From the NCBI GenBank assembly GCA_029260395.1, contig JAJDDJ010000009.1, positions 248,001-312,000 on the forward strand: a stretch of DNA of 64,000 bases. Reading direction: 5' to 3'. Each line of letters starts with the position of its first letter. Position 1 is the stretch's first letter. This DNA is from Phycisphaerales bacterium (lineage in GTDB: Bacteria; Planctomycetota; Phycisphaerae; Phycisphaerales; UBA1924). This document shows positions 1 to 64,000 of this stretch, piece by piece. A program made the translations under genes and the position numbers. The notes beneath the pieces were generated by a model. The model ran no database searches and was not told the DNA's origin. It saw only the letters and a program-made list of their open reading frames with translations.

Positions 1-866
1 GCGGTGTAGTAGCTCTGAAGGCCGAGCAGCTCGTAGGCGGCCCGTGCGAACTTGGCCAGGGCAGGCTCGTCCATGCCCATGTCGGCGAGCATCTCCAGCT
101 TGTCGGCCTCGTCGAGTTCGCTGAGTTCTGACTCGATGCGCGCGCACACCGGGACCATCTGCGAGCCGACGCGCTCGGCGTGCTCGCGGACGGCCTGGGC
201 CATCGGGCCTTGGCCGTTGACGTCGTCCTCGCCGACGTTGGCGAGGTAGAGGATGGGCTTGGTGGTGGTGAGCCCGAGGCCGCGCAGCGCGGTCTGGCGG
301 TCGGTGTCATCGAAGCTGATCGTGCGCGCGGGCTTGCCGTCGCCGACCACGGGCAGCAGGGCCTCGACGACGGCGAGCCTCGCGATCGCGTCTCGGTCCT
401 TGCTCTTGGCAGCACGCACCGCCTTCTGGTGCGCGCTCTCAAGGGTCTGTAAGTCGGAAAGGATCAGCTCGGTCTCGATGGTCTCGATGTCGCGGATAGG
501 GTCGATGGAGCCCTCGACGTGGGTGATCTCCTCGCCGCCCGGCGCGGCATCGAAGCAGCGGACGACGTGGACGACCGCATCAACATCGCGGATGTTCTTG
601 AGGAAGGCGTTGCCCTTGCCCTCACCCTTGGAGGCCCCGCGAACGAGGCCGGCAATATCGACGAGCTTGAGCGCTGCAGGGATGATCTTCTGCGACTCAA
701 TGAAGCCACGGATGGTTTCGAGGCGCGGGTCGGGGATGGGCACGATGCCGATGTTGGGCTCGATGGTCGCGAAGGGGTAGTTGGCAGCCAGCGCCCCCGC
801 TGCGGTGAGGGCGTTGAACAGGGTGCTTTTGCCGACGTTGGGCAGACCGACGATGCCAGCTTCCAT
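1..866 (-). CDS. ychF: YchF/OLA1-type GTP/ATP-binding protein, 3' end outside window
   Basis: Partial: 288 codons are visible and the C-terminus lies beyond the left edge. YchF is a universal TRAFAC-class P-loop NTPase that prefers ATP and associates with ribosomes. The protein begins [20 protein letters not shown], with the P-loop at residues 8-15, followed by the family's YPFATIEPN stretch and the DIAGLV switch II motif. The ATG at 866 is preceded by AGGAG at a normal distance (AGGAGTTCGAG). It is downstream of and co-directional with the repeat protein at 1021-4434 but separated from it by a terminator, so it is probably transcribed on its own. The identification is very secure; only the end is missing. 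Confidence 0.96.
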
Positions 867-920
867 CTCGAACTCCTCGGGCGGTAGGGGTGGGGAGGCG
901 ATGGTAGAGCGGTACGCACG

Positions 921-956
921 AAAAAGCCCGCCCCCGGAACATCGGCGGGGACGGGC
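921..956 (-). terminator. Rho-independent terminator of the repeat-protein gene
   Basis: On the minus strand, a ten-base stem (GCCCGTCCCC with GGGGGCGGGC, one U-G wobble) closes an 11-nt loop and is followed by five T. It lies 65 bases past the stop of the 1021-4434 gene and 54 bases ahead of ychF, insulating the two. Confidence 0.85.
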
Positions 957-1020
957 CCTTGATGGGGAAACCTGTTGGAGGACAGATCCAGCGGAAGGGT
1001 CGAGCGGGCTGGTCGAGCGT

Positions 1021-4000
1021 TCAGGCCCGGCGGCGACGGCTGGCGAACAAGCCCGCTGTACCTAGCAGCGCGGCGCTGGAAGGCGTGGGCACGGGCACGA
1101 AGTTGGTGAGCTGCACGCTGTCGTCGTTGTAGAGCACGTCAAAGGTGCCCAGGCCGTCGGAGGTTTGGACGGTCATGAACGCGTTCTCGAACATGCCGGT
1201 GACGCTGTCGGCTGTGAGGATGGTGAAGATGTCGGACGCTGCGGGCGTGAAGCCGTTGGCGAGCGTGAGTTCGAGATCGCCGAGCAGGGTGGCGTCGAGC
1301 GAGATGGCGAGCACATCGTAAGTGATGCCCATGGTGGTGCCGCCAATGGCGATAGCGAGGTCGCCGTCGGTGGACTGGTCCCAGTCGCCGAGCACGGAGA
1401 GGCTGCCTTGTGGATCGAATACGCCGTCGTTGATGAAGAACCCGACGCTGCGGAGGTCGAGGGTACCGTCACCGCTGACGATGCCATTGTCGTCGTTATC
1501 GAAGGTGTGCGCGCTGCTGCCCGTGACCGTCACCACGGCGGCGGGCGCGATGAAGAGTTCACCGGAGTTCAAGAACGTGTCGCTGCTGACGTTGACGGTC
1601 ACGTCGGCCAGAGCATTGAAGTTGCCCTCGTTGTTGAAGCCTCTGGTGGTGATGGTCCGAGTGGTTCCCGAGCCGACCAGCACGTTCATGGTATTGGCGT
1701 TGGTAAACTCGGCGATGCCGGTGATCGTGGCATTGCCATTGGAGACGGAGGTCATGTTGACGACCGCGTTGTTGGTAGTGTCGGCGTTGCCGTAGCTGAG
1801 GATGGCCGAGAGGCCGCCAACGCCGGTTACGTCAACCGTGTAACCGGGCGCGATGTCTGTAAGGAGTTGTGAAGATCCCTCGACATCGATCCCGCCGCTG
1901 CCAGCACCCGTTGTCGACAGGATGCCGTTGCGAAGGCGGACAGCGTTGCCGTTGAGCGTGGCGCTGTTCAGGCGGAGCTCGGAGCTGTTGCCCCCGACCA
2001 CGATGTCTCCCTGGTTGTTGACCACGCCGCCATCGACCTCGAAGTCGTGGCCGGCGTTGATGGTGGCGGTGCGGCCCACGCCCACAGCAAAGGTGCCCGT
2101 GCCGGTTGTGATGGTGTCGCCGCCGCCTGAGTTGAAGACAGTGTTGGCGTCGATCTGGATCAGGCTGTTGTTGACGAGCTCGGTGATGAGCACGGTCCGG
2201 GTGGTCCCCGAGCCGAGCTTGGAGTGGAGCGTGCCGTTGTTGGTGAAGGTGCCGGTACCTCGGAACGTGGAGTTGCCGTTGCTCGTCGAGTCCATGTTGA
2301 TGGTGGCATCGCTTGAGAAGTCCACCGCGCCGAAGTCGAGCTGCGCCGAAAGGCCGGGCACGCCCATGATGTCGATGTTGAGCCCGCCGGCGACGTTGCT
2401 GAGCAGGGTGGAGCTGCCGGTGGCGAGGATGGTGCCGGTGCCGGCCCCGGTGGTGACGAGGTTGGCGTTGCGGATTTGGACTGCGTTGCCAGTAAGCGAG
2501 CCGCCATTGAAGATAAAGGTAGCATTGGCGCCGTCGACCAGCAGGTCACCGTTGTTGTTGACGGTGCCGCCGTCGAGTTCGAAGTCGTGCCCGGCGTTGA
2601 AGGTTGCGGTGAAGCCAGCAGCCGTGTTGAAGGTGCCCGCGGCGCCCGTGGTTGTCACGCCGTTTGGCCCGCCGTTGAACGTGGTGTTGGCGCTCACGTT
2701 CAGGTCACTGTTGTTATCAAAGTCGGTAACGGTGATCGTGCGGACCGTGCCTGAGCCCTGCAGCACGTTGAACGTGCCATCGTTAGTGAAGGTGCCGGTG
2801 CCACGGAACGTGGAGTTGCCGTTGCTGGTCGAGTCCATGTTAACGGTGGCGGCGCTCGAGAAGTTCACCGCGCCAAAGTCGAGCTGCGCTGCGAGACCGG
2901 GCACGCCGAGGATGTTGATGTCGAGCCCGCCGGCGACATCGCTGCTGAGCGTCGAAGAGCCGGTCACGTCGATGGTGCCCGTGCCCGCGCCGGTGGTGAC
3001 GAGGTTGGCGTTGCGGAGTACGGGGGCGTTGCCGGTAAGCGATCCGCCGTTGAAGATGAACGTCGAGCCAGCCCCGTCGATCAGCAGGCCGCCCTGGTTG
3101 TCGACCGCGCCGCCGTTGAGTTCGAAGTCGTGCCCGTTGTTGAACGTCGCGGTGCGGCTGGCGGCGGTGTTGAAGCTGCCCGCGGCGCCGGTGGTGGTCA
3201 CGCCGCTCGCGCCGTTGAAGGTGGTGTTGGCGCTGACGTTGAGGTCGCCGTTGTTGTCGAAGTCGAGCACGTTGACCGTACGAACGGTGCCCGAGCCCTG
3301 GAGCACGTTGAACGTGCCGTCGTTGGTGAAGGTACCCGTGCCGGTGAACGTCGAATTGCCGTTGCTGGTCGAATCCATGTTGACCGTGGCCGCGCTCGAG
3401 AAGTTCACCGCGCCGAAGTCGAGTTGAGCCGAGAGCCCGGGTGCTCCGAGAATGTTGATGTTGAGCCCGCCCGCGACGTTGCTGCTTAGCGTTGAGGTGC
3501 CCGTCACATCGATGGTGCCGGTGCCGGCTCCGGCCGTGACGAGGTTGGCGTTGCGGATCTCGGGGGCGTTACCCGTGAGCGCACCGCCGTTGAAGGTGAA
3601 TGTTGAATTGCCGCCCGTAATGAGCAGCGAGCCTTGGTTGTCGACCGTGCCGCCGTTGAGTTCGAAGTCGTGCCCGTTGCTAAACGTCGCGGTGAAGCCC
3701 GAAGCGGTGTTGAAGCTGCCCGCAGCGCCGGTCGTGGTCACGCCGTTGAGACCGTTGAAGGTGGTGTTGGCGCTGACGTTCAGGTCGCCGTCGTTGTCAA
3801 AGTCCAGCACGCTGATGGTTCGGACAGTGCCCGAGCCCTGAAGCACGCTCAATGTGCCGTTGTTGGTGAAGGTCGCGGCGCTTTGCAACGTGGAGTTGCC
3901 GTTGCTGGTCGAGGTCATGGTGAACGAGCCGTCGTTGGTGAACGGCGTGGCGCCGAGGCTGAGGGATGCCGACAGGCCCGGCACGCCCGAGACCGTGAAG

Positions 4001-4434
4001 TCGCCTTCGTTGAGGAACGATGCCAGGTCGAAGCTCGTGGTGCCGTTGACCTCCGCTGTGTCGCGGTTGGTTCCTGTTCCGCCGCCAGCGAGGCCCCCGC
4101 CCCTAAACAGGACGTTGCCCTGGTTGAAGACCGCGGTATTGAGGATGCTCAGCGTGCGTCCGCTGAAGAAAAGCGTGGCGTCGAGCGAATCGAGCAACAG
4201 GTTGTCGAGTGTGGCGTTGATGTTGACCGTGACGGTGTACGCCGCGCCAGTCGCGTCGATGGTGGCGTTATTGCCCACGCCGTCCGGGAAGCCATTTGGG
4301 TTCCACTTGGTCGTGTCGTTCCAGTCGCCATCGACCGCGGCGGCCCAGTCGAAGTCTTGCGCGGAAGCAGCGGCGGTGGTCATGGCGAGACCCGCGATCA
4401 AGGTCGCGGTACGCGCGGAAAGCTTGTGAGTCAC
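1021..4434 (-). CDS. Giant secreted repeat protein with PEP-CTERM-like tail
   Basis: 1137 residues, function unknown. The N-terminus is a clear Sec signal peptide ending in ASA before QDFDW. Next comes a W-rich module ([18 protein letters not shown]) typical of planctomycetal beta-strand-rich surface proteins. Most of the rest is a tandem repeat of about 180 residues rich in G, T, N and S, as in beta-helical adhesins. The C-terminus has [11 protein letters not shown], a short hydrophobic stretch and SRRRRA, a PEP-CTERM-like sorting signal with PTP in place of PEP. In PEP-CTERM systems the tail is cut by an exosortase and the protein goes to the outer surface or matrix; no exosortase is in this window. 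The start is GTG, with GAGAGAGGG about 9 bases upstream. Monocistronic, with its own terminator. A surface or matrix adhesin role is inference. Confidence 0.85.
1650..3960 (-). repeat. Tandem ~540-bp repeats inside the surface-protein gene
   Basis: Equivalent points of successive units (the STSNGN-type segment) fall at about 3901, 3361, 2821, 2278 and 1738, spacings of 540, 540, 543 and 540 bp (180-181 codons). Each unit runs through similar segments: [50 protein letters not shown] and TTGAGTGTI. The middle units are close at DNA level. The outermost units are more diverged, as expected for an array growing by internal duplication. Confidence 0.85.
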
Positions 4435-4722
4435 TTTGGTTACCCTCTCTCTGGCGCGGCTGGTCGGCCGCTAATCTTGGGCCTCCGACGGCGCACAACG
4501 TCACGCGCGCCAGCGCGGCTCCCTCATAACCATCAGTGTGCGCGATGGTTAGGGCTGTGCCAGTTCAATTCAGAGAGGATGTGTCCACCGGCCTTGTCTT
4601 TGATGTTTATTGGTTTTTGTTTGGTCTCGTTGCTCAACTCGTCCCGGCTTTGGAACGGACAGGACGGGCCCAGATTCCCGCCAGCCGTGTTGACGCCGCC
4701 CGCCCCGGAATGATCGATGAGC
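4435..4722. promoter_or_regulatory. Gene-free leader region with a small inverted repeat
   Basis: About 290 bases with no convincing gene, upstream of the repeat-protein gene. It holds an inverted repeat AACCATC-(9)-GATGGTT at 4528-4550, about 95 bases before the GTG start, and an AT-richer patch at 4595-4630. No textbook -35/-10 pair is obvious. It presumably carries the promoter and 5' UTR of the minus-strand gene. Confidence 0.4.
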
Positions 4723-4753
4723 AAAAACAGGGCGCGCCCATCTGGACGCGCCC
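4723..4753 (-). terminator. Rho-independent terminator of the M28 peptidase gene
   Basis: The minus strand forms a ten-base-pair stem (GGGCGCGTCC with GGGCGCGCCC, one wobble) on an AGAT tetraloop, followed by TGTTTTT. It starts 28 bases after the stop of the 4782-6713 gene. Confidence 0.9.
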
Positions 4754-4781
4754 CGCGAGATTCGGTCTTGGTTAATCGGGA

Positions 4782-6713
4782 TCAGCGGCCTTCGAGCACG
4801 GCGGTGAAGGTTTCTTCCTTCTCGTCGCGGATCACGCCGACTTTGACCTCGTCGCCCGGTTCGTGCTTGGCGAGCAGCACCATCCAGTCCTCGACGCCGG
4901 TGATTTTCTGGCCGTCCCACCGCACGAGCAGGTCGCCTTCCTGAAGGCCGGCCTTGGCGGCGGGGCCGTCGTCGCTCACTCCGCCGATGAGCACGCCCTT
5001 GCCGTCCTCGTCGTAGGTGCCGGGCATCACACCGAAGCGCACCTTGATGTCCATCTGCGGCGATGCCGCCTGCTGGCGGCCGCCGACGGTCTGGAACTCG
5101 AAGCGGTTGGGGCTGGTGGCGACGGCCTCGATGATGTCGTGGTACATGTTGACGGTCTTGACCGCGCCCACGCGGTTGAGCTTCCAGCTCACATCAGCTG
5201 GTGTGTGGTAGTCGGCGTGGAAGTCCGCGATGATCGAGAACATCACGGGGATCTTGGACTGGTAGAACGGCAGGTGATCGCTCGCGCCGGACATGTTGGC
5301 GGGCATGACGATCTCCAGGCCCGAGTTGTCGAGGATGGGCTGGATGAACTCGGTGAGCCCGTCGCCCGATGACGTGCCCGCGACCGTGAGCCGCTCGTTG
5401 GTGATGCGGCCGATCATGTCCCAGTTGATCATCAGCGTGTGCTGATCGAGCGGTGCGATGGGGTCGTTGACGTAGTGACGCGAGCCGTTGAGCCCGCTCT
5501 CCTCGGCGCTGAAGGCGACGAGGACGATGGACCGGCGGGGGCGGTTGTCGTCCGCGAAGGTCTTGGCGAGGTTCTTTCCAAGCAGGATGAGACCGGCGCT
5601 GCCTGAGGCGTTGTCGTCCGCGCCGGGGTGGAGCTCCCCCGGGCCGCTGCGGCTGCCAAAGTAGCCCATGCCCAGGTGGTCGAGGTGCGCTCCGACGATG
5701 ATGTACTCGTCGGCCAGATCGCCCACACCCGGCAGGATCGCGCCGACGTTCTCGGCCATAACTGGCGTGCGCTTCGCCTCGCCCGTGAAGGCCAGTGCCG
5801 CACCAAGTTCAAGCACGCCCAGCCCGTCGTTGGCGAACTCGATGATTTCCTCGATGCTGCGCTCCTTGGGGTCGCTGGCCTCGAGGAACTTGGCGCCTGC
5901 TTCGGGGCTCATGAAGAACACGGGCACGTCGGCGGGCCTGCCGCCCCCGCCGCCGAAGCGGGAGAGTTGGCTGATGCGCGGGTCGTTGGCGCCGGGGGTG
6001 TTGATGAACACCACGCCCGCTGCGCCGCGATCGACGGCTGCCGCGATCTTGCCTGCGAGGCCGGCCTCGCCTGTCCAGCCGCCGCCCTCGGTCCACTGGC
6101 TGTTGCCTTCGTCATCGAGCGGCTCGAAGCGGAGCATGACGGCGATCTTGCCACTGAGGTCGTCGTCCTCGTCGTAGCTGGACCAGCCGTCGGGCCCGTC
6201 GGCGATCGAGTAGCCCACGAACACGGCTTGGCCGGCGCTGGTGGAGCTGGAGCCGAGTCCGGTGAACACGAAGTCGTCCTCGGCCTCAAACTCCATCGCC
6301 TTGCCGGCAATCATGGCGACGAGGCTCTCTTTGGTGACCTCCCACTGGCCGCCGAGTTCGAACGGATCGCGGTACGAGCTGAAAGCGTTGCCGTCGGCGT
6401 CGGGGAAGGCGGGTTTGAGGCCGTCTTGCTCGAAGAAGGTCTGCATGTAGTCCTTGGCGAGCTCCATGCCCTTGGAGCCGGGTACCCGGCCCATCATGTA
6501 GGGGTTGGCCAGCGTGACCACGTGGTCGTTGAACAGGCGGACATCGTCGCTGACCTTTTCCATCGCGTCGCGGATGGGCGAGCCGTCCCAAATCTGCTCG
6601 TTGCTGGACGAGTTGTCTTGAGCGGCCGCCGAGCAGGCGAGGCCCGCGAGCAACACGAGCGAGAGTGAACGGTTCAAACGGGCGGCGGTCTTGGCGTGCA
6701 GAAGGGCTGGCAT
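4782..6713 (-). CDS. Secreted M28-family metallopeptidase with PA and PDZ domains
   Basis: 643 residues from the chosen ATG at 6713, which has GGAGAG 8 bases upstream; a further 16 in-frame codons upstream lack one. The N-terminal signal peptide is followed by a protease-associated (PA)-type insert at about 170-290. The dinuclear-zinc catalytic domain has ligands in AHLDHLG (about 341-347), GADDNASG (about 366), the catalytic EES (about 403), NWDMIGR (about 431) and DYHTPAD (about 500). A C-terminal PDZ domain spans about 555-640. M28 enzymes are aminopeptidases or carboxypeptidases; the signal peptide puts this one in the periplasm or outside. It has its own terminator and starts divergently from the metal-ABC operon. 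Family is secure, substrate unknown. Confidence 0.93.
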   Translation of the reverse strand: MPALLHAKTAARLNRSLSLVLLAGLACSAAAQDNSSSNEQIWDGSPIRDAMEKVSDDVRLFNDHVVTLANPYMMGRVPGSKGMELAKDYMQTFFEQDGLKPAFPDADGNAFSSYRDPFELGGQWEVTKESLVAMIAGKAMEFEAEDDFVFTGLGSSSTSAGQAVFVGYSIADGPDGWSSYDEDDDLSGKIAVMLRFEPLDDEGNSQWTEGGGWTGEAGLAGKIAAAVDRGAAGVVFINTPGANDPRISQLSRFGGGGGRPADVPVFFMSPEAGAKFLEASDPKERSIEEIIEFANDGLGVLELGAALAFTGEAKRTPVMAENVGAILPGVGDLADEYIIVGAHLDHLGMGYFGSRSGPGELHPGADDNASGSAGLILLGKNLAKTFADDNRPRRSIVLVAFSAEESGLNGSRHYVNDPIAPLDQHTLMINWDMIGRITNERLTVAGTSSGDGLTEFIQPILDNSGLEIVMPANMSGASDHLPFYQSKIPVMFSIIADFHADYHTPADVSWKLNRVGAVKTVNMYHDIIEAVATSPNRFEFQTVGGRQQAASPQMDIKVRFGVMPGTYDEDGKGVLIGGVSDDGPAAKAGLQEGDLLVRWDGQKITGVEDWMVLLAKHEPGDEVKVGVIRDEKEETFTAVLEGR

Positions 6714-6880
6714 TGGGGGCTCTCCGGACTTGAGTGGTGAAAGCAAGATGGCGGGCCGCACGCCGAGAACCGCTCGAAGGACAAGCGATCAGCCGCAGCG
6801 TGCGGACCCCAGAGCGTACCGACCACCCGGCGGCGGGTCGCGGGCCTCTACAGTGGAATCCAACGTCCGACGGAGGTTCA

Positions 6881-8203
6881 GTGCCCACAATGCCCGCTCG
6901 CTGCCCCAACAACACCCTTCGCTTGATGGCGGTTCGCCTGCTGGCCGTGCTTTGTGCTGTGGCTCTAGCGGCTCTGTGCGCGGGGGCCGCGGATGAGGGC
7001 GCTGCCCATCCGCAAGACGGCCCGCACGCCGAGCTCCGCCTGACGGTGACCGATGAGGGCCTGAGGCTTGGCGTCGGGCTCAACCTGGCGTTCATCGATC
7101 AGGTGGTGCCGATTGTCCGCGAGTCGCAGTCCTCGGTGGTGGGGGCCGAGCGAGAGGCGCTTAATCAGGGCGTGCTCGACTGGCTCAAACGTGAAGTCGT
7201 CGTCGAGATCGACGGCATGCAAATCGTGCCGAGCTTCGAGGGCACCTCGCTGTTCGCGGACCCCGACCCTGCAATGAGCGCGATCTACCCGACGTACGGC
7301 CCGCGCGCGCTCATACGAGTGGTCACCACGATGGTGCTCGAAGCGCCCTCGCCGCAGTCGCTGAGCGTGACCTGGCCCGCGTACCCCAAGGACACGCTGA
7401 ACGCCGCGATGGAGGGGCTCGCGGTTGAGGAGGCGCCGACGCTGTTCCTGGAAGCGCAGTTCCGCGCGGGCGGCGCCCCGATCAGGATCATCCGGTTCAG
7501 TGAAGCGGAGCCGACGTTCAGTTGGTCGGCATCGGAAGAAGAAGACTCGGCGTTCGTGTTGCCAGCGCCGCCGATGGCCTCGGCGCCCGGGCAGCGCAGC
7601 ACGCTTGGGCCGATGCGCCTGGTATCGATCGGGCTGGCGTTCTTCGGCGTGGCCCTCGCGCCTATTAAGAAACTGCGCGTCTTGGGGGTGGTGTGTGTGC
7701 TGACGGGCGTTGTTGGGGCCCTGGCTCTCGGCGGCGGGGCAAACGAGCAGCAACCAGCAGCGATGGAGGTTACTGAAGCGGAGCGGGTCTTTGGCTTGCT
7801 GCACGAACGCATGTACCGTGCGTTCGACTACACCGCGGAGTCGGAGATATACGACGTGCTGGCTGAGGCGGTCGCGGGCCCGCTGCTCGAGGAGACGTAC
7901 ACCGAGCTGTACTCGATGCTGCTGCAGGCGGAGGAGGAGGGGCTCGTCGGCGTGGTGACGGGCGTGGAGCCGATCGAAACAACCATCACGCTCGATTTGG
8001 CGCACCCGCCGGCGTTCGACGTGCGCGCCAAGTGGCGCGTCGAGGGCACGGTCTACCACTGGGGGCACACGCACACACGAACGCATGAGTACGAGGCCGC
8101 GTACCGCGTAGCACCGGTCGATGGGGCATGGAAGATCGTCAGTCGGCGGATCCTCAGCCAGTTCAGGCTTGGTGCACCGGGCGAGTTCCCCGGGGAGCTG
8201 TGA
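6881..8203 (+). CDS. Exported/membrane protein of unknown function, first gene of the metal ABC operon
   Basis: 440 residues, family not recognised. A signal-like hydrophobic N-terminus (LLAVLCAVALAALCAGA) leads into an extracytoplasmic domain beginning HPQDGPHAELRLTV. Two adjacent transmembrane segments follow at about residues 245-287, then a C-terminal soluble domain containing a W-rich YHWGHTHTRTHEYEA patch that could bind metal. The GTG at 6881 has GGAGG 4 bases upstream; the in-frame ATG at 6890 has it 13 bases away, so the exact start is uncertain. Its stop overlaps the ATG of the ABC ATPase gene, showing translational coupling. Inference: an accessory periplasmic partner of the transporter. 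Confidence 0.75.
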   Translation: MPTMPARCPNNTLRLMAVRLLAVLCAVALAALCAGAADEGAAHPQDGPHAELRLTVTDEGLRLGVGLNLAFIDQVVPIVRESQSSVVGAEREALNQGVLDWLKREVVVEIDGMQIVPSFEGTSLFADPDPAMSAIYPTYGPRALIRVVTTMVLEAPSPQSLSVTWPAYPKDTLNAAMEGLAVEEAPTLFLEAQFRAGGAPIRIIRFSEAEPTFSWSASEEEDSAFVLPAPPMASAPGQRSTLGPMRLVSIGLAFFGVALAPIKKLRVLGVVCVLTGVVGALALGGGANEQQPAAMEVTEAERVFGLLHERMYRAFDYTAESEIYDVLAEAVAGPLLEETYTELYSMLLQAEEEGLVGVVTGVEPIETTITLDLAHPPAFDVRAKWRVEGTVYHWGHTHTRTHEYEAAYRVAPVDGAWKIVSRRILSQFRLGAPGEFPGEL

Positions 8204-8928
8204 TGGCCGAGGCCGCGGCAACCATCGAGCCACCGGCCATCGCTCCGGTCGTGTCGATGCGCCGCATCGAGCACCGGTTCAGTTCGGGCTTCGAGCTGAG
8301 CGTTCGCGAGTGGGACGTAGCGAGCGGTGCGCACACCGCTTGCATCGGCCCGAGCGGGTGCGGAAAGACGACGCTGCTTCGGCTTATGGCGGGGATCATC
8401 GAACCAACAACAGGCTCGGTCGAGCTGCTGGGTGAGCAGTTGAGCCGACTTAGCTCGGGTCAGAGGCGGTCGCTGCGATTGGGACGGGTGGGCATGGTGT
8501 TTCAGCAGCTCGCGCTGCTCGAGCATCTGAGCGCCCTCGACAACATCCTGCTGCCGAGGCTTGTCGCGGGCGGGGCGTCTCACCCTGACCGCGAGCGAGC
8601 GCAAGAATTGGCCGAGGCCACGGGCATCGGGCTCGCGCTCAAGCGCAAGCCCGCAAGGCTGAGCCAGGGCGAACGCCAGCGGGTGGCGATCTGCCGATCG
8701 CTCGTGACGAGTCCGGAACTGGTTGTCTGCGATGAACCGACGGGCAATCTAGACCCGGCACGCTCGCGGAGCGTGGTCGAGTTGCTGATCGCCGAGGCCG
8801 ACAGAATCGGTGCCACGGTCGTGCTGGTGACGCACGACCACGGCTTGCTCGATCTTTTCGATCGCGTGCTCGATCTTGGACCGGCGAGTGGTTCTGCAAA
8901 CGTCGCAGCGAACGGGGGCCAGTCATGA
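8203..8928 (+). CDS. ABC transporter ATP-binding protein, LolD/MacB type
   Basis: 241 residues. All ABC ATPase motifs are intact: Walker A GPSGCGKTT (49-57), Q-loop VFQQ, signature LSQGE (153-157), Walker B VVCDEP (174-179) followed by the GNLD typical of the LolD/MacB/FtsE group, and the H-loop His211. ATG 8203 overlaps the upstream TGA and has GGGGAG about 6 bases before it, so it is preferred over the in-frame ATG at 8128 inside the previous gene. It should power the FtsX-like permease encoded next, which it overlaps by four bases. LolD-type ATPases drive mechanotransmission systems rather than classic importers. Confidence 0.93.
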   Translation: MAEAAATIEPPAIAPVVSMRRIEHRFSSGFELSVREWDVASGAHTACIGPSGCGKTTLLRLMAGIIEPTTGSVELLGEQLSRLSSGQRRSLRLGRVGMVFQQLALLEHLSALDNILLPRLVAGGASHPDRERAQELAEATGIGLALKRKPARLSQGERQRVAICRSLVTSPELVVCDEPTGNLDPARSRSVVELLIAEADRIGATVVLVTHDHGLLDLFDRVLDLGPASGSANVAANGGQS

Positions 8929-10103
8929 GCGGGCTGATGCGCCTGGTGCTGCTGCACGCGGCTCACCATTGGGTGCGCACGCTCCTGCTTGCAGCGGCAG
9001 CGAGCGTGGCGCTGGCGCTACCGATAGCGGGCCGATTTGTCGTTGACCGGTTTGAAACCGACCTTCGCGAGCGAGCGCAAACCGTGCCATTGGTCGTCGG
9101 GGCGGCGGGCAGCAGGTTTGATCTGGTGTTTACCTCGCTGCACTTTCGGATGGGAGCCAAGGGCACGATCGAGCTTGGCGAGGCAGACAAGATCGTTCGT
9201 GACCGCTCCGAAGGCGTGATCCGGGCGATCCCGATGCATGTGCGGTTTACCGCCCGAGGCGAGCCGATCGCGGCGGTGGGGTTTGAGTACTTCGCGCAGC
9301 GGGAGCTTATTGCTTCGACTGGCCGGCTTCCAGCGGGGCTTACCGAGGTGTCGCTCGGTGCGCGCGCAGCGGGCCGGCTAGGCCTGGGTGTTGGTGACGA
9401 ACTGCCGAGCGATCAGCGGACCACGCTTGACATCACGGCCCCGTCTTCGATCGTGCTGCGTGTGGTGGGCGTGCTCCAAGAATCAGGCAGCCCGGACGAC
9501 GACGCGGTGTTTACAGAGCTGTCCACGGCGTGGCTGCTCGAAGGCATCAGCCACGGGCATGCTGAGGCGGAAACGATCACCGATCCGTCGTCGGTGCTGG
9601 GACGGAGTGGCGACGCCGTCGCGCTCTCGGGCGCGGTGCCCACCGCACAACGGGTGACCGATGCGAACGCTGGCTCGTTCCACCTGCACGCCGAGCGCTC
9701 GGAGCTGCCAATCACCGCCGTGCTGGTGTACCCTCCGAGCGAGAAGGCCGCGACGATTCTGGCCGCGCGATACAACGCCAGGCCCGGAACGCAGGCCGTT
9801 CGGCCCGAGCGCGTTGTCGATGAGCTGGTGTCGTTTGTGATTCGGCTGCGAGCGGTGTTCGATGCGATCGCGATGCTGCTGGGCGCAACGACCGCAGCCC
9901 TGATCGCGCTGATCGCGAGCCTGAGCGTGCGCATCCGCGAGGACGAACTGCGGACGCTCGCTGACATCGGCGCATCACGCCGGGCGGTCGCGGTGGTGGC
10001 GCTGGGCGAATTGCTGGTGGTTGGCATGATCGCGGCATCGCTCGCTGCGGTAGAGGTGGCGGTGCTGGCCATGCTGGCGAGCACGCTGGTCTCGATGGTC
10101 TAA
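8925..10103 (+). CDS. FtsX/MacB-like ABC transporter permease
   Basis: 392 residues. One N-terminal transmembrane segment at about residues 16-35 is followed by a long extracytoplasmic domain (about 36-295). Three more segments occupy the C-terminal 90 residues (AMLLGATTAALIALIASL, VALGELLVVGMIAASL, VAVLAMLASTLVSMV). This 1+3 topology and the cytoplasmic EDELRTLADIGASRR loop fit the FtsX-like permeases of type VII ABC systems. It starts at the ATGA overlap with the ATPase gene. Such permeases move substrates or force across the periplasm, so pairing one with a ZnuA-like binding protein is unusual. Likely a homodimer with the upstream ATPase. Confidence 0.88.
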   Translation: MSGLMRLVLLHAAHHWVRTLLLAAAASVALALPIAGRFVVDRFETDLRERAQTVPLVVGAAGSRFDLVFTSLHFRMGAKGTIELGEADKIVRDRSEGVIRAIPMHVRFTARGEPIAAVGFEYFAQRELIASTGRLPAGLTEVSLGARAAGRLGLGVGDELPSDQRTTLDITAPSSIVLRVVGVLQESGSPDDDAVFTELSTAWLLEGISHGHAEAETITDPSSVLGRSGDAVALSGAVPTAQRVTDANAGSFHLHAERSELPITAVLVYPPSEKAATILAARYNARPGTQAVRPERVVDELVSFVIRLRAVFDAIAMLLGATTAALIALIASLSVRIREDELRTLADIGASRRAVAVVALGELLVVGMIAASLAAVEVAVLAMLASTLVSMV

Positions 10104-10117
10104 CGGAGGGTCAAGGC

Positions 10118-11029
10118 ATGAGGCTTCTTGTTGGCGTGTTCGCAGCATTGATGCTCATTGGGTGCGGCAAAAGCACGCCTACCGCATCCACCCCCGAGCA
10201 TGACAGCGTGATCCGTGCTGGCTCGGGGCCGATCGCGTTCGTGGCACAACGGCTCGCGGGCGGAATCGCAACGATCGAGCTGCCGGTGCCCGAGGGCGAT
10301 GACCCCTCGGCGTGGCGGCCCGGGTTTGATGCGATCGCTGACTATCAGGCATCGATGCTGATCGTGCTCAACGGCGCGGGCTTCGAGCAATGGGCGGACT
10401 CGGCGGCGCTGCCCAATAGCCGGGTCGTGCGCACGGCGGACGCGGCGGGCATCGAGCTGATCCGGTCAACGGAAGTCACGCACACGCACGGCACGGAGGG
10501 TTCGCACAGCCACGGCGCCATGAACCCGCACACATGGATGTCGCCCCGCGAGTTGAGCGCGCAAGCGCGGGCGCTGGCCGATTCGCTGAATAGCGCCATG
10601 CCCGATCAGGCAGACGCGATCGATGCGCGCCTCGAGGCGCTCGTTGATGAACTGGCCGAACTGTCGCTCGCGTGGCGCAAGGTTGACGTAGCAGGCGTTC
10701 GGTTTGTGGCTTCGCACCCGTCCTACGACTACCTGGCTCGTGAGATGGGGTGGGAGATCGTGAACATCGACCTGCCGCCCGAAGGCCCGATCACCGACGA
10801 TCCGATCGGCGAACTCATCGGCGTGGTCGAGGCGGACGATCGGACGGTGCTGGTGCTCTGGGAGTCGGAGCCGGACGCCGCTATCGCCGAACAGATGCTG
10901 GCGGACTTCGGAATCCACAGCGTGGTGGTCAGCCCGGCCGAGGGCGGCCCGATCGGAGCGTATCTCGACGTGCAGAGTGCGAACGTAGATCGCTTGGCGC
11001 GCGCGGTCGCTGCTGCTCGCGGCAAGTAA
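10118..11029 (+). CDS. ZnuA-like metal-binding lipoprotein, divergent ligand set
   Basis: 303 residues. A lipoprotein signal (LMLIGCGK, acylated Cys16) is followed by a cluster A-I (ZnuA/TroA-like) fold. A His-rich loop (THTHGTEGSHSHG) precedes NPHTWMSP, the equivalent of the family's DPHxWLDP. SHPSYDYLAREMGW matches the third-ligand motif HxAFxYxAxxYGL. The usual first-ligand motif (PHxYxP) reads PSAWRP, losing its His, and the usual LDP near the C-terminus reads VSPAEG. GGAGG lies upstream of the ATG. Last gene of the operon, 14 bases after the permease. Zinc or another divalent metal is the likely ligand; whether it feeds an importer is unknown. Confidence 0.85.
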   Translation: MRLLVGVFAALMLIGCGKSTPTASTPEHDSVIRAGSGPIAFVAQRLAGGIATIELPVPEGDDPSAWRPGFDAIADYQASMLIVLNGAGFEQWADSAALPNSRVVRTADAAGIELIRSTEVTHTHGTEGSHSHGAMNPHTWMSPRELSAQARALADSLNSAMPDQADAIDARLEALVDELAELSLAWRKVDVAGVRFVASHPSYDYLAREMGWEIVNIDLPPEGPITDDPIGELIGVVEADDRTVLVLWESEPDAAIAEQMLADFGIHSVVVSPAEGGPIGAYLDVQSANVDRLARAVAAARGK

Positions 11030-11040
11030 TCGCGCCGCGC

Positions 11041-13827
11041 TTACGGGCAGGGTCCGATGAGCCCGAGCATGGCGAGGAAATCGCCAAACGAGATCATGCC
11101 GTCGGGGGTTGGCGTGCCAAAGTCGTCGGCAATGTCGCCCGGACAACCAGCCTCTCCACCGGGGCACGGGCCGATGAGGCCGAGCAGCGCGAGGAAGTCG
11201 CCGAACGAGACCTGCCCGTCGGTGACGCCGAGCGTTCCGAAGTCGTCGGCGATATCGCCCGAGCACAGGTTCACGAACACGTCGTAAGTCTCGATGGCGG
11301 TCGAAGCGGTAACGGACTCGATCGCGACGACGGTCAGCGTGTGGTAGCCGTGGGTGGTGCCGGGGAACGACTTGCTGAACACGTCGGGCGTGACGCGCGC
11401 CGCCCGGTTAGCCGGCGCGAGCAGGGGAATGGGGTCGGTGCCGACCGGCAGGTCATAGAACATGTGCACTGTGTCGGTGTCGGTATCGAGCCGCTGCACG
11501 AGGTAGCGGGGCGAGGTGGTGGTCTGTGTCTGCGTGCTGATAAGATCGATCTGCGGCGGGTTGTTGTCGACGTAGAAAGCCTGCCGCCATTCGCGGAAGA
11601 GGGGGGCGGTGCCGCTTTGGCGCTGCTTGAAGGCGATAACCGAGAGGTAGTGGATGCCGTCGTCGAGCTGGGTGGTGTCGATGGCCTGTTGGTAGAGCCC
11701 GCTCGCGCCGCCGTTTGAGAGCGGCTGGTTGGTGGTGAGGAACTCCTCGTACCCGCCGGCCACGCCGTCGCTCAGCGGGTGATCGATCTGGCCGTTGGCG
11801 TTGAAGTCGATGTAGCCGCTGTTGATCTTGAACATCGCGTTGTCGTCTACAGCGGGGTCGAGCGGATCGGTCTGGGTGGTGTCGAGTTGCAGCAGGAGAT
11901 CATCGCCGCGTACGACCTGCATCGTGGTGAGCCGGCGGCGGTGGGCGGGAATGCTCGGCGCGTCTGGCTGCACAGCACCAACAACATTGGACCATGAGAC
12001 TGTTCCAGACGGGAGAACCGGCGCGTAGACGGTGTGGCCCATGCCGTGCTCGATGCCGTTGGCGTTGATGTTCTGCGGCACGGGAACGAGCACCCGGCCG
12101 GTCGCGTCCACGGTGAGGAACTCAGCGATGTTGTTGTTGGGGTCGGCCACAGAGTGCCCGGCGGTTCCGCTGAGTTCTTGAAGGCGCGTGCCGGGCGCGA
12201 ATGTGGTCTGGACGCTTCGCTGCGTGGTGCCCTGGGCCCATGAGTCGTTTACGGAAACGAGCACGTTGGCGACGCCGTTGGTTCGGCGCTCGAAGACGAG
12301 CACATCGTTGATGGACTGGTTGACGGGATCGGTACCGTTGAGTACGTGGAACTCGCCGCGCCCGACCATATTGCGTGCCTGCACGAGCTTGGTCATGGCG
12401 CTCTCGAGGCCGAAGCCTTGCTGGTCGAGCCCGAGCGCGTAGGGGTAGCCGTCTCGCGGGAAGAAGCCGCTGGAGCGCGGGATGCCCCGCGCGTTGTGGT
12501 AGATCATGGGCGGGCCGGGACGGAGCAGCAGGTAGGCCGCTGCGAAGGGGGCGACCGCTCGTTTGCCCGGAAGCGGGGGAGCGCTGCCGCCGTCGCCGGC
12601 GGTGCCGTTGTCGTGGCTGTAGGAGTGGTTGACGCCGAGCGTGCCGTTCTGGAACCCGTCATCGGTGACGTCGATGTGCGCACCGAGCACGTTGGCCCAG
12701 TCGCCAAACCCGTTGGCGCTGATGATGTTGCGGACCGCGCCCGCGCCGTTGAGGTCGAGCGCGTCGCGGTTGCCAAAGCCGTCTTTGCGTGTGAAGTTGC
12801 TGAAGGTGTCGAAGTTGCCGGTGACGGACTCGACAAAGCTGAACGCGGTGGCCTTGGAGCCGTCGGGCCGGGTCCGCCGCTGGTGGACGGCGTTGTCCCA
12901 GACGGTGTCCCAGAAGTTTGTCGGCACGTGCTTGGCGGCGTCGAGGCGGAACCCGTCGACCTTGTAGACGTCGAGCATCCGCTGCGTGGCGCGGGCGAGC
13001 AATTCGGAGGCGTTCTCGTTCACCGGGTCGCCGGCCATCGGGTCAGCGGTGTTGTACGGGTAAACCGTGACCGTAAACGAGCCCGGGTTGTTGGGCGTGC
13101 CCGGGTTGTTGAAGACCAGCGGCGGCTCATCTGTATCGGGGTAGAGCGCCGCGTTGGCCGGGTTCGGCAGGTTGTAGGTTGTGCCGCCGGGGATGTTGTC
13201 CGGGTTGCCCGGCGCGACAGGGTGCCTGATGAAGCGGTTGTCGGATTCGTGGGCGATGTCGATCAGCGCGACGAGGTCGCCTTTGAAGACGTCGTAGCGC
13301 GGGCCGTTGGGGTCTTCGGACTGGAGATAGCCGCTGGCGACGCCGTTGTGGAAGTCGCCCCAGGAGTCGTCGGGCGCCTTCGGCACCGCCGGCGATTCGG
13401 AATCGAGCCAGAAGCCGGGCCAGCCGCCCTGGTCCTGAAAGAACGTGTTGTCCGTTCGGCCCGAATTGTGGTTCATGATCCAGTCGATGTAGACCGCAGC
13501 GTCGGCGCGGTGGAACTCCTCGACCAGCGCGACGAAGTCGGCCTCGGTGCCGTAGGTCGTGGGGCTTGAAGGCGTGCCCAGACTGAAGCGGTCGAACGGG
13601 TCGTAGCCGGGGCTTGAGGGATCTGAGGTTGGGTTGACCGGCGGCATCCAGACGGCGTTGTAGCCGGCGACGTAGAAGTCAGGCATGCGGTAGGCCATGT
13701 CGGGCCAGCTTGCCTCGAACCACTGGAGGTACGCGGGGTCTTCCGGGCCCGCGCAAGCGGGGGCCACAGCGGGGGGGCAAGCCAGCGCAGCGCCAGCGAG
13801 GATGATCTTGAGCAGGGGTCGTTGCAT
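11041..13827 (-). CDS. Secreted GH13 alpha-amylase-family enzyme with GC-type dockerin tail
   Basis: 928 residues from the ATG at 13827, which places the signal peptide (MQRPLLKIILAGAALACPP) first. The four GH13 regions are present: DWIMNH (about 120), GFRLDAAKH with nucleophile Asp296, FSFVES with acid/base Glu333, and SHDNG with Asp406. GH13 enzymes cleave alpha-1,4 glucans. Beta-rich C-terminal domains follow. The end holds two copies of CxGDIADDFGT...SFGDFLALLGLIGPCP, the GC-type dockerin-like pair found in Phycisphaerae. The gene diverges from GH31 across a 240-base region with an inverted repeat and converges on the metal ABC operon only 11 bases away, with no visible terminator. Likely an exported starch-degrading enzyme; exact specificity cannot be read. 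Confidence 0.9.
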   Translation of the reverse strand: MQRPLLKIILAGAALACPPAVAPACAGPEDPAYLQWFEASWPDMAYRMPDFYVAGYNAVWMPPVNPTSDPSSPGYDPFDRFSLGTPSSPTTYGTEADFVALVEEFHRADAAVYIDWIMNHNSGRTDNTFFQDQGGWPGFWLDSESPAVPKAPDDSWGDFHNGVASGYLQSEDPNGPRYDVFKGDLVALIDIAHESDNRFIRHPVAPGNPDNIPGGTTYNLPNPANAALYPDTDEPPLVFNNPGTPNNPGSFTVTVYPYNTADPMAGDPVNENASELLARATQRMLDVYKVDGFRLDAAKHVPTNFWDTVWDNAVHQRRTRPDGSKATAFSFVESVTGNFDTFSNFTRKDGFGNRDALDLNGAGAVRNIISANGFGDWANVLGAHIDVTDDGFQNGTLGVNHSYSHDNGTAGDGGSAPPLPGKRAVAPFAAAYLLLRPGPPMIYHNARGIPRSSGFFPRDGYPYALGLDQQGFGLESAMTKLVQARNMVGRGEFHVLNGTDPVNQSINDVLVFERRTNGVANVLVSVNDSWAQGTTQRSVQTTFAPGTRLQELSGTAGHSVADPNNNIAEFLTVDATGRVLVPVPQNINANGIEHGMGHTVYAPVLPSGTVSWSNVVGAVQPDAPSIPAHRRRLTTMQVVRGDDLLLQLDTTQTDPLDPAVDDNAMFKINSGYIDFNANGQIDHPLSDGVAGGYEEFLTTNQPLSNGGASGLYQQAIDTTQLDDGIHYLSVIAFKQRQSGTAPLFREWRQAFYVDNNPPQIDLISTQTQTTTSPRYLVQRLDTDTDTVHMFYDLPVGTDPIPLLAPANRAARVTPDVFSKSFPGTTHGYHTLTVVAIESVTASTAIETYDVFVNLCSGDIADDFGTLGVTDGQVSFGDFLALLGLIGPCPGGEAGCPGDIADDFGTPTPDGMISFGDFLAMLGLIGPCP

Positions 13828-13941
13828 GGGTTCTCTCGCTCCAACAAGGCCACGGCGGTTCACCGGTCTATACGCAGGGCAAGTACATTCGCACCGGGCA
13901 TCGGCCATTTTCTGCGCCATTCGGCCCAGATCAAGCCTGAA

Positions 13942-13969
13942 TTGGGAGCTTGGGGGCTCAAGCTCTCAA
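13942..13969. promoter_or_regulatory. Candidate operator between divergent starch genes
   Basis: An interrupted inverted repeat, TTGGGAGCTTG-(6)-CAAGCTCTCAA, matching at 10 of 11 arm positions. It sits in the 240-base gap between the divergent GH13 and GH31 genes, about 115 and 100 bases from the two starts. Location and symmetry suit a dimeric regulator controlling both. No regulator gene is adjacent. Confidence 0.5.
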
Positions 13970-14067
13970 CTTGTTGGCTGATCGCTATGCTCTCGGACCT
14001 ACGAGCCCACGCGCCCGGCCCGCCGAGTGGCCCGGATGCTGGCTCCAGACGATCGGGAGGAAAGTGC

Positions 14068-16263
14068 ATGTTTGTACCTTTGAAGCCGCTGAGGCGGGCT
14101 GTTGTCGCGAGTGCCGCGGGTTTGATGCTGAGCGCGGGCGGTGCTTTGGCCCAGCCTGTGCTGCTGGCCGCTGAGCCGCGTGGCGAGTTGATCCACCCCG
14201 TCGCTGCACGGTTCATCGCCGCCGATACGAATCCTGATTCGCTGGTGCCTTCGATGGGCCTGATCCGGCCCTTTGACGCGATCGGACAGGTTCCCCGAGC
14301 GTGGGCGACCGTGCCCGAGTTCTTCGAGACCGCGGGCGGCCACGAGGGCTTTCGCATCGAGACAGGGGCCGGCACTTCGCTCTATGGCACGGGTGAGGTC
14401 AGCGGCCCGCTGCTGCGGAACGGCCGGGTCACCGAGACGTGGAACCTTGATGCGTACGGCTACGGCGACGATGCCCCGAACCTGTACAAATCGTTCCCGT
14501 GGGTGCTCGCGCTGCGCGACGACGGGACCGCGTTTGGCGTGTACGCCGACACGACGTACCGGGTGAAGATCGACCTGACCGACGGCATCGAGATGGTCAG
14601 CGACGGGCCGGACTTCGCGGTCATCGTGATCGAGGCGGACTCGCCGCAAGAGGTGGTGATGGCGTTCGCTGACCTGACTGGCAAGATCGAGATGCCGCCA
14701 AAGTGGGCGCTTGGCTACCACCAGTGCCGGTACAGCTACTACCCCGAGGCGCGCGCGCTCGAGGTGGCCAGCGGGTTCCGTGAGCGGAACATCCCGGCGG
14801 ACGTGATCTGGTTCGACATCGACTACATGGACGAGTTCCGCGTGTTCACGTTCGACGACGAGCACTACCCGGACCCGGCGAGCACCAACCAGAAGATGCA
14901 CGACATGGACTTCAGCACGATCTGGATGATCGATCCGGGCGTGAAGAAAGACCCCGGCTACTTCGTCTACGACCAGGGCACGGAGCTCGACGCGTGGGTC
15001 AAGAACGCCAAGGGCGAGACGTACGTCGGCGCGGTGTGGCCCGGCGACTGCGTGTTCCCCGATTACACCAACGAGAGCGTGCGCGAGTGGTGGGCCACGC
15101 TGTATCACGATTTCATGGCCACGGGCATCGACGGCGTGTGGAACGACATGAACGAGCCGGCGGTGTTTAACGTCGACTCAAAGACGATGCCCGAGTCCAA
15201 CATCCACCGCGCCGATGAATCGCTCGGTGGCACGGGCACGCACGCGCGTTTCCACAACGTCTACGGGCGGTTCATGATCGAGGCCACCCGCGACGGGATC
15301 ATGGCGGCCAACCCGCACAAGCGGCCGTTCGTGCTGAGCCGGGCTGGCCACGTCGGGCTCCAGCGGTTCGGCGCGACGTGGACAGGCGACAACACCGCCG
15401 ACTGGTACCACCTTGATGTCTCGGTGCCGATGGTGCTGAACATGGGCCTCAGCGGCCACCCGTTCACCGGGCCCGACATCGGCGGCTTCCAGAACAATGG
15501 CGACGCGGAGTTGTTCGAGCGGTGGATCGGCGTCGGCGCGTTCTACCCCTTTAGCCGGGGCCATACCGGCAAGGGCAACATCGACAAAGAGCCCTGGGCG
15601 TTCGGCGAAGAGGTCGAGAACACAGCCCGCCAGGCGCTCGAGCGCCGGTACCGCTTCATGCCTTACTTGTACACGCGGTTCCGCGAGGCGCACGAGACGG
15701 GCATGCCCGTCGTGCGGCCGCTGTTCTTCCACGACCCGCTGGACCCGGCGCTGCGCTCAGAGGATGACGCGTTCTTGTTCGGCGGCGATGTGCTCATCGT
15801 GCCCCAGCACTCGCCGCAGCGGAACAAGGTGGTGGCGTTGCCCGCCGATGCCAAGACCGGCGGCTGGGTCGAGTTTGACTTTGATGACGGCGATAACGAG
15901 GACCTGCCGAGGATGATGCTGCGCGCGGGCTCCATCGTGCCGACCGGCCCGGTGGTCCAGTCCACGCGCGACAAGGGCGACGGCTCGATCACCCTGCTGA
16001 TCGCGCTCGATAAGAACGGCGAGGCCACAGGCGACCTGTACGAGGACGAAGGCGACGGCTGGTCGTTCCGCGACGGGAATTTCCTGCACACCGCTTACAG
16101 CGCCAAGTGGAACAATAACGCTGTCGAGGTGACCGCTTCTCGTGATGAGGGCCACATGCCTCGCCCGGATCGGAAGATCATCGTGCGGGTGCTCCTGGCC
16201 GACGGGACCGAGGCCACCGCCACCGGGCGCGACGGCGAGACGATCCGGGTGGACGCGCGATGA
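14068..16263 (+). CDS. Secreted GH31 alpha-glucosidase-family enzyme
   Basis: 731 residues. ATG 14068 has GGGAGG 7 bases upstream and gives a standard signal peptide; an in-frame extension back to 13822 crosses the intergenic region and was rejected. GH31 hallmarks are WFDIDYMD, the nucleophile Asp360 in WNDMNEP and the acid/base Asp441 in TGDNTADW. Family members release glucose from maltose, isomaltose or maltodextrin non-reducing ends. The C-terminal beta-sandwich (DVLIVPQHSP, EDEGDGWSF) is standard. The signal peptide implies periplasmic or outer-surface action on products of the neighbouring GH13 enzyme. The reading frame overlaps the start region of the esterase gene, indicating an operon. 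Confidence 0.93.
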   Translation: MFVPLKPLRRAVVASAAGLMLSAGGALAQPVLLAAEPRGELIHPVAARFIAADTNPDSLVPSMGLIRPFDAIGQVPRAWATVPEFFETAGGHEGFRIETGAGTSLYGTGEVSGPLLRNGRVTETWNLDAYGYGDDAPNLYKSFPWVLALRDDGTAFGVYADTTYRVKIDLTDGIEMVSDGPDFAVIVIEADSPQEVVMAFADLTGKIEMPPKWALGYHQCRYSYYPEARALEVASGFRERNIPADVIWFDIDYMDEFRVFTFDDEHYPDPASTNQKMHDMDFSTIWMIDPGVKKDPGYFVYDQGTELDAWVKNAKGETYVGAVWPGDCVFPDYTNESVREWWATLYHDFMATGIDGVWNDMNEPAVFNVDSKTMPESNIHRADESLGGTGTHARFHNVYGRFMIEATRDGIMAANPHKRPFVLSRAGHVGLQRFGATWTGDNTADWYHLDVSVPMVLNMGLSGHPFTGPDIGGFQNNGDAELFERWIGVGAFYPFSRGHTGKGNIDKEPWAFGEEVENTARQALERRYRFMPYLYTRFREAHETGMPVVRPLFFHDPLDPALRSEDDAFLFGGDVLIVPQHSPQRNKVVALPADAKTGGWVEFDFDDGDNEDLPRMMLRAGSIVPTGPVVQSTRDKGDGSITLLIALDKNGEATGDLYEDEGDGWSFRDGNFLHTAYSAKWNNNAVEVTASRDEGHMPRPDRKIIVRVLLADGTEATATGRDGETIRVDAR

Positions 16264-16295
16264 ACACGCACACGATCAACAGCAAGGAGACCGCG

Positions 16296-17567
16296 ATGCG
16301 GCTGAAGACATTTCTGGTGTGGTGCGCGGCGCTCGTCTGTGGTGTGGCCACGGCGCAGGACGCGCCGGAACTCGTCCCCGCGGAGCGCCTGCCCGGCGGG
16401 GTGATCCTCGTCGTCAAGGACCTCTCGGGCATGGCGGGACCGGCGTCGCCGATCTACCTCGCCTCCGAGGCCGTGGGCTGGAACCCGGGCGACCCAACGA
16501 TGAAGCTGCAGGGCCGAAGCGATCTTCGCTGGCAGGTTGTGCTACCCCAGAGCACGCGCGATCAGCGGCTGGCGTTCAAGTTCACTCGCGGCCAGTGGGA
16601 GAAGACCGAGTGCAACGCGGACTTCACGGGTATTGAGAATCGGCTGCTGCCCATGGTTGATCCGTCGACGGTGCCCGCGGACGAGCCCTACCTCATCGAG
16701 TTTGAGATCCCCGCGTGGAGCGACCAGAGCCCCGCGTCGCGTGACGCGCTAGCGGCGTCTGACCCGAGCGCGCGCATGCAGGTCGCGGGCGGTGAAGTCG
16801 TCAAGCTCGAGTTCGCGGGCGGCGGGGCCGCGATGCGCGGCGTGGCGCGCGAGCTGCTCATCTGGCTGCCGCCCGGATACGACAACGCGGCCAACGCGGA
16901 CCGCACCTACCCCGTGCTCTACATGCACGACGGCCAGCACCTGTTCGAGCAGGTCGGCGGCACCGAAGAATGGCGCGTCGATGAGACGCTCGTCGAGATG
17001 ATCGAGGCCGACCTTGCCGAGCCGTGCATCGTGGTGGGCATCCCAAACGCGGGCGCATCGAGGGCGGCGGAGTACCTTATGGTCGAAGCGATCGAGGGCG
17101 TGGAGCCGGACGCGGACCGGTACGTGGCGATTCTGGCCGATCAGATCGTCCCGCGCGTTGAGGCAACGGTGCGCGCTCGGCGTGACCGCTCATCGCGGAT
17201 CGTGGGCGGCGCCTCGCTCGGCGGGCTGCTCTCGCTGTACGCGGCCCACCAGCGGCCCGAGGTCTTTGGCTCGGTGCTCGCCGAGAGCCCGTCGATCACC
17301 CTTCGGGGGCGGACCATCTGGACCGAAGTGCTCTCGGCCAAGCCAGCCCGTTGGCCCGAGCGGGTCTTTCTGGGCGGCGGCGCTCACGAGTTTGGAGCTG
17401 GCGAAGCCGAGCGGAACGCGGCGTACGCCCGCGAGCTGCGGAGTTTGGCGGGCGTCTACGAGGCCAACGGCACGCAGACCGAGGTGCTCATCACGCCCGA
17501 GGCGGGGCACAACGAGGCCGCATGGGCAGACCGGTTTGATGATGCGGTGCGGTTTTTGTTTAGGTAA
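16296..17567 (+). CDS. Secreted esterase-family hydrolase with starch-binding-like N-terminal domain
   Basis: 423 residues. ATG 16296 has AAGGAG 6 bases upstream and starts a clean signal peptide (MRLKTFLVWCAALVCGVATA). The in-frame ATG at 16260, overlapping the GH31 stop, lacks both. Residues about 25-140 resemble a CBM20/48-type beta-sandwich (YLASEAVGWNPGDPTMKLQ, FKFTRGQWEKTECN). The second half is an alpha/beta-hydrolase of the enterochelin-esterase/EsteraseD group: HDGQHLF, nucleophile Ser307 in GGASLGG, and GHNEAAW for the catalytic His. Family members deacylate sugars or siderophores. Position in a starch operon suggests an acylated or cyclised carbohydrate substrate, which is inference. 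Confidence 0.85.
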   Translation: MRLKTFLVWCAALVCGVATAQDAPELVPAERLPGGVILVVKDLSGMAGPASPIYLASEAVGWNPGDPTMKLQGRSDLRWQVVLPQSTRDQRLAFKFTRGQWEKTECNADFTGIENRLLPMVDPSTVPADEPYLIEFEIPAWSDQSPASRDALAASDPSARMQVAGGEVVKLEFAGGGAAMRGVARELLIWLPPGYDNAANADRTYPVLYMHDGQHLFEQVGGTEEWRVDETLVEMIEADLAEPCIVVGIPNAGASRAAEYLMVEAIEGVEPDADRYVAILADQIVPRVEATVRARRDRSSRIVGGASLGGLLSLYAAHQRPEVFGSVLAESPSITLRGRTIWTEVLSAKPARWPERVFLGGGAHEFGAGEAERNAAYARELRSLAGVYEANGTQTEVLITPEAGHNEAAWADRFDDAVRFLFR

Positions 17568-17610
17568 TTCAGGCTGCTTCGGGCGGTCTGGGACGAACGA
17601 AAGAACTTGC

Positions 17611-17653
17611 TATAGTGGCGCGGCTTGCGGCTCGGCGGATCTGTGAGAGCCGC
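17611..17653 (+). promoter_or_regulatory. Candidate -10 element and leader hairpin before the sugar porter
   Basis: TATAGT at 17611-17616 could be a -10 box about 90 bases before the GTG of the MFS gene; no good -35 is visible. It is followed by an inverted repeat GCGGCTC-(13)-GAGCCGC at 17627-17653 in the presumed leader. Confidence 0.35.
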
Positions 17654-17700
17654 CTGCTCCGGTATGCCGGGACGCTACTTAGACCATTGGGAGAACGCTC

Positions 17701-19209
17701 GTGTCAGACTCTACTTCAGCAGCCCAAACGGGCGGCAATCTGCCGTACACACTCGGCATCGTGAGCGTCGCAGCGCTCGGCGGCTTTTTGTTCGGCTTCG
17801 ATACCGCGGTCATTAACGGCGCCGTGCCCGTTCTCAATGACCTGTACATGGACGCGGACAGCGGGTTCGCGGCCATGTTCGAGATCACCGAGAGCGCACG
17901 GAACCTCTGGGTTGGGCAGTCCGTGGCCGTCGCTCTGATCGGCGCCGCGATCGGTGCGTTTCTTGCGGGACCCATTACGAACAAGATCGGCCGCAAGAAG
18001 AGCATGGTCATCGCGGCCGTGATGTTCCTGGCCTCGGCCATCGGCTCGGGCATGCCGATGACCATCCTCGACTTTACGTTCTGGCGCGTGCTCGGCGGCA
18101 TGGCGTTCGGCGCGGCCAGCGTGATCGCACCGGCGTACATCGCGGAAGTCTCGCCCGCTGCATTGCGTGGCCGACTCGGCTCGATGCAGCAGCTGGCGAT
18201 CGTCATCGGCATCTTCGTGGCGCTGATGAGCAACCTGCTTATCGCTCAAGCGGCCAAGAGCGGTGTTGATCTTCCTGAGGGTGCCAAGGCGGCTGCGCAG
18301 CCTTGGATCGGCGGATTCGCCGCGTGGAAGTGGATGTTCTGGATCGAGGCCATCCCGGCCGCTCTGTATGGCATTCTCGCGCTGGGCATCCCTGAATCGC
18401 CCCGCTACCTCGTCATCCAGGACCGCGATGCCGAGGCCAAGAGTGTCCTGACAAAGGTGCTCGGCACCTCTGGTGCGGACACGAAGGTCGCGGAGATTCA
18501 TTCCACGCTCAACAGCGAGCACAAGCCCCGCCTGAGCGACATCCTCGGACCGAGCCTGTTCAAGAAGATCGTGTGGCTCGGCATCGGCCTGTCTGTTTTC
18601 CAGCAGTTTGTGGGCATCAACGTGGTGTTCTACTACTCCAACCTGCTCTGGCAGGCCGTGGGACTTGACGAATCGACCGCGTTCTTGAACACCGCGATCG
18701 GCGGCGGCACCAATGTGCTGACGACGTTCATAGCCATCGCACTGGTCGACAAGATCGGCCGCAAACCGCTGCTGATGTTCGGCTCGGTCCTCATGATGCT
18801 CTCACTCGCCACCATGGCGTTCATCTTCCAGACCTCTGTCGATGCCAACGGCGTGCTCGACCTGTCGGGCGACAATGAGAACAAGGGCTACGTCGCTCTG
18901 GTTGCGCTCAACCTCTTCATTGTCGGCTTCGGCGCATCGTGGGGGCCGATCGTGTGGGTCATGCTCGGCGAGATGTTCAGCAACCAGATGCGCGGAGCAG
19001 GTCTTGCTGTCGCGGCCTCGGCGCAGTGGGGGGCTAACTACCTCATCAGCGCGACCTTCCCCGTTATGCTCGGCGTCAGCCTCGGCTTCGCCTACGGGTT
19101 CTATGCGGTGAGTGCTTTTCTGAGCCTTCTGTTCGTCATGTTCCTGATCCCCGAAACCAAGGGCAAGGAACTCGAATCCATGGGCGAACTCGAAGGCGGC
19201 GGCTCCTAA
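17701..19209 (+). CDS. Sugar-porter MFS transporter
   Basis: 502 residues with about 12 transmembrane segments. Sugar-porter signatures are present in order: GGFLFGFDTAVINGA in the first helix, NKIGRKK and DKIGRKPLL after TM2 and TM8, PESPRYLV before the central loop, QQFVGINVVFYYS in TM7, and PETKGKELE after TM12. This family (XylE/GalP/GLUT) imports hexoses or pentoses across the inner membrane by proton symport or facilitation. The start is GTG with GGGAG about 7 bases upstream. It follows the GH31-esterase pair by 133 bases and probably takes up the glucose they liberate. Assignment to the family is secure; the sugar is inferred from context. Confidence 0.94.
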   Translation: MSDSTSAAQTGGNLPYTLGIVSVAALGGFLFGFDTAVINGAVPVLNDLYMDADSGFAAMFEITESARNLWVGQSVAVALIGAAIGAFLAGPITNKIGRKKSMVIAAVMFLASAIGSGMPMTILDFTFWRVLGGMAFGAASVIAPAYIAEVSPAALRGRLGSMQQLAIVIGIFVALMSNLLIAQAAKSGVDLPEGAKAAAQPWIGGFAAWKWMFWIEAIPAALYGILALGIPESPRYLVIQDRDAEAKSVLTKVLGTSGADTKVAEIHSTLNSEHKPRLSDILGPSLFKKIVWLGIGLSVFQQFVGINVVFYYSNLLWQAVGLDESTAFLNTAIGGGTNVLTTFIAIALVDKIGRKPLLMFGSVLMMLSLATMAFIFQTSVDANGVLDLSGDNENKGYVALVALNLFIVGFGASWGPIVWVMLGEMFSNQMRGAGLAVAASAQWGANYLISATFPVMLGVSLGFAYGFYAVSAFLSLLFVMFLIPETKGKELESMGELEGGGS

Positions 19210-19268
19210 CGGCCCTTGGGCCCAACCCGCTCGGTTGATACAATGGCCTCCGCAAGGAGGCCATTTTC

Positions 19269-19973
19269 ATGCGCACAGCCGTCAACCAACCAGACAGCCC
19301 GGACGCCCGTGCCACCAGCCGAGCGTTCACACTCATCGAGCTGCTGGTCGTCATCGCGATCATCGCACTGCTCATCGGCATCCTGCTGCCCGCGCTGGGC
19401 GGCGCGCGCCAGACCGCCAAGCGCGTCACATGCTCCGGCCAGCTTCGGCAGATCGCGGTATCGACCGCGATGTACCTCAACGACTACCGCGAGACCTACT
19501 ACTGGCGCGGCGACAACCCCGGCCTCGACGGCATGGACTGGTACGTCTACGGCGGGCGCTCCACCGACAACCTCTACGTCGGCGGGCAGGGCGACTTCTT
19601 CAACCGCTTTGTGCCCCGCCCGCTCAACGAGTACGCCGACGACAACATCGAGATCTTCCGCTGCCCGCACGACTTCGGCGGCTGGGAATGGTCCGGCGGG
19701 CACCCGCACTACGAGTGGGTCGGCAACAGCTACACGTTCAACGCGGTCGGCCACCCGTTCACACCGTACGACGGCGTCGCGGGCCTGGCCGGCTACAGCG
19801 AGGCCCGCATCTTCCGCCCGAGCGAGACGGTGGTGTACCTCGATACCGCTCTGCACAAAGCGCCCGGCAGTTGGCACGGCTCCAACGGCAACATCGCCTA
19901 CGCCGATGGCTCGGTGAAGTTCAGCCCGCTGGGCGAGAACGAAGAGGACTCAGAGGATCTGTGGAGGCCTTAG
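19269..19973 (+). CDS. Pseudopilin-like protein with H-X9-DG motif
   Basis: 234 residues. The type III (prepilin) signal RAFTLIELLVVIAIIALLIG has the Glu at position 5 of the mature protein. The C-terminal HGSNGNIAYADG segment gives the H-X9-DG signature of the planctomycetal DUF1559-like family. AAGGAGG lies 9 bases before the ATG. Such proteins occur in dozens to hundreds of copies in planctomycetes and are assumed to be processed by a prepilin peptidase into type II secretion or pilus-like fibres. No assembly genes are nearby. Function unknown beyond that. Confidence 0.9.
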   Translation: MRTAVNQPDSPDARATSRAFTLIELLVVIAIIALLIGILLPALGGARQTAKRVTCSGQLRQIAVSTAMYLNDYRETYYWRGDNPGLDGMDWYVYGGRSTDNLYVGGQGDFFNRFVPRPLNEYADDNIEIFRCPHDFGGWEWSGGHPHYEWVGNSYTFNAVGHPFTPYDGVAGLAGYSEARIFRPSETVVYLDTALHKAPGSWHGSNGNIAYADGSVKFSPLGENEEDSEDLWRP

Positions 19974-19983
19974 CGCGAGGCGT

Positions 19984-21219
19984 TCAATTTATCGCCTCTG
20001 CGACCGCGTCCGGCAGATCCTCGCGGCCAGCGAACGCCCGCTTCGCGTCATCACGGATCTCCGTATGCTCATCAAAGAACTCCATTAACCGCTCGGTAAT
20101 ATCGAGTTCTGGCAGCAGCTCAGCAGCGAGGTTTGCGGTTGCCGCCGCTTCCTCAATCCGGCCTGCTGCAATCAACGCGAAGACCGTCTGGCTGAGTTCT
20201 AGCTCGGATTCCGTATGGAAGTATGCCATCGGATCGTACTCCTCCGGCAGATTCTCCAGATCTGAATGTGACATGGCCGACCCCATCATGTTCAGCATCC
20301 CGCGCGTCGAACGCACAGTGGCCTCGGGCCGCGAGATCAGGCGGCCGGTATCCCGCCAGCGGCCGTGCTCGATCAAGAACGGTTGCAGTTGGCCAAAGAA
20401 TCGCCTGAGCGATCTCTGCCCTTCTTCATCCTCGATGTTGCGATCCACCCACGCCAGCACCGGCGCGGATCTTTCGAGCACCTCGATGTTGAGTGCCAAC
20501 CAGTCTCCCAACTCGCTCCAGGTCGGCTGTTCTCGCAGCTGTTCTTCGATCTCATCGCAGATCGCCGCAAATGCCTCTTTCGCCTTCGGGTAGCGCGATG
20601 AAAGAACCCCGATCTCATAGCCGAGCAACGCCCCTCTCGAGTCCTCGAAGTACTCGTCGTGGTTCCCGGCGTTGTTCCATAGCCAGAGATATTCTTCCAG
20701 CGCTGCATCGAACTCGCGCGCCTCGACCAACTGTTGTGCTATCTCCATCCGCCCGAAGATGTCCACCCGGCCGCCGGCATCCATTGGGCGATCTCCCGCG
20801 CTCTCCCGCAGCGCATCGAGTGTGCTCCTGCCCGCCTTCACGTCTTCGAGCCACCCAAGAAAGTCGTCCGGGCCTCGGTAGCCCGTGACACGGTCGAACT
20901 CTTCGCCGCCCTTGAACACCACCATGGTCGGCATCGCTCGGATGCCGAGCTCCTCAGCCCGATCCGGCTGCTCATCGACATCGACCTTGACCGCAATGGC
21001 GTTCGCCCTCAGCCACTCTTGCACACTTTCCTCTGAGTACGTATCGCGGTCCATCATCTTGCACGGCCCGCACCAGACCGCAGTCGCGTGAACGAGAAAG
21101 ACCTTGTCCTCTTTCACGGCACGGTCGAACGCCTCGGTGTATGAGGCATCGGTGAACTGCGCGCTCGCGGCAGCGACGAGGATCACTGAACAGGCGATGG
21201 CAAGCTGGGTGTGGCGCAT
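19984..21219 (-). CDS. Exported thioredoxin-domain protein
   Basis: 411 residues from the ATG at 21219 (AAGGAG 6 bases upstream). A signal peptide ends at ASA-QF. A thioredoxin fold follows with the redox pair Cys50-Gly-Pro-Cys53 in VWCGPCKM and the cis-proline region AMPTMVVF. Residues beyond about 135 are helical and Glu-rich with no recognised domain, possibly TPR-like. WCGPC suggests a thiol reductase or oxidase in the periplasm. It lies between a pseudopilin and the LEPR-XLL proteins. Partner proteins are unknown. Confidence 0.85.
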   Translation of the reverse strand: MRHTQLAIACSVILVAAASAQFTDASYTEAFDRAVKEDKVFLVHATAVWCGPCKMMDRDTYSEESVQEWLRANAIAVKVDVDEQPDRAEELGIRAMPTMVVFKGGEEFDRVTGYRGPDDFLGWLEDVKAGRSTLDALRESAGDRPMDAGGRVDIFGRMEIAQQLVEAREFDAALEEYLWLWNNAGNHDEYFEDSRGALLGYEIGVLSSRYPKAKEAFAAICDEIEEQLREQPTWSELGDWLALNIEVLERSAPVLAWVDRNIEDEEGQRSLRRFFGQLQPFLIEHGRWRDTGRLISRPEATVRSTRGMLNMMGSAMSHSDLENLPEEYDPMAYFHTESELELSQTVFALIAAGRIEEAAATANLAAELLPELDITERLMEFFDEHTEIRDDAKRAFAGREDLPDAVAEAIN

Positions 21220-21261
21220 GGGAGGCTCCTTCTCGGGACAGCGTAACACAGTGCTTGGCTG

Positions 21262-23301
21262 TTACACACTCGCCCTTACCACGTAGTCGAAGCCCAGGTC
21301 GTTCACCTCGCCCATGAGCCGGTGGTACGACACGCCGGGAACGTTGCTGAGGCGTTCGAGCCGCCACACGTTGGCGATGCCTTCGGGCACTTCGAACAGC
21401 AAGTTGTTCGCCGTCGAGAACGTCGCGACGTACACGTTGTTGTCGAGGTCCACCATGACCACGCTCATGCCGAACTCGATCTCGGTGCAACGTGCGCGCG
21501 GATCAAAGGCGTAACGCCCGTTGTGCTGCGTGTCCGTGAACGCTTTGAACGTCGGCAGCGTCTCGACCGTGTGATCGGTGTCGGCCTCGAACACGATGTC
21601 GGTGGTGAAAGGCGTGAGCACCCAGCCGTTGCGGTTGTCGCCCCATTCGCGGACCGCTGATTCGGGGCTCCACCAAAGGCTCACGAGTTGGCCGTCCACG
21701 ATGCCCTGGATGCTGAACGCGCGCCAGACGGTCATCACGCCGGACATCGAGCCCGGCTCGAAGTCCATCTGCCCGACGAGCCCCGCGGCATCGGCGAGGT
21801 TGGTGAGCGTCCACATGTGCTCGCCGTCGGCCAGCAGATGGACCGCCCCGCCGTGCCAGAGGCTCCACACATCGCCGTTGCTGGCCTGGAACCAGTGGTT
21901 CTCAGCGCCCCACGGCGTGCGTTCGTGCGTATTGATGGGCACCGCGCCGTCGAGGAGTGCTGTGATGTCGTTGCCGATGGCGAGTCCTTCGCCGTGCTCC
22001 GCTCTGAAGTGCGCGATGAACTCATCCGCGTCGGCTGGCGGCGGCGGGGGAGGCGGATCGTTGGAGGGCTCGCCGCCATTTCCATTCGGATCAGTGCCGC
22101 CCGGCTCGGACCCGCCCCCCGGATTGGTCGCGGCATTGACCGCGCCGATGCGCACAGCCATGAACCTTGAGGGCTGGCCGACTGGTGATCCGTTGGTCAA
22201 CTGGTAGAGCGTCAGATCACCCAGCAGAATGGGCGAGTTGTACCCTCCGCTAAGAAGTGACAGTACGTATCTATTAAGGTCTGGCTGGTTGGTCGTCGGT
22301 TCGAAGAAGACAAACAACCCAGTGCCTCCGCCCCTCCAAAAGCCCGTGTATTGCTCGCCGGTCCTATCAGAAACGAACGACGCTGGATGGGTGCCGGGCT
22401 CGAACCCCGGAGCACTTGGATCGAATGCCAGTGTTAGCACGCCCTCGTCGCCGTTGTTCGCCCACGGATGCGTAACACCTGCCGCGCTGTCCGGTACTCG
22501 AACGACCCGGTAGTCGCCCGAGAAGTCCTCATCGACCTTCGGAATCCCCGAGAGGCTCTTAAGAGAGAGCCCGGTTGCTATCCACGACGACTCGCCGACA
22601 TCGCCGAACTGGACCGCGACGTACTGCGTCCCGTTGGCGGACATGTACAGCCACGCGGGCTCGGTCTGCGCGAATGACCACTGGTACTTTCCGGGCTGCG
22701 GGCTGGCGAGGAACGACCCCTCTTGCGAAACCCCCGCGTACACGAACGAGTAGCCGGAGAGCTTGCCCTGCTGGCTATCAACGTTGAAGAACGCGTCTGA
22801 GTGGTGCGTCCTTGCTTCTGTCGAGCCGCCCTGGCGTCGGTACATGAGCCCACGGAATGCGTCGCTCTGGCTCGTATGGCGAACAAGGTCGCTCGCGCCG
22901 GTCGTGGAGCGTTCGATCCACCAGCTCATCTCTTCGGGCTCGCCAGCCTCTGCGGGCTCGATCAGCCAGCCAACTCGGTTGCCCGCGGTGCCGGTCAGCG
23001 CGCCCGTGTGTGTTTCGCCGCTCCCAAACAGATCGGCCTCGAAGTAGCCGGTCGTCTCATCGAGCAGCACGGAGGTCGTGGTCTCGACGGGTGTGTCGTC
23101 CACTGATGTAAACACGCGAAACGTGAGCGTGTTGGTGGCGTCATCGAGCTCGCCCTCGAGCGCGTACATGACCTGCCGAGTGCCGCCGTTGAGCAGGTCG
23201 GGCGCGTTGTGGTACCCGACCGCCGCGAATGCCAAGTCCAACAGCACCCGCTGCTCGAGAGCGTCTTGCCAAGAACCACCGCCGGATCGATAGCATTTCA
23301 T
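21262..23301 (-). CDS. LEPR-XLL-type secreted surface protein, copy 1
   Basis: 679 residues, function unknown. The N-terminus has DALEQRVLLDLAF, a variant of the planctomycetal LEPR-XLL anchor/sorting motif. The central part is beta-rich and ends in a Gly/Asp/Pro linker at about 400-425. The C-terminal 230 residues are clearly homologous to the protein at 23735-25627 (shared WFQ..NG/SG.V.SLWHGGAVH, WRAFSIQG, LVSLWWSPES, DPRA, NVYVATF, and VPGV/L). GGGGG lies 7-8 bases before the ATG. It forms, with the zinc-ribbon gene at 23408, one unit of a tandem duplication. Probably exported and beta-propeller or lectin-like, but that is a guess. Confidence 0.8.
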   Translation of the reverse strand: MKCYRSGGGSWQDALEQRVLLDLAFAAVGYHNAPDLLNGGTRQVMYALEGELDDATNTLTFRVFTSVDDTPVETTTSVLLDETTGYFEADLFGSGETHTGALTGTAGNRVGWLIEPAEAGEPEEMSWWIERSTTGASDLVRHTSQSDAFRGLMYRRQGGSTEARTHHSDAFFNVDSQQGKLSGYSFVYAGVSQEGSFLASPQPGKYQWSFAQTEPAWLYMSANGTQYVAVQFGDVGESSWIATGLSLKSLSGIPKVDEDFSGDYRVVRVPDSAAGVTHPWANNGDEGVLTLAFDPSAPGFEPGTHPASFVSDRTGEQYTGFWRGGGTGLFVFFEPTTNQPDLNRYVLSLLSGGYNSPILLGDLTLYQLTNGSPVGQPSRFMAVRIGAVNAATNPGGGSEPGGTDPNGNGGEPSNDPPPPPPPADADEFIAHFRAEHGEGLAIGNDITALLDGAVPINTHERTPWGAENHWFQASNGDVWSLWHGGAVHLLADGEHMWTLTNLADAAGLVGQMDFEPGSMSGVMTVWRAFSIQGIVDGQLVSLWWSPESAVREWGDNRNGWVLTPFTTDIVFEADTDHTVETLPTFKAFTDTQHNGRYAFDPRARCTEIEFGMSVVMVDLDNNVYVATFSTANNLLFEVPEGIANVWRLERLSNVPGVSYHRLMGEVNDLGFDYVVRASV

Positions 23302-23407
23302 GTTTGAGCCCCCTTTGACTGCTCATCAGAATACCCGGAGGTTCGGCCGGGGCGGAAGCCCTATTTTGGCGATTGGATCGGCTTTTTTTGGGACCTACCC
23401 AGCCCTC

Positions 23408-23650
23408 ATGACCAGCCAGTGGCAAGAATCCGATCCCGACGGGCCCTCCGAGGCCGACATCGAACGCTTCGGCGGCGAGTTCAAGACCTGCCCCGATTGC
23501 GGCGACGAGGTCTATGACCAGGCCGAGTTCTGCACCGCCTGCAACCACGCCTTCAACATCGAGGCCGAGCCAACCGGTATCCCCGCCTGGGCGATGGTCA
23601 TGGGCGCTGCAGTGCTGATTGCCATTCTGCTGTTCGGCGTGATCCTGTGA
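23408..23650 (+). CDS. Small tail-anchored zinc-ribbon protein, copy 1
   Basis: 80 residues. The cytoplasmic part has CPDCG and CTACN, four cysteines forming a zinc ribbon, and one C-terminal transmembrane helix (WAMVMGAAVLIAILLFGVIL). The ATG at 23408 is where identity with the second copy at 25819 begins; upstream in-frame codons are not conserved. There is no Shine-Dalgarno sequence, so translation may be leaderless or weak. The protein is identical to copy 2. At DNA level the coding parts differ by three silent third-position changes and a different stop (TGA versus TAA). Function unknown. Confidence 0.85.
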   Translation: MTSQWQESDPDGPSEADIERFGGEFKTCPDCGDEVYDQAEFCTACNHAFNIEAEPTGIPAWAMVMGAAVLIAILLFGVIL

Positions 23651-23740
23651 GAGAGCCGACCGCCGCCACGCCGTCGAAGCCGAAATCGTCGATCGTGCCA
23701 AGCAGCTTGTGGTGGGCCACACCCGGCACATCACTCAGGA
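23651..23740 (-). pseudogene. C-terminal remnant of a third LEPR-XLL paralogue
   Basis: Reading the minus strand from about 23740 gives ELLSDVPGVAHHKLLG, then TIDDFGFDG and VAAVGS. This aligns with the C-terminal ends of both neighbours: copy 1 has LSNVPGVSYHRLMG then EVNDLGFDY, and copy 2 has LEDVPGLERNGLLG then SIDAYRSGY. The fragment begins at the stop of copy 2 in another reading frame and runs into the antisense of zinc-ribbon copy 1. It has no start and no upstream body, so it looks like debris left by unequal recombination in the duplicated region. Confidence 0.65.
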
Positions 23741-25627
23741 GTTCGCCCGCGTCACGTAACCTGACCTGTACGCATCGATAGACCCCAGCAGCCCGTTCCG
23801 CTCCAAGCCCGGCACATCTTCCAGCCGCTGCAACAGCCAGATGTTCGTCAGCCCGGTCGGTACGGAAACTCCCGAGGCCTGCCGTTGGGTGGTGAAGGTC
23901 GCGACATAGACATTGTCGCTCACGTCCACCAGAACCACCGACATCCCGCCCCCGAGATCGGTTCGGCTGGCGCGGGGATCGAAGGTCAGCCGGCCGTTCG
24001 ACTGTGTCTCCGTGAAGGTGCGGAACTGCGGCAGGTCGCTCACCGCGTCGCCCGTCGCGGGGTCACGCAGCACGCCCGCGTCGAGCGTCGTCAACACCCA
24101 ACCGTTGGCGTTGTTGCCCCAACCCCGCTGGCCTGATTCCGGGCTCCACCACAGGCTGACCAGCTCGCCGTTGACCACGCCCTGAATGCTGAAGGCTCGC
24201 CACGGAGCGATTGTGCCCGTCATCGAACCCGGCGCAAACTCCATCTGCGTCGCTATTCCGCCCGCTTCCGCTAGGTTGGTCAGCACCCAGGTGTGCTCGC
24301 CGTCGTCCGTCTGGTGGACCGCTCCGCCGTGCCACAGCGAGTACACCTCGCCGCTGCCCGTCTGGAACCAGTAGTTCTCCGCCGTCCAAGGTGCCCGGGC
24401 GTACGCGGCGTCCGGCACCAGCACCCTCAGCACGTCTCGCACAGAGTCGTCGTCCGAGAGCCCGCGCGGCGAGCCGACGCGGAACGACTCGACGAAGTCG
24501 TCGCCGCCGCGGCCCCGACCACGCCCACGACCGTCGTCATCGTCGTCGCCCTCGGAATGGTCGAGCACTCCGAGACCGAACACACTGCCCACTGCGCCGC
24601 TATGGCTCAACGCCAACAGGGTCCGCGTCGTAGGCTCAACCGCCAGCGAGACCTCAAAGCCACCGCTCGCGAGCGTCAGCACGCCGCTCGCCGTGTCGTG
24701 GCTCCATGTGCCCTCAAACTCGCGGTCGTCCACCGCTTCGGACTCATACACAAACGTCCCGTTGCTCCGCAACTCAAGCTCGCCAGCCGCCGCTACCGTG
24801 CCGTCGAAGCGAGGGGCCTGCGCGTAGTCCGTGTCAAATCCCAGCGTCACGCGGTATTCGCCCGCAACGCTCGCCGAACTCTCGGCGGCGCGCGTCGCGA
24901 TGAACGCGGTCAGCGAGCCATCGGCGGGGTCTGTGTCGATGCCGATCATGACCGTACCGGTCGCGCCAAGGTACGCCCACACCGTACCGCCATCCGAGCC
25001 GGTAATCGCCGACTTGCCCTGCGCGTCCGCCTCGCTGAGCACTCCCACCAGATCGCCCAGCAATGCCTGGTCTCCGGAGAGCAGTGATGCCCCAGTCGAA
25101 TCCAGACGCAGCACCCCGCTCGCCGCCTGAGCCGTGGGCAACGCGCCCGGCGTCCACGTCAACGCGGACACGTTCCAGTCGCCGAAGCTCTCGCTCAAGC
25201 CCACTGCATCGGGCCGCTCCAGCCACAAGTCCAGTTCCCAGCCGACGCCCGGCTGCTCGCCACCCGGGCCGTTCACCTTGTCGTACCAATACCGCCAGCC
25301 GAGCCGCTCACCCGGCACGCCCGTCCAGCCGGACTCCTGCTCTTCCCACGAGCGATCGAAAAGACCAGCATCGCTTCCGTCCACGGCTCGCCGCAGCGCC
25401 GTATCAAACGGGAACGACAACGGCGTGTTGCCCGACTGTTGAAGCTTGTCCCCGCCAAAACTCTGGACGATCCCCGGTGGGTGGATCTCCCCCTCCAACA
25501 CGCCCACGTTCGAAGCCGCGCCGAGCGACTCCGTAGAGATGGCCAGTCCTACAAAGTCGCCCGCCAGCAGCACTCGCGGGTCCAGCAGTTCGCAGGTGAA
25601 TGAGGTGTGAAGTTCGCGGCGCGGCAT
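23735..25627 (-). CDS. LEPR-XLL-type secreted surface protein, copy 2
   Basis: 630 residues, function unknown. It opens with FTCELLDPRVLLAGDFVG, a good LEPR-XLL motif. Central beta-rich modules follow, then an Asp/Gly/Arg linker (DDDDGRGRGRGRGGDD at about 365-380), then the C-terminal domain shared with the 21262-23301 protein. The linkers of the two paralogues differ entirely while the C-terminal domains align nearly end to end. AAAGGA lies about 6 bases before the ATG. It diverges from zinc-ribbon copy 2, as copy 1 does from zinc-ribbon copy 1. Likely exported to the cell surface. Confidence 0.8.
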   Translation of the reverse strand: MPRRELHTSFTCELLDPRVLLAGDFVGLAISTESLGAASNVGVLEGEIHPPGIVQSFGGDKLQQSGNTPLSFPFDTALRRAVDGSDAGLFDRSWEEQESGWTGVPGERLGWRYWYDKVNGPGGEQPGVGWELDLWLERPDAVGLSESFGDWNVSALTWTPGALPTAQAASGVLRLDSTGASLLSGDQALLGDLVGVLSEADAQGKSAITGSDGGTVWAYLGATGTVMIGIDTDPADGSLTAFIATRAAESSASVAGEYRVTLGFDTDYAQAPRFDGTVAAAGELELRSNGTFVYESEAVDDREFEGTWSHDTASGVLTLASGGFEVSLAVEPTTRTLLALSHSGAVGSVFGLGVLDHSEGDDDDDGRGRGRGRGGDDFVESFRVGSPRGLSDDDSVRDVLRVLVPDAAYARAPWTAENYWFQTGSGEVYSLWHGGAVHQTDDGEHTWVLTNLAEAGGIATQMEFAPGSMTGTIAPWRAFSIQGVVNGELVSLWWSPESGQRGWGNNANGWVLTTLDAGVLRDPATGDAVSDLPQFRTFTETQSNGRLTFDPRASRTDLGGGMSVVLVDVSDNVYVATFTTQRQASGVSVPTGLTNIWLLQRLEDVPGLERNGLLGSIDAYRSGYVTRANS

Positions 25628-25735
25628 GAAGATCCTTTCATAAAGAGAAGGTCTGTACAGACTTGCGTCTGTCAGATCATGCGATGAAGAGGCTCATCGA
25701 AGGCCGTCGGATACACCCGATCTGTACTTTCTGGT

Positions 25736-25771
25736 AAAAGCCCCCCGGCTTCCTGCGCCGAAGCAGCGGGG
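25736..25771 (-). terminator. Possible terminator for the pyrE-M14 transcript
   Basis: On the minus strand, CCCCG and GCTTC pair with GAAGC and CGGGG across a 7-nt loop and a 2-nt bulge, followed after a short G-rich stretch by four T. The nearest minus-strand gene ending upstream is the M14 peptidase at 26009, so its mRNA would run antisense through zinc-ribbon copy 2 before ending here. Confidence 0.4.
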
Positions 25772-25818
25772 TCAGCACGGATGCGGCCCTCGTCCGCCCT
25801 CGGGCACTACCCTCACCC

Positions 25819-26061
25819 ATGACCAGCCAGTGGCAGGAATCCGATCCCGACGGGCCCTCCGAGGCCGACATCGAACGCTTCGGCGGCGAGTTCAAGACCT
25901 GCCCCGATTGCGGCGACGAGGTCTACGACCAGGCCGAGTTCTGCACCGCCTGCAACCACGCCTTCAACATCGAGGCCGAGCCAACTGGTATCCCCGCCTG
26001 GGCGATGGTCATGGGCGCTGCAGTGCTGATTGCCATTCTGCTGTTCGGCGTGATCCTGTAA
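25819..26061 (+). CDS. Small tail-anchored zinc-ribbon protein, copy 2
   Basis: 80 residues, identical to the product of 23408-23650: the same CPDCG/CTACN zinc ribbon and C-terminal membrane anchor. The coding parts differ only at silent positions (CAA/CAG, TAT/TAC, ACC/ACT) plus the stop codon, and similarity fades within a few bases outside. There is no Shine-Dalgarno sequence. Its last 53 bases overlap, tail to tail, the 3' end of the M14 peptidase gene. Strict protein conservation with silent drift suggests both copies are made and selected, or that conversion keeps them alike. Confidence 0.85.
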   Translation: MTSQWQESDPDGPSEADIERFGGEFKTCPDCGDEVYDQAEFCTACNHAFNIEAEPTGIPAWAMVMGAAVLIAILLFGVIL

Positions 26062-26833
26062 GCGAGCGAATTGCTGCGTCCACGCCATCAATAAGCACCG
26101 CCGAAGCAAGGTCCGGGTCGCACGGCCGGTCGAATTCGATGGTCAGGATGGGCAGGCCCGCGTCGATCCCGATCAGGGTTCCCAGTGAGCCGGGCGTCGG
26201 GTAACCCATGCTCGGCTCCACGCCCCACCGGTCGTCGTGCGCTCGTGCCGCCGATGCGAACGCATCAGCGAGCTCGCTCGCCGGGCCGTCGTAATTTACA
26301 AACGGACCGCTGCTGGTCGAGTGCAGCACGATGACCGCGTCCGGTGCAAAGCTCATGAGGTCGGCATGAACGGCGCGGGTCTCCGGCTCGGAGAGCGGGC
26401 GAGTCCCCCGCGCCGAACCCGCACGGAAGTTGTGCGCGGGCCAGTTGCGGTTGAGGTCCACACCCCGCGCGTTGCCCCGTTGGCGGGTCGCTGTGCCATC
26501 GGGGTTCATGTCTTCAATGAGCCGCACCGTCGCGCTGCGGGTTATGTGCAGATGCGTGATCAGGTCGGGCAGGCCCGCGAGACCCTGGGTTTCGTTGCCG
26601 TGGATGGATCCGATAAGGTACACCCGCAGCGGGCCTGTGCCGAGTTCTCTAGCGCGGATCGGCTGGCCTTGCACCGAAGCGCCGATCGTCGTCCAAGCTG
26701 TCTTTGCTTGATGCGGCGTAACGAGCGGCGCTGGCCCATCGCCCGTGATCGGCTTAGCCCGCGGCGAAGCACAGCCACCGAGCGCTACAAGCCCAACCAA
26801 CGCGAACGCCGCCATCAGAGCCGGTTGGTTCAC
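26009..26833 (-). CDS. M14-type zinc carboxypeptidase/amidase lipoprotein (MpaA-like)
   Basis: 274 residues. Lipoprotein signal LVALGGCAS (Cys21) followed by an M14 catalytic domain: zinc ligands His78 and Glu81 in SIHGNETQG, substrate-binding Arg129 in DLNRNWP, third zinc ligand His171 in VLHST, and catalytic Glu233 in TIEFDRP. The nearest well-known relative is MpaA, which trims murein tripeptide amides; here the enzyme should sit on a membrane facing the periplasm. The start is GTG, overlapping the pyrE stop by four bases. The final 17 codons (GSRRTAEWQSALQRP region) are antisense to the duplicated zinc-ribbon gene, so the present C-terminus may be new. Confidence 0.88.
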   Translation of the reverse strand: MNQPALMAAFALVGLVALGGCASPRAKPITGDGPAPLVTPHQAKTAWTTIGASVQGQPIRARELGTGPLRVYLIGSIHGNETQGLAGLPDLITHLHITRSATVRLIEDMNPDGTATRQRGNARGVDLNRNWPAHNFRAGSARGTRPLSEPETRAVHADLMSFAPDAVIVLHSTSSGPFVNYDGPASELADAFASAARAHDDRWGVEPSMGYPTPGSLGTLIGIDAGLPILTIEFDRPCDPDLASAVLIDGVDAAIRSLTGSRRTAEWQSALQRP

Positions 26834-27384
26834 CCACCGACCCCCAGGTCAGCAGCCGTGAACAACGACTCGAATCGCAGGCCCGCTGCCTCAACGTTCT
26901 CCCGAGCGCCCTCCTGGCGATCGATCACCGCGATGATCGCCTCGACCGTAGCGCCCTGCTCCCGCAGCACCTCTACCGCTTCGAGCGCCTGACCGCCGGT
27001 GGTCGCCACATCTTCAAGAAACACCACTCGGTCTCCCGGCTCGATAGCGCCCTCGAGCTGCTTGGCGGTGCCGTAGTCCTTCTTGGCGTTGCGGATGAAG
27101 ATGCTGGGAAGGCCCGTGGTAAGCCCCGTGGCCGTGACCAGCGGGATACCGTCCAGCTCGGCGCCCGCGATCCGATCCGGCATGGGGCCTAGCTCGCGGA
27201 GCCGGTCGGCAAACAGGTGGGCTAGCGGTCCGAGAACTTCTGGTCGAGTGCTAAACCGGTACTTATCGAGGTAGTAGCTGCTGGTCCGCCCCGAGCGCAG
27301 GGTGAACGACCCGCGCAGGACGCTCAGATCGGCGATCGCGCGGGCGAGTTGATCTCGATCCGGCCTATTGTCAGCCTCAAGCAT
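26830..27384 (-). CDS. pyrE: Orotate phosphoribosyltransferase
   Basis: 184 residues. It converts orotate and PRPP to orotidine 5'-monophosphate, the fifth step of pyrimidine synthesis, in the cytoplasm. The PRPP-binding motif VVFLEDVATTGGQA is at 120-133; other OPRT marks are FTLRSGRTSSYYLD (27-40), AGAELDGIPL and IFIRNAKKDYGT. Length is slightly below the usual 200 or so. No Shine-Dalgarno sequence precedes the ATG. It overlaps the downstream M14 gene by four bases (GTGA), so the two share an mRNA although their functions seem unrelated. Confidence 0.95.
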   Translation of the reverse strand: MLEADNRPDRDQLARAIADLSVLRGSFTLRSGRTSSYYLDKYRFSTRPEVLGPLAHLFADRLRELGPMPDRIAGAELDGIPLVTATGLTTGLPSIFIRNAKKDYGTAKQLEGAIEPGDRVVFLEDVATTGGQALEAVEVLREQGATVEAIIAVIDRQEGARENVEAAGLRFESLFTAADLGVGG

Positions 27385-27454
27385 GGCCGACGGTACACAA
27401 ACAGGCCTCCGTCCGCCTGCCCATGACTCACACCCAAAGAGGGAGACCCTTCCT

Positions 27455-28504
27455 ATGCACCGTTACGCCGCTGTCAGCCTGTCGCTCGCTTTCCTCGTGA
27501 CCCCCGTTCTGGGGCAGGTCGCACCTCAGCCACCCAAAGCCCCGCAGCAGGAAGAGCTTGCTTCGCCGCCCCCGCCCAGGCCAGCACCGGCACCTCGCCC
27601 GGTCATACAGCCGCGCCCCGCCCCCAAACCGCTGCCCGCGTTCAACATCCCCGAGCCGATCATCAAGGACGGGCAGTACTGGTTCCGGCCCGAACCCACC
27701 GACCTGCTCACGCTGGGTTTCAACCCCGTGCTCACGCCGGACGTGGTCGCCAAGCTCGCCCCGTTGCTCTCTGATCGCCGTAAGCAGATGCAAGATTTGC
27801 TGCTGGCGAACCCCGAGAACACCGAGCAGATGCTCTCGCCCACGTTCACCATGATCGACCTGAAGGACCCGAGCACCCTGACGCAGGCACAGGCGGTATT
27901 GGCCCCGTTGCGCGACATCGGTCCGATTAGCGTCGTGCTCAACAGCAGCGGTGTTCTCGATACCACCGCACGCCAACTCAGCCAGCAGATCACGAGCGGC
28001 TACCAGCAGAAACTGATCGGCGCTGTGCGCGAAGCAACCCCGGTCGATCCCGATGAGGACCCCTCCACGAACGCAAGCCAGGCAGCGGTCGGCCAGATCG
28101 TCTTTGAGTACGCCATATCGGAGCCCAAGTTCGCGTTCGGCCTGCTGGCTGCTCGAGTGTTCGAGGATCTCGATGCGGCTTTCAAGGCCGTCGATATCTC
28201 GCCAGCCTCGGTCGCACTGCTCCGCGAGTCGGCGCCCACGGTCGCGGCGCAGACCAGTATCGCCCAGCGCGCCGATACCGCCCGCATGGCGTTCGCCAAC
28301 CTCACCATCGTCGAGCGTCAGGCGCTGGCCAATTACGCGGCCACACTCAGGACCGATGCGGACTTCACCATGCCAGAAACAGGCACTTCGTTCCGAGCAA
28401 TGACTGATGAAGAGCGCACCCAGGCCCTGATTGCTGCATACGGGGGCTCCCCGTTCGACTGGTCGAAGTACGTGCAGGCCGAGGCCTCCGCGAGCGACGA
28501 CTAA
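27455..28504 (+). CDS. Secreted proline-rich protein of unknown function
   Basis: 349 residues from ATG 27455 (GGGAG 9 bases upstream); in-frame codons upstream overlap pyrE and were dropped. A signal peptide ends at VLGQ. Residues about 20-65 are a Pro/Ala/Arg-rich linker (SPPPPRPAPAPRPVIQPRP), as in proteins that span peptidoglycan or the periplasm. The rest is mostly helical (KLAPLLSDRRKQMQDLLL, RQLSQQITSGYQQKL) with no recognised domain. Monocistronic with a good terminator; divergent from pyrE. Confidence 0.8.
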   Translation: MHRYAAVSLSLAFLVTPVLGQVAPQPPKAPQQEELASPPPPRPAPAPRPVIQPRPAPKPLPAFNIPEPIIKDGQYWFRPEPTDLLTLGFNPVLTPDVVAKLAPLLSDRRKQMQDLLLANPENTEQMLSPTFTMIDLKDPSTLTQAQAVLAPLRDIGPISVVLNSSGVLDTTARQLSQQITSGYQQKLIGAVREATPVDPDEDPSTNASQAAVGQIVFEYAISEPKFAFGLLAARVFEDLDAAFKAVDISPASVALLRESAPTVAAQTSIAQRADTARMAFANLTIVERQALANYAATLRTDADFTMPETGTSFRAMTDEERTQALIAAYGGSPFDWSKYVQAEASASDD

Positions 28505-28532
28505 ACAGCCCTGTTTACACCACGACCTCAAC

Positions 28533-28563
28533 GAGCCCGGTATTCACACCGGGCTCTTTCTTT
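28533..28563 (+). terminator. Rho-independent terminator after the proline-rich protein gene
   Basis: Perfect nine-base stem GAGCCCGGT/ACCGGGCTC with a six-base loop (ATTCAC), followed by TTTCTTT on the plus strand, 28 bases after the stop. There is no T-run on the other strand, so it is unlikely to serve lysS. Confidence 0.9.
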
Positions 28564-28593
28564 GCGCGCTTGGAGTCCAATTGAATCGGCGGC

Positions 28594-30240
28594 TCAGGTG
28601 GCCTCGGGCCGCATGAACGGGAAGAGCAGCACGTCGCGGATCGACCGCTGATCGGCCATCAGCATCATGAGCCGATCGATGCCTAGGCCCATCCCGCCCG
28701 CAGGGGGCATGCCCGATTTGAGCGCACGGATGAAGTCGGCATCGAACGAGCGGAACGTCCGCTCCTCGTCGTCGACCCCCGCGAGTTGCTCGCGGAACTT
28801 GGCCGCCTGCACATCGGGATCGTTCAGCTCGGTGTAGTGAGGCCCGATCTCCATGCCCGCGATAAACAGGTCCGCGCGATCGGCGAGGCTCGGGTCGTCT
28901 GCCATGGGCCTCGTCAGCGGCGACAGCGCTGCCGGGTAGCCGACGATCCAGGTTGGCCGAGCCGGGTCGAGCTTGGGCTCAGCAAACTCCTCGAACAGCT
29001 CGTTGATGATGAACACGATGTCGATGTCCTCGCCCGCCTCGTTGCGCGTCTTGATGCCGCGCTTGGTCGCCTCGGCGCGCGCGCGATCGTGGTCGGTGAA
29101 CGCAAAGCCAAGCCCACGCTCGAACAGCTCGCCGTAATTCACCCGGTCGAATGCGGGCGCGTAGTCGATGCTCAAATCGCCAAAGGGCAGCACGAGCGAG
29201 CCGCCCTCTGCGCGCACGCCTGTTTCACCGGCTCGCATCTTGGAAGCGACCTTCGCGGCGACGCGAACGAGCGACTCTGAGATGTCCATTACGGTCGAGC
29301 AATCACCAAACGCCTCGTACAGCTCGATCATCGTGAACTCGGGATTATGCGACCGGTCCACGCCCTCGTTGCGGAAGTTGCGGTTGATCTCGAAGACCCT
29401 TGGCATCCCGCCGACGAGCAGCCGCTTGAGATAAAGCTCGGGCGCGATGCGAAGGTACAGGTCCATATCCAACGCGTTGAGGTGCGTCACGAACGGCCGC
29501 GCCGCGGCGCCGCCCGCCTGCGATTGCAGCATCGGGGTCTCGACCTCGACAAAGCCAATCGAGGCCAGGTGCGCGCGGAGCGCCGCGATCACACGCGCCC
29601 GAAGCATGAATACGCTGGTCGTTTCCGGGTTCGACCAGAGATCCACGTACCGCTGGCGGTAGCGGAGCTCCTGGTCTTGCAGGCCGTCGTGCTTGGATGG
29701 CGGCGGCACCAGGCACTTGCTGCCAGGCTCGAGCCCGCTTGCCCATATGGTCGTTTCGCCCTTGCGTGTCTTCATCAGCGGACCGCTGGCAACCACGATG
29801 TCGCCAAGGTCTGTCTGCTTGGCCAGCGCGAAGCCGAGTTCGTCGCAGTCCGCCTTACTGACCGCGACCTGAAAGCTCTCGTGGCTCGCATCGCGGAGGT
29901 TCATCCATACGAGCTTGCCGCTGTCACGAATCAGCATCACACGGCCTGCAACCCGAACCCGCGGCCGATCATCGATCATCGGCGGCGCGTCCTCCGCCTC
30001 GGGGTTGTCCTTGAGAACACCCTTCCGCGCAGCCGCGGATTCCTGGTGCGTTGCGTCAGCTGCTTCGTCGTACCGGCCCGCAGCCTCGGCCAGGCTCAGC
30101 AGGTCGTGCTGCCGATGGCCGTACGGATCCAACCCCAGTTCGCGCACGCGGGCACGTTTCTCCAGCCTGGCGGCCTCTTGCTCGTGCAGATCGGGCTGGC
30201 TTAGATCGGGGCTGGCGGATTCGATGGGTTCGGTAGGCAC
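28594..30240 (-). CDS. lysS: Lysyl-tRNA synthetase, class II
   Basis: 548 residues, slightly longer than the usual 500. It charges tRNA-Lys. An OB-fold anticodon-binding domain (VRVAGRVMLIRDSGKLVWMN) precedes the class II core: motif 1 region VEVETPMLQ, motif 2 FRNEGVDRSHNPEFTMIELY and motif 3 GMGLGIDRLMML. An insertion of about 30 residues (AADATHQESAAARKG...) lies between the N-terminal helix and the OB fold. The start is GTG with only a weak ribosome-binding site. It follows rrf2 by 9 bases, apparently the last gene of a moxR-rrf2-lysS operon. Confidence 0.96.
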   Translation of the reverse strand: MPTEPIESASPDLSQPDLHEQEAARLEKRARVRELGLDPYGHRQHDLLSLAEAAGRYDEAADATHQESAAARKGVLKDNPEAEDAPPMIDDRPRVRVAGRVMLIRDSGKLVWMNLRDASHESFQVAVSKADCDELGFALAKQTDLGDIVVASGPLMKTRKGETTIWASGLEPGSKCLVPPPSKHDGLQDQELRYRQRYVDLWSNPETTSVFMLRARVIAALRAHLASIGFVEVETPMLQSQAGGAAARPFVTHLNALDMDLYLRIAPELYLKRLLVGGMPRVFEINRNFRNEGVDRSHNPEFTMIELYEAFGDCSTVMDISESLVRVAAKVASKMRAGETGVRAEGGSLVLPFGDLSIDYAPAFDRVNYGELFERGLGFAFTDHDRARAEATKRGIKTRNEAGEDIDIVFIINELFEEFAEPKLDPARPTWIVGYPAALSPLTRPMADDPSLADRADLFIAGMEIGPHYTELNDPDVQAAKFREQLAGVDDEERTFRSFDADFIRALKSGMPPAGGMGLGIDRLMMLMADQRSIRDVLLFPFMRPEAT

Positions 30241-30249
30241 GCCGCGATC

Positions 30250-30756
30250 TTACGGCTGATTCCGGTTATCCGCTGCCGCATCGGGCGAAATGGACCCGCC
30301 GTCAAACGTGAGGCCCGAAGGCCGGCGCTCGCCCGTGTCGCACAGCGGCCTTCGCGGCTCGCCTTGGCCCCGCACGATGTCCTCAAACGTGATGCCGCCG
30401 TACAGGTCGATGATCGAAGCCGCGCCACCATCGAGCCTGCGATGCAGCGAGCACAGTGAGGTTCCATGGCTCTTGATGCCCAGCGGGCACTGGCCGATAC
30501 GCTCGATGGGGGTCACCGCGTTGATGACCTCAAGCATGGTGATCTCCGCGGGCGACCTTGAGAGGCGATACCCGCCACCGACGCCGCGGCGGCCCACGAT
30601 CAGTCCGGCGCTCGCGAGAATCTGCAACACCTTGGCCAAGTAGTTGGACGGCACCCTTGTCTGAGTGGCAAGGTCCGTTGTCGAAACCGGCGATTCCGGC
30701 GCATACGCCAGGCACGACATCGCCCGCAGCGCATACTCGGTGGTCTGTGAAAACAT
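30250..30756 (-). CDS. Rrf2-family transcriptional regulator
   Basis: 168 residues. Winged-helix N-terminus (MFSQTTEYALRAMSCLAY, VPSNYLAKVLQILASAGL, GRRGVGGGYRLSR) matches the IscR/NsrR/RirA family that senses Fe-S status, NO or iron. The sensor region has only Cys90 and Cys102 (QCPLGIKSHGTSLCSLHRRL), where IscR and NsrR use three clustered cysteines, so cluster binding would need another ligand or be absent. The C-terminal 30 residues are Pro/Asp-rich and probably disordered. Sits 24 bases downstream of moxR and 9 upstream of lysS. Target genes unknown. Confidence 0.9.
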   Translation of the reverse strand: MFSQTTEYALRAMSCLAYAPESPVSTTDLATQTRVPSNYLAKVLQILASAGLIVGRRGVGGGYRLSRSPAEITMLEVINAVTPIERIGQCPLGIKSHGTSLCSLHRRLDGGAASIIDLYGGITFEDIVRGQGEPRRPLCDTGERRPSGLTFDGGSISPDAAADNRNQP

Positions 30757-30780
30757 CCGGTACTCCCGATTGCACCCGCT

Positions 30781-31851
<1,071 letters not shown>

Positions 31852-32000
31852 CGGGGCTCCTGAACATCCTGAATCGTCTGAATCATCTGGACATGTAGAG
31901 AGAGATCGGACTGGTCTGTGTTTCACCGATCGCTCGCCGAACAGTTGCGATGGTACCGGTCCGGGCGACCTACTGGGCGTCACACCAGCGATAGGACACG

Positions 32001-32037
32001 AAAAACGGCCGCACAGGGGGAAGACCCGTGCGGCCGT
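32001..32037 (-). terminator. Rho-independent terminator of the PDZ-protein gene
   Basis: On the minus strand a perfect ten-base stem, ACGGCCGCAC/GTGCGGCCGT, with a 13-base loop runs straight into a T-run, 83 bases past the stop of the 32120-33505 gene. Confidence 0.9.
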
Positions 32038-32119
32038 GTCGCGGAGTCGCGTAGCTCCAGTGCCACGCGAAGGGAAGGCGGGTGGTCAGGCCGTGATCAA
32101 ATCAGAATCAGGCCTCGGT

Positions 32120-33505
32120 TCAGTTCTCGCCCCGGCCGCCTCGTCGGCGGTTGTCGTTATCGTCCTGCTCGATCCTGCGGACGAGCTGCTCAAGCATCCT
32201 TTCGAGCCGGTCGAGCCGGACCTCAAGCTGGCTCTCGATCTTCTCGTGCAGGTGCTCGGTCATGTCTTCCATCTCGGTGTGGAGGTCGGCCAGGTACTTG
32301 TCAAGCTCGCCCTGCCACTCGTTGCCGAGCCCCCGGGGCACCATGAAGCCGCGGACCGCGTCGTTGAACTCGGGGGCGACTCGGAGTTTCAACTCGCTGA
32401 GCTTGGGATTCGCTTCGGCCAACTCCTTGAGGTAGAGCTCGATACTCTCCTTGTTGATCTTGCCGGCCTGAGCCTGGGCCTGGAGCTCGAGCGCCATCTC
32501 TTGGGCGCGCTGCTGCATGTTCTCGGCTTCGCCCCGCTGTGAGTTGAGCCTGCGGAAGAGGTTGCCCCCTTGGCCGTCGCCCTCGTTGGTGTCGAAGTAG
32601 AAGATGTCGGCCTCGTCGCTGCTGGCCGAGGCCATCACCTTGGCGTCGTACTTGGCAACCCTGATCTCGAGGTCGCGCTTCTTGCCGCGCTGGATTACCG
32701 TGACCTCGAGCTCTTCGCCCGGGTCCATGTCTTCGAGCGCCTCTTGAAGCGTCTTTGGCGTGGCGGGTGCCTTCCCGTCGATCGCGACGATCAGGTCGCC
32801 TTTCTTGATGCCCGCCTTGTCGGCGGGCAGGCCTTCGATCGCGCCCGTCACCATGATCGCATCGCCCGCATTGAGCCCGAAGTGCATGAGCAGCGACTCG
32901 CCCGGTTCGCCCATCGTCAGGCCAACCATGACCTCTGGCGGATTGACGTCGGACGGTAAGGCGTTGGAGTACACCTTCGCCCATCCGCCGCCAGCACCCG
33001 GCGCATCCGGCGCCCTCGGCGCTCGGGGTGCACGGGGTGCACGGGGTGCCACCGCGATCTGATTGTTCCAAGCCGGCACCGCGAGGCGAGCAACGCCCTG
33101 CTGGCCGCCGGTCTTGAAGCGTGCGATCTGATCGCCGTCCAGGTTCAGCACGATGATCTCGTCGTCGTTCTTCTTGATGCGGTCGGGGTCCAGCACCAGC
33201 CCGTTGTGCGAGCCGCTGAGCTTGCCATTGACGATGCGGACGACCACCTTGTCACCGTCTTTGTTGAGTGTGTAGGTGCTCGATGAGTTGCCCGAGTTCT
33301 GGCCGTGCGCGTGTGGGGCACTTGCAGCGTGCTCATGGTCCACGTGATCGGGGTCGAGCTCGATGGCGCGGAACAGTTCCTCAACGACAGCTTGCTCGTC
33401 TTCGGGGTCGGCGAGTCTCCATTCAGAGGCCATCGCGTAGGCGCTCAGGGTTGCAACACCCGTGATCGCGGCCAGCAGAGTTCGTACAGTCAGTTTCGTA
33501 GGCAT
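32120..33505 (-). CDS. Exported PDZ-domain protein with coiled-coil tail
   Basis: 461 residues. Signal peptide (LLAAITGVATLSAYAMA), a His-rich patch (HVDHEHAASAPHAHG at about 54-68), a linker of repeated APR triplets at about 155-167 (DNA repeat near 33005-33050), then a PDZ domain at about 215-290 (GAIEGLPADKAGIKKGDLIVAIDGK). The C-terminal 130 residues are charged and helical, with a likely coiled coil (MEDMTEHLHEKIESQLEVRL). AAGGAG sits 6 bases before the ATG. It lies 141 bases downstream of the ECF sigma/anti-sigma pair, so it could belong to the same envelope-stress response. There are no protease residues, so it may be a scaffold or sensor. Confidence 0.82.
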   Translation of the reverse strand: MPTKLTVRTLLAAITGVATLSAYAMASEWRLADPEDEQAVVEELFRAIELDPDHVDHEHAASAPHAHGQNSGNSSSTYTLNKDGDKVVVRIVNGKLSGSHNGLVLDPDRIKKNDDEIIVLNLDGDQIARFKTGGQQGVARLAVPAWNNQIAVAPRAPRAPRAPRAPDAPGAGGGWAKVYSNALPSDVNPPEVMVGLTMGEPGESLLMHFGLNAGDAIMVTGAIEGLPADKAGIKKGDLIVAIDGKAPATPKTLQEALEDMDPGEELEVTVIQRGKKRDLEIRVAKYDAKVMASASSDEADIFYFDTNEGDGQGGNLFRRLNSQRGEAENMQQRAQEMALELQAQAQAGKINKESIELYLKELAEANPKLSELKLRVAPEFNDAVRGFMVPRGLGNEWQGELDKYLADLHTEMEDMTEHLHEKIESQLEVRLDRLERMLEQLVRRIEQDDNDNRRRGGRGEN

Positions 33506-33646
33506 GTGTTTCTCCTTAGGGAATCGGGTGCGTCGTGTTGCATCCCGAGCTGCCTTGTTACAAAGTTCTGGTTGATATCCACCGCTAGCAAAGATGCGCT
33601 CGCCGAGCGATCCCGTCGGATTGTCCCGCCGGGGTCTTGATTTTTC

Positions 33647-34255
33647 TTAGTAGCTCCACCGACCGGGCGAGGGAAGCTCCGCGCGGATCGGCACCGGCCG
33701 GCCCGAGTCGTCCGTGCCGTAGCGGTACATGTCATCGACCACCGCACGCTCAACAATCTGCCGAACGTACACCACCTCGACCCCCTGGCCGTCTTCGGTG
33801 GGCGCGTACTGCAACACCATCGGCTGGGGCATCTCCCCTAGCACCCTGCCCTGCTCGGCGCCTCGGTCGAAGTACTCTCGCAGCGCTTGCTCGGGGCTCA
33901 GCGATGCCGCGATCACGCCTGCATCCGTTGGTCCAGCGCGAAAGCTCGGCTGGAAAACAACCGCCAAGGTCACCAGCGCCGCTGCCAACCAGCCGCCGTA
34001 GCTCATGGCGGTGCGCGCTCGCCTCGCGAGCGATTCGCTCATGTGCAGCTCAACGGGCGCCTCCACCTCGTCGGCGATAGCCAGCGCGCTGGCGATGACC
34101 TCGTTAAGCGCAGCACGGTCCTGCTGGGCCTCGGCTAGGTCACGCCAGATCGCAGTATCCTGCGAGGCCAACGCGCGGAACGCGGCCCAGTCCTCGGGGG
34201 TGGCCTCGCCATCGAGCACCCTGCTTAGCAGCACGTCAGGTTCAATGCCGGTCAT
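33647..34255 (-). CDS. Putative membrane anti-sigma factor
   Basis: 202 residues. N-terminal cytoplasmic helices (LLSRVLDGEATPEDWAAFRA), one transmembrane segment at about residues 86-103 (GGWLAAALVTLAVVF) and an extracytoplasmic C-terminal domain. This size and topology, and an ATGA overlap with the ECF sigma gene, mark it as a likely anti-sigma factor. There is no HxxxCxxC ZAS motif. It should hold the sigma factor at the inner membrane until a signal arrives. Confidence 0.75.
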   Translation of the reverse strand: MTGIEPDVLLSRVLDGEATPEDWAAFRALASQDTAIWRDLAEAQQDRAALNEVIASALAIADEVEAPVELHMSESLARRARTAMSYGGWLAAALVTLAVVFQPSFRAGPTDAGVIAASLSPEQALREYFDRGAEQGRVLGEMPQPMVLQYAPTEDGQGVEVVYVRQIVERAVVDDMYRYGTDDSGRPVPIRAELPSPGRWSY

Positions 34256-35019
34256 CGGGTCATCCTCTCGTCTCTCGCTCGCTCGGGCTCGGGCGCCAGC
34301 TTGTGCTGGCGTGCCCGCTCGCGGAGCATTCTTCTGCCGCGCGCAATGCGCGTCTCGATCGTCGTTTCTGGCAGCGCGGTGATCGCGCTGATCTCTCGGT
34401 AGCTCATGCCCTTGACCGACCGAAGCAAGAGCGGCTCGCGGTACGCCTCGGGCAGGTCGAGCACCATGTTCAAAAGCCGCTTTCCGTCCTCACGCCGATC
34501 GTGTGCCATGTCGACCGAGTCTCCATTGGCTGCGGGCTGATCGAGCATTGACACGGTGCGTCCCTCGGGCCGCCTGCCGCGGGTACGGGCATCAAGCCGG
34601 GCCGCGTTGATCGCGACGGCTCGTAGCCAGGGCCGCAGGGCCCCTGGTTCACGGACGCTCTCGATCTTGCGCACCATCGTCACCGCAACCTCCTGAAGCA
34701 GATCCTCAAGCTCGGCATCCCGCGATTTGAACGCCAGCAGGATGCCCGCGACCCAGCCGCGGTTGAGCTGCCAGAGTTCTCGCAGCGACTCGCTGTCGCC
34801 CTTCTGAGCGCGCTTGATGAGCCTGAGCCTTGCGGGCGTAAGCTCAGCGGTTGATCCGGGCACGGACCACGACTCGCTGGTTGACTGCTGGCCATCGCTT
34901 CCCACGGGCGCTGCCTCCGCTGGTCGTTGGCGGTCCTGTTTGGCCCCGGTCGGTCCAAGAGGTCCGCCCGAGCATGGATACCGCCCGGCCGGCTTCCCGT
35001 CGCTCGAAGCCACAAGCAC
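34252..35019 (-). CDS. ECF-type RNA polymerase sigma factor
   Basis: 255 residues. Sigma region 2 (AELEDLLQEVAVTMVRKIES, RPWLRAVAINAARLDAR) and region 4 (LPEAYREPLLLRSVKGMSYREISA, then ITALPETTIETRIARGRRMLRE) are clear. The extra N-terminal 60 residues are Pro/Ser-rich and unmatched. The annotated start is GTG at 35019; a later start would trim only that tail. It is followed by its presumed anti-sigma gene in a four-base overlap. It diverges from tatC by 60 bases, so the shared space should hold promoters for both. Confidence 0.92.
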   Translation of the reverse strand: MLVASSDGKPAGRYPCSGGPLGPTGAKQDRQRPAEAAPVGSDGQQSTSESWSVPGSTAELTPARLRLIKRAQKGDSESLRELWQLNRGWVAGILLAFKSRDAELEDLLQEVAVTMVRKIESVREPGALRPWLRAVAINAARLDARTRGRRPEGRTVSMLDQPAANGDSVDMAHDRREDGKRLLNMVLDLPEAYREPLLLRSVKGMSYREISAITALPETTIETRIARGRRMLRERARQHKLAPEPERARDERMTR

Positions 35020-35079
35020 CCCTAAGAATCCCCGCGTCCGATTACCCCTTGGTTACCTCAGCCGCCAGACCCACCATTC

Positions 35080-36123
35080 ATGCCGTCACGCACCCGAGAC
35101 ACCAAAGAGACAGGTTCACGAGGCTCTTCTGACCTCGTGGCGATGTCGTTCGGAGATCACCTTGAGGATCTTCGCCGTCGGCTTGTTCTGGCTCTGCTCG
35201 GGATCGTCCCGGTCTTTATTCTCTCGCTGATATTGGCTCGTTGGATCTTGGGCATTCTGATTCGTCCCGTTCGAACGGCTCTTCTCGCAGCGAACCAATC
35301 GCCCGAACTGCTGGCCACCAACTTCCTCGAAACCTTCGGCATTTACATCCACGTCGCCGTGGTACTCACCGTGCTGGTCGGCAGCCCGTGGGTGCTCTAC
35401 CAGTTGTGGAAGTTTGTCTCGCCCGGGCTCTACAGCCAGGAGCGTCGGTTCGTCTATGTGCTCCTTCCGATGAGCTCGGTGCTCACGCTCTCGGGCGTGG
35501 TGTTTCTCTATGCGGTGATCCTGCCGGTGGTGCTCACGTTCTTCATCGAGTTCGGCACTGGCGTCGGTACGGTTGAGAATCCCGTAGGCCCCAGGCCCGC
35601 GGGTGTGGTGCTGCCGATGATTCCGACGCTCGCCGTCGACCCCGACGACGCCAAGGCCGGCGAAATGTGGATCAACCGCGAGCTCCGCCAGGTGCGGGTC
35701 GCGGTCGCCAAGCCATCGGGCAAAATCGAAGTCCTCGGCAGCCAGCTCACCGCGGGTACCGGCATCGAGCAGCAATACCGCATCAGCGAGTACACCAAGA
35801 CCTTCCTGAACATGGCTCTGGGATTCGCGATGGGGTTTCAGACCCCGGTGGTAGTGCTGCTCTTGGGGTGGGCGGGGCTGCTGGAGCGTGCGTGGCTGGT
35901 CAAATACCGGCGGTACATCATCATGGGCTGCTTGCTTGCGTCGGCGCTGCTCACGCCCGCTGATCCGATGTCGATGCTGCTGCTGGCTGTCCCTCTGTTC
36001 GGCCTCTTCGAGCTGGGCGGTCTGTTGCTTGTGTTGCTTCCCGCGCACCGGGTGGCCGGCACCGCGCCCGAGCCAGACGGCGAGGCCGATGATGGTTCGG
36101 GTGACGGGTTTGGGGATGGCTGA
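35080..36123 (+). CDS. tatC: Twin-arginine translocase subunit TatC with a large loop insertion
   Basis: 347 residues against the usual 240-260. TatC binds the twin-arginine signal of folded exported proteins at the inner membrane. MSFGDHLEDLRRRL is the canonical N-terminal motif and FVSPGLYSQERR carries the conserved Glu of the first cytoplasmic loop. Between TM4 (VLTFFIEFGTG) and TM5 is a hydrophilic insertion of about 75 residues (VDPDDAKAGEMWINREL...). In TM5 the conserved Phe-Glu (FE) reads FQ in GFAMGFQTPV. The ATG at 35080 has no ribosome-binding site; an internal ATG at 35143 would start exactly at MSFGDHL. It overlaps tadA by 8 bases. tatA/B are not in the window. Confidence 0.92.
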   Translation: MPSRTRDTKETGSRGSSDLVAMSFGDHLEDLRRRLVLALLGIVPVFILSLILARWILGILIRPVRTALLAANQSPELLATNFLETFGIYIHVAVVLTVLVGSPWVLYQLWKFVSPGLYSQERRFVYVLLPMSSVLTLSGVVFLYAVILPVVLTFFIEFGTGVGTVENPVGPRPAGVVLPMIPTLAVDPDDAKAGEMWINRELRQVRVAVAKPSGKIEVLGSQLTAGTGIEQQYRISEYTKTFLNMALGFAMGFQTPVVVLLLGWAGLLERAWLVKYRRYIIMGCLLASALLTPADPMSMLLLAVPLFGLFELGGLLLVLLPAHRVAGTAPEPDGEADDGSGDGFGDG

Positions 36124-36637
36124 CGACGCGGCCAAGCTCACCGCCCACGATACCCGATGGCTAAACCGAGCCATCGAGCTGGCGCACGCAGCTGCGAACA
36201 TCGGCGAGGTGCCCGTCGGGGCGGTCGTCTACACCACCGCCACCGGCGAACTGCTCGGCGAGGGCGCCAACCGCAGGGAGATCGACGCCGACCCCGCGGC
36301 GCACGCGGAAGTCCTCGCGATTCGGTCTGCCGCTAAAGCTCTGGGAGACTGGCGGCTCAACGACGCAACGCTGGTGGTCACACTCGAACCCTGCGCGATG
36401 TGCGCTGGACTAATCGTCAACGCCCGCGTGGGCCGTCTGGTGTTCAGCGCGTTCGACCCCAAGGCCGGCGCGTGCGGCTCGGTGCTCGATGTCACCGCCC
36501 AGCCCGCGCTCAACCACCGGCCGGCGGTCATCGCGCCCAACGAAGTGAATCAAGCCGAGCTGCGCACCGAAGAGTGCGCCGCAATGCTCCGTGGTTTCTT
36601 CCGCTCGCGGCGGTCATCGGGCGGCCCCGGTGCCTGA
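36116..36637 (+). CDS. tadA: tRNA-specific adenosine deaminase
   Basis: 173 residues. Deaminates A34 of tRNA-Arg(ACG) to inosine. The zinc site is complete: HAEVLAI (His ligand with catalytic Glu) and PCAMC (two Cys ligands). LNRAIELAHAAANIGEVPVG and the GACGSVLDV segment are typical of TadA. ATG 36116 overlaps the tatC stop by 8 bases and the gene's own end overlaps the mutM GTG by 8 bases, so the three are translationally coupled. An ATG at 36092 is an alternative adding eight residues. Confidence 0.95.
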   Translation: MADDAAKLTAHDTRWLNRAIELAHAAANIGEVPVGAVVYTTATGELLGEGANRREIDADPAAHAEVLAIRSAAKALGDWRLNDATLVVTLEPCAMCAGLIVNARVGRLVFSAFDPKAGACGSVLDVTAQPALNHRPAVIAPNEVNQAELRTEECAAMLRGFFRSRRSSGGPGA

Positions 36638-37493
36638 GCTGCCCGAAGTCGAGAGCGCCCGGCGGATGCTCGATCCGGTGCTCGTCGGCGCGCGCATCAC
36701 GGGCTTGGCCCTGCGCCGGCGAGATATGGTGGTCACCCAGGACGACCCGCCCGGCGGATGGAGCCGGTGCAGGGCCGATGCCTCTAGAGCCCGGAGCGTT
36801 CGGCCCAGCGAACTGCTCAAGGGCGCGACGGTGACCCGTATCGACCGCCGGGGCAAGGCGCTGGCCATCGTGGCAAACTCGGGCCGGGTGGTGGTGGTGC
36901 ACCTTGGCATGACCGGCTGGCTCGGACCATTGAACCACTCTCCCGGCAAGCACACGCACGCCGTGTGGCGGCTGGAGGGCGGTGAGAAAGTCGCCTTTGA
37001 AGACCCGCGCCGATTCGGTGGGCTCTGGTGCCTGCCGAGTGAGGAAGCTCTGGCCGAGCGATGGAGCCGCCTCGGGCCTGATGCGCTCAGCGTGACAGCC
37101 CGCCAGCTTCGCGAGCGAGCCTCTGGCCGCAAGACCGCGATCAAGGCCGCCCTGCTTGATCAATCGGTGCTTGCGGGCGTGGGCAACATCTACGCGGACG
37201 AGGCGCTGTTCCGGGCGGGCATCGATCCCGGGCGATCGTGCTGCGAGCTTCCGGGTGATGTATGGGCCCCGCTGGCTCGGGCAATCCGGGCAGAGCTGCG
37301 GCTCGGGCTCAAGTGGGGCGGGGCGACCGTGCGGAGCTACCGCAGGCCCGACGGCACCCAAGGCCAGCGGCAGAACACCCTCGCGGTCTACGGCCGGGCC
37401 GGCCACACATGCACCAGATGCGGGCTGGCCCTCGTCAGCGGGCAGATCGCCCAGCGAACGACTGTGTGGTGCCCCGGCTGCCAGAAGCCCTGA
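36630..37493 (+). CDS. mutM: Formamidopyrimidine-DNA glycosylase (Fpg/MutM)
   Basis: 287 residues. Removes 8-oxoguanine and ring-opened purines and nicks abasic sites. The enzyme needs Pro as the first residue after Met removal: GTG 36630 followed by PELPEVESARR gives exactly that, so this start is favoured over the upstream ATG at 36591. Further marks are the catalytic Lys region RRGKALAI, HLGMTGWL, the helix-two-turn-helix LLDQSVLAGVGNIYADEAL, and a C-terminal zinc finger CTRC...CPGC (about 260-285). There is a 23-residue insertion near the N-terminus (DDPPGGWSRCRADASRARS). Last gene of the tatC-tadA-mutM operon. Confidence 0.96.
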   Translation: MPELPEVESARRMLDPVLVGARITGLALRRRDMVVTQDDPPGGWSRCRADASRARSVRPSELLKGATVTRIDRRGKALAIVANSGRVVVVHLGMTGWLGPLNHSPGKHTHAVWRLEGGEKVAFEDPRRFGGLWCLPSEEALAERWSRLGPDALSVTARQLRERASGRKTAIKAALLDQSVLAGVGNIYADEALFRAGIDPGRSCCELPGDVWAPLARAIRAELRLGLKWGGATVRSYRRPDGTQGQRQNTLAVYGRAGHTCTRCGLALVSGQIAQRTTVWCPGCQKP

Positions 37494-37559
37494 GAGAGCC
37501 TCGAAAGGGCTCCTGAGGGTTTGAACCCCCACCCGAGCGAAATACCCTGTTTGCGGGGA

Positions 37560-37568
37560 CTATCCACA
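37560..37568 (+). promoter_or_regulatory. DnaA-box-like site 1
   Basis: CTATCCACA, 8 of 9 matches to TTATCCACA, in the gap beside dnaA. Confidence 0.45.
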
Positions 37569-37882
37569 TTCTCGCGCACTTCAGGGGAGCTGTGTAACGG
37601 GTTCCTTGGGGAGTTGGGATCGGGCTGCTCTCTTCTCTGTAGAGATAGAGAAAGAACTCTCTCTCTTCACAGAAAGAGGCCTTGGCGCGCGGTGGAAAGA
37701 AGCGAATGACCCGTAGATAAACCGTTCTAATCAAGCGGCTTAAGGCCAAAAACAAAGAACGGGGAAACCTGTCATCAAGGTGGCGCGCCCGCTGAATGGC
37801 CGATGAAGACGCTTTCATGTCCGGGCCGGCCGCGCACCGCCGGCGCGCCAGTTGGTTTGGGCTGGCGCCCGCAACAGCGCCC

Positions 37883-37891
37883 TTATCCACG
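37883..37891 (+). promoter_or_regulatory. DnaA-box-like site 2
   Basis: TTATCCACG, 8 of 9 matches to TTATCCACA, 53 bases beyond the dnaA stop codon and in the same orientation as site 1. Confidence 0.5.
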
Positions 37892-37943
37892 CATTACTCA
37901 CAGGGTTGCGCCACGCGCGATTTGACCTAAACCAAGGCAACTG

Positions 37944-39425
37944 CTAGGGCTTTGGACGGAGACGAGTTTCGAGGGCCTTGAGTGAGGCGTTGAACTGCTC
38001 GTCGCTGGCCCGCTTGGTTTCGACGGTTCTGACCGCGTGGAGCACGGTGGTGTGGTCCCGGCCGCCAAAATACCCGCCGATCTCTTTGAGCGACAGGTGG
38101 GTGTTGTGCTTGGCGAGGTACATGCAGACCTGGCGGGGCAGGGCGACCGAGCGGGTGCGGTCCTTGGACTGGAGCTCCGTCAGGCGAATATCGAACTGCT
38201 CGGTGACCGCCTCGATGATGGTGTGGATGGTCACGCCGCCCGCCGCGAGCGGGACCTCGAGCGCGAGCGCCTCGCGGGCCATCTCGATGGTGATGGGTTT
38301 CTCATCAATCGAGAGGCACAGCTGGAGCTTGCTGATATGGCTTTCGAGCTCGCGGACGTGCGAGTCGGCGTGCTGGGCGATGTAGAACGCAACGTCGTCG
38401 GGCAGCACAAAGCCGCGAATCTCGGCCTTGGTCTTCAGGATCTCGATGCGGGTCTCGAACGACGGCGCCTCGACGCTGGCGACCAGCCCCCATTTGAACC
38501 GGCTTACCAGCCGATCCTGGAGGTCGGGGATGTTCTCGGGCGCAGCATCGGACGAGAGCACGATCTGTTTGCCCGCCTGGTACAGCGTGTTGAACGTGTG
38601 AAAGAACTCTTCCTGGGTCCGGTCGCGCTTGCCCAGGTAGTGGATGTCGTCCACCACCAAGATGTCGACATCTCGGAAGCGGTAGCGGAACTCAATCATG
38701 CGGCCCTGGCGTACCGCGTGCATGAACTGGGTCATGAACCCCTCGCAGGAGAGGTAGCAGACGATCGCGTCGGGCTTGGCCTTGATGACGTTGAGGCAGA
38801 TGGATTGCAGCAGGTGGGTCTTGCCCAGGCCAACATCGCCGTGGATGAACAGCGGGTTGTAGGTCTTGCCCGGGTTCTGCGCCACCGCGATGGCGGCGGC
38901 GTGCGCGAGCCGGTTGCTTGGACCTACCACGAACGAGCCGAACTCGTAATCAGGGTCGATGACGAGCGAGCCGGTGTGGGCATCGAGCTTGGCGTTGGCA
39001 TCGAGCGGCACCTCGTCGAGCTTTGCCTCGTCGGCCCGGCGGGAAACATCCTCGATGGCGGGCCGGGCCTCGACCGCGACCGCTGACCGGTCGGCCTGCG
39101 AGGATTCGGCGGTAGCGATGCGCGGGGCGGTGCCGTTGCTAGCGGGTTTGGTCGGGCTGGCGGTTTCAACAGCGTCATCGGGCCCGATGAAGCGGACCGC
39201 GAGCAGCCGACCAGTAACGGATTGCAGCGCCTCGGTGAACGGCTCGTTGCAGTAGTTGGCGAGGTACTCGCGATGGAAGGAAGATTGGGCGCGCACCGAG
39301 AGCGTGCCGCTGCGCATGGCAGCGGGCTTGAGCTCTTCTGCGAACCACCGCCTGCAGATAGTGGGGTGATGGCGTCGCAGGTGCGCGAGCACATCAGGCC
39401 AGACCTCAAGGCCTGTTCCGGTCAT
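37944..39425 (-). CDS. dnaA: Chromosomal replication initiator DnaA
   Basis: 493 residues. AAA+ initiator that binds DnaA boxes and melts oriC. Domain I is at about 1-80; domain II is a variable Ala/Glu-rich linker (about 85-150). Domain III has Walker A GDVGLGKT (196-203), Walker B VVDD (257-260) and the box VII/arginine-finger region DRLVSRFKWGL. Domain IV has the DNA-binding signature GGRDHTTVLHA (454-464). ATG 39425 has AAGGGG about 11 bases upstream. Its 3' side faces the candidate origin. Neither dnaN nor recF is next to it, unlike in many bacteria. Confidence 0.97.
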   Translation of the reverse strand: MTGTGLEVWPDVLAHLRRHHPTICRRWFAEELKPAAMRSGTLSVRAQSSFHREYLANYCNEPFTEALQSVTGRLLAVRFIGPDDAVETASPTKPASNGTAPRIATAESSQADRSAVAVEARPAIEDVSRRADEAKLDEVPLDANAKLDAHTGSLVIDPDYEFGSFVVGPSNRLAHAAAIAVAQNPGKTYNPLFIHGDVGLGKTHLLQSICLNVIKAKPDAIVCYLSCEGFMTQFMHAVRQGRMIEFRYRFRDVDILVVDDIHYLGKRDRTQEEFFHTFNTLYQAGKQIVLSSDAAPENIPDLQDRLVSRFKWGLVASVEAPSFETRIEILKTKAEIRGFVLPDDVAFYIAQHADSHVRELESHISKLQLCLSIDEKPITIEMAREALALEVPLAAGGVTIHTIIEAVTEQFDIRLTELQSKDRTRSVALPRQVCMYLAKHNTHLSLKEIGGYFGGRDHTTVLHAVRTVETKRASDEQFNASLKALETRLRPKP

Positions 39426-39627
39426 CGCTAAGGCGCCCCTTTATGGGATGCTCGAACCGGCGTCTCACGAACGCTCGCCGGGGAGAATCTGGTACCCAGT
39501 CCCGCCGACTCCACACCCGCTGTGTGCGCCAGCCTCACGCTCCATCGCGCCCGTCAACGTAACCGTGCACACGGGGGCAGTCAACAAGAAACCCCGAGGA
39601 ACGCAGCGCGAAACGCGCGAGCACGGT

Positions 39628-40542
39628 TTAGTGGACCGGCACGCCCGCTTCTTCGAGCTGGTGCTCGTACCGGGTGCGGTTGTTGCGGTGGTCCATCAAG
39701 AAGTGAACACGCTGGGAGAGCGATCGGCCGAGCACTTTCTCCAAGTGGCCTCGCGCCTGACCCAGATGGGTGCGGCGGGAGACGTGCACGATCACCATCG
39801 ATTCGCACTCACACACCCTCAGCCACTCGGCGAGGTCGTCGGCATGCATGTGCTTACCGATGTTCGCCCGGCCCTTGTGGTCGGGCTCGAAGAAGGTGCA
39901 CTCAGATATCAATATCTTGGCCTTGCGCACGTCGTCGCGCAACAGGTGGGGGCCAGGCAGCGTGTCGCCGGTGTATGCGATCAGCGGGATCCACAGCTCG
40001 CGGGTGATCTCCGTGCCCCGGTCTTTCAACTCGCGGAGCTTCTCTTGCGGGAACTCGGTGAACTCGTCCTTGAGCTTGGTTCGGCGCTCGACCACCACAT
40101 AACCCGTCGAGGGGCTGGTGTGGTCGGTCGGGAAGGCGCGCAGGAAGAGGTTGTTCTTGATCTCGACCTGTTCATCGGGCGCGAGGCTAACGAGGTCGTA
40201 GGGCGTCTGCTGCTGTTCAAGGTTCTCGAAGCCGGCCATCATCTCGCGGATGGGGGTGGTCAGCTCGGCGGGGCAAACGATCGTGCCCGAGCCCATGCCC
40301 TGAAACCGCCTCTGGGAGCAGTAGTACGCCAGGCCCCCGATGTGGTCCATGTGGCCGTGGGTGATGGCGACGTGCTTGCAGGCGAGGGCGGCGCGGGGGC
40401 ACAGGCCCATGTCGAAGCACAGATCCATTTCGGGGATCTGGATGCTCGTGGCTTCGCCCGCGACGCTCACGCCCTGAACGCGGAACGGCGGAAGGTACAG
40501 AAAGCCAAGAGAGCCTTCACGAGGGGGGGGCTTTGGAAGCAC
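39628..40542 (-). CDS. Metallo-beta-lactamase-fold hydrolase, RNase Z-like
   Basis: 304 residues from a GTG at 40542 with GGAG 7 bases upstream; the longer in-frame ORF back to 40974 reads antisense through the next gene and was rejected. The zinc motif ITHGHMDHIGG (about 59-69) is followed by TDHTSPSTGYVV, IAYTGDTLPG and HVSRRTH. These order as in tRNase Z, which trims tRNA 3' ends, and the TDH..PSTGY segment resembles the RNase Z VDH..PSYGY. The flexible exosite arm is not obvious, so tRNase activity is probable but not certain. Divergent from the VTT-domain gene. Confidence 0.85.
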   Translation of the reverse strand: MLPKPPPREGSLGFLYLPPFRVQGVSVAGEATSIQIPEMDLCFDMGLCPRAALACKHVAITHGHMDHIGGLAYYCSQRRFQGMGSGTIVCPAELTTPIREMMAGFENLEQQQTPYDLVSLAPDEQVEIKNNLFLRAFPTDHTSPSTGYVVVERRTKLKDEFTEFPQEKLRELKDRGTEITRELWIPLIAYTGDTLPGPHLLRDDVRKAKILISECTFFEPDHKGRANIGKHMHADDLAEWLRVCECESMVIVHVSRRTHLGQARGHLEKVLGRSLSQRVHFLMDHRNNRTRYEHQLEEAGVPVH

Positions 40543-40642
40543 AGCAAATCTCCGGGTACGGGCGGTTGGCTCGGACCAGATGTAGCGGACACCAGCGCCC
40601 CCATGGTACCGGGTTCGGGCCGCTCGGCTAGGCTGAACTCCT

Positions 40643-41446
40643 ATGAGCCAAGCGCCGACCGAACCACCGACTTCGCCAGCCCCCCCTGCCCCCCCGGCTC
40701 CAGAACCCCCCGCCGCCACCCTCGACAACTCGCTGGGAGCGATTGCGAAAAGGCTTGGTCCCGCGAGCGTGCTGGCGGTGCTTTGGCTGAGCCTGCCGGC
40801 GCTGCTGGGCTTTGCGCTGCTCGCCAACATGGAGCCCGTTGCCAACTGGTTCAGTCCCAAGCCGCTCTGGCAGCAGGTGTTGATGTACATCGGCGTGTTC
40901 GTGATCTCGGCGGGGTTTGGGCTGTTGCCAACGTACGCGCAGGCTTTGTTTGGCGGGTACCTGTTCCGAGACATGCTGCTTGGTGTGCCCGCGGCCTTGG
41001 CGGGCTTTGGCGGGGCCTCGGTGATCGGCTACATCATCGCCCGCAGGCTCGGCCGGGAGAAGGTGCAGGCAGAGTTCGACCGCCACCCCAAGGCCAGAGC
41101 GGTGCAGCAGGCACTCGTCGGGCGGGGCTTCTGGCCCACGCTGGGCATTGTGACGCTGGTCCGGGTGCCGCCCAACTCACCGTTCTCGCTGACCAATCTG
41201 GTGCTTGCGACGGCGGGGGTCTCCAAACGGGTGTACCTCATTGGCACGCTGGTGGGCATGGCGCCCCGGACCGCGATCGTGGTGTGGCTGGGCACGCAGA
41301 TTCAGGCCTGGGCCGACCAGGAAAAACCCATGTGGTACCTGGTGGCGGGCATCGCGAGCACGATTGTGGTGCTGGTGGTGATCTCCCACATCGCCAACAA
41401 GGCGATCGAGCGGGTGACCAAGGGCCAAGCCTCGCTGGAGGGATAG
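40643..41446 (+). CDS. VTT-domain (TVP38/TMEM64, DedA-like) membrane protein
   Basis: 267 residues. A Pro/Ala-rich cytoplasmic N-terminus (about 25 residues) precedes several transmembrane segments. The VTT/SNARE-associated domain is marked by FGGYLFRDMLLG, GASVIGYIIARRLGRE and RVPPNSPFSLTNLVLATAGV. DedA/TVP38 proteins are linked to lipid scrambling (undecaprenyl phosphate or phospholipid flipping) and membrane homeostasis. Divergent from the RNase Z-like gene, and 140 bases upstream of the S9 peptidase gene on the same strand. Confidence 0.88.
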   Translation: MSQAPTEPPTSPAPPAPPAPEPPAATLDNSLGAIAKRLGPASVLAVLWLSLPALLGFALLANMEPVANWFSPKPLWQQVLMYIGVFVISAGFGLLPTYAQALFGGYLFRDMLLGVPAALAGFGGASVIGYIIARRLGREKVQAEFDRHPKARAVQQALVGRGFWPTLGIVTLVRVPPNSPFSLTNLVLATAGVSKRVYLIGTLVGMAPRTAIVVWLGTQIQAWADQEKPMWYLVAGIASTIVVLVVISHIANKAIERVTKGQASLEG

Positions 41447-41586
41447 CCCGAGGCCTGAAACTTCACCCGTGCCCACGCTTACAGTCTCTTGCGAGCCACT
41501 CATCTGTGCGGTGGTTGGCGATCAACCGGTACGCACAAACCAGACCCCGAACCACACCCCGAACCAGAACACACCAAGAGGTAGCG

Positions 41587-43629
41587 ATGACCCGACTCAA
41601 GACCTGGACCACCACGCTCGCGATAGGAATGGCACTCGGCGGCGCCACGATCACTACGACTGCTCAGGACGAACTGATCGACCGCGAGGTGCTGTTCGGC
41701 AACCCCGAGCGTGCGCAGGTCCGCATGAGCCCCGACGGCACCTACATCAGCTTCATCGCGCCCGTCGAGGGTGTGCTGAATGTCTGGGTCGGGCCGGCGA
41801 ATGACTGGAAGAAGGCCGAGCCGATCACGAGCGACACCGTTCGCGGCATCCGCAGCCACTTCTGGGCGTGGGATTCGGCGCACGTTATCTACACGCAGGA
41901 CAAGGGCGGCGACGAGAACTTCCACGCCTACAGCGTCAACGTCAAGACGGGCGACGAGCTCGACCTGACACCGGGCGACAACCTGCGCGCGCAGGTGCAG
42001 CAGGTCAGCCCCGACTTCCCGGGCCACATCCTCATTGGAGTGAACGACCGCGACCCAAGACTGCACGACATCTACCGTGTCGAACTGGCCACGGGCGAGC
42101 GCGAGCTGGTGATGACTAACACCGGTTACCTCGGCTTTGTCACCGATGACAGCTACGAGGTTCGGTTCGCCCAGCGGTTCCGCCGCGACGGCGGGATCGA
42201 CATCTACCGCGTGGCCGACGGGGCCGTCGAGCCCGAGGCGTGGGACGTGATCCCCGAGCGGGACGCGGCCACGACCAACATCGGCGGGTTCGACCGCACG
42301 GGCGAGCACATCTACATGCTCGATAGCCGCCCCGCGGACACCGCTGGGTTGTACCGCGTGAACGTCGAGACCAAGGCCAGCGAGCTGCTCTACCGCAACG
42401 ACCGGGCGGATGTCTCGGGCGCAATGGTCCACCCGACGACCTACGCCGTCGAGGCGGTGAGTTCAGAATTCCAGCGAACCGAATGGGAGTTCTTTGACGA
42501 TGCGGTCAAGGCGGACTTTGCGGTACTGGGCAAGCTCGATGACGCGGAGGTCTCGATCGCTTCCCGTACAGCCGACGACCGCACGTGGATCGTGTCGATG
42601 CTCAAAGACGACGGCCCGGTGAAGTACTACAAGTACGACCGCGATTCCAAGAACGCCGAGTTCCTGTTCACGCACCGGCCCGATCTTGAGGGCCTGCCGC
42701 TGGCACCGATGCATTCGCTGGTCGTCAAGGCGCGCGACGGTCTCGAGATGGTCTGCTACCTCACGCTGCCCCGGTGGACCGATGAAGACGGCGACATGAA
42801 GCCGACCGAGCCGCTGCCGATGCTGCTCAACGTTCACGGCGGGCCTTGGGCGCGCGACAGCTGGGGCTACAACCCCGCCCATCAGTGGCTCGCCAACCGG
42901 GGCTACGCGGTGATGAGCGTCAACTTCCGCGGCTCGACGGGCTTTGGCAAGGAATTCATCAACGCTTCCAACTACGAGTGGGCGGGCAAGATGCACGACG
43001 ACCTGATCGACGCCGTCGATTGGGCGATCGCTCAGGGCATCGCCGACCCCGACCGCGTGGGCATTATGGGCGGCAGCTACGGCGGGTACGCCACGCTGGT
43101 GGGCCTCACGTTCACGCCGGACCGGTTTGCTGCGGGCGTCGACATCGTCGGGCCTTCGAGCCTGATCACGCTGCTCGAGTCAATCCCGCCCTACTGGGAG
43201 CCCGCCCAGCAGCTCTTCAAGAGCCGGGTGGGGGATAAGGACACCGCCGAGGGCCGTCGGGCGCTGCGAGCGGTCAGCCCGCTGACGCACGTCGATGAGA
43301 TCACAAGCCCGCTCTTGATCGGCCAGGGCGCGAATGACCCTCGCGTCAAGCAGCAAGAGGCCGACCAGATCGTCGAGGCGATGGAGAAGCGCGACATCCC
43401 GGTCGCGTACGTGCTGTTCCCCGACGAGGGCCACGGCTTTGCACGCCCCGAGAACCGTCTCGCGTTCAACGCGGTGGCCGAGGCGTTCCTCGCTGAGCAC
43501 CTCGGCGGGCGGTACCAGCCGATCGATGACGACTTCGAGGGTTCAAGCCTGACCGTGCCCGCGGGCGCGGACCAGGTGCCGGGGGTGGCCGAGGCGCTGC
43601 CCGCCAAGGCCGACGGCGGCGGTAAGTAA
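41587..43629 (+). CDS. Secreted S9-family prolyl oligopeptidase/dipeptidyl peptidase
   Basis: 680 residues. ATG 41587 has AGAGG about 6 bases upstream and opens a signal peptide (TTLAIGMALGGATITTTAQ). An N-terminal beta-propeller (about 30-390) contains WD-like repeats. The alpha/beta-hydrolase domain carries Ser497 in GGSYGGY, Asp584 in GANDPRV and His616 in EGHGF. S9 enzymes cut small peptides, often after Pro or Ala; exported ones recycle peptides. The reading frame stays open 2.1 kb further upstream, but that stretch is antisense or out of frame to other genes. Ends at a strong terminator. Confidence 0.95.
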   Translation: MTRLKTWTTTLAIGMALGGATITTTAQDELIDREVLFGNPERAQVRMSPDGTYISFIAPVEGVLNVWVGPANDWKKAEPITSDTVRGIRSHFWAWDSAHVIYTQDKGGDENFHAYSVNVKTGDELDLTPGDNLRAQVQQVSPDFPGHILIGVNDRDPRLHDIYRVELATGERELVMTNTGYLGFVTDDSYEVRFAQRFRRDGGIDIYRVADGAVEPEAWDVIPERDAATTNIGGFDRTGEHIYMLDSRPADTAGLYRVNVETKASELLYRNDRADVSGAMVHPTTYAVEAVSSEFQRTEWEFFDDAVKADFAVLGKLDDAEVSIASRTADDRTWIVSMLKDDGPVKYYKYDRDSKNAEFLFTHRPDLEGLPLAPMHSLVVKARDGLEMVCYLTLPRWTDEDGDMKPTEPLPMLLNVHGGPWARDSWGYNPAHQWLANRGYAVMSVNFRGSTGFGKEFINASNYEWAGKMHDDLIDAVDWAIAQGIADPDRVGIMGGSYGGYATLVGLTFTPDRFAAGVDIVGPSSLITLLESIPPYWEPAQQLFKSRVGDKDTAEGRRALRAVSPLTHVDEITSPLLIGQGANDPRVKQQEADQIVEAMEKRDIPVAYVLFPDEGHGFARPENRLAFNAVAEAFLAEHLGGRYQPIDDDFEGSSLTVPAGADQVPGVAEALPAKADGGGK

Positions 43630-43653
43630 ACCACTTGTGAGAACGTGAATCAC

Positions 43654-44427
43654 TCAAGGCCCGGGCGATTCGCTCGGGCCTTTTGCATCGATGGGCGGCG
43701 TGTCGCTCGGCAATGGTTCCCAAGTGCACCCGCACTCGGGGCAGGTGATGGTGCCGTCGCCGAGGGCGGAGAGGTCGTACTTGCAGGTTGGGCAAAGTTG
43801 CTGTTCTAGAAGAGAAAGGTTGCGGCCGCGCGGGAACGCATCCTGGATTCGTAGCTTGACGCCCCACAATGCCGCGATGAGCAGGAGCGGACCGATGATG
43901 TGCCGGATAACACCAAACCAGAGAACCCGGGTGTGTGCACAGGAGTGTCCCTGCGAAGGCGGCGGTCCCGACCAACGCATGACCGATCGAAGTTCTTCGG
44001 CCGCTGCGTCAAGCACAGCAGGATTGGTCGCCAGTCGGGCCCGTCCTATCTGTTGTCCTGACGGCAGTTCAGGTACTTGCCAGTAAGACAGCTCGCACCG
44101 GATTCCTCGGGTTACCTGCGACCAAGGACCATAGCCGTACACCCACCCGTAGGCATGCTCTCCTCCTCGGCGCGGAACACCAAGCGCCCAGTGACCATCG
44201 GGCAGCGCGCCGCCGCGAATCCGATCGCCTGCGACGATTTCAATGCCGCTTTCTGTCACTCGGCCAACGAAGTCGTCGCAGTGCATTGCCGAGGCCCGAC
44301 GGACCGGCTTGCCAAAGAGGTCGTCTGCCATCGGAGTATGTGCCAGGTCGTACACACACAGCGTGACTAGCAAGGCGCACGCCGCACGGGTCGAGAGCAG
44401 TTGTCTGACACAAACAAGCCATCGCAT
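43654..44427 (-). CDS. Membrane protein with C-terminal zinc ribbon, third gene of a coupled trio
   Basis: 257 residues. One N-terminal hydrophobic segment, an extracytoplasmic domain of about 150 residues, a second segment (VIRHIIGPLLLIAALWGVKL) and a cytoplasmic C-terminus with CPTC and CPECG pairs preceded by YDL. The ATG at 44427 shares its A with the TGA of the gene before it. The last codons lie within the terminator hairpin of the S9 gene on the other strand. It belongs to a family of seven such proteins in this window. Function unknown. Confidence 0.8.
   Translation of the reverse strand: MRWLVCVRQLLSTRAACALLVTLCVYDLAHTPMADDLFGKPVRRASAMHCDDFVGRVTESGIEIVAGDRIRGGALPDGHWALGVPRRGGEHAYGWVYGYGPWSQVTRGIRCELSYWQVPELPSGQQIGRARLATNPAVLDAAAEELRSVMRWSGPPPSQGHSCAHTRVLWFGVIRHIIGPLLLIAALWGVKLRIQDAFPRGRNLSLLEQQLCPTCKYDLSALGDGTITCPECGCTWEPLPSDTPPIDAKGPSESPGP
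43656..43684 (+). terminator. Rho-independent terminator of the S9 peptidase gene
   Basis: AAGGCCCGGGCG pairs with CGCTCGGGCCTT (one G-T wobble) across a three-base ATT loop, then TTGC, 27 bases past the stop. The hairpin lies within the last codons of the convergent zinc-ribbon gene, whose own end may use it too. Confidence 0.9.
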
Positions 44428-45134
44428 CACTCGTCTGATTCGATCCCCGCTTGGGGCGGTTCCCATGTGCAGCCGCACTCGGGGCAGTTGTTCGGCTCGC
44501 CGCCGCTGAGGTCGTACGAACAGATCGGGCAGCGGTTCTTGCTGAGTCGGCGGCACCTGCGAGCGCGTACGAAGTTCACACAACCGGTCATGCCCCAGCG
44601 AGCCGAGCCATAGAGACCAAGGGCCGCAGCCAGGTACCAGGCGATGTTTGAGTAGAGCGCAGCCGGGTTGCTCTTCGTGATGACATGATCGCCGACCCGC
44701 AGGTCGGCGCGGGTTGCTTCATCCATATAACGCTGCCAGCGGCTCACGACTCGCGAGCGCAGATCGCCGTCCAACGCCATCGGGGTAACACCCGGGAGCG
44801 GGTCGATTTCAAGGCGGACCGTCGTGGTATCGCTGGTCTTGAAAGGCCAGCCGGTGTGCTGGTTCTCGACTCCGATCGAAACGATGTGCGTGCTCGCGCC
44901 GCTGGCGACATCGTCCATGCTCTCTCTGAGCGGATCGATGATGCGACGGTCTCCGGTATCATCCACGACCACCCACAACGAGGACGCCCCTGTTTGCAGG
45001 CTCCACCACTGAACGGGGGACTGCATGAGCGTTTGGTAGATCAGCACCGCAATGGCCACGAACAGCACAACCGGGGCAAGTGGGTGCCACCAAGCAACTT
45101 TCGCCGGAGCAAGATCAACGGCGCGCCTGTTCAC
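44427..45134 (-). CDS. Membrane protein with C-terminal zinc ribbon, second gene of the trio
   Basis: 235 residues from a GTG at 45134 that overlaps the previous gene's TGA (GTGA). Upstream in-frame codons belong to that gene in another frame. Two transmembrane segments (WWHPLAPVVLFVAIAVLIY and WYLAAALGLYGSARWGM) bracket an extracytoplasmic domain that includes a PLPGVTPMALDGDL stretch. The cytoplasmic end carries CPIC...CPECG with YDLSG. Same architecture as its two neighbours, so probably partners or paralogues acting together. Function unknown. Confidence 0.78.
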   Translation of the reverse strand: MNRRAVDLAPAKVAWWHPLAPVVLFVAIAVLIYQTLMQSPVQWWSLQTGASSLWVVVDDTGDRRIIDPLRESMDDVASGASTHIVSIGVENQHTGWPFKTSDTTTVRLEIDPLPGVTPMALDGDLRSRVVSRWQRYMDEATRADLRVGDHVITKSNPAALYSNIAWYLAAALGLYGSARWGMTGCVNFVRARRCRRLSKNRCPICSYDLSGGEPNNCPECGCTWEPPQAGIESDE

Positions 45135-45865
45135 ACCACCACTCGCTGGTCGAGTTCGTCCGGGTTCCACACGCGGCCGCACTCGTTGCATTCGGTGTGC
45201 GGCGGCTCGCTGCCGGTCAGGTCGTACGCGCAGTGGGGGCACCGCTCTCGCCTCAGCCTGCGCCGGCTCCGCAGGAGCTTCTGCAAGCTGATGAACCGCA
45301 GCCAGGGCCATAGCGCCGCGAGCCACACGAGCGTGAGCACCGCGCACGCGACCCACCAGACCCAGACGCGGTGGCGAACAACGCGGTAGGTGAGGTCGGG
45401 CGCGCGCAGGGCTTGTGCGTACGCCTCGGGTATCGAAGGGTCGTGGGCTATGAGCTGTGCGCCGAGTGCTTGAGCGGCATGGTGTTCTTCGTCGGTTAGC
45501 CCGCCGTTGGCGCCGCTGGAGAGCGGGTCATTGGAATGGAGCGTGAGCGTGAACTCGAAGCGTCCCCACTGGTCGTACATGAACCCGCGCGAGGCGACGA
45601 CCGTCACATACCGGTGGGTGGACTCGCCTGAGACCCACGGGCGCACCTCACCGGCCTCGGTGATCTCGATGGTGGCGTCTGGAATCGCGGCGGTGAACCC
45701 CGGCGGGATGGAGGCGGGCCTTGCCAACAGGTACAGCGGCAAGAACACAACGAACGCCGCAGCCCCGGCGATGAGCATCCGCCGGCTTACGGGCGGCGCG
45801 GTGAGCGGCACGGTGGGGCGGCTGGCGGGCTCGGGGACGTGAGGTGGTTGGTCTGTAAGGGGCAT
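45131..45865 (-). CDS. Membrane protein with C-terminal zinc ribbon, first gene of the trio
   Basis: 244 residues from ATG 45865; longer in-frame starts run back through the structured-RNA region and are unlikely. A Pro-rich N-terminus (DQPPHVPEPASRPTVPLTAPP) is followed by a transmembrane segment, an extracytoplasmic domain, a Trp-rich second segment (VWVWWVACAVLTLVWLAALW) and a basic stretch. The zinc ribbon CPHC...CNECG with YDLTG ends the protein. It leads the three-gene operon with overlapping starts and stops. Promoter presumably in 45866-45960, shared with the plus-strand RNA. Confidence 0.78.
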   Translation of the reverse strand: MPLTDQPPHVPEPASRPTVPLTAPPVSRRMLIAGAAAFVVFLPLYLLARPASIPPGFTAAIPDATIEITEAGEVRPWVSGESTHRYVTVVASRGFMYDQWGRFEFTLTLHSNDPLSSGANGGLTDEEHHAAQALGAQLIAHDPSIPEAYAQALRAPDLTYRVVRHRVWVWWVACAVLTLVWLAALWPWLRFISLQKLLRSRRRLRRERCPHCAYDLTGSEPPHTECNECGRVWNPDELDQRVVV

Positions 45866-45934
45866 GTCAAGAAAAACTTGCAAAGGGCAGAACAAGAGCG
45901 GCGTGCTTTCCGTATACATGTACAGAGTAACCGA

Positions 45935-46096
45935 GGTTGGACAAGACCAACCAAGGCGAAACGAACTGGCCCGGAGCCGCTGAGACACGCGACGACGAAC
46001 AGGGCATTGAATCGAAAGCAAACAGGTCGAAAGACCTTTACGATCTCTCTGGTCCGGGCCCCGCGATGTACCCCGTCGCGGGGCCTTTTCTTTTTT
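45935..46096 (+). ncRNA. Candidate structured RNA or attenuator leader upstream of the LptF-like gene
   Basis: No credible protein is encoded in 45866-46182, yet it contains stacked RNA-like structure on the plus strand. Hairpin GGTTGG-(6)-CCAACC is at 45935-45952. A long-range stem pairs GGCCCGGA (45968-45975) with TCCGGGCC (46053-46060). Hairpin AGGTC-GAAA-GACCT at 46024-46037 has a GNRA tetraloop. A terminator follows at 46057-46096. The long-range stem uses four bases of the terminator's 5' arm, so the two cannot form fully together, as in attenuators and riboswitches. The LptF-like start is 87 bases on. It does not match any riboswitch consensus I could recall (cobalamin, TPP, c-di-GMP, fluoride, SAH, guanidine). 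Confidence 0.55.
46057..46096 (+). terminator. Strong Rho-independent terminator with no protein gene upstream
   Basis: Perfect ten-base stem GGCCCCGCGA/TCGCGGGGCC, 9-base loop, then TTTTCTTTTTT. The minus strand has no T-run, so it acts on plus-strand transcription. The nearest upstream plus-strand gene ends 2.4 kb away with its own terminator. Confidence 0.9.
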
Positions 46097-46182
46097 GCGC
46101 ACCTTGATGCGCACGGCTTCGCGAGAACGGCGTTTTGGCCCGATCCGGTGCTGACCGCCTCCGGTCTCTATCATCGCGGGCG

Positions 46183-47862
46183 ATGGATGCTCCGAGAACA
46201 CTCTGGTGGCACGTAACGGGTGAGTTGTGGCGGATGCTGCTGCTGACGGCGGCGATTCTCGTCACAGTCATCGCGTTCGCGGCGGGCATCAAGCCGCTGG
46301 CCGAGGGCAAGCTTGGCCCCGCGGAGATGCTCAAGTTCATGCTGCTCGCGGTGCCCCCGATGCTGGCGTACGCCGTGCCGTTTGCGGCGGGATTTGCAGC
46401 GACGCTCGCCTACCACCGCATGAGCCAGGACAACGAGGCCATCGCGGCCCACGCGGGCGGGGTGAGCCACCGCTCGCTGCTCGTGCCGGCGCTGGCTTCG
46501 GGTTTGGTGCTGGCCGGGGTGATGGGCGTGCTCAACGAGCAGGTAATCCCCCGGTTCCTGCGGTCGATGGAACAGCTCATCACGCAGGACCTGACCAAGA
46601 TGATGGTCGGGTCGATTCGGCGGGGCGAGCCCCTGAACATCGGCGACCTGCACCTGCACGCCGACTCGGTCGAGGTCCGCGACCCGGCGTCCGACCCGCG
46701 CGTCGCCTCGACGGGGGCGACCGACTGGCTGGTGCTCAACGGGGTGGTGTTCATCGAGACCACCCGCAGCGGCGAGATCCGCAACGAAGTCGTGGTGCAA
46801 CAAGCCCCGGTGCTGTTCATGCAGGGGCCTCGTGAGGACGGCTCGGAGGGCACCACCGCCTGGGTGTACCCGCGTCAGGGCGTGGGCATCCGGGGAGAAG
46901 AGGGCCTGGTCGTCTTTGATGAGCTGCGGCCCATCCCGCTCGCGGTGCCCAATGCATTCGAGGACGACCCGAAGTTCCTGACGTTCGGCGAGCTCGCGGG
47001 CCTGCGCGATGAGCCCGACCAGATGGGGTTCATACGCACCCGCAGCCGGGACCTGGCGCACCACCTTGCTGAGCGCGCCACGACCGAGCTGATCTCGGGC
47101 GAGCTATCGCGCGCCCAGCGGGCGCGGGTCGATCGCGGCGGCGAGCCCCTGGTGATCCGTGCATCGAGCATCCACTGGGACCCGCGCGAGCTGATGTGGC
47201 GGCTCACCCCGCCGCCTGGACAGGCGACTGTGGTGATTGACCGCAGGCGTGGCCCCCAGCAGACACTCACCGAGCTGCGCGCCGAACGGGCCTGGCTCTA
47301 CACCGACCTGCGGACAGACGATCAGGGCATCGACCTCACGCTCAGCCTTCGCTTGGAAGACGTAACGACGCGGGATGCGAACGACATCGAGTCAGTTGGC
47401 CAGCGCGAGGAAATCCTGCTTGAGAACATCCGGCCCAACCGCGACCCGCTGCCGCCGCTGCTAAACCTGAGTGCCGATGAACTGCTGGCGCGCGCTGCGC
47501 CCAAAGTGGACGTCGAGAACCCGGACCTGTTTTTGATCGGACCGGTGGTCGAGCTGCGCAAGCGGCTGAGCCGGCTCGAACGCGAGATTCTCAGCAAGCA
47601 GCACGAGCGCTTGGCGATGGCGGTCGCGGCGTTCGTGATGGTGCTCACGGGCTCGGTGGTGGCGCTGAGGCTGCGCGAGGCCTCGACGCTGACGGTGTAC
47701 TTGTGGAGCTTCTTCCCGGCGCTGGGCTCGATCATCGTCATCAGCGCCGGTCAACAGGCCACCCATGACCGGGGCGCAATCGGCTTGTTCCTGCTCTGGT
47801 CGGGCGTGGCGGTGCCCGCGGGCTACGCGCTGTTCGCGTACATGAGGCTGCGGAAGCACTGA
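46183..47862 (+). CDS. LptF/LptG (YjgP/YjgQ)-family permease, LptF-like
   Basis: 559 residues from ATG 46183. The family forms the inner-membrane part of the LptB2FG transporter that extracts LPS. Three N-terminal transmembrane segments (about 13-120) are followed by a long beta-jellyroll periplasmic domain (about 140-450) and three C-terminal segments (AVAAFVMVLTGSVVALRL, VYLWSFFPALGSIIVIS, GLFLLWSGVAVPAGYALF). Periplasmic domain is larger than in E. coli LptF (366 residues total). The GTG of the GT39 gene abuts its stop. It lies just beyond the attenuator-like element. The second LptF/G-family gene is the last of this operon, and lptB is at 56160. Confidence 0.88.
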   Translation: MDAPRTLWWHVTGELWRMLLLTAAILVTVIAFAAGIKPLAEGKLGPAEMLKFMLLAVPPMLAYAVPFAAGFAATLAYHRMSQDNEAIAAHAGGVSHRSLLVPALASGLVLAGVMGVLNEQVIPRFLRSMEQLITQDLTKMMVGSIRRGEPLNIGDLHLHADSVEVRDPASDPRVASTGATDWLVLNGVVFIETTRSGEIRNEVVVQQAPVLFMQGPREDGSEGTTAWVYPRQGVGIRGEEGLVVFDELRPIPLAVPNAFEDDPKFLTFGELAGLRDEPDQMGFIRTRSRDLAHHLAERATTELISGELSRAQRARVDRGGEPLVIRASSIHWDPRELMWRLTPPPGQATVVIDRRRGPQQTLTELRAERAWLYTDLRTDDQGIDLTLSLRLEDVTTRDANDIESVGQREEILLENIRPNRDPLPPLLNLSADELLARAAPKVDVENPDLFLIGPVVELRKRLSRLEREILSKQHERLAMAVAAFVMVLTGSVVALRLREASTLTVYLWSFFPALGSIIVISAGQQATHDRGAIGLFLLWSGVAVPAGYALFAYMRLRKH

Positions 47863-49572
47863 GTGGCTGCGCACGAAGCACAATCCATCAGCTCCGGACC
47901 CCCCGAAAACACCGGCGCGTTCATGCGTTGGGCGAGGCCTTGGCCTGCGACGATGGTGCTGGTGCTCGCGGTGCTTGTGGCAAGGCTTGCGTACACGTGG
48001 CTAGCGGGGGTGTACACACTCGTCGAGGATGAGGCGCACTACTGGGAGTGGTCGCGGTGGCTCGAGTGGTCGTACTACTCGAAGGGCCCGGGTATCGCGT
48101 GGTTGATTCGGCTGGCGACCGAGGCGATGGGCACGAGCGAGGCGGCGATCCGTACGCCCGCGGTGGTCGCGTCTGCGGTGGTCGCGCTGTGCGCTGCGGG
48201 CATGGCGCGGAGCATTTATAGCGACGGAAGGGCCGCATTTGCGGCGGCGGCGATGGTGTGCCTGATCCCGATCTATCAGGCGGTCGCGCTGCTGATGACG
48301 ATCGACGGGCCGTTTCTGGCGTGCTGGTCGGTGGCGTGTTGGTCGGGGCTTGTGGCACTTCGTCGAGGCGGGCGGCTGAGCTGGCTGGTACTGGGCGCTG
48401 CGCTCGCGCTGGGGTTTTTATTCAAGTACACGATCGTGCTGCTCGTGCCGGGGCTGGTGGTGTTCGCTCTGGTGCATCGCAAGACGCTGGTGCTCGCGCC
48501 CGGCTGGGCGAAGTGGCTGGTTGCCTGCGGCTTCATCGCGTTGCTCGGACTCTTGCCCGTGGCGGTGTGGAACGCCCAGCACGACTGGGCCACGGTGCGC
48601 CACCTGCTGGGCCACGCGGGCCTGCCCGGGGGCGATCAGCAGACAGCGCCGGGCGGGCGCACGCTCAACCCCATGAGCACGCTCGAGTTCATCGGCGTGC
48701 AGTTCGGCGTAGTCGGGCCGATGCTAGTCGTCATGCTCGCAGCGGGTCTCGGCAGGGCCTCGCGCTGGATCGACATCGACACTTGGCGGGGCGATCGGGC
48801 GCTGTGCGTGTGGTGCGCAGCGCCAATCTTGCTCGGGTACGGCGTGCTGTCGTTGTTCACGGATATCGAGGGCAACTGGCCCATCGCGGCGTATGTCTCG
48901 CTCATTCCGCTCGCAGCGGGGCAAGTGGTACGCGTCAAGGACCACGTTCGCGAGCGCACCACCGAGTGGCTGGCGATGCCGGAGCAAGAGCGGCCTAGGT
49001 GGGGTCTGCTGCGCAAGCGGCCCGAGGCGGTCAGCCAGATCGCTTGGGACTGGGCGGTCGTGTTCGGGCTTGTCGCGGGCGCAGGCGTGCTTCGGCTGGA
49101 CTTGCTCACGAGGTTGCCATGGCCCGGCGAGGGCGCGCCCCTTGACCGTGTTGTCGCGCGGCTGACTGAGGCGGACACGCGGGCCGCCAGCACCGCCGAA
49201 CTCATGGAACAATTGTGGACCGGGACCGGGCTTGAACCCTTCGTGCTGGCCCAGCAGTACGGCCGATCGAGCCAGCTCGCGTTCTACCTTCCGGGCAGAC
49301 CGACCGTCTACGCGACCAGCAGCCTGATGAATGGCAGGCGCACGCAGTACGACGAGTGGGACCACACGGATCTGCGCACGCCGCAGGTGAACAGCGAGCT
49401 GCTCGGCAGGCCCTCGGTGATGATCGGCGCGACCGCGGAACAGTGGCTGGAGGCCTTCGAGCGGGTCGAGCTGATCGGGACGCTGGCTGGCGAGCGCAAG
49501 AAGGGCCGGGATGCCTACCTTGGGTATGGCTATCGAGGGTTCGAGCAAGCCAGACCGGGGAACCAGGATTGA
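47863..49572 (+). CDS. GT39-type (ArnT/PMT-like) membrane glycosyltransferase
   Basis: 569 residues with about 10-12 transmembrane segments. The first periplasmic loop has YTLVEDEAHYWEWSRWLEW, matching the catalytic DEA.Y motif of GT39 enzymes such as ArnT, which transfer a sugar from a polyprenyl phosphate donor to lipid A or proteins outside the inner membrane. YYSKGPGIAWLIRL is also conserved. The C-terminal 130 residues are soluble. GTG start abutting the LptF-like stop; ATG at 47923 is an alternative. Position between Lpt-family genes suggests lipid A or O-antigen modification, which is inference. Confidence 0.85.
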   Translation: MAAHEAQSISSGPPENTGAFMRWARPWPATMVLVLAVLVARLAYTWLAGVYTLVEDEAHYWEWSRWLEWSYYSKGPGIAWLIRLATEAMGTSEAAIRTPAVVASAVVALCAAGMARSIYSDGRAAFAAAAMVCLIPIYQAVALLMTIDGPFLACWSVACWSGLVALRRGGRLSWLVLGAALALGFLFKYTIVLLVPGLVVFALVHRKTLVLAPGWAKWLVACGFIALLGLLPVAVWNAQHDWATVRHLLGHAGLPGGDQQTAPGGRTLNPMSTLEFIGVQFGVVGPMLVVMLAAGLGRASRWIDIDTWRGDRALCVWCAAPILLGYGVLSLFTDIEGNWPIAAYVSLIPLAAGQVVRVKDHVRERTTEWLAMPEQERPRWGLLRKRPEAVSQIAWDWAVVFGLVAGAGVLRLDLLTRLPWPGEGAPLDRVVARLTEADTRAASTAELMEQLWTGTGLEPFVLAQQYGRSSQLAFYLPGRPTVYATSSLMNGRRTQYDEWDHTDLRTPQVNSELLGRPSVMIGATAEQWLEAFERVELIGTLAGERKKGRDAYLGYGYRGFEQARPGNQD

Positions 49573-50339
49573 CCAGGCCGCTGCCTCATCACAAGAGCCC
49601 GTTCGCGGGCCACGCGCGCCGAAGGTGGACGCGGTGGGTGGTGGTGGGCATTTTGCCCGGTGCGGTGTTGATCGCGCTGGCACACGTATTGGACCGGCCG
49701 GTGTACGAGGCGCTCTCGGCGACCAAGCCGCAACTCACGCGGATGGAAGAGGGAGCGTTCTACCGAATGGTGTGGCTCGTGGGCTCGCTATGGACGTGGG
49801 TGCTGATCGCCCTTGGGTTCTACCTGCACGATCGCACCCCGCCGCCGCTGGGCCCGAGGCCAGCGCTGGGTCAGCGGCGTGATCCCGGCGCACGGGCGGT
49901 GGCGGTCGCGGGGTCTGCGATTGTCGGCGGGCTGATCGCCGAGGTGCTCAAGGTAGTCATCGGGCGCGAGCGGCCTACAAGGCTCGTGGACGGCGTGTTC
50001 CAAGAACAGATATACACCTTCAAGCCCTTGTTTGGCGCGCTTCGCGATGGCTCCAATCTGGGCATGCCTTCGAGCCACGCGGCTGCGGCATTTGCAGGAG
50101 CCATGGCGATAGCGATGGTCGCGCCGACGCTGCGCGGGCTGGCGCTGGCGATGGCCGCGTTGTGCGCGCTGAGCCGAATCATCGCGTCGGCGCACACACT
50201 GAGCGATGTGGTGGTGGGGGCGATGGTCGGGATGCTGGCCGCGGTGTTCGTCACGCAGTGGGCGACCCGGCACGCTGGCACGGAGGTCGTGCCCGCGTGG
50301 GCGTTCGGCGCCGCCAGCGGAAGGGGTGGCCGAGGATGA
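49569..50339 (+). CDS. PAP2-family membrane phosphatase
   Basis: 256 residues from a TTG at 49569 that overlaps the previous stop (TTGA). No ATG or GTG gives a better start. Catalytic motifs are complete: KVVIGRERP (128-136), PSSH (167-170) and SR-X5-H-X3-D (Ser202, His209, Asp213). About six transmembrane segments. PAP2 enzymes dephosphorylate phosphatidate, undecaprenyl pyrophosphate or lipid A. In an operon with a GT39 enzyme, releasing undecaprenyl phosphate or trimming lipid A phosphate fits best. ATGA overlap with the LptG-like gene. Confidence 0.88.
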   Translation: MTRPLPHHKSPFAGHARRRWTRWVVVGILPGAVLIALAHVLDRPVYEALSATKPQLTRMEEGAFYRMVWLVGSLWTWVLIALGFYLHDRTPPPLGPRPALGQRRDPGARAVAVAGSAIVGGLIAEVLKVVIGRERPTRLVDGVFQEQIYTFKPLFGALRDGSNLGMPSSHAAAAFAGAMAIAMVAPTLRGLALAMAALCALSRIIASAHTLSDVVVGAMVGMLAAVFVTQWATRHAGTEVVPAWAFGAASGRGGRG

Positions 50340-51478
50340 CGCTGCTCGACCGCTACATCGCGCGGCAGTACCTGCTCAACGCCCTGCTCTTGCTGGTGAT
50401 CCTCGGCGGGTTCGTGGTGACGATCGACGTGTCGCTCAACATCAACCGCTTTGGTCGTCAAGCGGCAGAGCTGGCGAGCCAGTCCGGCGCCGGCGAGGAC
50501 CCGTCGGACGTGCGTGTGGCGATGCTCACGGTGTTTTTGATCGCGGACCTGTGGTGGCCTCGGCTGCTGCAGTTGTTCAACTACATGAACGGGCTGGTGC
50601 TGGTGGGAGCGATGGGCTTCACCTGCGCGCAGTTGGTTCGCCACCGCGAGCTGGTGGCGGTCCTCGCGGGTGGACAGAGCCTTGTGAGGCTGTCGCGGCC
50701 GATCTTCATCGTTGCGGTGGCGCTGACGGGCGTGCAGATCGTCAACCAGGAGGTGGTGATGCCACGGATCGCGCCGCTGCTAACGCGCGACCCGGGCGAG
50801 GCGGGCCAGCACCGGCTCGATGCATCTTCGCTGCCGCCGACCGCCGACAGCCTCGGCAGGGTTTGGTACGCGGCCTCGTTCGATCCCGGCGCAGAGCAGC
50901 TCAATGGGTTGTCGGTGTGGGTGCGCACACCAAGCGGCCTGGCGAGCGAACGCATCGACGCAGAATCGGCTGTGTGGCACGACGGCGGGTGGGACCTCCG
51001 CAGCGGCGAGGCGGTCTCGCGCACCGATCAAGCGGCGCCGACCCGGCCGGTCAGGCGAATCGAGACCAACCTCGACCCGATCGAACTCAAGACGCGGCGG
51101 TTCTCGGGCTACAGCCAGAACCTGAGCTGGCGGCAGATCGGGCAAATGATCCGCGTCTACGACGACCTCGGCGCGAGCGATACACAAGCCAGAGTGGCAC
51201 GCGAGCGGCTCGAACGCATCCGGTGGGGCCGCCTCTCGGCGATGCTGTGCAACCTGCTCGCGCTGGCGATCACGCTGCCGTTTTTCTTGACGCGGATGCC
51301 AGGCGATCTGATGGCGCGTTCACTCAAGGCCGCCCCAGTGGCGCTGCTCGCGCTGGTTGGGGGCGTGATCGGTTCAACCGCGACCATCTCGGGCATCCCG
51401 CCCGCAGTCGGAGCGTTCCTGCCAGCACTGTCGTTGCTCCCGGTGGCCTTGGCGATGATCGCCTCGGTCAAGACCTAA
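50336..51478 (+). CDS. LptF/LptG (YjgP/YjgQ)-family permease, LptG-like
   Basis: 380 residues. MTLLDRYIARQYLLNALLLLVILGG is the canonical N-terminus of the family. Three N-terminal and three C-terminal transmembrane segments surround a periplasmic jellyroll domain (about 120-260). Starts at an ATGA overlap with the PAP2 gene, with a GA-rich ribosome-binding site. It is the likely partner of the LptF-like protein at 46183, with LptB from 56160 as the ATPase. A lipid bound for the outer membrane is the expected substrate. Confidence 0.92.
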   Translation: MTLLDRYIARQYLLNALLLLVILGGFVVTIDVSLNINRFGRQAAELASQSGAGEDPSDVRVAMLTVFLIADLWWPRLLQLFNYMNGLVLVGAMGFTCAQLVRHRELVAVLAGGQSLVRLSRPIFIVAVALTGVQIVNQEVVMPRIAPLLTRDPGEAGQHRLDASSLPPTADSLGRVWYAASFDPGAEQLNGLSVWVRTPSGLASERIDAESAVWHDGGWDLRSGEAVSRTDQAAPTRPVRRIETNLDPIELKTRRFSGYSQNLSWRQIGQMIRVYDDLGASDTQARVARERLERIRWGRLSAMLCNLLALAITLPFFLTRMPGDLMARSLKAAPVALLALVGGVIGSTATISGIPPAVGAFLPALSLLPVALAMIASVKT

Positions 51479-51583
51479 CACGGGCGCTGATAGAACAAGC
51501 TGCGAACAGGCTCGTTAGGCGGGTTGGTTTTCTTGAAGAACACGGGTGCCCCCAAAGCCGGTTTGCGGTATGCTGTGGCCGAC

Positions 51584-52315
51584 ATGCGGACCAGAGGACG
51601 GGCCTTTACATTGCTGGAGTTAATGGTGAGCATCGCGATTATCGCGGTGCTGATCTCGTTGCTGCTGCCCATGCTGGTGCAGGCGCGCCGGCACGCGGCA
51701 CGCACTCTCTGCATGAACAACGTCCGCCAGATCGGCATCGGCTGGCAGTCGTTCCTTGGTGATGAGGGAACGTTTCCCGGCGCGGAGGTCCAGCCGCAGT
51801 GGCGCTACGCGGGCGTGCGGTTCTTGGGAGGCTCGGTCGAGCGCCCGGTAGCGGATGCTTCGAGGCCGCTCACCGAGTATCTGCATTCAAGCGAGAGCAC
51901 AACAGCGGGCACGGTCGCCGCAAGCCTGTACCGCTGCCCAGAAGATACGGGCCTGGCGACGATCGGCACACCAGACACCCCTTCGATGAGCGCGATGCAT
52001 GGCAAGACGTGCTATCAGGAGTTCGGCAACAGCTACCGCGCCAACGAGTGGCTGCTCGACGCGAGCCTGTCGGGCATTGACAAGCAGCCCAGGCCGCTGC
52101 GGGATGCCGAAGTCTCGGCGCCCCCGTCTCGATTGATCCTGTTCGGCGACCCGGTTTGGTACTACGCCACGCGAGACGTTCCACCTAGCGAACAGCTCGA
52201 TGCTTCGTGGCACAGCGGGACCAACGCGGGCCACATCGTCACGCTCGATGGCTCCGTGCGGCACGTTTCATTCCTAGGCGGCAGTCTCGGCGATTTCACG
52301 ACCGCGCCGCGCTGA
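51584..52315 (+). CDS. Pseudopilin-like protein, second copy in window
   Basis: 243 residues from ATG 51584. Prepilin signal RAFTLLELMVSIAIIAVLIS with Glu at +5. The C-terminal HSGTNAGHIVTLDGSV is a looser version of the H-X9-DG motif. Only 27 percent or so of visible positions resemble the 19269 protein, mostly in the first 50 residues, so it is a distant paralogue. There is no Shine-Dalgarno sequence; TATGCT at 51569-51574 would put the transcript start near the ATG, hinting at a leaderless mRNA. No pilus assembly genes nearby. Confidence 0.86.
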   Translation: MRTRGRAFTLLELMVSIAIIAVLISLLLPMLVQARRHAARTLCMNNVRQIGIGWQSFLGDEGTFPGAEVQPQWRYAGVRFLGGSVERPVADASRPLTEYLHSSESTTAGTVAASLYRCPEDTGLATIGTPDTPSMSAMHGKTCYQEFGNSYRANEWLLDASLSGIDKQPRPLRDAEVSAPPSRLILFGDPVWYYATRDVPPSEQLDASWHSGTNAGHIVTLDGSVRHVSFLGGSLGDFTTAPR

Positions 52316-52338
52316 ACCACTGCTCGAATCGTTCAATC

Positions 52339-53940
52339 TCAAGAGCCCACAAGCTGGCGAAGCACGCGACGGATGTTCGTCTCGATCGCCCGAGGTGTCG
52401 TGCCTCTTTCAATGGCGAGCGTCTCGACCGTGTGTGGCCGATCGCCCGCTAGGCCGAACCGCGCTTGATAGAGCGCCAACGCTTCTGGCTGCAATTGGGT
52501 ACCAGCGAGCATCGGCGGCTCGAGCCAGGCCTGCCAGGGATCGAGCGACCGTGTCCAGTCGTCGATGGCAGCGTCAGTTGTTGTCAGCCTGACAGCGGTA
52601 TTCTCGCGGTGGGATTGTGGATGCGCAGCAAGCCACCGCGCGGCCGTCTTGCCGACGGCGACGCTCACAGCGCCCGCGGGCCGACCCTGCGACCACGGGT
52701 CCCACCGGTCGAGCGCGGCCGACATCGAGCTGATTGACAGGCCGGTGAGCAATTGCCACTCAGACGAACCGAGACGATCGGCGGCCGGTCCGAGCACTTC
52801 GCGCAGCTGCGCCCCCATCACGAACAACATCGGCCGTGCGAGCGTGGCCTTGAGTCGGCTGGCCCAGCGCAGATCGGTTTCGATGGCGTCGAGAGCCGGC
52901 GCTCGAGGAGTGAGCCGTTCGAGGGAGGCGTGCGCGCGCATCCGCAGCCCGACGATCGCCTGGCCGAGCAAGCGTTCGTGCGCCCCGACGGGGACGGTCC
53001 GCGTGTGCATCGCTTCGAGCAGTTCCGCGAGGGAAAGCGGCCCGCCAGAGCTCAGCTCCGTGCGCACAGCATCGGGCGAGAGAAGTTCGTCGAGGCTGGC
53101 GAGGTGGCGAACACGATCCTGCTCGGGCTTGAGCGATGCGCGCAGGCCGAGAAGGCGATCCGCGCGGGCGTTGAGCAGTCTGCCATGTGCCGTGCTCGGC
53201 GCGAGTCCCGCGAGATGGCCCATCGCGGCGGCGCTCTCGCCACGCCACCAGGCGTCGATGAGCTGCGAGTCTGAAGCGTCTGGACCGCCGTTGTTGGGCG
53301 CTCGCTGTTTCATGAGCAGGCGAAGGGTCTCTGGCGCGCGCGCCATCCGATGCGCAGTGCGGTCGATAGCCTGTGCCCGGCTCCAGCCAAGCGATCGCTG
53401 GTAGCGTTCGATCCGGCGCACGGCGGAATCCGACTGGGCCTCGGTGAGCCGATCAAAGCGTTTTGCGCTCTTGAGAGCCATGGCGTGCTCGGCCTCGAAC
53501 CGCTCGACCGCGACCCGCGTAAACGCGAGCATGGGCGTCGAGGCGCTGCCCGTGGTTGCGCGGCGTGCGATCAGGCCACGCCGGCGGTACCGCTCGATGC
53601 TCTTGGTGCTCACGTTCCACCGCTCCGTAAGCTCGGCGAGCGTGAGGTGCTCGGGCAGGTCTTCGCGGGTCAGCCTCGCTTGCGCGCACAGGCGCTCGAC
53701 GATCGCTGACAGATCACGCAGCAGCGCTTCGCCAGTGACCAGGCCATCGATCTCGGTTGATCGGTAGTCGGTCAGCCGAAACAGCACCCATTCGAGCGGG
53801 TAGGTCTGTTCCATGTCAAGCTCAGCGGCGAGCGATTCGGCGCGGTCGATGTGCTTGGCTGCAGCGGACGCGGACGAAAACCGGAGCTGATCGACCAGCT
53901 CGCGCAGCGCCTCGACCCGGACCGCAGACAGGCGTGGCAA
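52339..53940 (-). CDS. Divergent sigma-70-like/HTH regulator
   Basis: 533 residues, best described as a planctomycete-type sigma-like regulator. It carries a MerR-like winged helix at about 100-150 (LTLAELTERWNVSTKSIERY, RRRGLIARRATTG), then segments resembling sigma region 3 and 2 helices (RMARAPETLRLLMKQR). The C-terminal helix-turn-helix resembles sigma region 4 (HTVETLAIERGTTPRAIETN). No clear -10 recognition motif. The start is TTG, with AGGAG 7 bases upstream. It lies 32 bases downstream of mqnA on the same strand. Whether it binds RNA polymerase is untested. Confidence 0.68.
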   Translation of the reverse strand: MPRLSAVRVEALRELVDQLRFSSASAAAKHIDRAESLAAELDMEQTYPLEWVLFRLTDYRSTEIDGLVTGEALLRDLSAIVERLCAQARLTREDLPEHLTLAELTERWNVSTKSIERYRRRGLIARRATTGSASTPMLAFTRVAVERFEAEHAMALKSAKRFDRLTEAQSDSAVRRIERYQRSLGWSRAQAIDRTAHRMARAPETLRLLMKQRAPNNGGPDASDSQLIDAWWRGESAAAMGHLAGLAPSTAHGRLLNARADRLLGLRASLKPEQDRVRHLASLDELLSPDAVRTELSSGGPLSLAELLEAMHTRTVPVGAHERLLGQAIVGLRMRAHASLERLTPRAPALDAIETDLRWASRLKATLARPMLFVMGAQLREVLGPAADRLGSSEWQLLTGLSISSMSAALDRWDPWSQGRPAGAVSVAVGKTAARWLAAHPQSHRENTAVRLTTTDAAIDDWTRSLDPWQAWLEPPMLAGTQLQPEALALYQARFGLAGDRPHTVETLAIERGTTPRAIETNIRRVLRQLVGS

Positions 53941-53972
53941 GGCGGGGCTCCTCGGTGGTCAGGGGCGAGTGG

Positions 53973-54809
53973 TCAGTGGTCCAGCGCGGCGCTGGCGGGT
54001 CTGGTTCCGCCGTTGTCCCAACGAACGGGGTGGCCTTCAGGCAGCACGCCCGCTTGGGCGCACCGGGCGAGGAATTCATCGAGCCCCGCCGAGGCTGCGT
54101 CGTCGAGGTTGTACCGAACGTGCTGGGTGTAGTACACCTGCGCGAGGTCGGCGGGCCAGCCATGGTCGGCGGCGTGGCGGGCTGCAACCATCGGCAGGCG
54201 CGTCGCGTTGTGCCGGCGCTGGCGGTCGAGGATGGCGCTGGCCGATTGCACACATGCTTCGTCGGCTCGGCTCTCTAGGCACGCCCACACGGCGTAGGCC
54301 ATCGGGAGCTGCGTGAGCGAAGACCAGGCCTCGCCAAGGTCGTAGACGTGCTCATATCGGCCTATCGGCGGCGGGCGAGTGATGACCTTGTCCCCGATCA
54401 TCAGCACGCTTGCGGGCCAGTCGGAGCCATCGGCGCGGAACGGCTCGACCCTCGGCACGCTTCCCGATCGCTCGGCAACAAGCAGCCGGCACAACGCGAC
54501 CGAGGTATGGCTCTCGGTGTCGGCGTGAACGGTCTCGATGGACTCGATCGGCACCTCGCTGAAGAGCTTGACGGTAAGAATCGGGCCATGGCTGCCGATC
54601 ATGCCCGAGCCGAGGACCGCGAGCGGTTCTGGCGCGCGCACGAGGTCGGCGGTCGAGACCAGCGCCACATCGACCGCTCGGCTGGTGAGCAGACCTACGA
54701 GTTCAGCGGGGGTCGCGGGCTTGAGTGCAACGTCCGCGAGCTTGCCGAGCCCTTCGACCAGGGGCCAAGCGTTGAGGTAGCCGACATGCCCGATCCTGAC
54801 GGGGTCCAT
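53973..54809 (-). CDS. mqnA: Chorismate dehydratase MqnA, futalosine menaquinone pathway
   Basis: 278 residues from ATG 54809; an in-frame extension upstream crosses the divergent gene and was rejected. MqnA removes water from chorismate to give 3-enolpyruvyl-benzoate, the entry to futalosine menaquinone synthesis. VRIGHVGYLNAWPLVEGLG corresponds to the family's IGYLNARPL signature and the fold is periplasmic-binding-protein-like without a signal peptide. AVDVALVSTADLV and LGSGMIGSHGPILTVKLFS are further matches. mqnB, C and D are not in the window. Divergent from the NeuD-like gene by 79 bases. Confidence 0.9.
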   Translation of the reverse strand: MDPVRIGHVGYLNAWPLVEGLGKLADVALKPATPAELVGLLTSRAVDVALVSTADLVRAPEPLAVLGSGMIGSHGPILTVKLFSEVPIESIETVHADTESHTSVALCRLLVAERSGSVPRVEPFRADGSDWPASVLMIGDKVITRPPPIGRYEHVYDLGEAWSSLTQLPMAYAVWACLESRADEACVQSASAILDRQRRHNATRLPMVAARHAADHGWPADLAQVYYTQHVRYNLDDAASAGLDEFLARCAQAGVLPEGHPVRWDNGGTRPASAALDH

Positions 54810-54888
54810 AGACGATTGTATCCGCTTGCCGCAGATCGACTTGGCCGGCGCGGTGCGAGCCGTCGATCGCGGCGGGTACGATCCGGGC

Positions 54889-55536
54889 ATGAACAAGAAC
54901 CGGAACGTGGTGCTGTTGGGCGGGGGCGGGCACGCGTGCGTGGTGGCGGAGATCGCAAGGCTCGCGGGGTGGGTGCCCAAGGGGCTGCTCGACGACAACA
55001 TGCGCCCGCCGGCATCGGACGAACCGATGAGCGTGCCCCGGCTCGGGGCGCTTTCGGGCGAGCGCTCGCTCGAACTGCTGGGCGAGTACTGGTGGCTCTT
55101 GGCCCTGGGCGGGCTTGCGCAGCGGCGAGAGCTGCTCGACACGATCGCTGACCACTTTCCGCAGGCAGCGCAGCGAGCCGCGACCGTTGTGCACCCGTCG
55201 GCTTGGGTGTCGCCAGCATCGACGATCGGAGCTGGCGTTGTGATCGGTGCGGGCGCGGTCGTCAACCCGTGCGCGTTCGTGGCGGACCACGTCATCATCA
55301 ACACCGGAGCCGTGGTCGAGCACGATGTGCAAGTAGGCACCAACGCGCACATTGCGCCTCAGGCGATGCTCGGCGGCGGCGCACGGGTGGGCGCTGATGC
55401 GCTGGTAGGCGGGGGCGCGGTGGTGCTGCCGGGCATCACGGTGGGGCCGGGCGCGACGGTCGGCGCGGGAGCGGTGGTGACCAAGCCCGTCGGCGAGGGC
55501 CAGACGGTGGTGGGCACGCCTGCGCGCACGCTGTAG
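54889..55536 (+). CDS. NeuD/PglD-like sugar O- or N-acyltransferase
   Basis: 215 residues. An N-terminal Rossmann-like module (NRNVVLLGGGGHACVVAEIA) is followed by hexapeptide repeats of a left-handed beta-helix from about residue 95 to 200 (STIGAGVVIGAGAVVNP, VGADALVGGGAVVLPG, GPGATVGAGAVVTK). Catalytic His is probably the one in VVEHDVQVGTNAHIAP. Acetyl-CoA-dependent acyltransferases of this type modify sialic acid or bacillosamine precursors. No glycan gene cluster surrounds it. No ribosome-binding site is visible. Confidence 0.88.
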   Translation: MNKNRNVVLLGGGGHACVVAEIARLAGWVPKGLLDDNMRPPASDEPMSVPRLGALSGERSLELLGEYWWLLALGGLAQRRELLDTIADHFPQAAQRAATVVHPSAWVSPASTIGAGVVIGAGAVVNPCAFVADHVIINTGAVVEHDVQVGTNAHIAPQAMLGGGARVGADALVGGGAVVLPGITVGPGATVGAGAVVTKPVGEGQTVVGTPARTL

Positions 55537-55551
55537 GTCTTGGGCAGTAGT

Positions 55552-56163
55552 TCAGTTGCCGGGGTTGACCGGGGTCATCTGCCCGATGGGTTTGGCGGGC
55601 GGCGCCGGGTCATCGGCCTGAGGGCTTGCGTCCGGTTCAGGCGCGTTCCGAGGGCTCGCGCCCTCGGCTGGTAAGACTGGATCGCTTACGTCTACGGCGG
55701 AGGGATCGTTCTCGAACCATGGCCGGCTGGGCGGCGGCGGCGGCTCGGTCTGGCTGAGCTGCTCGCGGAGCGCGAGCGCACGGTCGATCATGCCGGCTTC
55801 AAGCTCGGCCTTGGGCAGGGTGTCTTCCAAGCGCGGCTCGAGCACGTAGTGCCAGCGCTGGGTGTTTCGGAATGTGAACGGCAGAACCTCGGCGACCAAG
55901 TCAGGGCCCGGGTACTCATGGAGCGGGGCCGAGGCTTTGCCGGTGGTACGCAGGGGTTCGTAGCCGTCGAGGGTGACGAGCACGTCGTACACGCCGTGGT
56001 ACTTGAAGGTGGTTTCGAGGGGTGTTCGGCCGACCTCGTTGTCGCCAATGGTGACAAGCGCTCCCGTGGGCTCAGACGTGATGCTGAGGCGGCGTTCGAC
56101 GCAGCCGGTAGCCGCGGCCATGGCGAGCAATGAGGCCGAAGCGATGGCGGCTCGTGCGCTCAT
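55552..56163 (-). CDS. PEGA-domain lipoprotein
   Basis: 203 residues from ATG 56163, overlapping the lptB stop (ATGA). Lipobox-like AAATGCV (Cys20) followed by a PEGA domain (LSITSEPTGALVTIGDNEVG, RTPLETTFKYHGVYDV) and a Pro/Asp-rich C-terminus. PEGA domains occur in surface-layer and envelope lipoproteins. Coupling to lptB suggests an envelope role. The DUF4870-lptB-PEGA order may be an Lpt accessory operon, which is inference. Confidence 0.82.
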   Translation of the reverse strand: MSARAAIASASLLAMAAATGCVERRLSITSEPTGALVTIGDNEVGRTPLETTFKYHGVYDVLVTLDGYEPLRTTGKASAPLHEYPGPDLVAEVLPFTFRNTQRWHYVLEPRLEDTLPKAELEAGMIDRALALREQLSQTEPPPPPSRPWFENDPSAVDVSDPVLPAEGASPRNAPEPDASPQADDPAPPAKPIGQMTPVNPGN

Positions 56164-56945
56164 GGGGTGGTGGCCTCGGCGGGCTTGGGCTCGGTCGAAC
56201 GCTCGGGCAGGTGGTCGAACTCGTCGCCCCTGAACAATGATCCGAGGTACACCCGGCGGACCAGATCGTCGTTGATGAGATGCTTGGGCGTGCCCTCGGC
56301 GAAGACCTTGCCCGAATCGAGGATGTACGCGCGGTCGCACACGCGGAGCGTCTGCTGCACGTTGTGGTCGGTGATGAGAAACGCGATGCCGGTGTCGGCG
56401 AGCCTGCGGATCTCGCCCTGCAAGTCTTCGACCGCGATAGGGTCCACGCCGCTGAAGGGTTCATCCATGAGAATCAGGCTCGGCTCGGTGACGAGCGCGC
56501 GGGCGATTTCGAGCTTGCGGCGTTCGCCGCCCGAGCAGGTCCGGGCGGGTTCTTTGGCCTTGTGCTTGAGCCCGAAGCGTTCGAGCAGTTCCGCGGCCTT
56601 GGCCTTGCGCTGGCGGCGGGGCATGCCGAGCGTTTCGAGGATGGCCAAGAGGTTCTGCTCGCAGTTGAGCCGAGTGAAAATGCTGGGTTCCTGGCTGAGG
56701 TAGCCCATGCCCAGGCGTGCGCGCTTGAACATGGGCAGGCGGGAGACGTTCTGGCCCGCGAACAGCACGGTGCCGTCGTCGGGCTCGATCATGCCCACGG
56801 TCATGCGGAAGCTGGTGGTCTTGCCGGCGCCGTTTCGGCCCAGCAGGCCGACGATCTCGGACGGCTGCACGTGGAACGAGACATCGTCCACGACCACTCG
56901 GCCGGTGTAGCTCTTGCGGAGATGTCTGGTGTCGAGGAGCCCCAC
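56160..56945 (-). CDS. lptB: LPS export ABC transporter ATPase LptB
   Basis: 261 residues from a GTG at 56945; a longer in-frame ORF lacks support. Walker A GRNGAGKT (36-43), Q-loop GYLSQEPSIF, signature CSGGE (137-141), Walker B ILMDEPFSGVDP and H-loop His194 in ITDHNV. YLSQEPSIFTRLNCEQN is diagnostic of LptB. The first residue of the usual LSGGE is Cys here. It should power the two LptF/G-family permeases 5-10 kb away. C-terminal tail DEFDHLPERSTEPKPAEATTP is extra. Follows the DUF4870 gene by 16 bases. Confidence 0.95.
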   Translation of the reverse strand: MGLLDTRHLRKSYTGRVVVDDVSFHVQPSEIVGLLGRNGAGKTTSFRMTVGMIEPDDGTVLFAGQNVSRLPMFKRARLGMGYLSQEPSIFTRLNCEQNLLAILETLGMPRRQRKAKAAELLERFGLKHKAKEPARTCSGGERRKLEIARALVTEPSLILMDEPFSGVDPIAVEDLQGEIRRLADTGIAFLITDHNVQQTLRVCDRAYILDSGKVFAEGTPKHLINDDLVRRVYLGSLFRGDEFDHLPERSTEPKPAEATTP

Positions 56946-56961
56946 GCGGAGAGTGTAGGGG

Positions 56962-57384
56962 CTAGTGGATGAACCGCCAGCACATGGGGTAGCGGAAGTA
57001 GCGCCCCTTGGTGGAGGCCACGGTGCCCATGATGGTGCCCACGACGCCCAATATCCACGGGACCGCAAGGAGCACAAAGCCCACACCACAGGTCAGAACA
57101 CCGATGATGGCACCGCCTACGCCCGTGACCACGAACCAGATCAGCAGCGAGATTTCGAAGTTGATGGCCTCCTTGCCCTGGTCATCGAGGAACTCGGACT
57201 GGTCCTTCTTGACCGCCCACAGGATGAGCGGGGTGACGACCGGGATGCCGATGAAAAGGGCCACCAGGTGCGAGAGGTGCATGAACAGCGCCCAGGTGCG
57301 CTCTTCGTCGGTGGCCGCCGGCATATCACCGCCTGCGAAAGCGTCGCGATCGATCGGCGGGGGGTCGTAGGGGTTTGGGGCCAT
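56962..57384 (-). CDS. DUF4870-family membrane protein
   Basis: 140 residues from ATG 57384. Pro/Asp-rich N-terminus, then three to four transmembrane segments. WALFMHLSHLVALFIGIPVVTPLILW, FLDDQGKEAINFEISL and GVVGTIMGTVASTKG are typical of the DUF4870 (Tic20-like) family, whose function is unknown. Sits 16 bases upstream of lptB on the same strand. Confidence 0.88.
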   Translation of the reverse strand: MAPNPYDPPPIDRDAFAGGDMPAATDEERTWALFMHLSHLVALFIGIPVVTPLILWAVKKDQSEFLDDQGKEAINFEISLLIWFVVTGVGGAIIGVLTCGVGFVLLAVPWILGVVGTIMGTVASTKGRYFRYPMCWRFIH

Positions 57385-57714
57385 GGGTGGTCTCTGGTGC
57401 AGGTCGGGGCGGAATTGCACGCCACCAGAGTCGGGGCGGTGCCTTGAAGTCTTGGGATTGTCTCGCGGATCGTTCCGCTAAGGAGGCCACTTCGTGGGGC
57501 GCAGCGGGAGGTTCGGGGCCCAAAAAAACAGACCGGGCGATCAGGCAAAGGAGCCCGGATCGCCCGGCGTGAGTGGGTCATGACTAATAAGCTGCGTCAG
57601 TCGGCCGCAAGGACCGAGAGCCTCCGCTTGCCCCCAGCATGCGCCACGATCGGGCAAATGCCACCAACCCGGTGGATTTTGGGGGGCAATGCGCAAGAAC
57701 CGCCCTCGATCCAC
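57385..57714. other. Gene-free region before the DUF4870 gene
   Basis: 330 bases between two minus-strand genes. It holds the terminator at 57522-57567 and presumably the promoter of the DUF4870-lptB operon in 57385-57520. Nothing else structured was seen. Confidence 0.6.
57522..57567 (-). terminator. Rho-independent terminator of the 57715 gene
   Basis: Perfect ten-base inverted repeat CCGGGCGATC/GATCGCCCGG with a 15-base loop; on the minus strand it is followed by TCTG and seven T. It lies 148 bases after the stop at 57715. Confidence 0.85.
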
Positions 57715-58695
57715 TCAGGGTTCCCTTGGCTCAGAAGCCTCAGGGACTGGCTGGGCGTTGGAAGGGGTGGGGGTCGATTCCTGCCTGGGCATCGCCATCA
57801 GCACGCGGCCCGCGGCAGCCGGGAACAGCCATGGCAGCGCACACAGGCCGACACCCAGCGCGCCCACAGCGGACATCCCCAGCGAGAGGGCCATGAACTC
57901 CTCATTTGGGTATGAGTCGAAGGCCTCGCCCAAGAACCCGATCGCAAACCCAACAGCAAAGCCAACCGACGGGAAGATCACCACGCACGCCAGCAGCCGG
58001 GCGATGCCAGCGATGACCGACTGGCGGGTGGGCTGGAGTTGGCCCGAATCCAGCCGAACCGCGGGCACGAGCTTTCGGCCCGTCCATCTCGGCAGCAGCC
58101 AGGGCAGCAGACACAGCCCGCCCGAGGCCACCGCAAGGCACGACATCATGAAGAACGTGCTGGCCTCGGCGAGTTCGGTGTGTCGATTGTTGATCAGGCT
58201 GACCGCAGCAACGAGGAAGCCGATGCCGTACATCAGTGTCGGCAGGATCGCCATAGCGGCGAGCAAGCGGGCGACGGCGGTCATCGTGCCCTGAAGAGCG
58301 AACAGCTTGGCGGGGGGGTGCTCGGCGGGGCCGCGCATGACGGTGCCTTGGCGGAACTCTTCGCTCAGGGGCAGGCCGCACTCGTTGCACTGGGGGCTGA
58401 CGGCACCTTCGACATCGAACCCGCAGCAGGGGCAGAGCACGCGGGTCGGGCGCGGGATGATCAGGCGCGCAAACCACGGCGCTGCCTTCCAGAACAGAAA
58501 CGACACGCCGGTGATGCCCAAGCCGATGATGAACGGGATGAGTTGATCCTCGTCCGTGAAGTTCCCTTCGGAGATGCCGATGGCGACGGCCACCACCGAA
58601 GGGAAGAGCCCCGCCCACATGGCGACCACTGCGATCAGACGGATGGCCACGAGAACTACTCGATGCTGAGCCGCGATGTCGGAGGTGTTGGCCAT
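57715..58695 (-). CDS. Multi-span membrane protein with internal zinc ribbon
   Basis: 326 residues. About seven to eight transmembrane segments. After the first two, a cytoplasmic zinc ribbon CPCC...CNECG with GFDVEG sits at about residues 87-106. This is the same ribbon as in the C-terminal family members, but here it is internal and followed by more membrane segments (AILPTLMYGIGFLVAAVSLI, FFMMSCLAVASGGLCLLPWL, LACVVIFPSVGFAVGFAIGF). A Pro-rich tail ends it. Function unknown. Terminator downstream. Confidence 0.8.
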   Translation of the reverse strand: MANTSDIAAQHRVVLVAIRLIAVVAMWAGLFPSVVAVAIGISEGNFTDEDQLIPFIIGLGITGVSFLFWKAAPWFARLIIPRPTRVLCPCCGFDVEGAVSPQCNECGLPLSEEFRQGTVMRGPAEHPPAKLFALQGTMTAVARLLAAMAILPTLMYGIGFLVAAVSLINNRHTELAEASTFFMMSCLAVASGGLCLLPWLLPRWTGRKLVPAVRLDSGQLQPTRQSVIAGIARLLACVVIFPSVGFAVGFAIGFLGEAFDSYPNEEFMALSLGMSAVGALGVGLCALPWLFPAAAGRVLMAMPRQESTPTPSNAQPVPEASEPREP

Positions 58696-58718
58696 GAGCA
58701 GTTGAGCCTAGCGAATGG

Positions 58719-59474
58719 CTATTGGGAGGGCGGTTCGGCGGCTTGCACGGGCGGCCTGGGCGGCTTGCCGCACTCGGGGCAGATCCCGGCCCCGGCTTCG
58801 AGGCCCAGTGTGTCGTAGCCGCAGTAGATGCAGCGACTGCGGATCTCGCGGTGGTCGGCGTGGGCCTGCCTCCACACCCAGCGGATGCCGGTGTAGAAGC
58901 AAACCAAGAGCGCTAGATGCGCAAGCACGAACAGCCCATCGAGCACGAGGGCGGGCCAGAGGATTCGCTTCTTGGGAAATCCGCCCGCGAGCTCGGTGTC
59001 GATGGCCGCGACCACTCGGCGGAGATAGGCCGCGGAGTCGGCGCTGGTGGTCGTCGTGATCTGGGCGGCGTGGTACTCGCGCACAGCTTGCAGCAGCGCG
59101 GTCCACCGCGGGTTAGCCGTGCCTGTTTGCCAGTCGCTGGCCTGGCCCGAGAGGTCGAGCAGCCACAGATCGCGCGTCTGGAGCCAGGGCTCAAAGAGAC
59201 CAAAGCGTGACCGTCGCTGAATCGTCATCACGCGGGCCACGCCAGCGGGGTCTGCCGCGTTGGCTACAACGCGCGCCTGCACCGTGCGGACTTCGTGGAA
59301 CGCCCAGTCGCCGCTTGGGGATTGCGGCGTGATGCCGAGCTTGATGCGCGCCCACGACCATCCGTCGCGCGGGTTGCTGCCCGCAGCGTTCCACGCAGCC
59401 ACCACACCAACAAGCGAAAGCACCAGCACGCACACAAGAATCAGCGGGCGGAGGTTAGAACGGGCTGAGCGCAC
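58719..59474 (-). CDS. Membrane protein with C-terminal zinc ribbon
   Basis: 251 residues from a GTG at 59474; the longer frame to 59504 would begin inside a palindromic repeat. N-terminal transmembrane helix, extracytoplasmic domain of about 150 residues, a second helix (LVLDGLFVLAHLALLVCFY) and a ribbon CIYC...CPECG with GYDTLG. It is 23 bases upstream of the 57715-58695 gene on the same strand, so probably co-transcribed. Function unknown. Confidence 0.75.
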   Translation of the reverse strand: MRSARSNLRPLILVCVLVLSLVGVVAAWNAAGSNPRDGWSWARIKLGITPQSPSGDWAFHEVRTVQARVVANAADPAGVARVMTIQRRSRFGLFEPWLQTRDLWLLDLSGQASDWQTGTANPRWTALLQAVREYHAAQITTTTSADSAAYLRRVVAAIDTELAGGFPKKRILWPALVLDGLFVLAHLALLVCFYTGIRWVWRQAHADHREIRSRCIYCGYDTLGLEAGAGICPECGKPPRPPVQAAEPPSQ

Positions 59475-59501
59475 GCATCGAGTGTATCGAGGGGGCCAAG
59501 A

Positions 59502-59525
59502 CACCGGCTATAAGCCTGTGCCACC
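59502..59525 (-). repeat. Palindromic repeat, copy 1
   Basis: Arms CACCGGCT and AGCCTGTG around ATA (one mismatch), followed by CCACC. Member of a small set of four in the window. Confidence 0.55.
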
Positions 59526-59534
59526 AAAGAGGCC

Positions 59535-59558
59535 CACGGGCGGGACCCCCGTGCCACG
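59535..59558 (-). repeat. Palindromic repeat, copy 2
   Basis: Arms CACGGGCG and CCCCCGTG around GGA (one mismatch), then CCACG. It lies 9 bases from copy 1, in the gap before the DUF1579 gene's end. Confidence 0.6.
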
Positions 59559-59562
59559 AAGA

Positions 59563-60048
59563 TCAGACGCGCTTGTAGGTGGCAAGCATGAACTCGACCC
59601 AGTTGCCGTCGTCGCCCTTCATCTGTGAACGCAGCCTGCGTTCGTTGGGGCTGACAAGCTCGACGATGTCCTGGTAATCGACGAGCTTGGAGCCGTCTTC
59701 CCAGTGGGGGCCGCGGGTGTCGAGCGTGAGGGTGTTGCCGGTGCGCGTGCCGTTGTAGTGGAACTGGTGCGTCATGCAGTTGGCGTTGAAGCTGCCGACG
59801 TAGCGGTCTTGGGCTGGGTCGTACCCGATGATGATGATCGACTGCATGGTCATCGTTCCGCCTTGGCCATCGGGCACGGTGCCCTGGCCTTCGCCGACGA
59901 CCCAAAGGTCGCCGAGCATGCGCACGGTTTCTTTGACTTCGGACTCCAGCTTGGGCTGATCGGGTCCGCAGTCGCACGAGGCCTTGCAGGTCCAGTTACC
60001 GACGATCTGCTTGAGCCACTGGTGGTGTTCGTTGGGTTGGGGTTGCAT
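59563..60048 (-). CDS. DUF1579-family protein
   Basis: 161 residues from ATG 60048. Typical DUF1579 sequence: HHQWLKQIVGNWTCKASCDC near the start, then MLGDLWVVGEGQG and IIIIGYDPAQDRYVGSF, and NTLTLDTRGP. These are lipocalin-like cytosolic proteins of unknown function common in planctomycetes and acidobacteria. Length is close to normal. Divergent from the DUF2200 gene. Confidence 0.88.
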   Translation of the reverse strand: MQPQPNEHHQWLKQIVGNWTCKASCDCGPDQPKLESEVKETVRMLGDLWVVGEGQGTVPDGQGGTMTMQSIIIIGYDPAQDRYVGSFNANCMTHQFHYNGTRTGNTLTLDTRGPHWEDGSKLVDYQDIVELVSPNERRLRSQMKGDDGNWVEFMLATYKRV

Positions 60049-60159
60049 GGCGGGATTGTACCGCAAGCCCGCGCCAACAATGCGCCAAGAGTGTTTTCAG
60101 GCCGAGAGATTCGCTGTAAGGTGGTCGGTACCACCCACGCCGCACACGGAGCGAACGCC

Positions 60160-60531
60160 ATGCCAACCACCACCCCCGAGCACGACGCACGCGTTGCGAA
60201 GCTGACCTTCGCGTCGGTGTACCCGCACTACGTCACCAAGGTCGAGAAGAAGGGCCGAACGGTCGAGGAACTGCACGAGGTGATCCGCTGGCTGACGGGA
60301 TTTACCGAGAAGCAACTGCAGAAGTGCATCGAGGACAGGAGCCTAACGTTCGAGCAGTTCTTCAAGAAAGCCAAGCTGCATCCCAACGCGCCGATGATCA
60401 AGGGCGTGATCTGCGGCTACCGCATCGAGGACATCGAGACACCGCTGACGCGACAGTGCCGGTACATGGACAAGCTCATCGAGGAGCTTGCGCGGGGCCG
60501 GAAGATGGAGAAGATCCTGCGGACGGCGTAG
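60160..60531 (+). CDS. DUF2200-family protein
   Basis: 123 residues from ATG 60160. Soluble helical protein: KLTFASVYPHYVTKVEKKGR, EVIRWLTGFTE and AKLHPNAPMIKGVICGYRIE are hallmarks of DUF2200, a small family linked to DinB/YdhG-like proteins with no known activity. The last 56 bases overlap the convergent zinc-ribbon gene at 60476-61180. No Shine-Dalgarno sequence is clear. Confidence 0.9.
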   Translation: MPTTTPEHDARVAKLTFASVYPHYVTKVEKKGRTVEELHEVIRWLTGFTEKQLQKCIEDRSLTFEQFFKKAKLHPNAPMIKGVICGYRIEDIETPLTRQCRYMDKLIEELARGRKMEKILRTA

Positions 60532-61180
60532 CGCGGGCCAGCCCGCACTCGGGGCAGATGGCAAGGCCAGCGAGTTCGTATTTGCACGCGATGCACAAGC
60601 CGAGCCGGGCGCGTCGACGCCGAACGAACCAGGGGATCAGCACGAGCGGCACGGCCCACAGCGCCGCGTAGAAAAGCGTGTTGAGCAGCAGGCCGCGGGA
60701 GATGGGTGAGTAAGGCAGCGTGGGCGAATGGCGCCGAAACGCTCCTCTCACTCTCGGATTCGGAAGCCCCCACTCGTACTCGTCAAACGCGGCTGTCCCT
60801 GAAAGGCAGTACGTCGGCCAGCCAACAACCCAAACGCATACAGCAACGGCGTGCTCGTGCTCATGAGCCCGTATCGCCCGGCGGTGAAGCAACTTCTCCA
60901 CGACAGAACCTAGACCCATCGGAAAGCTACCCGAGTACGCATGGTGTCTTCTGCTGGCGTGCTCGATGAATCCATCGTCCGTGGAGATGGCCAGCAGACA
61001 ACCTGTCCATTTCCAACAACTCCACCAACTGGCGGATTCGTTCCCGAAGAGCGTGTCGTATCCGGTAGTCGGCGCCGGGCGATTTACATCAACCCGAGCA
61101 AAGCACCCCCACGCCACGAGCACGCTGGTGGCGGCACCGAGCGCGAGCAGTCCGAGCGTGATGCGGAGGGTGTGGCGCAC
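60476..61180 (-). CDS. Membrane protein with C-terminal zinc ribbon
   Basis: 234 residues from a GTG at 61180. N-terminal helix (LRITLGLLALGAATSVLVAWG), an extracytoplasmic domain with several Cys and His (including HEHEHAVAVCVW), a second helix (LFYAALWAVPLVLIPWF) and a ribbon CIAC...CPECG with KYELAG. It follows the 61190-61552 gene by 9 bases. Its 3' end overlaps the DUF2200 gene tail to tail by 56 bases. Function unknown. Confidence 0.76.
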   Translation of the reverse strand: MRHTLRITLGLLALGAATSVLVAWGCFARVDVNRPAPTTGYDTLFGNESASWWSCWKWTGCLLAISTDDGFIEHASRRHHAYSGSFPMGLGSVVEKLLHRRAIRAHEHEHAVAVCVWVVGWPTYCLSGTAAFDEYEWGLPNPRVRGAFRRHSPTLPYSPISRGLLLNTLFYAALWAVPLVLIPWFVRRRRARLGLCIACKYELAGLAICPECGLARATPSAGSSPSSGPAQAPR

Positions 61181-61189
61181 GGGCGCAGC

Positions 61190-61552
61190 TTACTCGTCTT
61201 GGCCGGTTGATCCGGCGCTGTGCTCAGCGATCCACAGCCCGCACTCGGGGCACTTGCTGGCAGCGGGGTCGATCGGGTAATCGCAGCCGGGGCAGGTATC
61301 GGCGGGCGCGGGGCGGATGAGCTTGCGGGCGAGCCAGTTGCGGCGGAAGATAAGTAGGAGGCCCGACGCGAGAAAGATGGCGCTTTGAACTGCAGATGTC
61401 CAGCTCATGTTGCCGGCGAATGAATCAAACAGCGAAGTAACCGCCCAAGTGGCGTAAGCCGCGCCGGTGACGATAAGGTGGAGGCCTACTACCACGATCA
61501 ACACATTGGCTAGATTCCGACTCAGGCGCAGCAGTTGGCGGTCGTCGATCAT
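61190..61552 (-). CDS. Small two-span membrane protein with C-terminal zinc ribbon
   Basis: 120 residues. Two transmembrane segments (NVLIVVVGLHLIVTGAAYAT and AVQSAIFLASGLLLIF), a basic loop (RRNWLARKLIRPAP) and a ribbon CPGC...CPECG with DYPIDP. The smallest member of the family in this cluster; it lacks a large extracytoplasmic domain. First gene of a pair with 60476-61180. Function unknown. Confidence 0.8.
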   Translation of the reverse strand: MIDDRQLLRLSRNLANVLIVVVGLHLIVTGAAYATWAVTSLFDSFAGNMSWTSAVQSAIFLASGLLLIFRRNWLARKLIRPAPADTCPGCDYPIDPAASKCPECGLWIAEHSAGSTGQDE

Positions 61553-61563
61553 GGCGTATCTCC

Positions 61564-61587
61564 CACAGGCGGGACGCCTGTGCCACC
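61564..61587 (-). repeat. Palindromic repeat, copy 3
   Basis: Perfect arms CACAGGCG and CGCCTGTG around GGA, then CCACC; in the gap downstream of the 61686 gene. Confidence 0.6.
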
Positions 61588-61646
61588 AGCAGAGCGCCGC
61601 GTGCTCACGCCCCCCCTGCGGCTCTGACTGAAGAGCATCCTACCAA

Positions 61647-61670
61647 CACGGGCGAGACGCCCGTGCCACG
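61647..61670 (-). repeat. Palindromic repeat, copy 4
   Basis: Perfect arms CACGGGCG and CGCCCGTG around AGA, then CCACG; 59 bases after copy 3 and 15 before the stop of the 61686 gene. Confidence 0.6.
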
Positions 61671-61685
61671 GGAAGAGATCAGTGC

Positions 61686-62831
61686 CTACTGCCCGAACAG
61701 GTTGGTCTGGCCGAACATGCCCTGCTTCTCGAAGTGCTCGAGCGCCTCGGCGGTGCTCCTAAACACCTTGGTCGCGGTCTCGGTGATGAACGGGCTCGGC
61801 GGCTTGGCGGGCTTCCACACCACGTACACCTCTTTGGTGTGCTCCCACGCGTGCTGGAGTTCGCGTTCGACGCCGCTGGAGAGGCCGGGAATGCCGCCGC
61901 CCTTGCCGTCGGGGATCTCGGGGATGTAGCTGACGATCATGTCGGACTGGTCGATCAGCTTGAAGTCGCGGGTGTAGATCTGGCCGTCGATGTCGCCCGC
62001 GATATCGAGGACCTGCCGCACGCTGACGCGGATGGTGTCGGTGCCCGCGGCCTTGGAGCCGCCGAAGTTGTGTGGCGTGACATCGAGGAAGGAATCGACG
62101 TTGCCGTCTTTGGCGGCTTCGAGCGCTCGGTCGAGCAGCAGCTTCTCATCGACATCGCCCGGATCGAACGTGACGAAGTGCTCGGCGAGCGCAGCGCGGA
62201 ACTCATCGATCTCCGCGAGGATGTCGGGCATGTCCACCACATGGCTCATGGGGAAGCTGGGGTAGACCTTGAGCATGTCGGGCCGGCAGATGAGGCGGAA
62301 GAGCGTCTGGTGGGTTTGCTGGTGGCGGCCGCGCGAGAGGATGTAGAACTGGCTGCCGGGCAGGGCCTTACTCATGAGTTCGGTGGCGAGGATTTCTTCT
62401 TCGCGCCAGACCATGCAGTCCTTGAGCGTGGCGTCGATGTCGTGCTCGGCGTGGAGCCGGTGGTGGACGACCTCGATGTTGTCGACGAGGCAGATGAGCA
62501 GGTCCGGCTTGAGGAGCTGTATCTGGTCGAAGTCGAAGGCTGGGAACAGGCCGTGGCGCCAACGGAAAGTCGCGTGCGTGTTGACGAGCAAGTTGGGGTC
62601 GGCGGCGTTCTCGGAGATGATGTCCTTGAACGCGGCCCGGCGGAGGCTCGTGAGCCGGCTCAGGGGCAGATCGAGGATTCGGCCCGGGCGAACGTCCGGG
62701 CCTTCGGTGTACATGAGGTCGCCGACGTGGCGGATGACGAGCGGCTCGGCCTGCTCGCCCGCGAGCCTTTGGGTGCGGTCGAGGTAGGGTTTCTTGTCCA
62801 TGCCGACCTGGCCGGTGATGATGGCGCGCAT
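61686..62831 (-). CDS. P-loop-like protein with C-terminal deoxyribosyltransferase-like region
   Basis: 381 residues, exact family not recognised. The N-terminus MRAIITGQVGMDKKPYLD resembles an adenylate-kinase-type P-loop whose GK[ST] has become DKKP, so nucleotide binding may be lost. The middle (about 60-250) is kinase-like helical: LLICLVDNIEVVHHRL, MVWREEEILATELMSKALPG. The last 110 residues (VYVVWKP, IDQSDMIVSYIPEIPDGK, SSGVERELQHAWEHT) resemble nucleoside 2-deoxyribosyltransferase-like/DUF4406 domains, where S-G-V-E is the catalytic region. No signal peptide or membrane span. Monocistronic; divergent from the fructosamine kinase gene. Could act on nucleotides, but that is inference. 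Confidence 0.65.
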   Translation of the reverse strand: MRAIITGQVGMDKKPYLDRTQRLAGEQAEPLVIRHVGDLMYTEGPDVRPGRILDLPLSRLTSLRRAAFKDIISENAADPNLLVNTHATFRWRHGLFPAFDFDQIQLLKPDLLICLVDNIEVVHHRLHAEHDIDATLKDCMVWREEEILATELMSKALPGSQFYILSRGRHQQTHQTLFRLICRPDMLKVYPSFPMSHVVDMPDILAEIDEFRAALAEHFVTFDPGDVDEKLLLDRALEAAKDGNVDSFLDVTPHNFGGSKAAGTDTIRVSVRQVLDIAGDIDGQIYTRDFKLIDQSDMIVSYIPEIPDGKGGGIPGLSSGVERELQHAWEHTKEVYVVWKPAKPPSPFITETATKVFRSTAEALEHFEKQGMFGQTNLFGQ

Positions 62832-62899
62832 GGCGGCCTCCTGTGTCTGCGGGTCCGTTGTTACCTGTCAATAGGATAGGGGCGACAGGAGGCCCGCTG

Positions 62900-63766
62900 G
62901 TGGGAGATGTGCAACGAGCGATTTCGGACGCGATCGGGACAGAGATCGTGCGGCTCACGTCCTTGAGTGGCGGGTGCATCGCGAGCGTGTACAGGGCGGA
63001 ACTCGCTGACGGGACGATGGTCGTCGCCAAGAGCGGGTCCGCCTTACAGGCGGGCGGGCTTGATGTCGAGGCGTGGATGCTCGGGTATCTGGCCGAGCAT
63101 TCGGAGCTGCCCGTGCCCAAGGTGCTGCACGCCGAGCCGGGCTTGCTGGTTATGGAACACATCGAGAGCGCGGGCGGGGTATCTGACGCCGGTGAAGCGC
63201 GCGCAGCGGAGTTGTTCGCAACGCTGCACTCGACCACCGCGGACCGGTACGGAATGGAACGCGACACGCTCATCGGGCCGCTTGTGCAGCCCAATGCGCA
63301 CACAACGAGTTGGTGCGAGTTCTACGCCGAGCGCCGGCTCAGGCACTTCGGACGGATCGCGCTGGAACGTGGCGGTATAGACGCGGCGACGATGAAGCTG
63401 GTTGAGCGAGTGTGCGCACGGATCGGTGGCATCATCGGCAAGCCCGGCCCGCCGTCGCTTGTGCATGGCGATGCGTGGGGCGGCAACGTGCTGTGCCGGG
63501 ACGGGGAGGTGGTGGCGCTGATCGACCCGGCGATTCACTACGCCGATGCTGAAGTGGAGCTTGCGTTCATGACGCTGTTCGGGACGTTCGGCGAGGCATT
63601 CTTTGCGCGGTACCACGAGCTCAGGCCGATCCGCCCGGGTTTCTTTGAGGAGCGGAAGGACCTGTACCTGCTGTACCCATTGCTGGTTCACGCGGCGTTG
63701 TTCGAGAGCGGGGGCGGCGGGGGGTACGGCCAGCGGGTCCGGGCGATCGCAAAGCGGTTTAGCTGA
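62900..63766 (+). CDS. Fructosamine/ketosamine-3-kinase family protein
   Basis: 288 residues from a GTG at 62900 with AGGAGG 7 bases upstream, better than the in-frame ATG at 62843. APH-like kinase fold: a glycine-rich start (LSGGCIASVYRAELADG), VVAKSG with the ATP-binding Lys, HGDAWGGNVL (catalytic Asp about 190) and IDPAIHYADAEVELAF for the metal site. Family members phosphorylate fructosamines or ribulosamines on glycated proteins so the sugar falls off. Shares a 68-base divergent promoter region with the 61686 gene. Confidence 0.92.
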   Translation: MGDVQRAISDAIGTEIVRLTSLSGGCIASVYRAELADGTMVVAKSGSALQAGGLDVEAWMLGYLAEHSELPVPKVLHAEPGLLVMEHIESAGGVSDAGEARAAELFATLHSTTADRYGMERDTLIGPLVQPNAHTTSWCEFYAERRLRHFGRIALERGGIDAATMKLVERVCARIGGIIGKPGPPSLVHGDAWGGNVLCRDGEVVALIDPAIHYADAEVELAFMTLFGTFGEAFFARYHELRPIRPGFFEERKDLYLLYPLLVHAALFESGGGGGYGQRVRAIAKRFS

Positions 63767-63944
63767 GGATTTTCGCACGCGGGGGTTGTGCAGCGTGGGC
63801 GGGCTTGAGAGACTGATGGTCCAAGCGCTGGCGAGAGCCGGCGGCGTCCGATGAGAGACGCACGTGCATGGCCGCGAGGCGTGTAGCCTGCGAGTCGATG
63901 CAGACAAGCTCTCTGAATCCCCACCCTCGTGAAGGAGAACCGTA

Positions 63945-64000
63945 ATGAAGAACAGCAGGATGAAGAATCGGGCATGGATCGTGGCACTGACGCTCGTCAG
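63945..64000 (+). CDS. Start of a secreted protein, cut by the window edge
   Basis: ATG 63945 with AAGGAG 7 bases upstream begins MKNSRMKNRAWIVALTLV, a typical signal peptide start with basic residues followed by a hydrophobic run. Only 18 codons are visible and nothing more can be said. Confidence 0.7.
   Translation, partial: MKNSRMKNRAWIVALTLV

Follow-up and report, generated by a model that had tools for sequence, protein, structure and literature searches.

The plus strand between a divergent membrane protein gene and lptF may well code, as we hold with moderate confidence, for a lineage-specific, free-standing non-coding small RNA some 170 nt long, ended by the terminator at 46056-46096. 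A riboswitch acting on lptF is unsupported on present evidence; the locus is probably that of an orphan small RNA instead. Such an RNA would be transcribed on the plus strand, divergently from the zinc-ribbon gene at 45131-45865, from a start site belonging to a putative promoter near 45890-45920, and its 3' end would be made by the intrinsic terminator. It may act in trans by base pairing through the unpaired stretches 45953-45967 and about 45986-46022, and target pairing would then probably take place without Hfq. The features of the locus are compiled in Table 1; the window is the whole stretch of DNA analysed, 64 kb in length.

The terminator consists of a 13-pair hairpin (stem 46056-46068/46074-46086, 10 G-C pairs) followed by the tail TTTTCTTTTTT, and the segment 46049-46096 has a fold energy of -27.5 kcal/mol. 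In the initial annotation, a ten-base terminator had been described together with two hairpins and a long-range stem; all of these elements were found at the positions given there, and the terminator turned out to be stronger than claimed. Intrinsic terminators were classed as strong when they had at least 9 pairs, 7 or more of them G-C. Four sites in the window belong to this class. Three sit 26-83 nt behind a stop codon on the same strand, the 46056 site being the sole exception. Since these three peers stand directly behind genes, strong terminators in the window mark transcript ends, and the 46056 terminator thus ends something other than a protein gene. That no protein gene precedes it, as had been stated before, was borne out: the nearest preceding plus-strand gene ends at 43629, and the gap is occupied by three zinc-ribbon genes on the minus strand.

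A plus-strand ORF at 45507-45842, considered as a gene ahead of the terminator, has a codon score of 0.32 versus 0.15 for the overlapping minus-strand gene. It was taken as an antisense shadow of 45131-45865, because the minus-strand gene has paralogues as well as homologues, the latter in 15 other genomes of the family and mostly over the C-terminal part. Small-protein genes on the plus strand from 45864 (frame of a 125-aa ORF) or on the minus strand (45 aa) were rejected for their non-coding codon usage. The three tandem genes at 43654-45865 on the minus strand encode membrane proteins that are paralogues of one another, carry a zinc ribbon (CPxCxYDL...CPECG) at the C-terminus and belong to no Pfam family.

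Table 1. Features of the candidate RNA locus and its neighbours (positions in the window).
Feature	Position	Strand	Basis
Divergent neighbour, membrane protein with C-terminal zinc ribbon	45131-45865	-	Paralogues at 44427-45356 and 43654-44583
Possible ECF-sigma-like promoter GAAC-N17-CGTATAC, weak, chosen post hoc	45890-45917	+	Sequence pattern
Proposed small RNA (estimated 5' end, +/- about 10 nt; 3' terminus at the T-run)	45924-46096	+	Orphan terminator; fold z -2.84
5' hairpin GGTTGG-ACAAGA-CCAACC	45935-45952 (arms 45935-45940/45947-45952)	+	Pair probability ≥ 0.95
Long-range stem GGCCCGG 45968-45974/CCGGGCC 46054-46060, plus inner pairs	45968-46060	+	Folding, shuffles
GNRA-capped hairpin AGGTC-GAAA-GACCT	46024-46037	+	Pair probability 0.8-0.95 or more
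Intrinsic terminator (stem of 13 pairs, T-run)	46056-46096	+	Hairpin scan, folding, ensemble pair probabilities
TATCAT, predicted -10 of lptF, 8 nt before ATG 46183, behind the terminator	46169-46174	+	TANNAT conservation
lptF, LptF/LptG family permease, downstream neighbour	46183-47862	+	PF03739, E 4.6e-30

Homologues of lptF are present in 60 of 61 genomes, the source genome counted. The upstream regions of 30 lptF loci, including that of the window, were searched for the hexamer TANNAT. Fifteen of them carry it in the 45 nt that precede the match start (shuffle mean 0.6, maximum 4). Of the ten 40-nt bins that make up the 400 nt upstream, the last holds 15 occurrences and the remaining nine together hold 2. 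Judged by sequence, this placement is the mark of a predicted -10 element followed by a very short leader or none. As the conserved -10 stands behind the terminator, transcription of lptF appears to begin after it, and lptF appears to be a transcription unit separate from the candidate RNA. Regulation of lptF in cis by this RNA is probably not to be expected. The initial annotation had proposed a comparison with the regions upstream of homologous lptF genes; there, the leader was absent at the 29 other loci, whose surroundings gave zero matches to the RNA model, and 1 of the 29 has a strong terminator in the 300 nt upstream. The 29 include the two nearest relatives, in which the operon order lptF-GT39-PAP2-lptG is preserved. 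The RNA is absent from one Phycisphaerae MAG (L067), retrieved by an lptF search of genome contigs.

The region 46183-52315 comprises lptF and genes for a GT39-type mannosyltransferase, a PAP2 phosphatase, LptG and a prepilin-type DUF1559 protein, and the same order is found in two other genera (L067 and L078). TANNAT near the start codon, seen in half of the family's lptF genes (L031-L060), points to transcripts with very short leaders or none as a widespread feature of the group. Species poor in Shine-Dalgarno sequences from phyla including Planctomycetes are reported to tend toward signs of leaderless or S1-type initiation (PMC5397173).

Calling the region a structured RNA is a modest claim: its elements are a pair of small but stable hairpins, a single long stem that exceeds chance expectation, and a terminator of very high strength. 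The whole of 45935-46096 folds with a z-score of -2.84 against shuffles, whereas 45932-46056, without the bases shared with the terminator, has shuffle-like stability (z -0.84), so that the excess stability comes mostly from the terminator and the CCGGGCC complement. The value of -2.16 for 45968-46060 is likewise due to this complement, which was reached in equal quality upstream of CCGGGCC in 7 of 500 shuffles. Bases 46057-46060 belong to both the long stem and the terminator arm, and constrained folding gives equal energy (-60.9 kcal/mol) whether the complete terminator or the long stem is imposed. In the ensemble, terminator pairs inward of 46061/46081 have a probability of about 0.98-1.0 and pairs of the shared bases one of 0.77-0.95. 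The long stem, previously described as anti-terminator-like, does share four bases with the terminator and competes with it at its base; the terminator core remains paired. According to these models, the long stem could weaken the terminator base next to the T-run without replacing the terminator.

Upstream of and within the RNA, the plus strand was searched for a σ70-like -10 element (TANNNT), and none was found across 45781-46038. The pattern GAAC-N17-CGTATAC, at 45890-45917, resembles an ECF-sigma promoter; GAAC-N16/17-CGTA occurs three times on the plus strand of the 64 kb, so that a chance match in the short intergenic stretch has a probability below 1%, but the pattern was chosen post hoc. 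Inside the RNA, the plus-strand hexamer TACGAT at 46039-46044 is similar to the -10 of lptF. A transcript from there to the terminator would measure only about 45 nt, and hexamers of this kind are expected by chance at such a rate.

Comparison of the locus with Rfam 15 gave zero family matches, in agreement with the earlier statement that no known family fits. No homologue was detected by blastn in 163 genomes of the family or 400 genomes of the order, among which no other genome of the genus appears, and a covariance model built from the single sequence detected none in 40 relatives and the 163 family genomes. The blastn matches obtained in 61 relatives and in the family and order genomes are short and were not accepted as homologues: those inspected for 45961-45999 fall within or next to reading frames that have no relation to the locus, and those to the 3' end of the RNA are terminators of other units, for instance behind a tRNA in L005. 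The best covariance-model matches reach 25 bits at most, show disrupted pairs and large gaps, appear to be due to chance and lie mostly in coding sequence. Plasmid and phage collections contained no match to the RNA, and no study of it was found in the literature on planctomycete small RNAs or leaderless genes. The sensitivity of these searches can be gauged from 6S RNA. The 6S model (RF00013) gives no match at 45935-46096, and this identity was rejected for the locus. A probable divergent 6S RNA of the genome was found at G000:C9:165509-165672 on the minus strand (L079:1010-1173), with 27.2 bits, below the Rfam cut-off of 46.4. Searching with this candidate by blastn recovered counterparts in some of the relatives, in two cases (G040 and G021) at matches to the 6S model, so that an RNA as well conserved as 6S would probably have been detected. 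A fast-changing small RNA would escape such a search, and for intergenic small RNAs conservation is a supportive rather than a defining criterion.

Three other explanations were weighed against a free small RNA. The terminator might halt plus-strand transcripts arising within or antisense to 45131-45865 and thereby shield lptF, in which case 45935-46056 would have no function as RNA. A good promoter is missing directly ahead of the RNA, folding without the terminator-linked bases is chance-like and conservation was not found in the family or order genomes, all of which would fit; yet the intergenic stretch is long, and both hairpins (5' and GNRA), like the CCGGGCC complement, exceed the needs of a bare spacer. 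We regard this explanation as rather unlikely. A new riboswitch or attenuator for the lptF operon, one of two readings in the initial annotation, would comprise a leader from about 45924 in which the stem 45968-46060 weakens the terminator base and opens lptF. The four shared bases, the isoenergetic folds and a complement seldom matched in shuffles speak for it, and the pairs lost would be those adjoining the T-run, but the core pairs of the terminator are kept almost throughout the ensemble, the conserved -10 of lptF stands behind the terminator, and neither this leader nor, at all but one locus, a strong terminator lies ahead of the other lptF genes. This proposal is not supported, and we consider it improbable, less likely still than an insulating terminator.

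A non-stop mRNA in the style of arfA and brfA is the least likely of the three, and we give it very little credence. The frame from TTG 45937 to TGA 46105-46107 (56 codons) is open through the terminator, which would cut it before the stop codon and leave a transcript without one; the terminator of brfA likewise lies inside the reading frame, ahead of the stop codon (PMC6881298). The coding signal of the frame is weak, with 0.11-0.21 bits per codon; in the first codon model, genes have a mean of 0.36 and a 5th percentile of 0.11. The best frame score of the region is reached by 0.8% of shuffles. However, GAGG directly abuts the TTG start, leaving no properly spaced ribosome site, GC3 is 0.62 versus about 0.84 in genes, and the predicted peptide is acidic, whereas ribosome rescue factors are expected to be basic. 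The peptide has zero Pfam matches and no homologue; matches with E 0.007 and 0.015 per genome among the 163 genomes appear chance-like, one of them containing internal stops. If true, the locus would provide an arfA/brfA-like non-stop mRNA in a planctomycete, encoding an unrelated peptide, and the non-stop product would accumulate only upon failure of trans-translation, as known for arfA and brfA.

A free small RNA, which the initial annotation had named as the alternative to a riboswitch, is supported by the anatomy of the locus: a transcript end without a preceding gene and a separate lptF promoter. The orphan strong terminator with its three peers behind genes, the -10 of lptF behind the terminator, hairpins of high pair probability, the missing leader at other lptF loci and the non-coding character of all other plus-strand frames tested argue for it. 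Against it weigh the lack of a homologue in the 163 family and 400 order genomes, the lack of a σ70-like -10 element across the region searched, the shuffle-like fold outside the terminator-linked bases and the one open frame that is partly coding-like. Hfq (PF17209) was not found in the source genome and 20 relatives (n = 21), with control genomes positive, which also weighs against this reading; target pairing, if any, is thus probably Hfq-independent. Pairing of the unpaired stretches with the start regions of 30 genes of the window, including lptF, is at shuffle level. If transcribed, the RNA would be a small RNA candidate beside a conserved envelope-export operon, in a family whose 21 genomes checked yielded no Hfq. 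It would offer a test case for the use of small RNAs by planctomycetes, the general weight of which is kept small by its orphan status.

Several known systems share single traits with the locus. Like crcB and pfl riboswitches (PMC2864571), it holds a structured element overlapping a terminator ahead of a gene; those elements are conserved before the same genes, whereas the RNA ending at the 46056 terminator is missing ahead of other lptF genes, and lptF carries a -10 of its own. With brfA and arfA the frame at TTG 45937 has in common its shortness (56 codons; 71 in brfA) and an intrinsic terminator inside its end (PMC6881298), and it differs in having no plausible ribosome binding site, an acidic peptide and no homologue found. 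6S RNA (RF00013) is of similar length and also has a large loop closed by a long stem, and the 6S candidate of the genome sits elsewhere, at C9:165509-165672. MicA and RybB represent bacterial trans-acting small RNAs with intrinsic terminators. The candidate RNA differs from this type in that no homologue was found and 21 genomes of the group yielded no Hfq; it resembles it in being a short stand-alone unit with a 5' hairpin, unpaired stretches and a terminator with a long U-tract.
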